This document shows, one piece after another, positions 1 through 45,576 of a stretch of 45,576 nucleotides of DNA. This DNA comes from Sedimentisphaerales bacterium (GTDB taxonomy: Bacteria; Planctomycetota; Phycisphaerae; Sedimentisphaerales; Anaerohalosphaeraceae). Within the stretch, counting starts at the first letter, position 1. Every line of letters starts with the position of its first letter. Location of the stretch: NCBI GenBank assembly GCA_016926155.1, contig JAFGPC010000123.1, forward strand, positions 1 through 45,576, read 5' to 3'. Made by a program: the position numbers and the translations under genes. The notes below the pieces were generated by a model. It had not been told where the DNA came from. It worked only from the letters and a program-made list of their open reading frames with translations, and ran no database searches.

Positions 1-339
1 ATGGCAACCGTTACAAAGAAAGAACTCATCGACCGGATTGCAGAAATTACACAGGCTAAACGAGTCGTCGTGAAGCGAATCGTGCAGTGTTTTCTGGATG
101 AGGTGGTGGACGAACTGGCAAGGGACAACCGGCTGGAATTTCGGGATTTCGGCGTTTTTGAGACGCGAACCCGTGCTGCGCGACGTGCGCAGAACCCCAA
201 AACGCTGGATCCGGTGAACGTTCCTTCCAAGCGAACGGTGAAATTCAAAATGGGGCGGTTAATGCGGCAGAAACTGGTCAAGGCGCCTCCGAAGCAGGAA
301 GCTCCTGTTCCGACGCCTGGCGAACGCCCGACGGTATAA
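1..339 (+). CDS. HU/IHF-family DNA-binding protein
   Basis: A 112-residue protein of the HU/IHF family, which binds and bends double-stranded DNA as a dimer and helps organise the nucleoid. The N-terminal helical part starts TKKELIDRIAE. The beta-arm region shows the family pattern LEFRDFGVFETRTRAARRAQNPKT, here split as LEFRDFGVFETR and AARRAQNPKT, the second holding the proline-containing tip typical of IHF. The last 20 or so residues form a basic then proline-rich tail beyond the usual 90-95 residue length. The ATG is the first base of the window, so its ribosome binding site and promoter are not visible, but the start matches the family N-terminus. Whether it acts as HU or IHF cannot be told. 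Confidence 0.93.
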   Translation: MATVTKKELIDRIAEITQAKRVVVKRIVQCFLDEVVDELARDNRLEFRDFGVFETRTRAARRAQNPKTLDPVNVPSKRTVKFKMGRLMRQKLVKAPPKQEAPVPTPGERPTV

Positions 340-445
340 AAACAATGGCATTTCGAAAACAACGGTCAACCAACGTTTACGGGTATCCTGCATCTTGATC
401 GCAGGGTTTCTTGTGAATTCTCTTGGATTTGTAGGAGAAGTCGAA

Positions 446-679
446 TTGGAAGGCACGGTTAAGTGGTTCGATAAGAAAAAAGGCTATGGTTTTATCGACG
501 GCCAGGGGGGGCCGGATATCTTTATCCACTATACCAGTTTTGTGCAGGATGGGCTGCGGACGCTGGACGAGGGCGACCGGGTTCTGTTCGAAATCGCCCA
601 GGGCGAAAAAGGCATGCGCGCCCAGAATGTCAGCCTGGCCCCGGCAGGGGACAAAGCCCAATCCGGTGAATCCGACTAG
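446..679 (+). CDS. Cold-shock domain protein (TTG start)
   Basis: A 77-residue single cold-shock domain, a small beta-barrel that binds single-stranded RNA or DNA. The start LEGTVKWFDKKKGYGFI contains the first RNA-binding motif (KGYGFI). DIFIHYTSF is the second motif, equivalent to the usual VFVHFS. I chose the TTG at 446 because the family begins two or three residues before GTVKWF and because AGGAG at 433-437 lies 8 bases upstream. The in-frame ATG at 395 would add 17 residues not seen in the family and has no good binding site. The C-terminal ten residues are a polar tail. It follows the HU-like gene by about 100 bases and may be co-transcribed. Confidence 0.9.
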   Translation: MEGTVKWFDKKKGYGFIDGQGGPDIFIHYTSFVQDGLRTLDEGDRVLFEIAQGEKGMRAQNVSLAPAGDKAQSGESD

Positions 680-851
680 GAACATCCCTAAAATGTATTG
701 TTATCACCCCTATCCACCATTCGGCAGAAAAGATCGTTTTCCGGATTTTAGTGGGAGTTCTGGAAAAAACTGCGCGGGATAGCTCTCCTTTCTCGTCTCT
801 GCATATAGACGAAAACATAAGCCATGTGATGAAACTGCAGGAGGGCTTGAG

Positions 852-1340
852 ATGACCGGGAGAAGAATAATCCTATTGTCTCGACGCTGGATCATCAACC
901 TGATTGTTTTAGTATGTATTTGCTTCTTGATCCTGGTCGTGATCGTCTATCTGGGCATTAAGGGATGGTGTAAGGAAATAACTTACGAGTCCATGATTGG
1001 GACATATGAGGGGAGGTACGTGGATATTTTTGGCTATTCAACCCCAGGTGATTCAAGACTATTTAACGGTGGCATTCACACATTGGTATTAAAGAGTGAC
1101 GGATCATACACTTATATGTTTTCTCCAACCAAGGGAGATCGTTTAACTTCTGAAGATATTTGGGAATTCGATGAAGATGACAAGCGACATCATATAGGCT
1201 TACATTGCTTTGATCCAGAAAGCCGCTTTCATGATAGGGAGTGGTGGTGGAGTACAGTTATAATTAAATTTCCTTTTGGCCGTTTGGGGATACCAATTGG
1301 TGATGACCAAGGTTTCTTTCTTTTAAAAAACCTCGTCTGA
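852..1340 (+). CDS. Hypothetical single-pass membrane protein
   Basis: A 162-residue protein that I do not recognise. Residues 14-36 form one strong hydrophobic segment (INLIVLVCICFLILVVIVYL) preceded by arginines, which suggests an N-terminal anchor with the rest outside the cytoplasm. The soluble part is rich in aromatic and acidic residues (SDGSYTYMF, WEFDEDDKRHH, DREWWWSTVIIKF) and looks like a small beta-rich domain. An excellent ribosome binding site, AGGAGG at 839-844, supports the ATG. Base composition is more AT-rich than the genes on either side. No function can be given. Confidence 0.7.
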   Translation: MTGRRIILLSRRWIINLIVLVCICFLILVVIVYLGIKGWCKEITYESMIGTYEGRYVDIFGYSTPGDSRLFNGGIHTLVLKSDGSYTYMFSPTKGDRLTSEDIWEFDEDDKRHHIGLHCFDPESRFHDREWWWSTVIIKFPFGRLGIPIGDDQGFFLLKNLV

Positions 1341-1448
1341 GACCGATGTACTCGACGATATTACTGAGAAGCATAATGAGAATGTATCGGCTCAATAGAC
1401 GGGAAATACAAATCTGGAACACCATGGTTTTGTTATGGCGACCATGGA

Positions 1449-3794
1449 TTATATCCAGCGTTTGATCCAGGAGCGGACGCCTGCATCGGATTTAACGATG
1501 ACCGTGGGCTTGCCGCAGCGTCGGGCGAGCTTTTCGGGTAACGACTGGCCCGTCACCTCTAGAATCAGCGGACGATTGGTTGTCCCCAGGACCACCAGAT
1601 CGGCTTCCCATGTCTCGGAAAGAATGGTTCGCAATGGAGCTTTGGATTGTACTACTTTCGTGGTAAATCGATTTCGCCCGAGACCGAGCCGTTCGACCTG
1701 CGCATCGAGAAATGCCTCCAGGTCAAATTTTCGATCGCCCGTATCCACAGTCAACAGTGTAATCTTCCCTTCCGGTTCAGTGAGAATATCGGCCACTTCC
1801 AATGCAAACGCTCCGTGCGGACCGCCGGCAATCGGAACCAGTACGTTATGGAACGCCTTATTTCCACCGCAATCCTTGAGAACAACAACATTACAGGGAG
1901 ACTGTTCAATAATCGGATCGATAGTTGAACCAAGATTGAATAAATGCGTCGTAGGTCGGCCATGCCAACCCAGAACCAGCATGCGTGTTTTTTTCTCCCG
2001 GATCGCTGAGATAATGCCCCGCGCGATGCTTCGACAATATCGAATCGTGGTACTGAGCGGAAAATGCATTTTCAAATACAACATGGCTTCGACCAGGGCT
2101 TCCTTGCCGGGTTTGATATATCGTTCGGCATCGTGAAGGGAGATCTGGTCTGGGACTGAGACCATATGAATCAATTCGACACGCGCCTTTTTGGCCTCGG
2201 CCAGACGATAGGTCGTTCGCACCAGAGTTGCGGCATTTTCCGGATTGGCCAGGGCTACCATAATTGGATATCGTTCCGCTTCCTGCATGGCGGGAGGACG
2301 TTCCTCGATAACGAGAATCTCGTCCGCTGTCGTGATCGCTCGCGATTTGGAATACAATTGATAAATTAGAATACCCGTAAAAATCCAGACAGGGGCGACA
2401 ATCCATGCGATCCAGCTCATATGCACAAGCCAGACGGCCAGCAGAACCTGGCAGAGAATCGCCAGGATCGGGAACAAAGGAAATAGCGGCATAATGAAAC
2501 CGTAATTCAGCTCATCGGCCATGCTGCGACGAATCCGGATCACACACAGGTTGACTAGAAAAAACAGGAACAGAAACATAATGCTTGCGCTGGAAGCCAC
2601 ATCTTTAGTCGGCAGCATGGTCGCTACGACCAGGACAATCACGGCCGTGCATAGCAACGCTCCAAAGGGCGTCTTGCGAACTTTATGAATCGAGGCAAAA
2701 AACTTCGGAAGCATTCGATCTCGCCCCAACGCATAGGAAGCACGGGTGGCTGAATAGATCGTTGCATTCAAAGCGGATGTGGAAGAGAAAATAACCGCCA
2801 GGGTGAGGATAAAGTTTCCATACGGCATGAGACGGGCAACCGCTTCGCCGAAGCCTTTTTCACCGAAGCTGCCGATCCACTCCCATGGGGCGCCTTCTAC
2901 ATCGGATGAACCCGCCTTGACCGATATGACGGTGGCAAAGGCAACCAGTACATAGATAATCGTGACGATCAAGACGGAATAGAGCATGGCCTTGGGCAGG
3001 TTCTTTCGTGGTTCAATGGCCTCGTCTCCTGCCTGAGCGATTACTTCATATCCTTCAAATGCCACGTAGGTAAACCCCATCGTCGCCATAAGTTGTGACC
3101 ATCCATAAGGCATAAAAGGTGTAAAATTATGGAGACGGGACGGATCTCGGAGAACAGTGAAAATACCGAAAATACCGATAGTGACCACAAAAAGGGTTTG
3201 GCCCATCGTGATGATTGCGCCGATTTTACCTGTCTCGGAGGCACCGCGAAAGTTGATATAAATGAATAAAAGCGCAGTGGCGACGGCGACGATTTTGATA
3301 ACACCTTCAACCAGGTGATCTGCCTGGGGTGTGCTCTGTGTGATGTGGAACAGGGAATATAATCCATTCATCCACCCGATTCGTTCAATGAACCGCAGGG
3401 TATAGAGTGAAAAAGTCAAGGCATACATCGCGCCGGCGACAGAGGAGGCAAACCACTCCATCCATCCTGCGAGAAAGCTGGGGCCGCGTCCAAAGCCGAT
3501 CCGGGCGAAATTGTATGCACCTCCCGCACGCGGGATTGCTGAACTCAACTCGGCAAAAGACATCGCTGTCAGGAGAGCCAGAAGACCGTTTAATGCAAAC
3601 GTCAATACCAGCCCGCCGGGGCCGGCTTTGCCGATGGAAATACCCATTCCCAAAAAGACACCTGCTCCGATCATCATTCCCAATCCCATCATAGTGATGT
3701 GGAACAGGGACAAATCGCGGCTCAGTTCCGGCGCAAGAGAACTGCTCGAACTTGCCATCCCTTCGGTAGTGGGTGGGGCAGAATCACTTGTCAC
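1449..3794 (-). CDS. APC-superfamily permease with two C-terminal universal-stress (USP) domains
   Basis: A 781-residue inner-membrane transporter of the amino acid-polyamine-organocation superfamily. Residues about 30-485 hold some twelve membrane segments, starting with the family pattern MMIGAGVFLGMG (the substrate-binding unwound helix 1) and GGAYNFARIGFG. Residues about 510-642 and 648-770 are two cytoplasmic domains of the UspA type, each with a V-x-h-h (hydrophobic) first strand (YPIMVAL, NVLVPIAGG) and a late VLG strand (MLVLGWHG, LVVLGTT). Such fusions are known in archaeal and bacterial cationic amino acid transporters, where the USP part is thought to sense nucleotides. The start is GTG at 3794, with AAGGG about nine bases before it. 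It overlaps the end of the small upstream ORF by 11 bases, which suggests coupled translation. The substrate is unknown. Confidence 0.93.
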   Translation of the reverse strand: MTSDSAPPTTEGMASSSSSLAPELSRDLSLFHITMMGLGMMIGAGVFLGMGISIGKAGPGGLVLTFALNGLLALLTAMSFAELSSAIPRAGGAYNFARIGFGRGPSFLAGWMEWFASSVAGAMYALTFSLYTLRFIERIGWMNGLYSLFHITQSTPQADHLVEGVIKIVAVATALLFIYINFRGASETGKIGAIITMGQTLFVVTIGIFGIFTVLRDPSRLHNFTPFMPYGWSQLMATMGFTYVAFEGYEVIAQAGDEAIEPRKNLPKAMLYSVLIVTIIYVLVAFATVISVKAGSSDVEGAPWEWIGSFGEKGFGEAVARLMPYGNFILTLAVIFSSTSALNATIYSATRASYALGRDRMLPKFFASIHKVRKTPFGALLCTAVIVLVVATMLPTKDVASSASIMFLFLFFLVNLCVIRIRRSMADELNYGFIMPLFPLFPILAILCQVLLAVWLVHMSWIAWIVAPVWIFTGILIYQLYSKSRAITTADEILVIEERPPAMQEAERYPIMVALANPENAATLVRTTYRLAEAKKARVELIHMVSVPDQISLHDAERYIKPGKEALVEAMLYLKMHFPLSTTIRYCRSIARGIISAIREKKTRMLVLGWHGRPTTHLFNLGSTIDPIIEQSPCNVVVLKDCGGNKAFHNVLVPIAGGPHGAFALEVADILTEPEGKITLLTVDTGDRKFDLEAFLDAQVERLGLGRNRFTTKVVQSKAPLRTILSETWEADLVVLGTTNRPLILEVTGQSLPEKLARRCGKPTVIVKSDAGVRSWIKRWI

Positions 3795-4011
3795 TATTGA
3801 ATCCCTTCAAGGTCTGTCGGGCCGTACGATATCCGTTGGCGGCGATCCGATGAATGGTCCGCCGGGCCCATAATGTCAAGGTGACGATAGCCGTCAATGA
3901 TGCGGCCACCAGAATGCATCCCAGTATTTGATCTGTATCCATAAGTACCAATGCTATATAACGGATTCGTGGATCGGATGCAACGATTTTGCTCTTGTCC
4001 AACGACGTCAT
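3784..4011 (-). CDS. Small membrane protein overlapping the permease start
   Basis: A candidate ORF of up to 75 residues. Its central segment ILGCILVAASLTAIVTLTLW is a clear membrane helix followed by a basic tail (RRTIHRIAANGYRTAR), which gives a positive-inside single-pass topology. A later ATG at 3942 would give 52 residues starting just before the helix and may be the true start. Neither start has a strong ribosome binding site. The stop overlaps the GTG of the APC-USP permease by 11 bases in another frame, an arrangement typical of coupled genes. No family is recognised. It could be a small transporter partner or simply a leader ORF. Confidence 0.45.
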   Translation of the reverse strand: MTSLDKSKIVASDPRIRYIALVLMDTDQILGCILVAASLTAIVTLTLWARRTIHRIAANGYRTARQTLKGFNSDK

Positions 4012-4073
4012 TAGTCATAACATGGTATATCATAATGCTTTATGGTAATATTACAGGTTCGGAAAAGGGTGCT

Positions 4074-4802
4074 ATGCCGGATAAACGAAAACATCGTGGT
4101 CCTCATCCGGACGATGCGAGCCTCTTCAGCCAAGCACAGGTTTCGATCCTGCAAGCTGCTCTGGAAGATTATATCTGGCTGCTCAACCACGGATATGCCT
4201 CCAATAGCTCGCTTAAACTGGTGGGTGACCGCTTCGAACTGGTTCGCCGTCAACGTCTGGCTCTCATGCGGTGTGGATGTACGGATACCCAGGCCAAGCA
4301 TCGGCGGGCCCGATGTGTTGGATCTGAACAAATCAGAGCCAGACCGATATGTATTGACGGATACAATGTGTTGATCACAGTGGAGGCTTTTTTAAGCGAT
4401 GGTCTATTGTTTCATGCTGTCGATGGATGTTTTCGGGACCTGGCCAGTCTGCATGGTTCCTACAGGAAGGTGGAAGAAACCATTCCGGCCTTGGATGCGA
4501 TTGGGCGGGTGCTGGAACAACTCGAGCCGGTATCAGTATCCTGGTTGTTTGATAAACCTGTCTCGAATTCGGGCAGGCTCAAGAAGATTGTGAATAAGCT
4601 TGCCACGGGAAATAGATGGCCCTGGCGCGTCCAATTAACGGACCGATGCGACTATGATCTGACACAATGTCGGGACATTATCGTTACAAGTGACAGTGCC
4701 GTTCTGGACAAATGCGACAAGTGGTTTAATCTGATCGAAACAATACTTGCCAAGAGCGAACAAACAGTACATATCGTCGATTTATCTGCCGCTAAAAGGT
4801 AA
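4074..4802 (+). CDS. DUF434/DUF5616-like protein, possible PIN/NYN-type nuclease
   Basis: A 242-residue protein that I match from memory to the DUF434 family followed by DUF5616. The N-terminal part begins KRKHRGPHPDD and continues with a helical stretch ending in LVGDRFELVRRQRLALMRC, the DUF434 hallmark. The C-terminal part contains ICIDGYNVLIT, VSWLFDKPVSNSGRL and IIVTSDSAVLDKC. An Asp-Gly-x-Asn strand followed by two more Asp-bearing strand ends is how NYN/PIN ribonucleases place their metal ligands, so nuclease activity is a reasonable inference, not a fact. I start at the ATG at 4074 (AAGGG upstream) because the family begins near HRGPHP. An ATG at 3951 would add 41 unrelated residues. 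It is convergent with the HAD gene. Confidence 0.8.
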   Translation: MPDKRKHRGPHPDDASLFSQAQVSILQAALEDYIWLLNHGYASNSSLKLVGDRFELVRRQRLALMRCGCTDTQAKHRRARCVGSEQIRARPICIDGYNVLITVEAFLSDGLLFHAVDGCFRDLASLHGSYRKVEETIPALDAIGRVLEQLEPVSVSWLFDKPVSNSGRLKKIVNKLATGNRWPWRVQLTDRCDYDLTQCRDIIVTSDSAVLDKCDKWFNLIETILAKSEQTVHIVDLSAAKR

Positions 4803-4816
4803 ATCAGGATGTTCTC

Positions 4817-5503
4817 TCAGACAGCCAGTAATTGACGAATCGTATCCAGGTCAATCTGCGTCAACGTGCTCACCACCTTGTCCGCCTCTGTAAGTTTATC
4901 TGCTGAAGTGGAGTTGGTGACAGCGATGCATTTGGCACCGGCGGCTTTAGCGGCTTTGACACCATCGGGGGCGTCTTCGATCACGACGCTCATAGCCGGA
5001 TCTACGCCGGCTCGGGCAGAGGCGGTAAGGAATAAGTCTGGATCGGGCTTTTTTTTTATTACGTCGCTTCCCGTGATGTAGGTGAGCTTTTGATAGGGGA
5101 TTCGGGCGGATTTCAGCACTGCTTCAGATTTTTCGCGAGTGCTTGATGTGGCAATGGCAACGTAAAAATCGGGGGAGTCCATAGCGGTTTGGATTAGTTC
5201 CAATACTCCGGGAAAGGCCGGCAAAGGTTCTTTTTCCAAAATCGCCAGAAAGTTTTTTTGTCTTCGATCCGTTGCCTTCTGTACCTGTTCGTCGGTCATT
5301 TCGAATCCATGAACGCTTGCCGCGGCTCGTACATAGGCCGCCGCTCCCCGGCCCAAACCATTCTCGAAGTCGTCGCGATGGACGCCCTTAAGACCGAATA
5401 ATTCTTCAAACATGGCAATGGAAGCACGGGCATTGATCGCCTCGGTATCGGCAATCACGCCGTCCACATCGAAAATGAGTCCATATCGTGTTTGCTGTTG
5501 CAT
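4817..5503 (-). CDS. HAD-superfamily hydrolase, beta-phosphoglucomutase/phosphatase type
   Basis: A 228-residue cytosolic HAD hydrolase of the subfamily with a helical cap after motif I (beta-phosphoglucomutase, phosphoglycolate phosphatase and relatives). Motif I is IFDVDGV, with the nucleophile Asp and the second Asp two residues on. Motif II is AIATSST, motif III uses the Lys in VIKKKPDPD, and motif IV is VVIEDAPDGV. The product probably acts on a small sugar phosphate, but the cap sequence alone does not tell which. The ATG at 5503 has AGGA six bases upstream and puts motif I at the usual distance from the N-terminus. The reading frame is open for 32 more codons upstream without family similarity. 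Confidence 0.9.
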   Translation of the reverse strand: MQQQTRYGLIFDVDGVIADTEAINARASIAMFEELFGLKGVHRDDFENGLGRGAAAYVRAAASVHGFEMTDEQVQKATDRRQKNFLAILEKEPLPAFPGVLELIQTAMDSPDFYVAIATSSTREKSEAVLKSARIPYQKLTYITGSDVIKKKPDPDLFLTASARAGVDPAMSVVIEDAPDGVKAAKAAGAKCIAVTNSTSADKLTEADKVVSTLTQIDLDTIRQLLAV

Positions 5504-5593
5504 ATCGTATCCTATCTCCACTTTCATTCCAGGACAACAATCAGAAAGGGGAGTATACAGGAAGAATATGTAGGAAGGAAAGGGCAATTCGAG

Positions 5594-5632
5594 GAACAAA
5601 AAAACCGGCCATATCTACAGAAATGGTCGGTT
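5594..5632 (-). terminator. Rho-independent terminator
   Basis: Arms 5603-5612 and 5623-5632 pair over ten bases (AACCGGCCAT with ATGGTCGGTT, one G-U pair) around a 10-base loop. On the minus strand the hairpin is followed by seven T residues. It ends the transcript of the small gene at 5710-6000, so the HAD gene downstream must have its own promoter or rely on read-through. Confidence 0.85.
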
Positions 5633-5709
5633 GTATAGATATAATCCTGCAGAAAGATGCCACATGACTTTCACACTCAGAAAATCAACACCAAAGACCG
5701 ACAGTAAAG

Positions 5710-6000
5710 CTATTTCTCAGTGCTTCGTCGCTGCTCGGCCATTTGGGCCTGAAGGATTCGACCCACTGCGACAGCCTTTTCCTCGGCGATACGCAGGAAA
5801 TTGCCGATCCCCGCTTTAGCAGTGACCGCGAACCGCTCTGTCTTGTCGCCCCATTCGGTTGCTTCTCCACCGGCCAGGTTGATCGTAAAAGACCCTCGAT
5901 CGGGACAATCTTGTGCAGGCGCCAAAGCGTAAATTGCGGTCGCGAAACCTGCGAAATACACGATCAGCATCCCCAATGCCTTACTCCGCCATCCAAACAC
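5710..6000 (-). CDS. Small hypothetical membrane-anchored protein
   Basis: A protein of 96 residues (GTG start) or 104 residues (ATG at 6024). I prefer the GTG at 6000 because AAGGGAG lies six bases before it. A hydrophobic helix, ALGMLIVYFAGFATAIYALAP, near the N-terminus is followed by a soluble part with an amphipathic helix (GIGNFLRIAEEKAVAVGRIL). A strong terminator about 80 bases past the stop, on the same strand, supports it being a real transcription unit. The family and function are not recognised. Confidence 0.6.
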   Translation of the reverse strand: MFGWRSKALGMLIVYFAGFATAIYALAPAQDCPDRGSFTINLAGGEATEWGDKTERFAVTAKAGIGNFLRIAEEKAVAVGRILQAQMAEQRRSTEK

Positions 6001-6363
6001 AGTTTTCTCCCTTCCGAAAAACATCAAAAGTCTTCCCAGGTCGACGGGTTTTTATCCGTCGTATGCCTCCATATATAACCTAGAAAACAACCGGCCAACC
6101 CGCAAATAGGAAGAAGTGATTTTATCGAACTTTCTGAAAATCAGAGCAGATTCTATTCCTGGTTATCATAATTGTCCATGATTCCGATAAGAAATGGCTT
6201 TACGATTGTATCTGGAGAATGTATGAATCAAATTGCTAAACTGAGAATGTGGGGATTCTGTTATTCCATTAAGTCCTATAGAAACCGGACAAAGTCAGAC
6301 GTTCTATAAGACACCCTTCTCTGGAAATCCTTTCAGGGGCGCAGGTTCAGGATACTTGCAGGA
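6001..6363. other. Non-coding gap between the small membrane gene and the Gfo/Idh gene
   Basis: This stretch has no convincing coding sequence on either strand. It should hold the promoter of the minus-strand gene ending at 5710 and the 3' end of the transcript from the Gfo/Idh gene. I saw no convincing terminator hairpin, tRNA or riboswitch in it. Confidence 0.5.
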
Positions 6364-7746
6364 TTATACTTTGTCAGGGACTACGAAAGGCTTTCGATAT
6401 TCACGCGCCAGCATGGCATTGGCCTGGTCATCATTGACAAATCGCCGGATTTCCGGATCGAAATCGAGAGATCGTCCCAGACGGTACGAGATATTGGCCA
6501 GATGCACCAGGGCGCAGGAATAAAAACCCTCTTCGATGCTTTTATTGAAGGTCTTCGGATTGCCATCCCGAATCGCATCGATATAGTTCTGGTAGTGATT
6601 GCCTGAGCCGGAACCGGTCGGTCCAGCCTCGCGTTTCTGCCCCATATAGGTCTTCCATTCCGAAACCGTCTTGGCCATATAACCCTTTGAGCCATAGACC
6701 AGATTACCGATCGTGTTATCGGCACTGATCATATAGCCTGAACGGGCATCAGGATCAGTCTTGAGCCATAACGGATCTTCACGGTTGCTGATCCAGTGGC
6801 GTGTTTCGAACTGGAGGATTTTCTTTTTATCCCCTCCGCCTTCAGGATTATCGAATTCGAACACCGCCATCAGTGTATTCGGTGTATTCTGATCGTCATC
6901 AAACATAAAGTGACCGCCCATCGCACAAACACGGCGAGGCAGCTTAACGCCCAAAAGCCAACGGGCAATATCCATCTCATGAACGCCCTGGTTTCCCATG
7001 TCTCCATTACCGTAGTCCCAATTCCAGTGCCAGTTATAATGAAAACGGTTGGGATTAAACGGTCGCTTGGGAGCCGGACCAAGCCACAGGTCATAATGGA
7101 CACCGGAAGGAATCGGTTCATCCGTTTTTTTACCGATGGTATTACGCCATTTATAACAAAGTCCTTTGGACAGGTATACTTCGCCCAGACCGCCATCGGC
7201 AAGAAACTTCGCGGCCGACTGGGAACATAGATTGCTTCTTTGTTCGGCCCCATCCTGTACGATCACATTGTACTTTTTGGATGCCTCCACTAATTTCTGT
7301 CCTTCGAAGAAATTATGACAACAGGGCTTCTCCACGCTGACGTGTTTACCCGCCTGGATCGACCAGATTGCGGCCAGGGAATGCCAATGGTTGGGAGTAA
7401 CAACGGATACGGCATCAATGTCTTTGTCTTCCAGCAGTTTGCGAATATCATAATAGGTCTTGGGTTTGGGAAGATTTTTCCCAGTAAAATGTTTTTGAAT
7501 CACGCCGGGATACAGATTTTCATCCACATCACAGATTGCCGCAACTTGTACATTTTTTAAGGTTTGATAGTTTTGGATATGATTTTGTCCCATCCCGTGA
7601 ATGCCGATCACGGCGACATTGATCCGGTCATTTGCCCCAGCCCAGCTTTTTTGTGTGCCCCATAAACCAGCGCCGGTTGCGGCGGCAGTTATGCCCGCTG
7701 AACGTTTTAAGAAACCTCTTCTCGTAAGATTACTGTCCTGATTCAT
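6364..7746 (-). CDS. Tat-exported Gfo/Idh/MocA-family oxidoreductase
   Basis: A 460-residue NAD(P)-dependent oxidoreductase of the Gfo/Idh/MocA family, whose members oxidise or reduce sugars and related polyols. A twin-arginine signal with LTRRGFLKRS at residues 7-16 and an alanine-rich stretch predicts export in folded form with its cofactor. The Rossmann fold begins with INVAVIGIHGMGQNHI. SVEKPCCHNF is the EKP motif that contacts the nicotinamide. A later GNQGVHEMDIARWLLG carries the conserved H-x2-D-x3-W pattern near the active site. The ATG at 7746 has AAGGAG 8 bases before it. It is the last gene of a minus-strand cluster with the SGNH, UroD-like, symporter and sialidase-like genes, so it may modify a sugar released by them. 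Confidence 0.92.
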   Translation of the reverse strand: MNQDSNLTRRGFLKRSAGITAAATGAGLWGTQKSWAGANDRINVAVIGIHGMGQNHIQNYQTLKNVQVAAICDVDENLYPGVIQKHFTGKNLPKPKTYYDIRKLLEDKDIDAVSVVTPNHWHSLAAIWSIQAGKHVSVEKPCCHNFFEGQKLVEASKKYNVIVQDGAEQRSNLCSQSAAKFLADGGLGEVYLSKGLCYKWRNTIGKKTDEPIPSGVHYDLWLGPAPKRPFNPNRFHYNWHWNWDYGNGDMGNQGVHEMDIARWLLGVKLPRRVCAMGGHFMFDDDQNTPNTLMAVFEFDNPEGGGDKKKILQFETRHWISNREDPLWLKTDPDARSGYMISADNTIGNLVYGSKGYMAKTVSEWKTYMGQKREAGPTGSGSGNHYQNYIDAIRDGNPKTFNKSIEEGFYSCALVHLANISYRLGRSLDFDPEIRRFVNDDQANAMLAREYRKPFVVPDKV

Positions 7747-7898
7747 ACCCTGTACTCCTTTCCTCTTCCGTTCTTTATGGCAAACGAGCCGTGCTTCCTC
7801 ATGAAATGCCTTTTCGTTTTTTGAAAGTCTTTTCCGGATTCCGGTCTGTGTATAAAGCTGGCTTTCAAGGAACTCAGAAACCTGCATTTAGTTTATAA

Positions 7899-9077
7899 TT
7901 AAGGATGTATATATTCCAGAGAAATAATTCGGTTGGCAATGGTGTCGGCCAAAAGTTGAGACATTCGAGAATTATAGTGAACCTGATCTACGTATAATAA
8001 TTCGTTTAGGTTCTGTTGCATATCCGCACACCAAAAAAAGGATGAATTTAATTCCAATTGATCCTTCTTTTGGGATAACTCTTCATATCCATATTCAGCA
8101 AGAACAACGTCCCAATCTTCCGTCTTGAGAAAAGGGTGATATTTCGTGTCATATTTATACATGGGAATGGGCTGCCATACAAAGAGCATCCGGACATTAA
8201 AAGCTTCTCCCATTGCCTGGATCAACTTTTGGTTGTCAAGATAACGAGAAAGCATCATCAATACGTATTTCCGACTTTCTTCCGTATAGACGAACCTGGT
8301 GTGATCTTGTGCTTCCTCTTTCTTGTTTTCTTGTATTCTGGCGACGGCTTGCATCATCGGCAGGCGCTTAAACCATTCTTCCTGAAGAGTAGGTGTTTGA
8401 CCGGCCACAAATTCGCGAAGCAGGGTGGAATATCCCGGTTCATCTATGGCATAGAGAAATTCATTCAGGCCGTCAATAAAAACGGCGATATCAGGAACAT
8501 GTTCGGAGGTTAGAAGCTGTGCAAATCGAATTCGTTCCTGTGTCGAATAGTAACTGCCGCACCCAAAGTTGTACACGGCGACGGATTGTTGTGTCGTAGA
8601 GGCGAGTGATTGTTGCAGGTAAGAGGAAATTGTCTGTTCATCCGGAAGGCCATATCCAAAGGTGGTGGAGCCGCCAAAGACAAAAATCACTAGATCCTCC
8701 TTCAAAGGAGGCCAGGGCCGCTGTTCTTTTGATATTCGATATCCGGCTTGGGACACATTTACATATTTACCCGTATACGGTTTTTCGCTAAATTGCACAA
8801 AAGGCATATAACAGCGGGAGCGGCTCCATGTCTCCGTCAGCAACTCTTCCACTTCCTGATCGCTAAGATCAGGATAGGCCTGGAAAATGGTGTCTTTACC
8901 GTACAGCTTGACGACAGGATTTGCCTTGTCTATTGGCTGAATTGCATCCTGGATTGTAAGGATGGCAAAAAGGAGAAGGTTCATCAGAACCAAAAGCAAA
9001 ATGCAATGTAAAAGTAATATCGCTGTGAATCGATATATATATCTTATTGTTTTTAAAACAGACCTGGATGAATCCAT
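7899..9077 (-). CDS. Membrane-anchored SGNH-like hydrolase
   Basis: A 392-residue protein with an N-terminal membrane helix (residues about 16-43, TAILLLHCILLLVLMNLLLF) and a C-terminal domain resembling SGNH/GDSL esterases. VFGGSTTFGYG would be block I with the nucleophile Ser, NFGCGSYYS the Gly region, FIDGLNEF the Asn region, and VDQVHYN the final Asp-x2-His pair. SGNH enzymes of this kind remove acetyl or other acyl groups from carbohydrates, so deacylation of a glycan is a plausible role. It starts about 90 bases after the UroD-like gene and the ATG has a modest GAGAGAG upstream. The region between blocks III and V has a helical insert of about 120 residues. Confidence 0.75.
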   Translation of the reverse strand: MDSSRSVLKTIRYIYRFTAILLLHCILLLVLMNLLLFAILTIQDAIQPIDKANPVVKLYGKDTIFQAYPDLSDQEVEELLTETWSRSRCYMPFVQFSEKPYTGKYVNVSQAGYRISKEQRPWPPLKEDLVIFVFGGSTTFGYGLPDEQTISSYLQQSLASTTQQSVAVYNFGCGSYYSTQERIRFAQLLTSEHVPDIAVFIDGLNEFLYAIDEPGYSTLLREFVAGQTPTLQEEWFKRLPMMQAVARIQENKKEEAQDHTRFVYTEESRKYVLMMLSRYLDNQKLIQAMGEAFNVRMLFVWQPIPMYKYDTKYHPFLKTEDWDVVLAEYGYEELSQKKDQLELNSSFFWCADMQQNLNELLYVDQVHYNSRMSQLLADTIANRIISLEYIHP

Positions 9078-9165
9078 TACTCTCTCATTGTCACGAAACT
9101 ACAAAAAAGGTGAAGTTTTGTGCCCGGACTATCAAGACAAACTAATTCTTGCTGGAATATACTCT

Positions 9166-10308
9166 TTAATAAATACAGTGTTCCTGCCACGCATCAAGCA
9201 TAGCTAATATATTTTCAACCGGCACATCGTCCTGAATATTATGCACGGTTCCAAAGACAAATCCACCACCGGTTTTTAAGATTTTCATGCGCTGGACGAC
9301 TTCCTCCCGTACCTGATCCACCGTACCGCGCGGCAGCGTCTGCTGCGTGTTTATCCCTGCCCCCCAAAATGCCAGATCCTTGCCGTACTCTGCCTTAATC
9401 CGTTCTGCATCCATGCCTTTGGCAGTCAATTGGAGAGGATTGAGAACCTCGACGCCGATTTCAATGAAGTGGGGCAAGAGATCAAAAATCGCACCGTCGG
9501 AATGAAACCACACAAAAAAAGGCTTGGGAAATAAACGCTTTTGCGCTTCGAATAACAGTTTATGTCGCGGCTTAATAATATCCCGATACATTTGTGGACT
9601 GACCAGAAATGTCTCCTGGCCCGCCACATCATCGCCTTCTCGAATAAACTGTACATAAGATCCCAGATGGCGAGCGGCTGCTTCATAAAACCGAATCTTC
9701 AATTCGACAAACGTATCCATCAATGCCAGAGCCAGATCCGGTTGTAAAGCCAGGTCCATATAAAATTGTTCGACACCGCGCACACGCCCGGCCATTTCGA
9801 AGATACCTGCACAAACCGATTCCAGAATAATCGCGTATCCTTGTTTGTGCCATACCTCAGCTTGCTGAGCCAGTCCGTCGAAGAGGGCAGGATCACCCGT
9901 ATCGGGCCAGTCAAACTGTTCGATGTCTTGTCTGGAGATATTCCCACCAAGTTTGGTTGCTGTGGCGCTAAAATAAAGCCCTCCCAAGTGCCGTTTCCAT
10001 ATGATGCCCCATTCATCCTCAAACTGTTCAAAATCGCCATAATCTTCAACTGGTGGATTTTTCCGTATCACATTGGGGATCAATCCTCGTACATCCACTC
10101 CGAGTCGGGCCAGCACTTCTTCCGGTACGACGGCGAGTTGTTGAACCACATCATACAATTCCGGATTTCCATCGAATCCCAGAGATGCACAAAGTCGTTT
10201 GCAGATATTTCTTGTGATCCCGGTTGTAAAACTGCTGCCAAGATCCAGTGGAACATGATCCGATTGCCCATGTGATACAGCCTGAAGTACTCGTTCCAGA
10301 GATGTCAT
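9166..10308 (-). CDS. Uroporphyrinogen decarboxylase (UroD)-like protein
   Basis: A 380-residue protein of the URO-D/MtaA/CmuA superfamily, a TIM barrel used for heme synthesis or for methyl transfer to corrinoids and thiols. The start MTSLERVLQAVSHGQSDHVPLD has the family pattern of a short helix followed by DxxP. Towards the C-terminus are FVWFHSDGAIFDLLPHF and LAFWGAGINTQQTLPRG, which align with the active-site region of the group. The Cys residues of the His-x-Cys zinc site of methyl-cobamide:CoM methyltransferases are not seen (HSDG instead of HxCG), so a standard MtaA-type function is doubtful. It lies seven bases after the symporter gene, with AGGA before its ATG. This context points to carbohydrate metabolism, not heme synthesis. 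Confidence 0.85.
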   Translation of the reverse strand: MTSLERVLQAVSHGQSDHVPLDLGSSFTTGITRNICKRLCASLGFDGNPELYDVVQQLAVVPEEVLARLGVDVRGLIPNVIRKNPPVEDYGDFEQFEDEWGIIWKRHLGGLYFSATATKLGGNISRQDIEQFDWPDTGDPALFDGLAQQAEVWHKQGYAIILESVCAGIFEMAGRVRGVEQFYMDLALQPDLALALMDTFVELKIRFYEAAARHLGSYVQFIREGDDVAGQETFLVSPQMYRDIIKPRHKLLFEAQKRLFPKPFFVWFHSDGAIFDLLPHFIEIGVEVLNPLQLTAKGMDAERIKAEYGKDLAFWGAGINTQQTLPRGTVDQVREEVVQRMKILKTGGGFVFGTVHNIQDDVPVENILAMLDAWQEHCIY

Positions 10309-10315
10309 TGTTTTC

Positions 10316-12499
10316 CTATGTCCCTAATTGGAGCAAAAAAGATAACATTGCGATGATACCCAGCACTGTCAGCACAGACAGGGCAAATCCGATTATGTCA
10401 ACTTTGTCCCATTTGAAAAATTCAAATTGAGACGTTGGGAAAAGCAACTTTTCCTGAAATCGCATCGGATCGGCGAATGATCGTATCATTTCCTCTTGGT
10501 CCTGTTTTTTATCAACATGAACCGGGGTTCGCATCTTGACATAGAAACAGTCAAGCGATTCTTTCCGATCCGGCCGGGTCATGAGTGACACAAGTATAAT
10601 AATCACGAACGGCAGTACAAGTCGAATGAGCGTACGAATCGTCTCAACCATGGCATATGGCAATGCTGATAAATCCATGAAATAATCGATTGCTACCAGT
10701 TCGATGTACAGCCACCCCTGGCCCTGAGGTTGTCCGTTTTGGATTTCGATACCTTTGGACCAGAAGATGCTTTTCCGTGGCGGCTGAATTATTTTTTCAA
10801 TACTTTGACCGGGCACTATCGCTTGTAGTCGGGATTCCGATATCTGTCCCGGTTCGTGTTGCTGATTCCACTCGTCAATCTCCTTTTGACGCTGTTCCAC
10901 ATCCATTTGCTGTGCCTGATAGGTCCTTGTAATCGGCGCCGGATCGGTTTGTTTGAGCAGAATTGCGCTGGTTCGCAGGGAAGGGAAAAGCCAGGGGCCT
11001 ATGGCAGGAACAACGGCGAAAAAGAGGGATGTCACGAGCATAGAAGACCATGCTCCGATCCGTGTCGTACGGCGCCATTTCATACCGCACCAGAATGCGG
11101 CTGCCAGAATTGCATTAAACTCCCAGATCATCTTGAGAAGCTGCAGCACAGTGGAAAACCAGCAGGCAAACAAAGCCGCTCCAAGTAAAACGACACCACC
11201 CAGAATTCGGCCGACCAGCACATAATGTCTTTCTTCAAAATTCGGCAATAAGAGACGATACAGATTCCGCGTCAATACTCCCGAAGCGGTAATCATCATC
11301 ATATCGGCACTGCTCATCAGGGCTGCCAGCAGACAGGCGATCATCAGTCCCACCAGTCCCAGTCCCAATCCTCCTAGCAGATCGCGTGTAGCATGGCCCC
11401 AGACCAGGTCGGAATCCTTGATCCGGGCGGAATACAGGGTGATGGCGATTAAACCGGTTACACCCCAAAGCACCGTACAGAACCGTTTCATGAAACAACC
11501 GGCTGTAAAACCGATCCGAGCCGTCAGTTCATCTTTAGCAGAACCGATCGCGTTCATCTGATTGGCCTGAACGGCTACGGTTACGGCAATTAATAGCGAT
11601 ATGGAAGTAATGTAATACCACGTAAAATCCAGAGTTTGCGATGAGCCGAAAATATCAAAATACCATTGCGGCAATCGATGATGAATTGTCCGCACCGCGT
11701 CCATAGGCCCGGAACCGCCATACATTGTGTTAATTCTGGCCAGACCGAATGGAATTAAAATCACCGAAAGCACGATAATGAAAATTCCCTGGAGCATGTC
11801 TGTATACACTGCCGCTTCGAGTCCGCCGGCAATTGCATAAATAAATACTATCGCGCAAATTGTCAGGATGACTTCTATTTCCGTAAAATGGGAAAACTCC
11901 TTTCGAGGATGGGCCAGTTCCAGTTCCTGCAGACGACGTTTCTGGGTATCTGTTAAATTTCCTTTGGCTTTCCCTGCGATAAGAGAATCCAATTCGATAG
12001 CTTGATCATATTCTGTTTGTTCCTGGACGGATAGTTCTGTAGGAGACTTGGTGGTCACCCCCAGCACGGTCGCGGAAACAGCTTTCATGCCTATCGCAAT
12101 AAACAGCATCAGCCATAGAGAAGCTACGATAGCATAAAAACCGGCCATCCGTTTCGAAGCATAACGCTCTTCAAAGAAATCGCCCAGAGTAAGCTCCCGA
12201 AGCCGCCGATACCATGGGGAAGTAAACCAATAAACCGGTGTTCCCCAGAGAAATAAAAGAGCGCTCCAGATCCCCGAAGCGCCGTTATTGTAGGTTGTGG
12301 TGGTGGTTCCTACCGCACTGTCGGCACTGGTGCCCTGACCGAAAGCGGCAAAAATCTGTACCAGCTTGCCGAACCGACGGCCCCCCAGGAAGTAATCCTC
12401 CTGATTACGGATATGCCGCATCGCCCGAAATCCTATCACAAGGATTACTGCGAAATACAGCACTATGATCAGAATATCAACGATCGAAAGCCCGAACAT
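10316..12499 (-). CDS. Sodium:solute symporter (SSS family)
   Basis: A 727-residue sodium-coupled symporter with a LeuT-type fold. The N-terminus gives VDILIIVLYFAVILVIG followed by the family motif EDYFLGGRRFGKLVQIFAAFGQGTS split over helix 2. The helix 5 region contains IYAIAGGLEAAVYTDMLQG and helix 8 has LLAALMSSADMMMITASG, both typical of the family and close to the sodium site. It is longer than the usual 500-600 residues because of a charged loop at residues about 160-215 and a hydrophilic insert at about 540-620. Placed between a sialidase-like gene and a UroD-like gene, it probably imports the released sugar. Substrate specificity cannot be read from the sequence. Confidence 0.93.
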   Translation of the reverse strand: MFGLSIVDILIIVLYFAVILVIGFRAMRHIRNQEDYFLGGRRFGKLVQIFAAFGQGTSADSAVGTTTTTYNNGASGIWSALLFLWGTPVYWFTSPWYRRLRELTLGDFFEERYASKRMAGFYAIVASLWLMLFIAIGMKAVSATVLGVTTKSPTELSVQEQTEYDQAIELDSLIAGKAKGNLTDTQKRRLQELELAHPRKEFSHFTEIEVILTICAIVFIYAIAGGLEAAVYTDMLQGIFIIVLSVILIPFGLARINTMYGGSGPMDAVRTIHHRLPQWYFDIFGSSQTLDFTWYYITSISLLIAVTVAVQANQMNAIGSAKDELTARIGFTAGCFMKRFCTVLWGVTGLIAITLYSARIKDSDLVWGHATRDLLGGLGLGLVGLMIACLLAALMSSADMMMITASGVLTRNLYRLLLPNFEERHYVLVGRILGGVVLLGAALFACWFSTVLQLLKMIWEFNAILAAAFWCGMKWRRTTRIGAWSSMLVTSLFFAVVPAIGPWLFPSLRTSAILLKQTDPAPITRTYQAQQMDVEQRQKEIDEWNQQHEPGQISESRLQAIVPGQSIEKIIQPPRKSIFWSKGIEIQNGQPQGQGWLYIELVAIDYFMDLSALPYAMVETIRTLIRLVLPFVIIILVSLMTRPDRKESLDCFYVKMRTPVHVDKKQDQEEMIRSFADPMRFQEKLLFPTSQFEFFKWDKVDIIGFALSVLTVLGIIAMLSFLLQLGT

Positions 12500-12575
12500 G
12501 TACTCATCCGCGATTGATTTAATGGCTGGTTATTGTAATGAAAAAATGAGACAACTCAACAGAATTGTTAGATCC

Positions 12576-14336
12576 TTATTGACTCTGGTGATACAGTCTA
12601 ACCGCTTCCGACGTTCGTAGAGGACGATTGTACAAACGCAGTCGTTTCAATGTTTTCCCGGACGCCAGAAACAAAGGATTGACAGGATCAAGATTCATTT
12701 GTTGACTCTTGCAACGCCCCCAGCCGAACTGACGATACATTCCTCCGTCGCAGAGAAGGCCGTCTATAAGAAACATAATGATTTTAGGACCGCCGTCGAC
12801 CGTAATCACTATATGATGTTCTTTACTTGTTGTTAAAACCTCTGGATCACAATCCCATCGTGTCTGCTGCCGTCCGCTCTGAAGCACAATCTCAACCGTT
12901 TTCTTCTCTGTCGTTTGAATTCGTATGCCATTATCGCTTCGGGCCGTGGAATCAAGCAAAATCTGTCCGGCTTTAAAGTTCGAAAGTTGAAGCTGCATTT
13001 CTATGCTGAATCCCTGTCTTTCTTTTGATTCCGGCAGGGTGGGCATTTGGATGTTTTCAGAAGGAGAGCCTTTTTGGGGGTGTATGGAAAGAACACACCC
13101 TTCTACAGGATCGGATGATTTGAGTTCCTGAGTCCATACACCCTCCAGCAAAGAGGCATCGATTTCATGGATCCGAGCGACGGACTTCTGCGTTTCAGTT
13201 ATATAATAATGGCCATCCTGTTCGATCAGATCCGGATAACTCATTCGTGTTTTTGGATTCTCATCATACAGCAGAATCTCCGGCTGGGACCAGTACATCT
13301 TTCCCTTCTTCAGGAGACCGCCGCTGATCCAGACTGGGTTGCGGTCATCATACGTTTTTCCCCCGTGATTGTGGAACCAGAACAGAAATTTGCCGTTTTG
13401 ACAGCGCCAAATGCGAGGGCAGGCTCTCGGGTGTTTAATAGGTTTGCCGCAAGGCGTATAAGTAGCGATCTCAGGTGTGCTCCAGGTATGCCCCCCATCC
13501 TGACTGTAGCTGTGAACCGGATACCCCATCGTGGTGCGATAAATACAATACAATCGCTCTCCACCAAGCCAGACGAGATTCTGTTCCTCCTGCACCGAAC
13601 CGAAAACAGGTCGTCGTAAACCATGGTCGCCGTCAGGCAGCATTTGCCACTTGATTTTGTCAGGATTGGTTTCAAATAAAATATTATCCGAGCGAAAAAA
13701 CCAGCCTTCTCCCTGGTCCAGCATATACCTGCCCAGTTTGGTAAATCCGAAGATCATTTTACCGTCAAAGACAATCGGTTTGCCAATCCCCCACATAAGT
13801 TGCACTCGACCCTGCCAGTCATTACTCCGGTCACAAGCCGTTACACGGACAGGCAGCCGATAACGTTTGGACCACGTAAGACCGGAATCATCGGAATATT
13901 TGTAACAGTACCAACCAAGCATATCCGCTCGAATTGGTTTTTCATTCAAAGTACGGATAGCGTCTCCATTGTAGTCGTAAAAGACATAGACTCGACCAGA
14001 AGGAGTAATCAACGGCATGGCCCATGAGGCCTCGGGGCCGGCAGGGGATTCAATCTCAGCCGGTTCGGACCAGGTTTGGCCCTGGTCCCGGCTTTGTGTG
14101 GCGACAATATACTGACTGGATTGTCCTTCGTGGCCGCTGCCGGTAGTAAATACGCACAACCAGTTTCCGTCCTTCGTAAGGACCACATAGGGCTGATCGC
14201 AATATCCATGCTCGTAAATGATCGATCCGGAACGGATATTTCTGGGATCGGATTGTCCTGTCGGAGAAGTAGAAGCCAATGTAGCAGATACGCTGACGAA
14301 AAATAGTAAAACGTTTTTCCAGGAATATAGGATCAT
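12576..14336 (-). CDS. Secreted sialidase-like (BNR/Asp-box) protein with LamG-like domain
   Basis: A 586-residue secreted protein. An N-terminal signal peptide (LLFFVSVSATLAS) precedes a six-bladed beta-propeller of the sialidase superfamily. Three Asp-box motifs are visible: SRDQGQTWS, SDDSGLTWS and SQDGGHTWS. Arginine and acidic residues expected in an exo-sialidase site are present in the neighbourhood (for example the RRPVFG region), but I cannot assign the full triad. Residues about 430-586 resemble a concanavalin/LamG-type carbohydrate-binding domain (GFSIEMQLQL to LYNRPLRTSEAVRLYHQ). It is the first gene of the minus-strand cluster and has a good promoter 15-50 bases upstream. It may act on an uncommon glycan and not on sialic acid. 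Confidence 0.88.
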   Translation of the reverse strand: MILYSWKNVLLFFVSVSATLASTSPTGQSDPRNIRSGSIIYEHGYCDQPYVVLTKDGNWLCVFTTGSGHEGQSSQYIVATQSRDQGQTWSEPAEIESPAGPEASWAMPLITPSGRVYVFYDYNGDAIRTLNEKPIRADMLGWYCYKYSDDSGLTWSKRYRLPVRVTACDRSNDWQGRVQLMWGIGKPIVFDGKMIFGFTKLGRYMLDQGEGWFFRSDNILFETNPDKIKWQMLPDGDHGLRRPVFGSVQEEQNLVWLGGERLYCIYRTTMGYPVHSYSQDGGHTWSTPEIATYTPCGKPIKHPRACPRIWRCQNGKFLFWFHNHGGKTYDDRNPVWISGGLLKKGKMYWSQPEILLYDENPKTRMSYPDLIEQDGHYYITETQKSVARIHEIDASLLEGVWTQELKSSDPVEGCVLSIHPQKGSPSENIQMPTLPESKERQGFSIEMQLQLSNFKAGQILLDSTARSDNGIRIQTTEKKTVEIVLQSGRQQTRWDCDPEVLTTSKEHHIVITVDGGPKIIMFLIDGLLCDGGMYRQFGWGRCKSQQMNLDPVNPLFLASGKTLKRLRLYNRPLRTSEAVRLYHQSQ

Positions 14337-14358
14337 ATTTAACTTTCTTGTTTAGTGC

Positions 14359-14386
14359 AGAATAGCAAAAAACACCTCTGTTTCAA
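14359..14386 (-). promoter_or_regulatory. Sigma70-type promoter of the sialidase-symporter cluster
   Basis: On the minus strand, TTGAAA (14381-14386) and TATTCT (14359-14364) are separated by 16 bases. Transcription would start near 14352, leaving a very short leader before the ATG at 14336. Confidence 0.65.
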
Positions 14387-14519
14387 TCAGAAAAAAGGGG
14401 AATATCGGACAATAGAGAAACACATGGGGGAAGCTTCTCAAAGCGATTTAGAAATGTACATGGTATACGAAAACACTACTATCAGTGAACTTACTTGTAA
14501 AAATAGGTATATCTCCTGA

Positions 14520-14548
14520 TTGAGAAAAGGTTCGTTGTTTGATATTAT
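14520..14548 (+). promoter_or_regulatory. Sigma70-type promoter of a short transcript
   Basis: TTGAGA (14520-14525) and TATTAT (14543-14548) are 17 bases apart, each one mismatch from consensus. The expected start is near 14555, about 90 bases before a strong terminator and about 235 bases before the sigma factor gene. Confidence 0.65.
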
Positions 14549-14554
14549 GCTATA

Positions 14555-14647
14555 TAGTGAGGGGGTGAAGGGGAGGGTGTTTAGCGAGAAGTTCGCTGAT
14601 ACTGCCCATAGCTGGAGGGCGAGAAACTGCTGTGGGCAGTTTTTTTA
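14555..14647 (+). ncRNA. Candidate small RNA or attenuated leader (about 90 nt)
   Basis: The segment between the promoter at 14520-14548 and the terminator at 14601-14647 has no convincing coding content. It starts with a G-rich purine run (14559-14579) and then a 5-bp hairpin (14583-14587 with 14593-14597) just before the terminator stem. The 16-base terminator loop contains GGAGGG. It could be a free small RNA or a leader whose terminator controls the downstream sigma factor gene. It does not match a riboswitch class that I recognise. Confidence 0.5.
14601..14647 (+). terminator. Strong rho-independent terminator/attenuator
   Basis: Arms 14601-14612 and 14629-14640 (ACTGCCCATAGC and GCTGTGGGCAGT) pair over 12 bases with one G-U pair. 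The loop is 16 bases and TTTTTTTATTTT follows at once. No plus-strand protein gene ends before it, so it must terminate a leader or small RNA. Confidence 0.85.
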
Positions 14648-14790
14648 TTTTGCGCTGTTTCCGGTTTTCTTTTATTATCGAATATTATCAATTCTACCTC
14701 GTTTTTCCGAGACTTTTTGCATATTTCATGATAACATATTGTTCTGCAGCGCGTCCCTGTTTCAGAATATGGCAACCGGGTGTGACGTAT

Positions 14791-15363
14791 ATGGCTGTAC
14801 GTACGGCAATTCAGGATTTGTTGTGGACAGGCTCGGTCATTTCATCGGTGGACCGCAGTCAAAGATGGATATTGTCTGCCATGCAAAAGCAGGGTCCCGG
14901 TCTAATTACAATGCTGTGGCGGATTCTTGGTAATGAACAGGATGTGTGTGATATATACCAGCAGACGTTTCTGAAACTGGCCCATTTTCGAGGGGATTCC
15001 AAGCCGGACAACATCTCCGCTTATCTGTATCGCACGGCTGCCAATGAAGCCATCACTTTAATGCGAAGGGCACAGGTTCATCGACGCAGTATAGAAAAAA
15101 TTGCTCCATCATCGTCGATCTCGGAACGTGTGGATTATGCATATGACCTGGACGCCAAAGCCCTGCAAACCAGGTTGCGGCAGGCTATTTCCCGATTGCC
15201 GGACTACCTGCGAGAAGTGGTAGCTCTCCGAGACCTTGCGGAATTATCATATTCTCAGGTTGGTCAGATCCTCGGAATCACACCTGCGACGGCACGGGTA
15301 TACCGCTGTAAAGCGATTGCATATTTATCGCGTCTGATGGGCGCGGCGGATGAAAGAGAGTAG
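14791..15363 (+). CDS. ECF-type RNA polymerase sigma factor
   Basis: A sigma-70 family factor of the extracytoplasmic-function type, about 190 residues. Region 2 spans LITMLWRILGNEQDVCDIYQ and QTFLKLAHFRG to AYLYRTAANEAI, with the DVxDIYQQTF signature that contacts the core polymerase and the -10 element. Region 4 runs from RLPDYLREVVALRDLAELSY through QVGQILGITPATARVY, a helix-turn-helix for the -35 element. The start is uncertain: the ATG at 14791 gives a normal length but has no clear ribosome binding site, and an ATG at 14881 begins close to region 2. The next gene encodes a likely zinc-type anti-sigma factor 6 bases on. The upstream terminator at 14601-14647 may regulate it. Confidence 0.9.
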   Translation: MAVRTAIQDLLWTGSVISSVDRSQRWILSAMQKQGPGLITMLWRILGNEQDVCDIYQQTFLKLAHFRGDSKPDNISAYLYRTAANEAITLMRRAQVHRRSIEKIAPSSSISERVDYAYDLDAKALQTRLRQAISRLPDYLREVVALRDLAELSYSQVGQILGITPATARVYRCKAIAYLSRLMGAADERE

Positions 15364-15369
15364 AGGTTT

Positions 15370-15867
15370 ATGAGAATACGTAGAGGGCCAATACGAGCGA
15401 TCAAGCGTTTTCAACGAAGGATCGGTGATTCTCTGGCGGCATGGATGGGTTTGGAATCCGGGTGGCTCGCCGAACATGTCGCTCATTGTCCCGTCTGTCA
15501 AAAACGCGCAGGACTACATCGGCAGGCCGAATTGGGTCTATCCTTAATTAAATCCCAGCCCCGGACAATCGATCTTGTAAAAAAAGCCAATGCCCAGGCA
15601 GTCTCCACGTTACAACGGTCGCTCCGACAGACCAAAAAGTCGGACCATCTCCGGCAAACTCGTCCAAAAACCTTCTGGTCGTATCCGAATGTACGCACCT
15701 TGCAACCGCTCCTGAGTACGGCTGCTTGTCTGATGGTCATTCTTCTGGTCAAGACCGGCGTGTTTGCATCGATGAATAAAGTGCGAGAAACGGGAACGAA
15801 TGTCGTACATTCGTACTATGCGCATCATCTGGGTCAGGAGATGGCTGACGATCTCTTCAAGGCATAG
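15370..15867 (+). CDS. Putative zinc-type anti-sigma factor
   Basis: A 165-residue protein directly after the sigma gene. EHVAHCPVC contains the His-x3-Cys-x2-Cys pattern of the ZAS anti-sigma domain, which binds the sigma factor in the cytoplasm and often senses redox or envelope stress. A single membrane helix, LLSTAACLMVILLVKTGVFA, lies near residues 114-135, leaving a short C-terminal part of about 30 residues outside the cytoplasm. The N-terminus is strongly basic. The gene order sigma then anti-sigma with a 6-base gap supports the assignment. The overall length and poor conservation outside the zinc motif are normal for the group. Confidence 0.75.
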   Translation: MRIRRGPIRAIKRFQRRIGDSLAAWMGLESGWLAEHVAHCPVCQKRAGLHRQAELGLSLIKSQPRTIDLVKKANAQAVSTLQRSLRQTKKSDHLRQTRPKTFWSYPNVRTLQPLLSTAACLMVILLVKTGVFASMNKVRETGTNVVHSYYAHHLGQEMADDLFKA

Positions 15868-15890
15868 ATTCGTTGTGAACGAAATCGTTG

Positions 15891-18041
15891 TTACCGCATT
15901 TGTTTTGCGACCATTACCAGATTCCGCAAGGAGGCTTCCGTCTCGGGCCAGTCTCGTGTCTTAAGTCCGCAGTCCGGGTTGATCCAGAAGTTGGTCTTGG
16001 GAATCACCTTGAGCGCCCGTTCAACAACTTCCTGCATTTCCTTGACATCCGGCACTGTCGGCGAGTGAATATCCCAGACACCCAGCCCGATTTGCCGCTG
16101 GAAATCGATTTTCTCAAAGCTTTCGAGGATGTCGCCGCGGCTGCGGGTGGTTTCAATGCTGATGACATCAAAATCCATAAGATTGATCTGCTCGATAATT
16201 TCTCCAAATTCGGAATAACAGATATGGGTATGAATCTGGGTTTTCGGGTCGGTGTTTGTCGTCAGGTTGAATGAGCGGATCGCCCAATCAAAATAAGCCG
16301 GCCAGGCTGTGCGTTTGAGAGGAGCTTTTTCGCGAATGGCAGGCTCATCGACTTGTACGATCTTGATATCGGCCTTTTCGTAATCCCTGATCTCGTCCTG
16401 TAAGGCCAGACCGATTTGATACGCGACATTAGCCAGTGGAATATCATTTCGAGCAAAGCTCCACGCAATAATAGTTACTGGTCCCGTGAGCATCCCTTTA
16501 ACCGGTTTACCGGTGAGCGTTTGTGCATAGGCGATTTCGCCGATCGTCATGGATTCCGGCCGGGAAACATCCCCATAAATAATGGGAGGGCGATATCCCC
16601 GGGTGCCGTAGGAAATAATCCAGCCATTTTTTGTTGTTGCAATGCCTTCCAGCTTCTCGGCAAAAAATTCGACCATGTCGGTCCGTTCAAACTCACCGTG
16701 CACCAGAACATCCAGCCCCAGGTTTTCCTGAAACGAAACCAGATCGGAAATTTTGTGGCGTATCCAGCCCTGGTATTCTTGTTTATCAATTTGCCCTTTT
16801 CGAAAAGCGGCTCTTTTCTTGCGTACTTCGGCCGTTTGTGGAAAGCTCCCAATCGTGGTTGTTGGAAGAATGGGCAAGCCAAGCATCTGGTCGTGCAGAT
16901 TACGACGTTCCTGAAGAGGGATCGATTTTATAAAGTCCGTATCCTTAAGTTTCGCGACTCGCGTTTGAACACTCGTATCAACTCCGAAGATACTTTTCTG
17001 TGGTGCAAGGGGAGCCTCGCCGCTCGTGAACAAATCGGCAAGGTGTTCGATCTCAGCAAGCTTTTCATTGGCAAAGGCCAAACGTTCCGTCAATTCAGCC
17101 GGTAGTGTTTCACCCTGAAGTGTGACGGGAACATGATAGAGTGGTCCGGCATTGGAAACCGCCAGAGAGGAGGTATACTGAGACAGTTCTTTCAGGATGG
17201 CCAGCGAAGAGGCCATGTCGTTTTTCCAAACATTCCTCCCATCAATAAGCCCGGCGATCAGGACTTTCCCTTTTGGGAATCCGCTCTTGCGGATCGTATC
17301 CAGGTTGGCCGGCCCATGGACAAAGTCCAATCCGATACCCGCAACAGGAAGCTCATACAGAACTTCAAGGAAATCAACCGCATCATAATAGGTAATCAGG
17401 TTCATTTTGGCGCCGGTTTCGCCCAGTGTTTCGTAGGTTCGATGGATGGCGGCAATTTCCGAATCGGTCAGTTCCAGCACAAAAGCAGGTTCTTCAATAT
17501 GAGCCGCAGGCAACTCGTTTAGAATTTCCCGGTAGACCGCTGTGAGGGATTGTAGGTATTTATCGAACTGTTCAGGTGTAATTCCTTTGCTCAGTTTGAG
17601 GAAGGTAAAAGGCCCGATCAAATAGGGTATTCCCCTGTTAAATTGTTCGTGATATTCCTTTGCACGGTTCTTTGTTACGGAAAAGGCAGGCCACTTCCGG
17701 TCGGAGAAATCCGGTACAAGGTAATGATAATTCGTGTTGAACCACTTGGTCATCTCCAGGGCGTTCTTGCCCCTGCACAAAGCATAATATTCAGACAGGT
17801 TGGCGGGTGTATAAGCCCCGACCATGACAGCCGTTTCAAACATCGGATCATAGGCCGTAATTTCCCCGACGGGAAAAAGATCAACCTTCGCCTCATAGAC
17901 AGCGATCATCTGTTCCTGCAGGCTGTCCAGTTGCTCGACTGTGGCGGATTCGGTAATGGCGCCCTTCCAGAACGCCTCGATGATTTTCTTGAATTCGCGA
18001 CCGGAGCCCAGACGAGGGTATCCGTAAGCATAGGTCTGCAT
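15891..18041 (-). CDS. metE: Cobalamin-independent methionine synthase
   Basis: A 716-residue enzyme that moves a methyl group from 5-methyltetrahydrofolate polyglutamate to homocysteine, the last step of methionine synthesis. Two barrel domains are seen. The N-terminal one starts YAYGYPRLGSGREFKK and contains EMTKWFNTNYHYLVP, a MetE hallmark. The C-terminal one contains TTTIGSFPQT, the zinc ligands in IHTHICYSEF (His-x-Cys) and a late Cys in WINPDCGLKTR. It is somewhat shorter than the 750-residue enterobacterial enzyme. AGGAC lies five bases before the ATG. The upstream gene, a fused XRE/cyclase-like regulator, ends 13 bases away and is probably on the same mRNA. No SAM or cobalamin riboswitch was seen upstream. 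Confidence 0.96.
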   Translation of the reverse strand: MQTYAYGYPRLGSGREFKKIIEAFWKGAITESATVEQLDSLQEQMIAVYEAKVDLFPVGEITAYDPMFETAVMVGAYTPANLSEYYALCRGKNALEMTKWFNTNYHYLVPDFSDRKWPAFSVTKNRAKEYHEQFNRGIPYLIGPFTFLKLSKGITPEQFDKYLQSLTAVYREILNELPAAHIEEPAFVLELTDSEIAAIHRTYETLGETGAKMNLITYYDAVDFLEVLYELPVAGIGLDFVHGPANLDTIRKSGFPKGKVLIAGLIDGRNVWKNDMASSLAILKELSQYTSSLAVSNAGPLYHVPVTLQGETLPAELTERLAFANEKLAEIEHLADLFTSGEAPLAPQKSIFGVDTSVQTRVAKLKDTDFIKSIPLQERRNLHDQMLGLPILPTTTIGSFPQTAEVRKKRAAFRKGQIDKQEYQGWIRHKISDLVSFQENLGLDVLVHGEFERTDMVEFFAEKLEGIATTKNGWIISYGTRGYRPPIIYGDVSRPESMTIGEIAYAQTLTGKPVKGMLTGPVTIIAWSFARNDIPLANVAYQIGLALQDEIRDYEKADIKIVQVDEPAIREKAPLKRTAWPAYFDWAIRSFNLTTNTDPKTQIHTHICYSEFGEIIEQINLMDFDVISIETTRSRGDILESFEKIDFQRQIGLGVWDIHSPTVPDVKEMQEVVERALKVIPKTNFWINPDCGLKTRDWPETEASLRNLVMVAKQMR

Positions 18042-18054
18042 GAATAGTCCTTTC

Positions 18055-18783
18055 TCAGGATTTCAGTTTCGGTTCAAACACAGTAATGTCTGTATCAATT
18101 GCATCAATACGTACACCGGTATGCCGGGTAAATACGACGGCTTTATCTATTCGGTTCGCTGCCATTTCCGTCAGGCCGATCCCGACAGAACAATGCTGGG
18201 CGACATAATCCATGATCAGGAACGCCAGATTGACCGCCTGACCGCAGATATCTTTAGAACAGTAATCCGGGTGCCCGATGGTTCCAAGATAGATATCACC
18301 GGAATTGAGCGTAATGATCAAGGAAGGATTCTGGATGACCTGCTTGGCGTAGACGGCGGCCTTAAGTGCCCGATTAGCGTGATCTCCGCCGGAGAAAAAG
18401 CACAAAAATCCATCCCCGACATATTTAACAGGAACGGCATCATACCGCAGGGCCGCCTCGGTCAGATGATGGAAGATTACATTGGCCCATTCGGCCAGCT
18501 CTTTCGATTCCATTGAGATGGACTTACGAGCGAACTGATTCAGGCTGGAGCAAAAAACCGTAGCTTCAAACTGCCCCTGTTGCTGCTCGGTAACACCCAG
18601 CAGATAATCAGTTGTAACGCCCAGAATCCTGGCCAATTCTGGAAGTGTGATGATGTCGGGGCAGGTTTCGCACCGTTCCCATTTGGAGACTGCCTGTGGA
18701 CTGACTGTCAGGGCATTGGCTAGGTCAACCTGTTTGAGGCCCCGTCGGATTCGTAACTCGCGTATCCGTTTTCCAATCTCCAT
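18055..18783 (-). CDS. XRE helix-turn-helix regulator fused to a class III nucleotide cyclase-like domain
   Basis: A 242-residue two-domain protein. Residues 1-63 are an XRE/HTH_3 DNA-binding domain (IRELRIRRGLKQVDLANAL, then VSPQAVSKWERCE). Residues about 70-240 look like the class III adenylate/guanylate cyclase homology domain: VKYVGDGFLCFFSG matches the K-x2-GD-x metal-binding hairpin, and DICGQAVNLAFLI matches the late G-x2-VN-x-A helix. The first metal Asp of active cyclases is not obvious (VFCSSLNQFAR where F-x-D-I would be expected) and the usual Arg after VNxA is missing. The domain may therefore bind a nucleotide without cyclising it. The ATG at 18783 has AGGAG seven bases upstream. 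The gene precedes metE, which it may regulate. Confidence 0.82.
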   Translation of the reverse strand: MEIGKRIRELRIRRGLKQVDLANALTVSPQAVSKWERCETCPDIITLPELARILGVTTDYLLGVTEQQQGQFEATVFCSSLNQFARKSISMESKELAEWANVIFHHLTEAALRYDAVPVKYVGDGFLCFFSGGDHANRALKAAVYAKQVIQNPSLIITLNSGDIYLGTIGHPDYCSKDICGQAVNLAFLIMDYVAQHCSVGIGLTEMAANRIDKAVVFTRHTGVRIDAIDTDITVFEPKLKS

Positions 18784-18800
18784 TCGTTCACTCCTGCGAT

Positions 18801-18849
18801 AAATCAAACCCGATCCGGCCCGCTAAATCAAGAAACTCCTGCTTGATTT
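18801..18849. repeat. AAATCAA motif repeated three times, two forming an inverted repeat
   Basis: AAATCAA occurs at 18801-18807 and 18825-18831, and its complement TTGATTT at 18843-18849. The last two extend to a perfect 8-bp inverted repeat (18825-18832 and 18842-18849) with a 9-base centre. They lie between the promoter and the start of the XRE/cyclase-like gene and could be an operator or an mRNA hairpin. Confidence 0.6.
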
Positions 18850-18879
18850 CGACAACTTTCCGTTCCATTCCAACAATAG

Positions 18880-18888
18880 ATTATATCA
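18880..18888 (-). promoter_or_regulatory. Extended -10 promoter of the XRE/cyclase-metE unit
   Basis: On the minus strand TATAAT (18880-18885) is preceded by TG one base upstream, which forms an extended -10 element. No good -35 hexamer is seen. A start near 18873 would give a leader of about 90 bases containing the AAATCAA repeats. Confidence 0.45.
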
Positions 18889-18918
18889 TTGATAACTCAA
18901 ATTTAATGCTTTATAGGA

Positions 18919-18946
18919 TTGTCTGGCAGGATTATAATTATATACT
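18919..18946 (+). promoter_or_regulatory. Possible promoter of the lipoprotein gene
   Basis: TTGTCT (18919-18924) and TATACT (18941-18946) are 16 bases apart in an AT-rich stretch, about 65 bases before the ATG at 19013. Confidence 0.4.
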
Positions 18947-19012
18947 CAATTTATTCTATAAGGTAAGTGAATCCGTTTTTTATGAAATGGGGTTTAGGAC
19001 AGGAGGTAAAAA

Positions 19013-19339
19013 ATGATTTGGTGGATGAGGTGTTTTTCGGTAATCGTTCTGATTCTTTTCGCAGGTTGTAAATTTGAAATGTCGCAGGAATCCATATCCC
19101 AGATAGAGCAAGGCAAGGAGACAGTCTCACTTGGTTCAGTGCGTATGCGTAATCATATCATTCGACTGGAGCATGGTGAGATGTTCTCTGTTTTAACCTC
19201 GGATGGCCAGGTGTTGGCGTATCGGCTCAAAACAGACGAATTCCAACAAAAGTTTCCCGAATTGTATGATGAAATCAACTCTGCTGTTGCCGATATGATT
19301 TTTGCTAATCCCTGTCTGTTTGATGCTGGATTGCATTAG
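19013..19339 (+). CDS. Small putative lipoprotein
   Basis: A 108-residue protein with a short hydrophobic signal and a lipobox, LFAGC, with the acylated Cys at residue 19. This predicts a membrane-bound lipoprotein. AGGAGG lies six bases before the ATG, an excellent start. The mature part (LGSVRMRNHIIRLEHGEMFS, LTSDGQVLAYRLK) looks like a small mixed alpha/beta domain that I do not recognise. It is divergent from the XRE/cyclase regulator and about 80 bases ahead of the aldo/keto reductase on the same strand. No function can be assigned. Confidence 0.75.
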   Translation: MIWWMRCFSVIVLILFAGCKFEMSQESISQIEQGKETVSLGSVRMRNHIIRLEHGEMFSVLTSDGQVLAYRLKTDEFQQKFPELYDEINSAVADMIFANPCLFDAGLH

Positions 19340-19419
19340 TTGATATTACGAGTGTCAAAACCTATAATAATCTCTGATTGTGTTGGACAGTTGTAATCTT
19401 TAAATGGAAGGGACATCGG

Positions 19420-20334
19420 ATGGGGCGATATGATATTTCACGACGGCGGTTTTTAGAGGGTGCCGCGGCAGCAGCAGGTCTGGCTGTAGTGTCCTCTACC
19501 GGAATTCAGGCCGCTGAGCAAAAGAAAAAAAGGACCGCTGTCGATCAGGTCAAGCTGGGTAAAACAGGCATCAAACTGAGCCGATTGGGCATTGGTGTTG
19601 GTAGTAATGGCGGCAATGTCCAGCGAGCACTGGGCCATGAAGGCTTTAATAAGCTTATACGCTATGCGTACGATCAGGGGATTACGTATATCGATACGGC
19701 CGACTCCTATAAAACTCATACCTGGGTCCGCGAAGCGATCAAAGGCCTGCCACGAGAAAAGTTATTTATTCAGAGTAAAATGGGGGGCAATCCGGAAAAG
19801 CCGCTGGAGATTCTGGATCGTTTCCGGCAGGAGCTGGGCATGGATTATATCGATTGTGTCCTGAGCCATTGTACGGTTACCCCGGGCTGGGATGAGCAGC
19901 GCAAACGTGTGCTCGATGCATTGGAAGAAGCCAAGGCTAAAAAAATCATCCGGGCTCATGGTGTCTCCTGCCACAGTCTACCGGCACTGAAGCGATCTGC
20001 TGAAATTGATTGGGTTGATGTGCATCTGGTCCGGGTCAATCCGCAGGGGGTCCACATGGACACACCGCAGGAAACCTGGAACGCCAAAAGCGATAAGTCC
20101 CATGTGCCCGCAGTGATGGAACAGCTCAAAATCATGCGGGATAAGAAACGGGGCGTCATCGGCATGAAAATTATCGGAGAGGGAGATTTCACTAATCCTG
20201 ACGATCGCGAAAAATCCATTCGATTTGCGATGGGGTGCCGCCCGCTCAATGCCGTGGTCATCGGCTTTAAAAGCCCCGGCGAGATCGATGAAGCCATACT
20301 GCGAATGAATAATGCGTTAGCCGAATTGTCGTGA
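19420..20334 (+). CDS. Tat-exported aldo/keto reductase
   Basis: A 304-residue aldo/keto reductase, a TIM-barrel NADPH-dependent oxidoreductase of carbonyl compounds. The N-terminus carries a twin-arginine signal (SRRRFLEGAAAAAGLAVVSS) predicting export or membrane anchoring with bound cofactor. The barrel begins VKLGKTGIKLSRLGIGVGS. The family tetrad can be traced as Asp and Tyr in YIDTADSYKTH, Lys in LFIQSKMG and His in VLSHCTV. The ATG at 19420 has GGAAGGGA upstream. A terminator follows 20 bases after the stop. The substrate is unknown. Exported members of this family are common in planctomycetes and related groups. Confidence 0.92.
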   Translation: MGRYDISRRRFLEGAAAAAGLAVVSSTGIQAAEQKKKRTAVDQVKLGKTGIKLSRLGIGVGSNGGNVQRALGHEGFNKLIRYAYDQGITYIDTADSYKTHTWVREAIKGLPREKLFIQSKMGGNPEKPLEILDRFRQELGMDYIDCVLSHCTVTPGWDEQRKRVLDALEEAKAKKIIRAHGVSCHSLPALKRSAEIDWVDVHLVRVNPQGVHMDTPQETWNAKSDKSHVPAVMEQLKIMRDKKRGVIGMKIIGEGDFTNPDDREKSIRFAMGCRPLNAVVIGFKSPGEIDEAILRMNNALAELS

Positions 20335-20352
20335 CACAACCGATAGAACAAA

Positions 20353-20402
20353 AAAGACAGTCCTCAAATCTGAATCAGTTCGGATTGGGGCTGTCTTTAT
20401 TT
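20353..20402 (+). terminator. Rho-independent terminator, possibly bidirectional
   Basis: Outer arms AAAGACAG (20353-20360) and CTGTCTTT (20391-20398) enclose further pairing between AAATC and GATT segments. The hairpin is followed by ATTTA on the plus strand and by a T run on the minus strand. It ends the aldo/keto reductase transcript. Confidence 0.75.
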
Positions 20403-20523
20403 AAGATCGACACCTCAAAGGCTCCTTCCAGCAAATTCCGACAAACGAAAATCCTCGTATTTACTTCGGTTTTCGGTTTTAAGATCCTCGATATCAAGTT
20501 GTGACTTTCCAGATGAGAAGGTC

Positions 20524-20552
20524 TTGACAAGCACACAAGATTCGGGTAGGTT
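20524..20552 (+). promoter_or_regulatory. Possible promoter of the SGLT-like symporter
   Basis: A perfect TTGACA (20524-20529) is 17 bases from a weak -10 hexamer TAGGTT (20547-20552). It lies about 40 bases before the ATG at 20590 and downstream of the terminator at 20353-20402, so the symporter gene needs a promoter here. Confidence 0.45.
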
Positions 20553-20589
20553 TCCGCTGAATAAATCCCAGAAAAGGAAAGGATAGCCC

Positions 20590-22374
20590 ATGACTGGAAT
20601 TCTGGAATTACAAGCCGCGGTATTGTTTGAGGGTAAGGATTGGTGGTTCATCGGAGGATACTTTGCTATTTTGCTGGGTCTTGCCTGGTGGGTGATTCTT
20701 AAAAGCAAAGACACGACGGACGACTATTTTCTGGCCGGCCGTAATCTCGGATGGTTTGTGGTCGGTGCGTCGATCTTTGCCTCCAATATCGGTTCAGAGC
20801 ACCTTGTAGGCCTGGCCGGATCCGGCGCTACGGATGGAGTGGCGATGGCCCATTACGAACTGCACGCGTGGTGCCTGCTGATTCTGGCATGGGTGCTCGT
20901 GCCGTTCTATATACGGTCGAAGGTTTTCACCATGCCTGAGTTTCTGGAACGGCGTTTTTCGCCGACGGCGCGATGGGTACTGTCGATCATCTCGCTGGTG
21001 GCTTATGTGGTGACCAAATTGGCAGTGGGAATTTTTGCCGGTGGTGTGGTATTCAGTGTATTACTGCCGGAAATTTCCTTCATGGGGCTGGATACCTTCT
21101 GGATAGGATCGATCCTGGTGATCGTACTGACGGGGCTTTATACTGTGCTGGGGGGATTGAGGGCGGTGGCCTATACCGAGACCCTGCAAACGGTTATTCT
21201 GGTCATTGGATCAGTGCTGGTGACCATATTCGGACTGAAGGCCTTGGGGGGCTGGGAGGAACTTCGGAATGTCTGTGGGTCGGAGATGTTTAACCTGTGG
21301 AAGCCGCTGATCCCGACGGGAGTGGAGGGCACCTGGGCGCCGGTTAAAGAAACCGGGCGGATGGCGTGGTACTTCAATGATAATTATCCGTGGCTGGGAA
21401 TGTTGTTCTGTGCACCGATCGTCGGCCTGTGGTACTGGTGCACAGATCAGTATATCGTCCAGCGCGTGCTGGGTGCTCCCAACGAGCGCGAGGCGCGGCG
21501 TGGCTCGATCTGTGCGGCATTCTTCAAGCTGTTGCCGGTGTTTATCTTCATTATTCCGGGTATGATCTGTTTTGCCCTGGCCAAGAGCGGCAAGATTGAG
21601 GAAATTCACAATGCTCTTTTTTCCGCAAGTGGTGAGCTCAACCGCGCCGAATCGCAGAAGGCGTTTCCATTGCTTGTGGCTTATATCCTTCCACCGGGAA
21701 TTCGCGGATTGGTGGTCGCGGGATTATTGGCAGCGCTGATGAGTTCGCTGGCGGGCGCCTTTAACGCGTCTGCGACGCTGTTCACAATGGACCTCTATAG
21801 CAAATTCAGACCGAACACCTCACAGCATCGGTTGGTATGGATCGGCCGGTTTGCAACAGCGATTATGGTGATCATTGGCTTGTTATGGATCCCGGTGATC
21901 CGCGGAAGCCGCGGGCTGTACGATTACCTGCAGGGTGTACAGGCGTACCTGGCGCCGCCGATCTTTGCGGTGTTTTTCTGCGGCGTGTTCAACAAGCGGC
22001 TTAACGCTAAGGGGTGCCTGTCGGCGCTGATCATCGGATTTTTGATGGGCCTGTTTCGACTGATTATCGATACACCGGTCAAGCTCTCGGAAGGCGAGTT
22101 CCAGTACGCCCAGGGATCATTTTTCTGGGTGATGAACAATGTCTTCTTCCAGTATTACAGCGTACTGATCTTTGTAGTGTGTATCGTGGTCATGTATGTC
22201 GTCAGCTATCTGTCTGCAGCGCCGGCCTATGAAAAGATTTCCGGCCTTACTTATGGAACCATCACCGAAGAACACCGCCGCGAGTCCCGCGCCAGTTGGA
22301 GTGCCATTGATGTGATCGTATCCGGCGTCGTCCTGGCGATTATCCTTGCGGCGTATCTCTACTTCCGTGGGTAA
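20590..22374 (+). CDS. Sodium/sugar symporter, SGLT-like (SSS family)
   Basis: A 594-residue symporter with about 14 membrane segments. It is closest in pattern to sodium/glucose transporters: DDYFLAGRNLGWFVVGASIF followed by ASNIGSEHLVGLAGSGA is the SGLT helix 1-2 signature. GLYTVLGGLRAVAYTETLQ is the helix 5-6 motif, and LLAALMSSLAGAFNASATLF is the helix 8 sodium-site region. The length is normal for the family. AAGGA lies six bases before the ATG. It stands alone between a terminator and a convergent methyltransferase gene. A monosaccharide substrate is likely from the SGLT-like signature, but its identity is unknown. Confidence 0.94.
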   Translation: MTGILELQAAVLFEGKDWWFIGGYFAILLGLAWWVILKSKDTTDDYFLAGRNLGWFVVGASIFASNIGSEHLVGLAGSGATDGVAMAHYELHAWCLLILAWVLVPFYIRSKVFTMPEFLERRFSPTARWVLSIISLVAYVVTKLAVGIFAGGVVFSVLLPEISFMGLDTFWIGSILVIVLTGLYTVLGGLRAVAYTETLQTVILVIGSVLVTIFGLKALGGWEELRNVCGSEMFNLWKPLIPTGVEGTWAPVKETGRMAWYFNDNYPWLGMLFCAPIVGLWYWCTDQYIVQRVLGAPNEREARRGSICAAFFKLLPVFIFIIPGMICFALAKSGKIEEIHNALFSASGELNRAESQKAFPLLVAYILPPGIRGLVVAGLLAALMSSLAGAFNASATLFTMDLYSKFRPNTSQHRLVWIGRFATAIMVIIGLLWIPVIRGSRGLYDYLQGVQAYLAPPIFAVFFCGVFNKRLNAKGCLSALIIGFLMGLFRLIIDTPVKLSEGEFQYAQGSFFWVMNNVFFQYYSVLIFVVCIVVMYVVSYLSAAPAYEKISGLTYGTITEEHRRESRASWSAIDVIVSGVVLAIILAAYLYFRG

Positions 22375-22616
22375 ACGGCAAAGAGAGAGGGGCAAACGGA
22401 AAATAGAATTGGTCTCATGCAAAGCCGCCAGGCCGATGCGGGCGGTAAGATTGTACCGTTGAGTACTGAAGGGATGGAATGCCAAGTGGCTGAGGCGTTG
22501 CTGGGGAGCGGGCGGATGATCCGACGGTAAAACACAGCTTCCGCTCGAGGTATTATTGTTGTTATAACTGTCGTCCTGAATAAAGTTCAATCCTGTTTTT
22601 TTCGATCTTTTGGGTT

Positions 22617-23369
22617 CTACACCGAATAGACGGCTATGATATTGACATGTCTGTCACCGGGCAGGGGAAGTCGATAAGGGCTGTATTCATTAGGGTAGCC
22701 ACTCCAATCGACTTTTGCATACAGTTGATACGAATCATCAAAGTCTTTGGAGGAAAAGGTTTCCAGTTTGGCAAAAAGGTCCCTGAATCGATCGTAATAA
22801 TCCTGTCCCGGACATCGAACATGGTCGGTCTCATACGGATTGGGAGCTGGGTATTCAATTGTCTTCATGGCCGTGATTGGAACCTGAATGATCACAATGC
22901 CACCGGGGCGACATATGCGGTGAATCTCAGACATTGCCTTTCGATCTTCTTTGATGTGTTCTAACACATGACAAGCGAGAACCACATCATAGGAATTATT
23001 CTCAAAGGGAAGATTGCAGATATCTGCGTTAAAATCCACATTCTCCATCGCGAGATCGGTTGTTTTGTATTCGCGGAATGTGTTTTGGTAACGCTCGCGG
23101 AAAAATATTTCGGGAGCGAAATGCAGTGCTTTCATCTCGTTAAAGTTGTATCGTTCCGACAGGAGGTCCATCACCAGACTCATAAGTCGATGACGGGCCC
23201 GGGAACCGCATTGGGGACATGTTGTGTCAAAACTGCTTGGCCCATTCGGTTGATGGACATCCGAAAAAGGTCCGCGATAGCCGCATAACGGACACATATA
23301 TTTTGTCTTATGCCGATTCTTGAAACGATATATAAGTCGTTTCAGCCGGCTCATATAGACTTCCGCCAT
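22617..23369 (-). CDS. Class I SAM-dependent methyltransferase with N-terminal zinc ribbon
   Basis: A 250-residue protein. Residues about 25-60 hold two Cys pairs, MCPLCGYRG and TCPQCGSRARHR, forming a zinc ribbon. The methyltransferase domain has a degenerate first motif (ALHFAPE) and a clear type-11 pattern: ADICNLPFENNSYDVVLACH, then VLEHIKEDRKAMSEIHRICR with PGG after it. The ending DRHVNIIAVYSV is usual for this subgroup, which is often found among glycan and cell-surface genes. The substrate is unknown. AGGAG lies six bases before the ATG. It starts about 14 bases after the FG-GAP protein gene and is probably co-transcribed with it. Confidence 0.88.
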   Translation of the reverse strand: MAEVYMSRLKRLIYRFKNRHKTKYMCPLCGYRGPFSDVHQPNGPSSFDTTCPQCGSRARHRLMSLVMDLLSERYNFNEMKALHFAPEIFFRERYQNTFREYKTTDLAMENVDFNADICNLPFENNSYDVVLACHVLEHIKEDRKAMSEIHRICRPGGIVIIQVPITAMKTIEYPAPNPYETDHVRCPGQDYYDRFRDLFAKLETFSSKDFDDSYQLYAKVDWSGYPNEYSPYRLPLPGDRHVNIIAVYSV

Positions 23370-23383
23370 AGGAAGCTCCTGAG

Positions 23384-24553
23384 TTACCTTTGAAGAAAGA
23401 TGTGAACGCCTTTCTTGTTGGACGAAACGATGTCCAGAGTCCCGTTGCCATCGAGGTCCACGACCTCAAATTGTGTGCCGAGTCCGGAATCGTTATCAAT
23501 CTCATGCTTGATGAACTGAGAACCCTTGTCGGTTCGGCGAATCTCAAACCACAGTACCACGGCCGGTTCGCCGCTGCCGGGATCATTGCCGTTATGAGCG
23601 AAATACCGTTTTCCTGTTACGAAGTCCATCACGCCATCTTTATTCAGATCGATCAGCCACATGGCATGAGTTTGGGAGACCTTGTCAAAGATGGTGTGCT
23701 GCTTGAACTTCAGAGCCTTTCCGTCCACATTCTCATGCCACCATATTCCATAATTGTGGGCTGAACTGCTGATGACATCGCTGTCGCCGTCGTCATCCAC
23801 ATCATAAACAAGCATGTCGGCACAGGCATCTCCCAGTTTGGCCGGATGGAATGTCCAGTCGGGTTGTTTTCGGTTCTGGGGTGCCTCCCACCAGCCTGCC
23901 GTAACAAGCACGTCCCTTCGGCCGTCTCCATTCAGATCCCCGATCCCCAGGCCATGGCTGAAGGGTTCACTACCCGGTGCCTTGGGCCCACCGATGATGT
24001 GCATATCCCAAGGCTGGTACGGATCCTGCCCGATGCTGAACCATGCGATGTATCCCTCTGGCTGGACACCCCATAAAGGCACCCGTTCACCAGTGCCGAA
24101 TAGATCCGCATAGAGCGGGGTTTCGTTACAGGCGCTGCGGAAACCGACATGCTGTTTCCAGTACCCCGGCTTTTTGCCCGGATTTTCATACCAGTAACAC
24201 GGCTCACCCATCATGGTCGTGATAATTGAGTCCACCCATCCGTCACCATTGACATCTTTGGCGCATTGCGAGAACGTTTTGCTGTATCCGCCGGCGGGAT
24301 TATACTGGCCCGGGGGCATGATCTCGTGCATGGTCCAGTTTGGTGCTTCATACCATATCTCGCCGGCCAGTACATCCAGTTTTCCGTCTCGGTTGATATC
24401 TCCGACTGCCACACCCTCGGAGCGGAATGCTTTATCCAGAACCACTTTCTCAAATTGCCCCGATGTCGCCCCGAAACAAACTATGCATTCCACAAATACG
24501 GTTGTTATAAGAAGATACATGAATTTGTTACGTACAAAGCTCGTCTGATACAT
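23384..24553 (-). CDS. Secreted FG-GAP/VCBS repeat beta-propeller protein
   Basis: A 389-residue exported protein made almost wholly of FG-GAP/VCBS-type repeats. At least six calcium-binding loops of the D-x-D/N-x-DG-x2-D kind are seen: GDINRDGKLD, KDVNGDGWVD, GDLNGDGRRD, YDVDDDGDSD, IDLNKDGVMD and VDLDGNGTLD. They are spaced as in a seven-bladed propeller. An N-terminal hydrophobic stretch (KFMYLLITTVFVECIVCFGA) is a signal peptide. I take the ATG at 24553. The frame is open further upstream but that part lacks family features and runs into the gcvT promoter region. Such proteins bind ligands or surfaces; no enzymatic role is evident. Confidence 0.85.
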   Translation of the reverse strand: MYQTSFVRNKFMYLLITTVFVECIVCFGATSGQFEKVVLDKAFRSEGVAVGDINRDGKLDVLAGEIWYEAPNWTMHEIMPPGQYNPAGGYSKTFSQCAKDVNGDGWVDSIITTMMGEPCYWYENPGKKPGYWKQHVGFRSACNETPLYADLFGTGERVPLWGVQPEGYIAWFSIGQDPYQPWDMHIIGGPKAPGSEPFSHGLGIGDLNGDGRRDVLVTAGWWEAPQNRKQPDWTFHPAKLGDACADMLVYDVDDDGDSDVISSSAHNYGIWWHENVDGKALKFKQHTIFDKVSQTHAMWLIDLNKDGVMDFVTGKRYFAHNGNDPGSGEPAVVLWFEIRRTDKGSQFIKHEIDNDSGLGTQFEVVDLDGNGTLDIVSSNKKGVHIFLQR

Positions 24554-24683
24554 AGAAACCCCATCATTTAAAGCGTTAAAATAAACTTCAATTAGTACCA
24601 TATGACACATAGTATAACAGACCAATCCAGCCAAAAACAGCGATTTCAAGGAACTATTTACCCCCAAACATGTCTTCTGGTTG

Positions 24684-24711
24684 TTGACTGGGCCGCTTGC
24701 CCTGATACAAT
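24684..24711 (+). promoter_or_regulatory. Sigma70-type promoter of the gcv operon
   Basis: TTGACT (24684-24689) and TACAAT (24706-24711) are 16 bases apart. Transcription would begin near 24718, 37 bases before the gcvT ATG at 24755. This placement excludes the upstream in-frame ATG codons as starts. No glycine riboswitch fits in such a short leader. Confidence 0.7.
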
Positions 24712-24754
24712 GCCGTCGAAAACAGGAGATGAAACAGTCAGGGATGAAAACGTG

Positions 24755-25984
24755 ATGGAAACAAAAAAGACACCATTCTATGAAAAACATCTGGCTGGCG
24801 GAGCCAAAATGGTCGATTTTGCCGGCTGGCTCATGCCCATACAGTACAGTGGAGGGATTGTAGCCGAGCATCTGACGACGCGTAAATCCTGCGGGCTCTT
24901 TGATGTCTCGCATATGGGCCGATTCATAATCCGCGGTGGGGGGGCTTTAGCATTTTTACAGCATGTACTGACCAATGATGCATCTGCTCTCGATATCGGC
25001 CAGAGTCAATATACCATTTTGGCCAACGAATCCGGTGGGGCAATCGACGATGCCTACCTGTACCGTTTTGTCGATCACGAATACCTGCTGGTAGTCAATG
25101 CCGCTAATAAAAGTAAGGATTGGGCCCATCTGGAAGAACAGGCTGAGTCTTTTGTCGATGTAGTGATGGAAGATGTCAGCGACGATCTGGCCATGTTGGC
25201 GATTCAGGGTCCCCGGTCTCATGATATTCTCGAATCCATTATGGAAGAAGGTTCCTTGCCTCCCGACAAACGTAATTGTCTCACTCAGGTCAAAATATGC
25301 GGCGGGGATGTGTTCCTTGGACGGACAGGGTATACTGGTGAGCCGGTATGCTTTGAACTGTTTCTTCCTGTTCCAATAGCACTGGATATCTGGGATTCCC
25401 TGACAGAAAAAGGAGCCGAGCCGATCGGGCTGGGGGCCCGGGATACGCTGCGACTGGAAGCGGGCCTGCCCCTGTATGGCCATGAATTCGGCATGGATCC
25501 GGAAGGCAGAGAGATTCCCATTTATGCCTGTCCATTGGCTAAATTTGCCGTCAGTTTTGCTGAGGTTAAAGGCGACTTTCTTGGAAAATCCGCTCTTATC
25601 CGGCAAGCACAAGCTCTCGAGTCAATTCGGAAGGGTGATACCTCGGCTGGCGATATCCTGCCCCGTCTGATTCGACAGGTGGTTATCCTCGGCCGGGGAA
25701 TTGCTCGTAATGGAGATCCGGTCGTGGAAGAAAATCGAACGGTGGGGCATGTGACCAGTGGAACGATGGTTCCCTATTGGGAATTCGAATTAACTTCTGA
25801 TGGTGTTGCCCTGGGCGATTTTAAAGGCATGAGGCCGATCGCTCTGACTCTGCTCGATCATCGCATTGGATACGATCAGACCATTCGCATCCAGGTCCGC
25901 GGACGGGATGTTGAGGCCATGGTCGTTCGGAAAAATATGGAAAACCGAAAGGGCCCGATTAGTTATGCCATTCTTCCGGAATAA
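24755..25984 (+). CDS. gcvT: Glycine cleavage system T protein (aminomethyltransferase)
   Basis: A 409-residue protein that takes the aminomethyl group from lipoyl-H protein, releases ammonia and gives 5,10-methylenetetrahydrofolate. The start TKKTPFYEKHLAGGAKMVDF and FAGWLMPIQYSGG are family hallmarks. SCGLFDVSHMG and LTNDASALDIGQSQYT form the folate-site region, with the catalytic-type Asp in the ND pair. The ending GHVTSGTMVPY is the usual GxVTSG motif. It is about 40 residues longer than typical because of an insert near residues 285-310. The start is fixed by the promoter at 24684-24711. It is the first gene of gcvT-gcvH-gcvPA-gcvPB. Confidence 0.95.
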   Translation: METKKTPFYEKHLAGGAKMVDFAGWLMPIQYSGGIVAEHLTTRKSCGLFDVSHMGRFIIRGGGALAFLQHVLTNDASALDIGQSQYTILANESGGAIDDAYLYRFVDHEYLLVVNAANKSKDWAHLEEQAESFVDVVMEDVSDDLAMLAIQGPRSHDILESIMEEGSLPPDKRNCLTQVKICGGDVFLGRTGYTGEPVCFELFLPVPIALDIWDSLTEKGAEPIGLGARDTLRLEAGLPLYGHEFGMDPEGREIPIYACPLAKFAVSFAEVKGDFLGKSALIRQAQALESIRKGDTSAGDILPRLIRQVVILGRGIARNGDPVVEENRTVGHVTSGTMVPYWEFELTSDGVALGDFKGMRPIALTLLDHRIGYDQTIRIQVRGRDVEAMVVRKNMENRKGPISYAILPE

Positions 25985-26026
25985 CCGGCCCTCAATCAAT
26001 TCACAAGGCACATGGGAGAATTCTTT

Positions 26027-26416
26027 ATGTCAGAAGAAAATTTGAAGTTTACAGAGACACATGAATGGGCCCGGCTCGATGGCAAAGTGGTGTCTGTGGG
26101 CTTAAGCGCATTCGCTATCGAACAGCTTGGCGATGTGGTTTATCTGGAATTGCCCAAGCCAGGCGATGAAGTCTCCAAAGGGGCTTCCTTCGGTTTGGTC
26201 GAATCGGTCAAAGCCGCCTCGGACATGTACGCTCCGATCGATGGCGTGGTTTCCGAGGTTAATTACGAGGTGGCGGATAACCTGGATCTGTTGAAGACCG
26301 ATCCGTACGGGTCTGCCTGGCTGATCAAGATCGAGTCGAGCGATCCTTCTCAACTTGATACGTTGATGGATACGGACAAATATGAGCAATTCTGCGCAAC
26401 CCAGGTGGATCAATAA
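26027..26416 (+). CDS. gcvH: Glycine cleavage system H protein
   Basis: A 129-residue lipoyl carrier that shuttles the aminomethyl group between P, T and L proteins. The lipoylated Lys is in GLVESVKAASDMYAP. The start ENLKFTETHEWARLDG and the barrel strand LGDVVYLELPKPGDEV are standard. The ATG at 26027 has GGGAGA seven bases upstream, which is better than the in-frame ATG 15 bases earlier. It lies 42 bases after gcvT and 12 before gcvPA, clearly in one operon. Confidence 0.97.
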   Translation: MSEENLKFTETHEWARLDGKVVSVGLSAFAIEQLGDVVYLELPKPGDEVSKGASFGLVESVKAASDMYAPIDGVVSEVNYEVADNLDLLKTDPYGSAWLIKIESSDPSQLDTLMDTDKYEQFCATQVDQ

Positions 26417-26428
26417 GGAATAAAATAA

Positions 26429-27760
26429 ATGCCCTATATTTCAAATACGGACGAGCAGCGGGCCGCCATGCTGGCCGAAATCGGCATGACTCCGGACGAT
26501 CTGTTTGCGGATGTGCCGAAGGAGTTTCTCTGTGGCAAGCTGGATCTGCCCGAAGCCCGAAGCGAGCAGCAGGTTCGCGATCATCTGGCCGAACTGGCCG
26601 GCAAGAACCACATTCATCTGACCTGTTTTCTGGGCGGGGGATTCTACGATCACTTCATTCCCTCAGCCGTCTACGCGTTGACAAGTCGAAGTGAGTTCTA
26701 CACGGCGTATACTCCCTACCAGCCGGAAGTCAGCCAGGGCACTCTACAGGCGATCTACGAATACCAATCGATGATCTGTCGCCTGACGGAGATGGACGTA
26801 TCGAATGCTTCTTTATATGATGGAGGCACAGCTCTCTATGAGGCAATGATGATGGCTCTTTCCGCGACGGGGCGAAACAAGATCATCATCGACGATTCGG
26901 TCAATCCGATCTATCGCGTCATGATCCAGTCCTACACACGAAACCTCAAGATTGAGCTTATCGAGACTCAGAATGAGGATGGGCTTGCCAATCGAGAGGC
27001 GATCGGCAAACAGCTTGATGACAAGACTGCTGCAATCATCGTTCAGAATCCCAACTTCTTCGGTTGTATCGATGATTTTACCGATCTGTCCGAGATGGCT
27101 CATAAAAAAGGTGCTTTAGTGATCAGCTCGGTCTATCCGATTTCACTGGGGATCCTCAAGACGCCCGGCGCGATGGGAGTCGATATCGCCACCGGCGAAG
27201 GCCAGTCACTGGGGATGCCGATGTCCTTCGGCGGGCCGTACCTGGGCTTTATCGCGACGCGGAAGCCGCTGGTACGCAAGATGCCCGGACGCATCGTCGG
27301 TCAAACAATGGATGCCCAGGGTCGATGCGGATTTGTCCTTACCCTGCAGGCACGGGAGCAGCACATTCGGCGCGACAAGGCCACATCCAATATCTGTTCC
27401 AATGAGGCACTGTGCGCTTTGACAGCACTGGTGTATATGTCCCTGTTGGGCAAGGAGGGCTTGCGGGAAGTCGCCCAACTGTGTGCCGACAAGGCCAGCT
27501 ATGCCTATCAAAAGCTGACGTCGATTCCGGGTGTGACGCCGCATTTCCGTGCCAAGTGGGTGTTCAATGAGATGGTGCTGGATCTGCCATGCGATGCGGC
27601 TGACGTCATCGGTCGGCTGATCGAAAAGGGCTTTGCCGCGGGATTCCCCCTGAGCCGATATTACAAGGGCATGGAAAACTCGATTCTAGTCGCGGTGACC
27701 GAGAAGCGAACCAAGCAGCAGATCGGCATGCTTGCCGAAGCCCTTGAAGCCGTTTTATAA
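26429..27760 (+). CDS. gcvPA: Glycine decarboxylase P protein, subunit 1 (alpha)
   Basis: A 443-residue subunit of the two-part glycine decarboxylase, which decarboxylates glycine with PLP and loads the aminomethyl group on H protein. It starts with the characteristic YISNTDEQRAAMLAEIG. It continues with CFLGGGFYDHFIPSAV, TAYTPYQPEVSQGTLQ and the helix YEYQSMICRLTEMDVSNAS, all diagnostic of the N-terminal half of P protein. This half lacks the PLP-binding lysine, which is in the next gene. The length is normal for the split form, which is found in many bacteria and archaea instead of the fused form of E. coli. Confidence 0.97.
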   Translation: MPYISNTDEQRAAMLAEIGMTPDDLFADVPKEFLCGKLDLPEARSEQQVRDHLAELAGKNHIHLTCFLGGGFYDHFIPSAVYALTSRSEFYTAYTPYQPEVSQGTLQAIYEYQSMICRLTEMDVSNASLYDGGTALYEAMMMALSATGRNKIIIDDSVNPIYRVMIQSYTRNLKIELIETQNEDGLANREAIGKQLDDKTAAIIVQNPNFFGCIDDFTDLSEMAHKKGALVISSVYPISLGILKTPGAMGVDIATGEGQSLGMPMSFGGPYLGFIATRKPLVRKMPGRIVGQTMDAQGRCGFVLTLQAREQHIRRDKATSNICSNEALCALTALVYMSLLGKEGLREVAQLCADKASYAYQKLTSIPGVTPHFRAKWVFNEMVLDLPCDAADVIGRLIEKGFAAGFPLSRYYKGMENSILVAVTEKRTKQQIGMLAEALEAVL

Positions 27761-27849
27761 AACCTGTAATCACAAAGTATGTATTTTCTGATGACTTTTG
27801 CCCCAATCAAAAAACTTAGAGTCCTTTCAGGACGTAAAAAGGGATTTGT

Positions 27850-29298
27850 ATGAAGCTGGTATTTGAAAAGAGCGTTCCCGGACGCCGCGGTTTAACGATT
27901 TCCAAAAGCGATGTCTCCACAAGCATCAATCTCAAGGCCGATCTGCTACGGGACAAACCGGCCGAACTACCCGAGTTGAGTGAACTGGATGTCGTGCGGC
28001 ATTTTACCGAACTGTCCCGTCGTAACTTCGGCGTCGATACGAATTTCTATCCGCTTGGCTCGTGTACGATGAAATACAATCCCAAAGTGGCCGAACGGAT
28101 CGCCGCTTATCCCGGATTTGCCCATCTCCATCCTCTCATACCGCAGCTCCGCATTGGCGGGATCCTCACCCAGGGCGCCTTGCAGGTACTCTATGAGACC
28201 GATCTGCTCCTGCGGGAAATCTGTGGTATGGCCGGCTTTACCATGCAGCCCATGGCCGGGGCCCATGGTGAGTTGACTGGAATTATGATGATGGCCGCCT
28301 ATCACAAAGATCGCGGCAACAAGAAGACAACCGTACTGATCCCCGACAGCGCCCACGGGACCAATCCAGCCAGTGCGGCCATTGCCGGCTATGTGGTCAA
28401 GGCCGTACCCAGCGACGATAACGGCCTCATGGACCTGGCCAAAGTAAAAAAGATGCTCAACGACGAAGTGGCCGGAGTCATGCTGACCTGCCCGAATACA
28501 CTGGGCCTGTTCAATCCGCATGTTCGTGAAATCTGTGATCTGATCCATAGTGTCGATGGACTGGCCTATTACGATGGGGCCAATCTTAATGCCATCGTGG
28601 GCAAGGTCCGTCCGGGCGATCTGGGTTTCGATATTGTACACCTGAACCTGCACAAAACCTTTGCCACTCCGCATGGCGGCGGTGGCCCCGGCGCCGGCCC
28701 GGTTGGTGTGGTAGAGAAACTGGTCGATTTTTTGCCTGTCTCCATCGTCGTCAAGCGGGAGGACGGCACCTATGCCCTCGAATATAAGCGACCCAAGTCC
28801 ATCGGCTACATCGCGCCGTTCTACGGCAATTTCGGTATCATTCTTCGCGCCTATGTCTATATGCTCATGCAGGGCGACGAAGGGCTTAAGCGTATTGCGG
28901 AAAACGCGGTTCTCAACGCTAACTATATCAAAGAAAAGCTTAAGCCGCATTATGACCTGCCGCACCCCCAAACCTGTAAGCACGAATGTGTTTTCAGTGC
29001 CACCCGACAGGCGGCCAAAGGCGTCCACGGGATCGATATCGCCAAAGCTATCATCGATGCCGGCTTCCATCCGCCGACGATGTATTTCCCCATGATCGTC
29101 AAGGAAGCCCTCATGATCGAACCGACCGAATGCGAAAGCAAGGAAACGCTGGATGCATTTATTGAAACCATGATCGATATTGCCAAGCGGGCACAAACCG
29201 ACCCGGAATCTGTCACAGACTGTCCGAAGACTACGCCGGTCGGCCGGTTGGATGAAACCAAAGCCGCCCGCGAACTGAATATCGCCAGCTTGGCATAG
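27850..29298 (+). CDS. gcvPB: Glycine decarboxylase P protein, subunit 2 (beta)
   Basis: A 482-residue PLP-bearing subunit of split glycine decarboxylase. The PLP Lys is in HLNLHKTFATPHGGGGPG, followed by the glycine-rich loop. FYPLGSCTMKYNPK and HGTNPASAAIAGY are other family blocks. The start MKLVFEKSVPGRRG is typical for subunit 2 and has AAGGG before it. A gap of 89 bases from gcvPA holds a small 5-bp hairpin (27821-27833), which may be only an mRNA structure. The L protein (lpd) is not in this window. Glycine can thus be broken down to CO2, ammonia and methylene-tetrahydrofolate. That pool also feeds metE. Confidence 0.97.
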   Translation: MKLVFEKSVPGRRGLTISKSDVSTSINLKADLLRDKPAELPELSELDVVRHFTELSRRNFGVDTNFYPLGSCTMKYNPKVAERIAAYPGFAHLHPLIPQLRIGGILTQGALQVLYETDLLLREICGMAGFTMQPMAGAHGELTGIMMMAAYHKDRGNKKTTVLIPDSAHGTNPASAAIAGYVVKAVPSDDNGLMDLAKVKKMLNDEVAGVMLTCPNTLGLFNPHVREICDLIHSVDGLAYYDGANLNAIVGKVRPGDLGFDIVHLNLHKTFATPHGGGGPGAGPVGVVEKLVDFLPVSIVVKREDGTYALEYKRPKSIGYIAPFYGNFGIILRAYVYMLMQGDEGLKRIAENAVLNANYIKEKLKPHYDLPHPQTCKHECVFSATRQAAKGVHGIDIAKAIIDAGFHPPTMYFPMIVKEALMIEPTECESKETLDAFIETMIDIAKRAQTDPESVTDCPKTTPVGRLDETKAARELNIASLA

Positions 29299-29332
29299 GC
29301 TTATAGTATTGTTTGCTCAAACCTTCCTTCCT

Positions 29333-30253
29333 CTACGGTGATGGTTGAGCGGATTGGATACCGGATAGAAGAATATGCATCATCTGATCCGTGCACCGGG
29401 CCGATTGTGCATATAGAAAAAGCGCCTCTATGAGATCGGCATCGGTAGGTCGTGGTATATCCGGGGTAACCAGGGCGGTCATATAATTTGTAACGATGTG
29501 TTGCATTTCATTGATCAGACGCAGACGTACCGGATCGCTAACCTGGTTCGAATCAGAGGCATAGGTGGAGCGGGCCAGTATGGTCAGTTGATTTGCGATG
29601 AAGATACTGGCGACCAGCTTCTGTGCACTGGCCAGAGAGGCGAAGGACTCTACAAAAGCAGATACATCGAGTGGATCGGAACCGGAAGCCGTCGAAGGGT
29701 ATACGTCGGAGTCGGGAACGATGGTGATGTTGTCAATTACGAGATGATTTCCTCGTGCCGGACCGATATCGGTTCCTTTTGTGCCCGGAATGATTCGGAG
29801 CGTGTCGATATCTGGGAAATTAAAGTTAAACCAATATAGCTGATCACTGGAGGTACTGCAGGTTTCAAAATAAAGAACCTGGTTATCACGAAGTCCAATA
29901 ACCGTAAAATCCTGATCGTTTTTCCATGCCGAGGTGATATTTGCTCCAAGGAACGTAAAAACCGGGCCGTTGAATTGGACAGTGTTGACTCCGGCCCTGC
30001 CGGAGGTATACGCGACTACGGTTCCAACCAGTCCGTTTTCATACCCGGAATTTCTCTTCGTGGATTGGTTGTAATCGGAGGTCATAAGTCGGAAATTTCC
30101 CGACCAGTTAAAACCGGCATACGCTGTAGGTATAGCATTGGTTTGGTTGGATTTCAGTAATGAATGAGTATTTTCAAAATCGATGATAATCGGATTCGCG
30201 TAAGATATTACCGGCAACAATGACAGGAATGATAGGACGGTCTTGTGAAACAT
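29333..30253 (-). CDS. Secreted protein of unknown function
   Basis: A 306-residue exported protein. The signal peptide is VLSFLSLLPVISYA with probable cleavage before NPII. The N-terminal 150 residues (IIIDFEN, GFNWSGNFR, FTFLGANITSAWKN, FTVIGLRDNQVLYF, LRIIPGT) look like a beta-sandwich of the kind found in PEP-CTERM proteins, where it is often linked to carbohydrate or matrix binding. However, no C-terminal PEP sorting signal is present. The C-terminal 110 residues (ESFASLASAQKLVASIFIA onward) are helical and unrecognised. The ATG at 30253 has AGGAGA seven bases upstream. It is convergent with gcvPB and divergent from the carbon-nitrogen hydrolase. Confidence 0.75.
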   Translation of the reverse strand: MFHKTVLSFLSLLPVISYANPIIIDFENTHSLLKSNQTNAIPTAYAGFNWSGNFRLMTSDYNQSTKRNSGYENGLVGTVVAYTSGRAGVNTVQFNGPVFTFLGANITSAWKNDQDFTVIGLRDNQVLYFETCSTSSDQLYWFNFNFPDIDTLRIIPGTKGTDIGPARGNHLVIDNITIVPDSDVYPSTASGSDPLDVSAFVESFASLASAQKLVASIFIANQLTILARSTYASDSNQVSDPVRLRLINEMQHIVTNYMTALVTPDIPRPTDADLIEALFLYAQSARCTDQMMHILLSGIQSAQPSP

Positions 30254-30284
30254 GAGTCCATCTCCTTTTGATTCGAATGAATGT

Positions 30285-30313
30285 TTGACCCTGCAAACAA
30301 TCTCTATTATCAT
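30285..30313 (+). promoter_or_regulatory. Sigma70-type promoter of the carbon-nitrogen hydrolase gene
   Basis: TTGACC (30285-30290) and TATCAT (30308-30313) are 17 bases apart. The start would be near 30320, 72 bases before the ATG at 30392. It excludes the open frame upstream as coding. Confidence 0.65.
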
Positions 30314-30391
30314 TATGCGCAATGCATGAGATGTGCTCAATGTATTTTCGTGTCAAATCTTTGTAAAGAGCGATCAACAGGCAGCCTTAGC

Positions 30392-31357
30392 ATGAAAAAC
30401 ATTCGTGTAGCAACAGTGCAGTTCCATCATACCAACGGCGATAAACAAGCTAATCTGGCCGTAATCCCCCGGTTTGTCGAACAGGCGGCTCAGCAAGGTG
30501 TTAAGCTTATCACTTTTCCCGAATGCTGTATAACGGGTTACTGGTTTCTGCGTAAACTATCACGGGAGGAATTGCTGAATCTTGCCGAGCCGGCTCCGGC
30601 CGGGCCTTCGTCTCAATATCTCCTCCGACTGGCACAGCAGCACGATATGACAATTGGCGCCGGGTTGATCGAATTTGCGCAGGACGGCTCGCTGTACAAT
30701 GCCTATGTCGTCGCCATGCCCGATGGACAATTTATCTGTCATCGCAAGATCCACTGTTTCATCAGTGAGCACATGAAAAGCGGCGATGGATTCACTGTAT
30801 TCGACACACCCCAGGGATGTCGGGCAGCCGTTTTAACGTGCTATGACAATAATCTTGGCGAAAATGTCCGCATTGTGGCCCTGCAGGGTGCCGAGATTCT
30901 GCTTGCTCCGCATCAAACCGGCGGCTGCAGGACGGGCAGCCCATTCAGCTTGGGATTGATTGATCGCCGGCTCTGGGATAATCGAAAGGACGATCCGGCG
31001 GCCATCGAAGCCGAATTTGCCGGACCCAAGGGCAGACAGTGGCTTATGACCTGGCTGCCCGCTCGTGCCTTTGACAACGGTATTTTTGTCCTGTTTTCCA
31101 ACGGGGTCGGTCCCGACGATGATGAAGTGCGTACGGGAAACGCCATGATCCTCGATCCGTATGGGCGAATCGTTACCGACACCTGTAAGGCCGATGATGT
31201 CATGCTGGTTGCTGACCTGGAAGGAGCCCTCTATGATCATGCGCCGGGCCGGCGTCGTCTTAAGGCCCGCCGTCCCGAACTGTACACTCCATTGGTCACG
31301 CCTACGGGCAAGGAAGAAGATATTCGAAAAGTGCGCTTCGACGGCATCAAGGAATAA
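30392..31357 (+). CDS. Carbon-nitrogen hydrolase (nitrilase superfamily)
   Basis: A 321-residue enzyme of the nitrilase superfamily, which hydrolyses amide, carbamoyl or nitrile C-N bonds. The catalytic triad is present: Glu44 in ITFPECCITGY, Lys119 in CHRKIHCF and Cys150 in AVLTCYDNN. ARAFDNGIFVLFSNGVG matches the dimer and substrate-loop region of the family. The ATG at 30392 is placed by similarity because the superfamily starts just before VATVQF. It is convergent with pncA, with only 15 bases between stops. The substrate is unknown. A role in amide salvage next to pncA is possible but not shown. Confidence 0.92.
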   Translation: MKNIRVATVQFHHTNGDKQANLAVIPRFVEQAAQQGVKLITFPECCITGYWFLRKLSREELLNLAEPAPAGPSSQYLLRLAQQHDMTIGAGLIEFAQDGSLYNAYVVAMPDGQFICHRKIHCFISEHMKSGDGFTVFDTPQGCRAAVLTCYDNNLGENVRIVALQGAEILLAPHQTGGCRTGSPFSLGLIDRRLWDNRKDDPAAIEAEFAGPKGRQWLMTWLPARAFDNGIFVLFSNGVGPDDDEVRTGNAMILDPYGRIVTDTCKADDVMLVADLEGALYDHAPGRRRLKARRPELYTPLVTPTGKEEDIRKVRFDGIKE

Positions 31358-31372
31358 TCGGATTAACACCTA

Positions 31373-31975
31373 TCAGACGATCTTTACACCAGCCGAGCGC
31401 ATCTGTTCCAAAGCCTTTTCGCAATCGCCCGGATTCAACTCTACGCCGCGGATGCCTTCGGTAATCACCGTCGTTTCAAATCCGAGTTCGACCGCATCCA
31501 GGGCCGTGAACTTGACGCAATAATCGGTTGCCAGGCCGATGACATGCACCTGATCGATGCCTTTTTCCTGCAGGTACTCGCCCAGGCCGGTTGCCTTGCG
31601 ATGTCCGTTATCGAAAAAACCGCTGTAACTGTCGATCCATCGGTCAGTTCCCTTGTGAAAGATGCGATGGATGTGATCGCTTTCCAGACGCTTGACAAAC
31701 CGGGCGCCGTAGCTGTGCTGGATGCAATGATCCGGCCAGAGGATCTGTTCCAGTCCGTCCAGCTCGATCACATCCCCGACCTTTTTACCGAGATGCTGGC
31801 TGGCAAACGACTTATGGTCCGACGGATGCCAGTCCTGGGTGGCGACGATCAGGTCATAGTCTTTGCTCTTCATGAGCTGATTAGCAACCGGCACGACCTG
31901 ATCACCCTCCGGCACGGCTAGAGCCCCACCCGGGGCAAAGTCGTTCTGAATGTCTATGAGAAGCAGCGCTCGCAT
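31373..31975 (-). CDS. pncA: Nicotinamidase/pyrazinamidase
   Basis: A 200-residue enzyme of the isochorismatase fold that converts nicotinamide to nicotinate and ammonia. The catalytic triad is visible as Asp8 (LLLIDIQNDF), Lys108 (IFHKGTD) and Cys153 (LATDYCVKF). The metal site is DWHPSDHKSF (Asp48, His50, His54). The length is normal for the family. It follows pncB by about 40 bases, so nicotinamide would be turned to nicotinate and then to the mononucleotide by two enzymes from one mRNA. It is the last gene of a long minus-strand cluster beginning with anmK. Confidence 0.96.
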   Translation of the reverse strand: MRALLLIDIQNDFAPGGALAVPEGDQVVPVANQLMKSKDYDLIVATQDWHPSDHKSFASQHLGKKVGDVIELDGLEQILWPDHCIQHSYGARFVKRLESDHIHRIFHKGTDRWIDSYSGFFDNGHRKATGLGEYLQEKGIDQVHVIGLATDYCVKFTALDAVELGFETTVITEGIRGVELNPGDCEKALEQMRSAGVKIV

Positions 31976-32016
31976 CGCAAGACCTCCTTACTATGCTAAT
32001 GTGCTCTATTTTTGTA

Positions 32017-33507
32017 TTATTGCGAAGAAAAGCCTCGGGCTTCGAGGATCAGTCTCTGACGCAGTTCATAAAGCTGCCTTTCCATACCCGCCGGATAACG
32101 ATGAGGATTGAGCAGGCGGCGGATACCCGGGTGCAGCCATTCCAGTTGTTGGAGTGTGCGAGCTCTTGATTCCACCAGTGGCGGCACTTCATATACGCAT
32201 CGGCCCTTGCGGAATATCGGCACGAGCAGATCTTCCTGCTGCCATTTCGGATCGATCCGCTTGCGACGGGTGGTATCCGCCGGATCGACAATTACCGGCA
32301 CGTCGGGTACGCCGATAGGCAGATCGTACATCATATCCGCCACAAAACGATGGTTCTGCGAAAACCGCCGGACCTGAAGAATACCCGGCATATTGATCTT
32401 GAGATTGTCCTCGCTGAGCTTGACCTTATACTGCCAGTTGTTCCCATTTGCTCGAATCGCTGAGAGCTTGTACACGCCTCCCAGCGCCGACTGACCATGT
32501 CCTGTTGCCAATCGCGTTCCCACACCCCAGATCGTGATTTTTGCACCCTGGTCCTTCAAGTCTCGTATGATAAACTCATCCAGATCATTGCTTGCCAGAA
32601 TCTTCGCATCCGAAAAACCTGCTTCGTCCAGGAGTCGTCTTGCCTCCATGCTCAGATAGGTCAGGTCTCCCGAATCCAGACGGATACCGATCATGGCATG
32701 TCCCATCTCGCGGAGTTTTCGCCCCATTTGGATAGCATTTTTTACCCCTTGCAGTGTATCATACGTGTCGACCAGGAAGATACAATTATTGGGCATGGCC
32801 TCGGCATACGCCTCGAATGCCGTGAGTTCATCCGGAAAAGACATGACCCAGCTATGGGCATGGGTTCCTTTAATCGGGATATCGAACAGTCGTCCGGCCA
32901 GTACATTGCTCGTGCCTACGCAACCGCCGACATAGGCTGCCCGGCTGGCTGCCAGGGCGCCATCGATTCCCTGTGCCCGACGCAGCCCAAATTCCAGTAC
33001 CGGCTCTCCCTCGGTGGCCTGACAGATCCGTGCGGACTTGGTGGCAATCAGTGTCTGGAAATTAATCAGGTTCAATAGTGATGTTTCGATGATCTGACAT
33101 TGAAGCAGGGGCCCCTGAATCCGCACCAGCGGCTGATGGGCGAAAACAACGGTACCCTCCGGCATGGCGTCCACATCGAGTGAAAATTCCATCATGCCAA
33201 GGTATTCCAGAAAAGCCGGATCAAATAATGGCTTGCCGTCGTTGCCTTCTTGTCGGCCCAGGTATTCCAGGTCCTGTTTTTCAAATCGAAGGTCATTGAG
33301 ATAATCAATCACAAAGGCCAGACCGCAGGCGACGGCATAGCCGCCTTGGAACGGACAATCTCGAAATGACAAGGTAAATACTGCTTCCTCCTTGCCCCGT
33401 CCCAGTTTCCAGTAGCCATACGCCATCGTAAGCTGATACAGGTCCGTTAACAATCCGAGGCTCGGTCGATAGATATCTTCGAGTTTTGTCACGATTTCCT
33501 CAGTCAA
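32017..33507 (-). CDS. pncB: Nicotinate phosphoribosyltransferase
   Basis: A 496-residue enzyme that joins nicotinate to PRPP using ATP, giving nicotinate mononucleotide for NAD synthesis. LLTDLYQLTMAYGYWK is the family start. LEFGLRRAQGIDGALAASRA is the active-site helix, IKGTHAHSWVM holds the conserved His that is phosphorylated in the family, and GIRLDSGDL is the PRPP-contact loop. I use the TTG at 33507, which overlaps the stop of the glycosidase/lyase gene by four bases (TTGA). GAGGGA lies just upstream. A GTG five codons later is an alternative. The coupling to a polysaccharide-degrading gene is unusual. Confidence 0.95.
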   Translation of the reverse strand: MTEEIVTKLEDIYRPSLGLLTDLYQLTMAYGYWKLGRGKEEAVFTLSFRDCPFQGGYAVACGLAFVIDYLNDLRFEKQDLEYLGRQEGNDGKPLFDPAFLEYLGMMEFSLDVDAMPEGTVVFAHQPLVRIQGPLLQCQIIETSLLNLINFQTLIATKSARICQATEGEPVLEFGLRRAQGIDGALAASRAAYVGGCVGTSNVLAGRLFDIPIKGTHAHSWVMSFPDELTAFEAYAEAMPNNCIFLVDTYDTLQGVKNAIQMGRKLREMGHAMIGIRLDSGDLTYLSMEARRLLDEAGFSDAKILASNDLDEFIIRDLKDQGAKITIWGVGTRLATGHGQSALGGVYKLSAIRANGNNWQYKVKLSEDNLKINMPGILQVRRFSQNHRFVADMMYDLPIGVPDVPVIVDPADTTRRKRIDPKWQQEDLLVPIFRKGRCVYEVPPLVESRARTLQQLEWLHPGIRRLLNPHRYPAGMERQLYELRQRLILEARGFSSQ

Positions 33508-35621
33508 TCCCTCGGGACAACTATTCCATAGCTTCCATCCGCTCCGGCCATCCGGAATTCATCGTGATATAGCAAACGCTTACTGACACGGTCGCTGGGC
33601 CGGTCCGGATCTTTCCACCCCTTGTATAAACCCATCTTGAAATAAGGTCCGCTTTTATCGTTAAATGTATTCGGCCCGATTTCGTGAATGAGCTTCTTCC
33701 CATCCTTCCAGATTTCCAGGAGACCATCGTCCTTGAATGACCATTTAACATGGACAACCCAATCAGTCCATCGTTCGGTCTGATAGGGGCCCAGGTCAAA
33801 GCTTTGACTCCCATCATATTTTCGTTGCCCACTTTCGAATGTATTTTTCTTGGCATCCCAGCGATAGAGAAGATTCCATTGTCCATTGGTGGTGGAAAGT
33901 GCCATCACAGGATTGCGCCAGTTTTCCCCGATATCAAAATCCGGCACTCCATGCCACTGTGCGACAATTTCCCAGATCTTGTCCGGCAAGTAATCCCCCG
34001 GCAGATAGATACTGAATCCATACCAGTACTCTTTGCCGACCTCCGTCTTTTGTCCGCTGACTTCCGTGCGATAGGGCACTTTGTCGACCTGCCGATTCAA
34101 CGGAGTTTTCATGGCAAACCGACCGTTGCGAACGGGATGATCCGTAATGGCGGGGGGGTTGCCGCTGATTTGCCAGTCTTCCAGTATTCCTGTCTCAAAA
34201 TCGCTCAGATGTAGCAGTGCAACATCCGAATCTCTGGTTGTCTTTATAATCCGCAGGGCGATGTCGTCCTCAAATTTCGGGGAACGAAGTATTTTTACTC
34301 CCCCCTCATGGTGGAACCTGTCACTGTTCTCGATCTTCCCGGTTTTTGTATTGATCCATTGAATTCGCCATGAATCCTTAGGTAAATCGATCTGGAAATG
34401 AACCGGTCCGTTGCATCCGCTGAGATAAACCGCACAGGCCTTTCCCGGTTGAATCAGGGCATATGCTTCGGCTTTGTCAGGCAAGCCGCCCCGGACAATC
34501 GAGCGGTCCGGCTGCATATGTATAAAGTCGAAGCTGTGGATAAAGTCCCGCAGAATCCGCATTTGCCTTCGAAATTCAACACCGCCTCCGCCGGGCGCTT
34601 TGACAATTCCCTTGCCGTCTTCATGACCAGCCTGAAACGAATAATCCAGATTGTTATAAATCCCGCCGCCGGCTAGGATGAAATTCCAGCCCTCGATGCG
34701 GTATGCCTTATCCTTGCTGCCGGCAAATCCCGTCTCATCGTCGCCGATCACTCGATCCAGTCCGTAGTTATCCGTCACCGCCACCGGAGGTTTGGCATAG
34801 TGAAAATTGAAAATCGAAACATCCGGATTGGGATTAGTAATTGTCTGTGTTTTATTGGCGATATTCTGTGCGATTAAGTGTGTGACGCCCAGTTTCTTCT
34901 CGGTTTCCACAATAGTCCTGGCAATATGTCCCTGCCATTCCAGCGTGACGCCGCCGAAGTATGGTTCGTTACAGATCTCGTAATATAGGTTGTCACAATC
35001 CTTGAGTTCGGTTACGATCTTTCGAACCATCGCCTCCTGCACCTTCAGTAGGTCGGGATGTTTGAGAGTATATACCTCCTCTCGGTGCATCGTTCCGATA
35101 CTGTTGATATTGTTCTTGATATACATGGGGCTCAGCACCCACATATCATCTTTATAGAATGGGCAAAACAGCACCAGTTCCACTACAACATCATGCTTCT
35201 CTGCAGTTGCAATAAAATCCTTCAGCCGCTTGAAATAGGCCGGATCCCATTGTGTCAGGTCGAACTTGTTGCCTCCGTTAACATATCCTGACTGATCCGA
35301 ACGAGCCCACGGACACAACAGGGCATCCTTTGCCGGAGCAAGCGTGTTGTTTGTGATAGTAAACGCCCCGACCGGTTCGCAATAGGCTCCGCTGAATGTC
35401 CGTGTCAGCATCATGCCGTCGGCTTGCAAAGTCTTCAGGTAGATGGAATAATCAAATCTGCTGTTGAGAACGGCTCCATAATGCTCACCGGAAGTGATCG
35501 GTACCACCGGTTTGCCGCGCCATTGCAGATAATGCGGATTATCGGGATGCAGCCGGATTGGTTCGGCATATATATAAGATAAAATCGTCAAATAGAAAAC
35601 GGACGCAAGAAGTGTCCTCAT
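33504..35621 (-). CDS. Secreted bimodular protein: clan-A-like glycoside hydrolase plus polysaccharide lyase module
   Basis: A 705-residue protein with a signal peptide (LLASVFYLTILSYIYA). Residues about 20-375 form a (beta/alpha)8-type barrel: LYYEICNEPYFGG gives an Asn-Glu-Pro acid/base at about 218-220, and RVIGDDETGF offers a Glu near 296 that could be the nucleophile. Residues about 385-462 look like a beta domain. Residues about 475-700 resemble the jelly-roll polysaccharide lyase family PF14099: YWYGFSIYLPGDYLP, IVAQWHGVPDF, VVHVKWSFKDDGLLEIWKDG and YFKMGLYKGWK. GGAGGG precedes the ATG at 35621. It could cut a uronic acid-containing glycan, but neither activity is proven. It follows the ABC ATPase gene by 32 bases. 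Confidence 0.85.
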   Translation of the reverse strand: MRTLLASVFYLTILSYIYAEPIRLHPDNPHYLQWRGKPVVPITSGEHYGAVLNSRFDYSIYLKTLQADGMMLTRTFSGAYCEPVGAFTITNNTLAPAKDALLCPWARSDQSGYVNGGNKFDLTQWDPAYFKRLKDFIATAEKHDVVVELVLFCPFYKDDMWVLSPMYIKNNINSIGTMHREEVYTLKHPDLLKVQEAMVRKIVTELKDCDNLYYEICNEPYFGGVTLEWQGHIARTIVETEKKLGVTHLIAQNIANKTQTITNPNPDVSIFNFHYAKPPVAVTDNYGLDRVIGDDETGFAGSKDKAYRIEGWNFILAGGGIYNNLDYSFQAGHEDGKGIVKAPGGGGVEFRRQMRILRDFIHSFDFIHMQPDRSIVRGGLPDKAEAYALIQPGKACAVYLSGCNGPVHFQIDLPKDSWRIQWINTKTGKIENSDRFHHEGGVKILRSPKFEDDIALRIIKTTRDSDVALLHLSDFETGILEDWQISGNPPAITDHPVRNGRFAMKTPLNRQVDKVPYRTEVSGQKTEVGKEYWYGFSIYLPGDYLPDKIWEIVAQWHGVPDFDIGENWRNPVMALSTTNGQWNLLYRWDAKKNTFESGQRKYDGSQSFDLGPYQTERWTDWVVHVKWSFKDDGLLEIWKDGKKLIHEIGPNTFNDKSGPYFKMGLYKGWKDPDRPSDRVSKRLLYHDEFRMAGADGSYGIVVPRD

Positions 35622-35653
35622 AATGCCCTCCGAATAGTTTGTTATTTCAAGGA

Positions 35654-36757
35654 TCACACTGTCAGGCATCTGCCTTCCTGACCGGCTTCGAACAAATGTA
35701 TTTTACTCGGATCAATTTGCAATTGCACGGATTGATTGATAGTCAAAGGAGTATCCGGACTGGCCAGACACACCAACGGCTTTCCAGCCATGCTCTCTGC
35801 TGTAACGACGACTTCTCGTCCGAGCATTTCCAGGGATTGGATTTTTACAGGAATGACATTCTGCTGTGATGATTCTGTAATAATTGTAACATCTTCGGGC
35901 CGAATCCCAAGCACAACTTCACAATCATTGTACTTCTTCACGGTTTTGGCAAATGCGACAGGAAATCGGATTGTACCCGGAGAAGATACAAACAAACATG
36001 CAGCGGCCTCTTCCTTAATCTGACCATCAATGAAATTCATCGAAGGATTTCCAAAAAAACCGCCTACAAACCGATTGGCTGGTCTTTGATATATCTCCAG
36101 GGGAGAACCGATCTGTTGTACTACTCCATCCCGAAGCACACAAATCCGATCCGCCAGGCTCATAGCTTCATTCTGATCGTGTGTAACATAAATCATGGTG
36201 GCGCCGAGAGAATGTTGCAATGAGCGAATCTCCGAACGCATACGATGCCGTAATTCGACATCCAGATTAGCCAGCGGCTCATCCAGCAGAAAAACAGCCG
36301 GCTCTCGAACCATGGCCCGCCCCAGGGCAACCCGACCTCGCTGCCCCGCGGAAAGCGTGTACGGCCTGCGATCCAGTAAATCTTCGATATGTAGCAATTG
36401 AGCGGCGTTATGAACAGCCTTATCGATCTCGGCAACAGACATCCGACGCGCTTTTAAAGGAAATGCCATGTTATCCCGTACACTCAGGTGTGGATACAGA
36501 TTTCCCTCCTGAAAAACCATCGCCACGTTTCGCTGCCTCGGCTCGACGGCCGTCATATCCTGCTCGTCAAAATGAAGACTTCCGGTATCCGGCGCTTCGA
36601 GTCCGGCAATGATACGAAGCAGAGTTGTCTTACCCGATCCGGAAGGACCGACAATCACCATTAACTCACCCGCGTCAACCGCAAGGCTGACATCCTGTAG
36701 CGCGGGAATGGTCTTGTCAAAACACTTTGAAAGGCTATGTAATTGGATCCGTGTCAA
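35654..36757 (-). CDS. Sugar ABC transporter ATP-binding protein (UgpC/MalK/MsmX type)
   Basis: A 367-residue ATPase of carbohydrate importers. Walker A is GPSGSGKTT, the Q-loop is [13 protein letters not shown], the signature is [14 protein letters not shown] (LSGGQ changed to LSAGQ), Walker B is [12 protein letters not shown] and the H-loop is THDQNEAM. The C-terminal 130 residues are the MalK-type regulatory OB-fold domain (VLGIRPEDV). I prefer the TTG at 36757, as AGGAAGG lies nine bases upstream. It overlaps the symporter gene by 23 bases. No permease or binding-protein gene is near, so it may be a shared ATPase serving several importers, as MsmX does in Bacillus. Confidence 0.93.
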
Positions 36758-38945
36758 TTCGATTTTCCTTCCTGTTTCCGACGAGTATGCCAATGACAAA
36801 TGTCATCGCGGTTCCGATGGGAAAATGCCACGGCCAGGCCAGGCTGATAAATGCGGGTTCTCCTTCGGCATTCGTGCCGATTACCGCCATACTGACTATC
36901 ATCACGATCAATACAGCCAGGCCGGTATAGAGAATCTTCCAGGGTTCCCGGTGGAGATGCCGAAAAGCCTGGATCAGTAAAAACAGGCACACCAGCAGCA
37001 CGATCCATTGGGCCATGGTTTGATGCCAGTTCAGTGCAAAGACCGCCAGCATCGACAACGGCACACCCCACATTAATCCAAGGTCATCGCGACGGGTAGG
37101 CAGAAAGGCCAGTAAAAAAGCTCCCAACAGAGCCCCATAGGTATACGCCGCCATAGCCAGCGCAAACTGAATCAAATCGGCGTACGATTGAGCAATCACA
37201 TTGCACAAAATCGCAAATCCGGTTAAAAGGATTCCCCAGACAAAAACAATCACCCGTGAGGCACGAATATAATGCCGATCGGAAGCCTCCGGCCTAACCA
37301 GTGGTTTATATAAGACGGAGATCGTCGATTGAGACAGTGCCGCCAGCAGTGAATCCAATGTGGAAATGGCCGTTGCGAAAATAGCCGCCATCAACAGTCC
37401 GGACAGCAGGGGCGGCATTACATTGACAATATAAATAGCGAAAATTTTCATCGAGTCGTTGTTCACAACCACCTGTTCCGGCCCGGTCAATGGATTATGT
37501 TTATAATAGACGAACACACCTGCCCCGACAAAAAGAAGCAAATATGTCAATATCTGTGATAATCCGGAAAAAAGAACGGCCTTGCGGGCATCCTTCTGGT
37601 TTTTGCACGTGAACATTCTCTGCACCAGGAGTTGATCGGTTCCATGGGAAGAAAGCGTCAAAAAACTGAATCCGATTAGTCCGCACCACAGGGTATATGC
37701 TTCCTTTGGATTGAAATTCAGATTGATCGCCTTGAGTTTGCCTGCATGATAGGCTTCGGAGGTAAGAGCGAGCAGTCCTCCGTCAATCGCTGTGGCGGCA
37801 AAACACAACGCGGCAATCGCTCCGAATGTGAACAGCAGGAATTGTATGGCATCGGTCCAGATCACTGTCGTGATGCCGCCCATAATCGTCCAGACAATCG
37901 AAACCGCCCCGATAATCAGAATCGAGGTCGTGGTATCCGTGCCCGTAATCACCTGAAGCGCTTTGGCGGCAATGTATACTCTTGCCCCTTGAGCCAGAAT
38001 GCCGCCGACCATAAACAAAAACGTTGTCATGTTTTTAACCCGCGATCCCAACTGCTGCCCCATATAATCGTAGGGCGAATAGATTTCCCGCTTGTAATAG
38101 ACGGGGATGAAAAAATAGCCGATGATAAAACGGGCCAGGATCGTTCCCAGGGCCAGTTGGATGTACGTCATATCCCCACCCTGAGAAAAGACGATGGCCG
38201 GAGCGATCAGAAAAGTAGCCGCCGACAGTTCCGTGGCAATGATGGATCCGCAGACAGCGGTCCAGGGCAGTCGACGACCACCCAGAAAAAAATCTTTCAT
38301 ATCCGCCTGTTTCCCGGCCAGTATACCGCCCAGAACCGTCGTAAGAAGCAGATACGCGGCAATAACAAGCCAGTCGTGACCAGTAAAGTTTTGTGAGATC
38401 GCATCCAAAGAAGCGTCGACTCGTAATGACTCAATCTCCTTTTCCAAGGTAAGGATGCGTTCCTTTTGTTCCGTAAGTCCGTCTTGCCAAAGATCAGCCT
38501 TACGCAGCGATTGCAGATACATCTTTCCCATCTCGGGAAGAGACGAAATTTGTTCGGAAAACTGCGTCCAATGGTTGTATATTTGCTGGTCTTGTTCGTA
38601 ATCCGTCTTTTCATTCGTCAGTTGAGTCCGTAATTCGAGCAGCTTGGCCAGTATCGATTCCTTGTTCTTGAGATCAAGAGAGGCAAACAGCTCTTCATCG
38701 GTGATCATTACAGCGGTTGTTTCATCTGTTGTAGAAGGAACTGGAATTTCGGAAGATTCAATAGAATCCCAGATGGCTTTTGCTTTGATTTGCAGATTGG
38801 GTGGATAACCGGTGAGAAAGTCATTGAAGGTTGTCACATCGTTGTTCAATGCGGCACAAGTCGCAATGAAAGGTGTATATAGAACAAAAAGCAAGCCAAC
38901 AATAGTAAAACGGACCCAATTATCGAGTGAGCTTCGGCGAGTCAT
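36735..38945 (-). CDS. Sodium:solute symporter with an N-terminal extracytoplasmic coiled-coil extension
   Basis: A 736-residue protein. The symporter core starts about residue 192 and has the SSS motifs [36 protein letters not shown] and [18 protein letters not shown]. Before it lies an unusual part: a membrane helix or signal segment ([20 protein letters not shown]) followed by about 150 residues with Glu/Lys/Leu-rich coiled-coil character ([35 protein letters not shown]). The ATG at 38945 overlaps the murQ stop by four bases (ATGA) and has AGGAG upstream. Since it directly follows anmK and murQ, MurNAc or anhydro-MurNAc is a reasonable guess for the substrate. Confidence 0.92.
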
Positions 38946-39844
38946 GACTTCTCCTGCAAGGCTTTTCGAAGAGATTGATCGCATTGATCCAGAATCGTAA
39001 CGGCTTTGGTCAGATCGACCTGTCGAAAATGCATGACGATAGCCGGCTTGACTTTTCCCTCGGCCTTTTGCAGCAACCGCCGAGCGGCGGGGCGGCTCAG
39101 GTTTGTCAACTCCATGACGATTCGAATCGACCGATCACGCAGTTTTTCATTGGTTGCTTTCAAATCAACCATCAGATTCCCATAGACTTTACCCAGACGG
39201 ATCATAACTCCGGTTGTCAGGGTATTGAGCACCAGCTTGGTCGCGGTACCGGCCTTCATTCGTGTCGAGCCGGTTACCACTTCCGGTCCCACGACCGGAT
39301 TGATCACGATCTCGGCCTCCGCGCTGTCGGCCGCTTCCGGAGCGCAGGTGATAAAGATTGTTGCAGCCCCGATCTGCCTTGCCCGACGCAAAGCGCCGCG
39401 GACATATGGTGTCAACCCGCATGCCGCAATCCCAACGACGACATCACGATGGGAAATCTTTTTTCCATCTATGGTTGCTGCTCCGTCCTTTGAATAATCT
39501 TCCGCCCCTTCGATTGCCCGCACCAGGGCCCGTCGGCCCCCCGCAATGATCCCCTGCACCAGCCGTGGAGCAGTACCAAATGTCGGCGGGCATTCTGATG
39601 CATCCAGTACCCCCAATCGTCCGCTGGTGCCGGCGCCCACATAAAAGAGCCTTCCTCCTTGCCGTAACTGCTCGACAATCCTGTCGACCGCTGCCGCAAG
39701 CGTCTTCGATTCCTTACCCACAGCCGGCGCGACGAGACAGTCCTCGTGGTTAATCAGCCGAACCATATCCAGCGTGCTCAGCCGGTCGATCTTCTCGGTT
39801 CGGCGGTTTCGCTTCTCGGTTGTGACTAAAGGACGTTTGCTCAT
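38942..39844 (-). CDS. murQ: N-acetylmuramic acid 6-phosphate etherase
   Basis: A 300-residue SIS-domain enzyme that removes the lactyl ether from MurNAc 6-phosphate, giving GlcNAc 6-phosphate and lactate in cell-wall recycling. TTEKRN at the start, FYVGAGTSGRLGVLDASECP with PTFG after it, and VVTGSTRMKAGTATKLVLN are all diagnostic. Glu84 in ASECPP is the general acid. AIEGAEDYSKDG is also standard. The ATG overlaps the anmK stop by four bases, and its own stop overlaps the symporter start by four, so the three genes are translationally coupled. Confidence 0.97.
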   Translation of the reverse strand: MSKRPLVTTEKRNRRTEKIDRLSTLDMVRLINHEDCLVAPAVGKESKTLAAAVDRIVEQLRQGGRLFYVGAGTSGRLGVLDASECPPTFGTAPRLVQGIIAGGRRALVRAIEGAEDYSKDGAATIDGKKISHRDVVVGIAACGLTPYVRGALRRARQIGAATIFITCAPEAADSAEAEIVINPVVGPEVVTGSTRMKAGTATKLVLNTLTTGVMIRLGKVYGNLMVDLKATNEKLRDRSIRIVMELTNLSRPAARRLLQKAEGKVKPAIVMHFRQVDLTKAVTILDQCDQSLRKALQEKS

Positions 39845-41025
39845 CGGCCGGGCACGATCTTTCCAAGAATCACCGGTTGGGCGGCTCCCGTTGCTGAAGG
39901 CACATTGTTACACATGCCTCGAATCGTTGCATAGGCAAGGATAGCGAACGAAATCGCCTCTTTTGCATCGAATTCAATTCCAAATTCACTGGTTGTGGTT
40001 ATACTAATCGCAGGCAGCTCTTTCTGCAACATCTTTACCAGAGTCGCATTCCGGGCGCCTCCCCCGCACAGGATTACCTCTTCCGGTAACCGTGGCAAAA
40101 ACCGGCGATAAGCCTCGGCAATTGTTTGCGATGTCAGTTGTGTAACAGTTGCCGTCATATCGTCCGCTGTAAGTCCCAGCTTTTTAGCGCGAGATAGAAA
40201 TTGGCCGACGTATATCTTCCCATACCATTCCCGACCGGTCGATTTCGGCGGATGTTTTCGAAAATAGGAATCGCGCAATAGTTCCTTCAATAGTCCATTG
40301 TGTACTTTACCTCTGCCCGCCATCCTTCCGTTCCGGTCAAACTGCATCTTGCCCTTTGTAACATGACAGACAACGGCATCAATCACCATGTTCCCCGGAC
40401 CGGTATCGAATGCGATTACATCGTCGAGAGTTCCTCCGGCTGACAGCCAGGTCAGATTTGCGATCCCCCCGATATTCTGAACGATTCGATCCTTCTTCGG
40501 ATGACTGAATAAAAAATGATCGGCATACGGGACAAGCGGTGCTCCCTGCCCCCCCACGGCCATGTCACGAGGCCGGAAATCCGCCACGGTGCAAATCCCT
40601 GTCCGCTGGGCGATGATGCAAGGCTCGCCGATCTGCAGAGTTGAGCCGAGCGTCTTACCCTTATATCGCTTTCCGGCCGGTTGATGATACAGCGTATGCC
40701 CGTGCGAGCCGATCAGATCAACACTTTCTAAAGGCAGTTTTGTTTCAGAACATAGACGAATAACCGCTTCGCCAAAAACTTCTCCCAGAACCGCATTGAC
40801 ATGGCATACCTTGGCCGGATCGCATATCTCCGATTCGCATAATGCCAGCAATTTATCTCGAAGCGATCGCGGATAGCGATAGGTCTTGAACTCCAGAACA
40901 TTGACATCCCGCCCATCCACATCCACCACCGCCACATCCACTCCGTCGGCGCTGGTGCCGCTCATGAGCCCCGCCACACGCTGTTTTTTCTTTTGGCCGG
41001 ACACTTTCAACGATCCGTTCCTCAT
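39841..41025 (-). CDS. anmK: Anhydro-N-acetylmuramic acid kinase
   Basis: A 394-residue kinase that opens and phosphorylates 1,6-anhydro-MurNAc to MurNAc 6-phosphate, the substrate of MurQ. VAGLMSGTSADGVDVAVVD is the family signature, LIGSHGHTLYHQP and ADFRPRDMAVGGQGAPLVPY are active-site blocks, and QNIGGIANLTWL with AFDTGPGNMVID follow. Several starts are possible. The GTG at 41040 is only about 8 bases from the predicted transcription start, the ATG at 41025 is used here, and a TTG at 41010 has GAGGAA upstream and would give the usual N-terminus. It is the first gene of the cluster that runs to pncA. Confidence 0.96.
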   Translation of the reverse strand: MRNGSLKVSGQKKKQRVAGLMSGTSADGVDVAVVDVDGRDVNVLEFKTYRYPRSLRDKLLALCESEICDPAKVCHVNAVLGEVFGEAVIRLCSETKLPLESVDLIGSHGHTLYHQPAGKRYKGKTLGSTLQIGEPCIIAQRTGICTVADFRPRDMAVGGQGAPLVPYADHFLFSHPKKDRIVQNIGGIANLTWLSAGGTLDDVIAFDTGPGNMVIDAVVCHVTKGKMQFDRNGRMAGRGKVHNGLLKELLRDSYFRKHPPKSTGREWYGKIYVGQFLSRAKKLGLTADDMTATVTQLTSQTIAEAYRRFLPRLPEEVILCGGGARNATLVKMLQKELPAISITTTSEFGIEFDAKEAISFAILAYATIRGMCNNVPSATGAAQPVILGKIVPGR

Positions 41026-41054
41026 CCATTCTAAAATCACTTTGTTCTGCTGGA

Positions 41055-41083
41055 ATTATAAGAGCATAAAGAAAAAATCGCAA
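41055..41083 (-). promoter_or_regulatory. Sigma70-type promoter of the anmK-murQ-to-pncA unit
   Basis: On the minus strand TTGCGA (41078-41083) and a perfect TATAAT (41055-41060) are 17 bases apart. The start would be near 41048, just before anmK. Confidence 0.7.
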
Positions 41084-41111
41084 TCCATCGACCTTCGTTT
41101 CCACAAACAAA

Positions 41112-41140
41112 TTGACATAATCACTGATCTGACATACTCT
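41112..41140 (+). promoter_or_regulatory. Sigma70-type promoter of the double-SIS gene
   Basis: A perfect TTGACA (41112-41117) is 17 bases from TACTCT (41135-41140). Transcription would start near 41147, about 40 bases before the ATG at 41188. It is back to back with the anmK promoter, leaving about 28 bases between the two -35 elements. Confidence 0.65.
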
Positions 41141-41187
41141 TTCCCCACAGGATTTCTCCAGACTCCGGTTTTGATAAGGAAAACTCA

Positions 41188-42951
41188 ATGAATAGTGCGC
41201 AGCAAAGAGCTCAACAGTTTCTGGAAGAAGAAAAGGCGTTTCGTCTGGGTACCTTGCTCACCGAATCGGCTCACCCCAAAACTCTCTACCTCAGTCAGAC
41301 AGCGGAGAAAGACCTGCCTGCCGCCATCCGATTATTGCAGGAAGTGGACCGCGACATCCCGCCCGTCGCCGAGAAAGTTCTTCAAAGCGAGCCGTTTCAT
41401 CTCCTGCGGCAAAGAATCCTGCAGGCCATGAACGATCATAAAAAAATCTTTTTCACCGGCTGTGGATCGACAGGGCGGCTCAGCATCCTCCTGGAGGCCG
41501 CCTGGCGAAACTTCTGGCAGACCCTGAAACACGAATATCCAGATATTGCCGCCAAAATACCCAGCTTGGAAGATGCCGCCTACAGTGTCATGGCCGGCGG
41601 TGATTTCGCGCTGATCAAGGCGGTCGAAGGTTTTGAAGATTTTCCTGATTTCGGCCGCTTTCAGATTCGACAGGGCGGTATCGACCGCGGCGATGTCGTC
41701 GTGGCTATCACCGAAGGGGGCGAAACCTCCTTCGTCATCGGCACCGCCTGGCAGGGTCTCGATGCCGGCGCCGATGTCTTCTTTGTGTACAATAATCCCT
41801 CGGACCTGCTGTGCAGGCATGTAGAGCGGTCCCGTCAGGTCATTGAGAATGCGCGAATCGTCAAGATCGATCTGGCCACCGGCCCCATGGCCATTGCCGG
41901 CTCGACCCGCATGCAGGCCACGACCATTGAGCTTCTCATCGTCGGCGCTGCCATCGAGCTGGCCCTGACCGATTTTCTAAAAACGCATCTTTCGCAAGAG
42001 GATTTCCAGCAACTCGGCTTCGAGCCGGCCGATCCCGACTGGTACCATGACCGATTCGTTCGCCTCCTGGAACAACTGGAAGCCGAGCAGTCCGTCCGGC
42101 AGCTTGCCGATATGGTCGCTCTGGAGAAAGAGATTTACGTAAAACACGGTCTCGTGACCTACCTGGCCGAGGAGGGAATGCTCGATGTACTGACCGACAC
42201 TACCGAACGCTCGCCGACCTTTATGTTGCCGCCGTTTCGAAAATTCGATGACACGCAAAGCCCCCGCTCCTGGTCGTTTATTAAAAATCCGTTCCTTCCT
42301 ACTCTTCAGGCCTGGCAGCATATGCTCAAGCGTCCTCCCCGCGGCCTGGACTGGTCCGTCGATACGTATAAATCCATCAACGCTCCGCCGGCCCTGCAGA
42401 CCAATCCTCCTCGACTCGACAATACCGAGATTTACAAATTCCAGATCGGCGATGAACCAGATCCATCCCGCACCGACACCGCCGATTCGGCCCTGATCGC
42501 CGTCTGTACGGCTGACCAGTGGCCCCGTCTTGCCCCGGCCCTGGAAAAAGACTGGGGACCGTTCCATCGAAAAGGCGCTTTGCTAATCGGATCTGCTGCC
42601 GAGACCGACAAGGGAGACAATCACTTTGCGATCCGGTACGACCTGCCCACTTCGCCTCTGCAATTATGGGAGCACCTGGCGATCAAACTGGTCCTCAACA
42701 CCGTCTCCACCGCGACAATGGCCGCTATGAGACGCGTCGTCGGCAACGCCATGTCCTGGGTCTCTCCCAGCAACAAAAAACTGATCGACCGCGGATCGCG
42801 TCTGATCGCCCAACTGGCCGGATGCCCCTATGACCGTGCCTGCGAGGTCCTCTTTGAGGCCATTGATGAGATCGAACAGATGCGCCTCCGTAACGAGGAG
42901 GTCCCATCCCCAGTCGCCCTGGCCATTGACCGATTAAAACAGGAAATGTAA
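41188..42951 (+). CDS. Double-SIS protein resembling glucokinase regulatory protein / MurQ
   Basis: A 587-residue protein with two sugar isomerase (SIS) domains, as in glucokinase regulatory protein (GKRP), itself a relative of MurQ. The first has IFFTGCGSTGRLSILLEAAW, VVAITEGGETSFVIGTA and MAIAGSTRMQATTIELLIVG. The second has LWEHLAIKLVLNTVSTATM followed by SWVSPSNKKLIDRG. The ECPP block carrying the etherase Glu of MurQ is not kept, so lactyl ether cleavage is unlikely. Binding of a sugar phosphate is the likely shared property. AAGGA precedes the ATG. It is divergent from anmK and may sense or isomerise an amino-sugar phosphate from that pathway. In animals GKRP inhibits glucokinase, but no kinase partner is evident here. 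Confidence 0.85.
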   Translation: MNSAQQRAQQFLEEEKAFRLGTLLTESAHPKTLYLSQTAEKDLPAAIRLLQEVDRDIPPVAEKVLQSEPFHLLRQRILQAMNDHKKIFFTGCGSTGRLSILLEAAWRNFWQTLKHEYPDIAAKIPSLEDAAYSVMAGGDFALIKAVEGFEDFPDFGRFQIRQGGIDRGDVVVAITEGGETSFVIGTAWQGLDAGADVFFVYNNPSDLLCRHVERSRQVIENARIVKIDLATGPMAIAGSTRMQATTIELLIVGAAIELALTDFLKTHLSQEDFQQLGFEPADPDWYHDRFVRLLEQLEAEQSVRQLADMVALEKEIYVKHGLVTYLAEEGMLDVLTDTTERSPTFMLPPFRKFDDTQSPRSWSFIKNPFLPTLQAWQHMLKRPPRGLDWSVDTYKSINAPPALQTNPPRLDNTEIYKFQIGDEPDPSRTDTADSALIAVCTADQWPRLAPALEKDWGPFHRKGALLIGSAAETDKGDNHFAIRYDLPTSPLQLWEHLAIKLVLNTVSTATMAAMRRVVGNAMSWVSPSNKKLIDRGSRLIAQLAGCPYDRACEVLFEAIDEIEQMRLRNEEVPSPVALAIDRLKQEM

Positions 42952-43005
42952 ACTGCGTGTAAAAACAAAGATTCTGTCTTTTTCACGGATTATTACGAAA
43001 GTCAT

Positions 43006-43932
43006 ATGAGAAAAGAAGATTTGATAAAACGCTGGCATGAACCCTTATATGAGACCTATTTAGAGCGGATTTTGCATTGTTTAACGAAGGGTAAAACTAT
43101 AGGAGAAGACTTATCACCATTTGGATTATATGAAAATCGAATTGATTTTCGTGGGCTTGAACTGCCTGTTTGCTCAACAATAAAAAAATGCCGTTTTTTG
43201 CATGTAGATATGTCGTATTCTTCTATTGAAAGTGTAAATGCGGAGAAATGTCTTTTTGAGGATGTCATTTTCGACAGTGCCAATATGCAGGGTTTTCGTG
43301 ACCTTGGAAATAAATATCTGAATTGTTCATTTATTAGGACAGATTTATCAGGTGCAGGAATTGGACATTACGGTTCATATTATAATCAATGTGTTTTCAA
43401 GAATACAAAATTCAAAAGAACTCGATTTATTCGTACGGAGTATGACAATTGCTTATTTGAAGACTGCAAGCTGAAAAATGCAGATTTTAATGCGAGTTCA
43501 TTTGTATCATGCAAATTTATTGGGAAGCTTCATGGCGTTTGTTTTTCCAATGGGTATTTTATGGGCAAAGAACTGAATAAAGAATTTGGTGTCCCCAGAG
43601 TAAACCGAATGCAGAATGTTTCCTTTGCGGAAGCCGAGTTGAAGGAAGTTTCATTTCGATACAACTGTAATTTGTCGACGATTATTATGCCAAAAAGTGG
43701 CGAGTATCGCCTGTACGATAAATTTAGAAAACGGATGGAACTTCTCCAATCGAAGATCAATGAGTTTGAAGGTGAAGATCGCAAACAGGTTGAAATATTT
43801 ACAAAAGTATATTTGATTGACGCCGTGGATTTAGAACAGGAAGAATATATTTTTAATTGCGATGAGTTGCGTCAGTACTATGGAAATTCATTGGGCGAGA
43901 GAATTCTACATATACTAGATGAAATTCAATGA
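43006..43932 (+). CDS. Pentapeptide-repeat protein (AT-rich)
   Basis: A 308-residue protein whose residues about 45-215 contain runs of the A/S/N-(D/N/K)-L/F-x-x type, for example CRFLHVDMSYSS, CLFEDVIFDSANMQG, CSFIRTDLSGAGIG, CVFKNTKFKRTRF, CLFEDCKLKNADFNASSF and VSFAEAELKEVSF. These fold into a right-handed quadrilateral beta-helix. The N-terminal 40 and C-terminal 80 residues are helical and unrecognised. Cysteine begins many repeats, which is unusual. Base composition is clearly more AT-rich than the neighbours, suggesting recent acquisition. Some pentapeptide proteins mimic DNA and protect gyrase, but nothing here shows that role. Confidence 0.85.
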   Translation: MRKEDLIKRWHEPLYETYLERILHCLTKGKTIGEDLSPFGLYENRIDFRGLELPVCSTIKKCRFLHVDMSYSSIESVNAEKCLFEDVIFDSANMQGFRDLGNKYLNCSFIRTDLSGAGIGHYGSYYNQCVFKNTKFKRTRFIRTEYDNCLFEDCKLKNADFNASSFVSCKFIGKLHGVCFSNGYFMGKELNKEFGVPRVNRMQNVSFAEAELKEVSFRYNCNLSTIIMPKSGEYRLYDKFRKRMELLQSKINEFEGEDRKQVEIFTKVYLIDAVDLEQEEYIFNCDELRQYYGNSLGERILHILDEIQ

Positions 43933-43979
43933 CTCGTAAGTGTAAATAGAAATGAAGATCGGGAAAATTGGAGACCAAT

Positions 43980-44480
43980 ATGATCATTCGTGACGAAGTG
44001 GAATCGGATTTTGTAGCGATCTTTGAGATCACCAAAGCCGCTTTTGCCACTCTTGCGATCAGTAACCACACAGAACAACATATCATCCATGCATTGCGGG
44101 CGGCCGGCGCCCTTACGATTTCCCTGGTTGCTGAGATGGACGGAAACGTCGTGGGCCATATAGCCTTCTCGCCGGTAACTATCTCCGACGGAAGCCCGGA
44201 CTGGTATGGTCTTGGCCCTATCTCCGTGCTGCCCGAATACCAGAAACAGGGTATCGGAAAAGCCCTCATGCGGAAGGGTTTGTCCAGACTGAAGGCCCTG
44301 GGCGCCAGGGGCTGTGTTCTTGTGGGCGATCCGCATTACTATGAACAGTTTGGCTTTAGAAGCGGGCCGGAATTGACGCATGAGGGAGTTCCGCAGGAGT
44401 ACGTTCTTGCTCTGACGTTGGGCGAGAACAAGGCTCGTGGCGTCGTGACGTTTCATAAGGCCTTTTCCGCCACTGGGTAA
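43980..44480 (+). CDS. GNAT-family N-acetyltransferase
   Basis: A 166-residue acetyltransferase of the GNAT fold, closest to the YhbS-like group. MIIRDEVESDFVAIFEITKA is the usual start, GHIAFSPVTI is strand 4, and LGPISVLPEYQKQGIGKALM contains the acetyl-CoA-binding motif Q-x2-GIG-x-A. VLVGDPHYYEQFGF is the typical end motif of this group. The ATG at 43980 has GGAG six bases upstream. A TTG 12 bases earlier is less likely. The acceptor substrate is unknown. It lies 47 bases after the pentapeptide-repeat gene but has normal composition. Confidence 0.93.
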   Translation: MIIRDEVESDFVAIFEITKAAFATLAISNHTEQHIIHALRAAGALTISLVAEMDGNVVGHIAFSPVTISDGSPDWYGLGPISVLPEYQKQGIGKALMRKGLSRLKALGARGCVLVGDPHYYEQFGFRSGPELTHEGVPQEYVLALTLGENKARGVVTFHKAFSATG

Positions 44481-44618
44481 CCGGGTATTGTGGGCCATGC
44501 CTATGCGGGAATGATTTTTCCTGTGCAAAATGTCACATAATCGGGTATAGTTTATGTGTCGCTTCATGGTTCATATGGCAGGATGATTGGGGTATCTGGC
44601 AGGTGAAAGGAGAAGGCG

Positions 44619-45107
44619 ATGGATGCCATGTTGTATGGAGGATACCGATTCAAAGGCAGCGTTTTATTCACTTTGATTGTCGGGTTTGTATGTATTGGCT
44701 GTATCGGATGCGATATTTGCGGGATCGGACAGCAGGCCCACGCCAGACGCGAATTTCAAAAGGTGCTCGAGGATAATATCCGGGAGGCCGAAAGAGTCGC
44801 GGCTTCATACAGCCATCTTGGTGTGCTTGAATTTGACATTCAGCCTGACGATGCCGTTATTCTGGTCGATGGAGGAGAGGTTACATTGTCGGACGATCCT
44901 TTTTTTCTCCCCGTAGGCGCACACATGTTCGAGGCCGTCTGGCCGGATGGATCGAAAACGGGCAAAACGGTACTTGTGCTCTCTTGCACCGGAGAAAGTT
45001 CCTATGAATGGGATTACAGCAGTTCTTCGAGCAGCGCCAAAGGAAATATGAAATTCACCATGCCGATGAAGATGACAAAAGTTCAGCTTATTAAACCGGC
45101 ACAATAA
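44619..45107 (+). CDS. Putative membrane/lipoprotein with PEGA-like domain
   Basis: A 162-residue protein. A hydrophobic segment SVLFTLIVGFVCIGCIGCD ends in two possible lipobox cysteines, so it is either a lipoprotein or a membrane-anchored protein. Residues about 68-112 (GVLEFDIQPDDAVILVDGGE, then FFLPVGAHMFEAVWPDG) match the PEGA domain pattern, a short beta domain common in bacterial surface proteins. A serine run (SSSSSSAKG) precedes the C-terminus. AAGGAG lies six bases before the ATG. The function is unknown. Confidence 0.75.
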   Translation: MDAMLYGGYRFKGSVLFTLIVGFVCIGCIGCDICGIGQQAHARREFQKVLEDNIREAERVAASYSHLGVLEFDIQPDDAVILVDGGEVTLSDDPFFLPVGAHMFEAVWPDGSKTGKTVLVLSCTGESSYEWDYSSSSSSAKGNMKFTMPMKMTKVQLIKPAQ

Positions 45108-45235
45108 TCAGAAACCGGGCGATGCCTGCGTGAATTCGTGGTCTTGCTTCCGTGTCTCTCTATACCCTCGAACTTCGATGAGTTCCGTCGATTCGTGGCT
45201 TTTTCTGAACTATCCGATCCGCGGGCTCGAACAAT

Positions 45236-45370
45236 TCATTGGATGGTGATTGGGATAATCAGATTAGCCTGGACATATCGAATAACAAGAAACAAACCCA
45301 GGGCAATCAGAGAACAGACGATCAAAGCAATGGCAAGCAGAACAGCGGAATCGATTTTTCGCTTTGGCAT
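45236..45370 (-). CDS. Small single-pass membrane protein (44 residues)
   Basis: A 44-residue ORF starting MPKRKID and continuing with one long hydrophobic helix (SAVLLAIALIVCSLIALGLF), then VIRYVQANLIIPITIQ. The basic N-terminus predicts a cytoplasmic start. GAGGG lies six bases before the ATG. It begins 85 bases after the pheS stop on the same strand and may be read through from it. It is below the length at which ORFs are usually called, and no family is recognised. Confidence 0.55.
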   Translation of the reverse strand: MPKRKIDSAVLLAIALIVCSLIALGLFLVIRYVQANLIIPITIQ

Positions 45371-45455
45371 GACGGACCCTCAACGATCCCTCCCAAAAGC
45401 ATCGCGTAAAAATCCATTCAGGCTAAAAAAGCCGGATCGATTCCCGCCCAGTCGA

Positions 45456-45576
<121 letters not shown>

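Follow-up and report, generated by a model that had tools for sequence, protein, structure and literature searches.

The window analysed here, i.e. the whole stretch of 45,576 nucleotides, encodes a protein in which an HTH_3/XRE-type DNA-binding domain is followed by a class III cyclase homology domain (CHD) that has lost residues needed for catalysis and retained the residue pair that selects adenine. We propose that the SAM/SAH (activated methyl) cycle is probably controlled by this protein as a one-component regulator, in which the pseudo-cyclase would serve as a sensor for an adenine-containing metabolite, SAH being the most likely one. The features of the locus are compiled in Table 1.

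Table 1. Features of the regulator locus, with positions in the window
Feature	Position	Strand	Remarks
XRE-CHD regulator gene, 242 aa	18055..18783	minus	ATG at 18783, stop 18057-18055
HTH_3 / XRE DNA-binding domain, residues 1-63	18595..18783	minus	Pfam match and homolog alignment
Class III cyclase homology domain (CHD), residues 67-242	18058..18585	minus	profile, structural alignment, residue counts
metE, cobalamin-independent methionine synthase	15891..18041	minus	NF003556, 883 bits
Candidate operator, perfect 8-bp inverted repeat AAATCAAG-N9-CTTGATTT	18825..18849	.	CAA-N11-TTG geometry; unique in the window
Candidate promoter, TTGATT (18831-18826), 17 nt, TTTGAT (18808-18803)	18803..18831	minus	overlaps the right operator arm
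Possible second operator element GAACGGAAAGTTG	18853..18865	minus	weak, found by eye; cf. CAAC-N5-GTTG in the upstream regions of homologs L050 and L129

Domain organisation and active-site residues

A preliminary description of this DNA had assigned an HTH_3 domain to the N-terminus and class III cyclase homology to the C-terminal part, and both assignments hold. PF01381 (HTH_3) matches residues 7-61 with an E value of 1.9e-13 (50.7 bits vs a Pfam cut-off of 23), and the QAVSKWER recognition region shows no variation across the 15 homologs in the alignment. When PF00211 is compared with the single window sequence, the match (residues 72-188, E=0.0069) remains below the cut-off with 16.4 vs 21.9 bits. 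Searching the PDB with a profile built from the 15 homologs retrieves class III cyclases of solved structure (2w01 with E=2.7e-13, profile positions 76-240), and 14 of the 15 family members match PF00211 themselves (best E 1.7e-7). The AF2 model of the regulator (mean pLDDT 89.9) can be aligned with OaPAC, CyaB, RhGC and others over approximately 170 residues, with Z scores of 20-23 and an rmsd of about 2 Å. Because the homolog profile, the PF00211 matches and the alignments of the predicted model agree, the identification of the C-terminal part as a CHD is beyond reasonable doubt; the profile search that had been put forward as a check on this point places it in the cyclase superfamily.

Active-site residues were counted in the 15 sequences of alignment A1 (the window protein and 14 relatives), with positions mapped via the alignments. 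The first metal-binding Asp (position 80) is lost in 13/15 sequences (S7 A2 G2 D2 T1 E1), the two homologs that still have it being those of G225 and G114, and the second (position 124) is largely conserved (D13 P2). At the transition-state positions, the Asn is found in most sequences (position 185; N13 S2) and the Arg in none of the 15 (position 189; L12 M2 I1). Both adenine-selecting residues, the Lys at position 120 and the Asp at position 178, are present in 15/15. Measured against what an active enzyme would have, the window protein thus possesses the complete adenine-selecting pair (K120, D178) and one member each of the metal-binding pair (D124, with S80 in place of the first Asp) and of the transition-state pair (N185, with L189 in place of the Arg). 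The preliminary description had read the missing first metal Asp, the kept GD hairpin and the missing late Arg correctly; the conservation of both the Lys and the Asp that select adenine, an informative point, had received no stress. A Lys and an Asp in these positions make class III cyclases specific for ATP (PMC4215837).

Judged by its residues, the CHD looks catalytically dead. Since K120 and D178 are retained in all 15 sequences, while the Arg is absent from all and the first Asp is lost in 13, the conservation pattern indicates that selection has retained the reading of adenine and dropped the chemistry. It is this residue conservation that suggests nucleotide binding by the CHD, as had been supposed earlier. 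Both purA-linked relatives have lost D124 and N185 too, which may reflect a changed ligand.

The gap between the regulator gene and metE amounts to 13 bp (18042-18054), as noted before, and the two genes presumably form one operon. The reported absence of a riboswitch was likewise confirmed for the window, in which an Rfam scan of positions 15000-20500 returned no riboswitch and a single chance match far below its gathering score. Convergent with metE lies a gene for an ECF-type sigma factor (14632-15363, plus strand), followed by a gene for a small putative membrane protein, possibly an anti-sigma factor (15370-15867, plus strand).

Genes downstream of the homologs

The 14 full-length relatives are 42-64% identical and come from genomes of the same phylum, which their gene content suggests is Planctomycetota. 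When the downstream neighbour is taken as the next gene on the same strand as the regulator, metE is found at two loci (the window and L129/L162, the latter with 1153 bits), metH at two (L054, TIGR02082 with 1156 bits, and L051, with an interrupted frame), ahcY at two (L048 and L050, 623 and 634 bits) and purA at two (L055 and L056). Further neighbours are ispG (L049 in G086) and a gene for a DHH/DHHA1 (DHH-family) phosphoesterase (L045/L046 in G050/G054). Altogether, 8/16 homologs have neither a methyl-cycle nor a purine gene directly downstream (G009, G018, G075, G164, G175 (ambiguous), G086, G050 and G054), and this counts against the reading that we prefer. The metH gene of G225 (L051:4084-7615) is divided between two reading frames that join near 6060, which points to a frameshift or an assembly error.

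In the tree, the two metH-linked homologs form a supported clade, as do the two purA-linked ones; the ahcY holders are located on separate branches, and both metE holders belong to a single supported set of six. The same step is catalysed by MetE and MetH, which are unrelated, non-homologous enzymes; the gene link therefore tracks pathway and function and not one inherited pair. Assuming about 5 methyl-cycle genes among about 4000, and independence, the chance of finding at least 4 methyl-cycle neighbours in approximately 11 lineages is roughly estimated to be of the order of 1e-9. The link of the homologs to methionine-cycle genes, on which the preliminary description had made its idea depend, is thus present. 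Its 'regulator of methionine synthesis' is supported by these neighbours, while the term itself proved too narrow and should be widened to the SAM/SAH cycle together with a branch, at purA, to adenine-nucleotide synthesis.

Distribution and carriage by a phage

The family is distributed patchily, with homologs in 5/161 genomes of the order, 9/392 sampled in the phylum and 6/397 in the class, in samples that overlap and with systematic sampling confined to the window's phylum. Plasmid and phage reference collections contained no match. A search with the single protein by short peptide patterns, which missed true homologs, gave only XRE-domain matches, in Clostridia. One homolog and its metE (L129/L162) reside on a 41.7-kb IMG/VR contig, with tail genes and ribonucleotide reductase to one side of the pair and a large serine integrase to the other. 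This regulator-metE pair appears to be carried by a temperate phage or prophage, and phage carriage may explain the patchy spread.

In the temperate-phage-like segment L162 (positions 1-20735 of the contig), nrdB, nrdA, the XRE-CHD regulator and metE are arranged between tail-collar genes and the integrase, so that a methionine synthase is found as phage cargo that brings its own regulator. PHROG 25791, listed as of unknown function, matches the MetE encoded at L162:10739-13087 over its full length (704 bits), and judging from this match the phage family is evidently MetE.

Upstream motif and candidate operator

The motif CAAC-N17-CAAC-N9-ATTG is found upstream of six homologs belonging to three clades, all six being ahcY-, metH- or purA-linked, approximately 75-103 bases before the start codon. 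It often reads GGATTCAAC...CCATTG, and its right end coincides with a -35-like TTG. An exact scan of 15 genomes, for which the reversed pattern gave a mean of less than one match per genome, revealed an additional site in G225, about 90 bp before its ahcY; the regulator gene of this genome, together with metH, is located about 2.6 kb from this motif-bearing ahcY. A near-identical copy precedes a small cupin gene in G133 (L094:4164-4526). A -10-like hexamer with at least 4/6 matches follows the TTG after 17-18 nt in the window (4/6, 17 nt) and in 5/6 of the motif-bearing homologs; the sixth, L050, has 3/6. The inner geometry of the motif, CAA-N11-TTG, occurs in 8/14 upstream regions vs 0.46 expected (0/2000 shuffles), six of these eight being the regions from which the pattern was derived; in the remaining eight loci it occurs twice vs 0.27 expected (P 0.024).

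The inverted repeat ahead of the window's regulator gene agrees in this geometry with the motif found in the other clades; in sequence, the agreement is incomplete. The matrix of the CAAC motif, the scores of which are ordinal only as one G225 site was entered twice, yields no score for the window, L043, L044, L046, L047, L049, L052 or L053. We regard the repeat, from its geometry and symmetry, as a good candidate for the operator of the regulator, and as a candidate because a palindrome with 8-bp arms alone arises in approximately 5% of shuffles. The candidate promoter of the window is weak; with 8/12 matches it lies under the scanner threshold of 9/12 and was hence not reported by the scanner.

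Proposed mechanism and alternative explanations

Class III domains act as dimers, and so do XRE proteins in binding palindromes. We propose the following hypothetical mechanism, in which (i) the XRE domain, as a dimer, would bind the candidate operator shortly before the regulator gene, a site overlapping the -35 region of the putative regulator-metE promoter; (ii) the CHD, making no cyclic nucleotide, would hold the dimer together; (iii) the kept pocket with K120 and D178 would bind an adenine-containing metabolite, most likely SAH, with SAM or adenosine next; (iv) the ligand would alter the dimer and thereby change how tightly the XRE heads bind DNA, so that methionine synthase (metE in the window; in relatives, metH or ahcY) would be matched to the load of the methyl cycle. 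With its two adenine pockets, a CHD dimer would be a natural clamp and could bring two XRE heads into a new position. As the candidate site overlaps the -35 element, we slightly prefer repression that is relieved by the ligand over other signs of regulation. The arrangement suggests repression at the regulator's own promoter, which the ligand could relieve or strengthen, and activation from the same site, as with lambda cI, may be an alternative. SAH is preferred as the ligand because SahR, discussed below, controls ahcY, metH and metE and because ahcY is a core target of SAH riboswitches (PMC4239095). The purA link would fit adenosine or AMP as alternative ligands.

We consider it unlikely that the same regulator responds to a general adenine nucleotide (ATP or AMP) or to cAMP and reports the energy or second-messenger state of the cell. 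Such a ligand would be consistent with the adenine pair and the second metal Asp, retained in the manner of ATP-using class III cyclases, and with purA, the product of which serves AMP synthesis, downstream of two homologs; however, the handling of triphosphate and metal is probably impaired, since the first metal Asp is missing along with the Arg, and metE, metH and ahcY have the SAM/SAH cycle in common, not general energy sensing. The same residues bear on an active or half-active cyclase that makes cAMP alone or with another CHD subunit and is tethered to DNA by the XRE domain. Although D124, N185 and both adenine-selecting residues are still present, and the G225 and G114 homologs retain the first Asp as well, the absence of the transition-state Arg from all 15 sequences and the loss of the first metal Asp in most sequences make this highly improbable, and on these residues we reject it. 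A partner was not found either, as the window's genome (G000) gave no PF00211 match at E 1e-3 in a search that is blind to divergent domains, the window's CHD included.

It is also quite improbable that the neighbours are incidental and the protein is a stray repressor derived from a phage or another element that controls itself only. XRE domains do resemble phage repressors, and the patchy distribution and the homolog on the contig with tail and integrase genes would agree with such an origin, but metE, metH and ahcY, which belong to one pathway, are repeatedly the next downstream gene in separate lineages, and the common motif is also present at a second gene, the ahcY of G225. To our knowledge, known phage repressors have no conserved adenine pocket of this kind. 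Regulation of the SAM/SAH cycle through a pseudo-cyclase remains the reading that we favour.

Comparison with known systems

SahR, an SAH-responsive regulator of the ArsR family, governs the SAM cycle in Proteobacteria and controls sahR, ahcY, metH, metF, metK and sometimes metE, which provides a precedent for a regulon of this type (PMC4239095). The XRE-CHD regulator is comparable in that its own gene, ahcY, metH and metE are linked or predicted targets, in its palindromic (here candidate) operator and in its one-component DNA-binding design. In contrast to SahR, its DNA-binding part matches the XRE/HTH_3 type, with no ArsR-type winged helix among the Pfam and NCBIfam matches, and its ligand domain has a class III cyclase fold; the effector is established for SahR and predicted here. 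By analogy, the regulator may work like SahR without being a member of its family.

With class III cyclases (PF00211; CyaB 3r5g, Cya2 2w01, OaPAC 8qfi), the protein shares the fold, the Lys/Asp pair of adenylyl cyclases, the second metal Asp and the Asn. It differs from them by the lost Arg and, in most members, the lost first metal Asp, and by the fusion of the CHD behind a DNA-binding domain. Mycobacterial CHD-LuxR proteins such as Rv0386, for which cyclase activity was reported, also combine a cyclase homology domain with a helix-turn-helix domain (PMC3466318). However, their helix-turn-helix is of the LuxR type, the order of the domains is different and extra domains are present. We know of no link of CHD-LuxR proteins to methionine. 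XRE/Cro-C1 repressors (434, P22 C2, the ICEBs1 regulator 7t8i) have the HTH_3 domain and a matching recognition region in common with the regulator, whereas their C-terminal part lacks a cyclase fold. The pairing of HTH_3 (PF01381) with a cyclase domain is mentioned among Pfam architectures (PMC4886424), so that the fusion as such is probably not new; the part of that source concerned with these architectures, which contain the same two domains, leaves function, regulon and sensing by a pseudo-cyclase undescribed.

Our search of the open-access literature yielded no description of a protein that regulates the SAM cycle in this group of bacteria, and going by the literature searched, the combination of a methyl-cycle role with a pseudo-cyclase sensor is, as far as shown, new. 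A cyclase fold that senses SAM, SAH or adenosine is not known to us. We are slightly more doubtful than confident about the broader hypothesis that the pseudo-cyclase is a non-catalytic sensor of S-adenosyl compounds driving a DNA-binding head, and that it would define a new family of SAM-cycle regulators, patchily transferred within one phylum and present in a temperate phage with its own metE. If true, a signalling enzyme fold would have been put to new use in sensing a metabolite, a case relevant to the question of how pseudoenzymes turn into receptors, and a regulator, its operator and a short list of ligands would be at hand for testing.

Observations on metK

As a possible further target of the motif, metK was checked in upstream regions from the 15 regulator genomes and 15 controls. 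The pattern was present only in G050/G054, with a low matrix score; this link may be due to chance, and we make no claim for metK as a target. The window's genome possesses two metK copies; L104 (G000:C64) shares 71% and L127 (G000:C177) 55% identity with the query from G054. Many members of the order (L099-L107) carry, ahead of metK, a gene ending in a conserved D-W-x-L-N-E-like peptide, which represents a conserved uncharacterised neighbour of metK.
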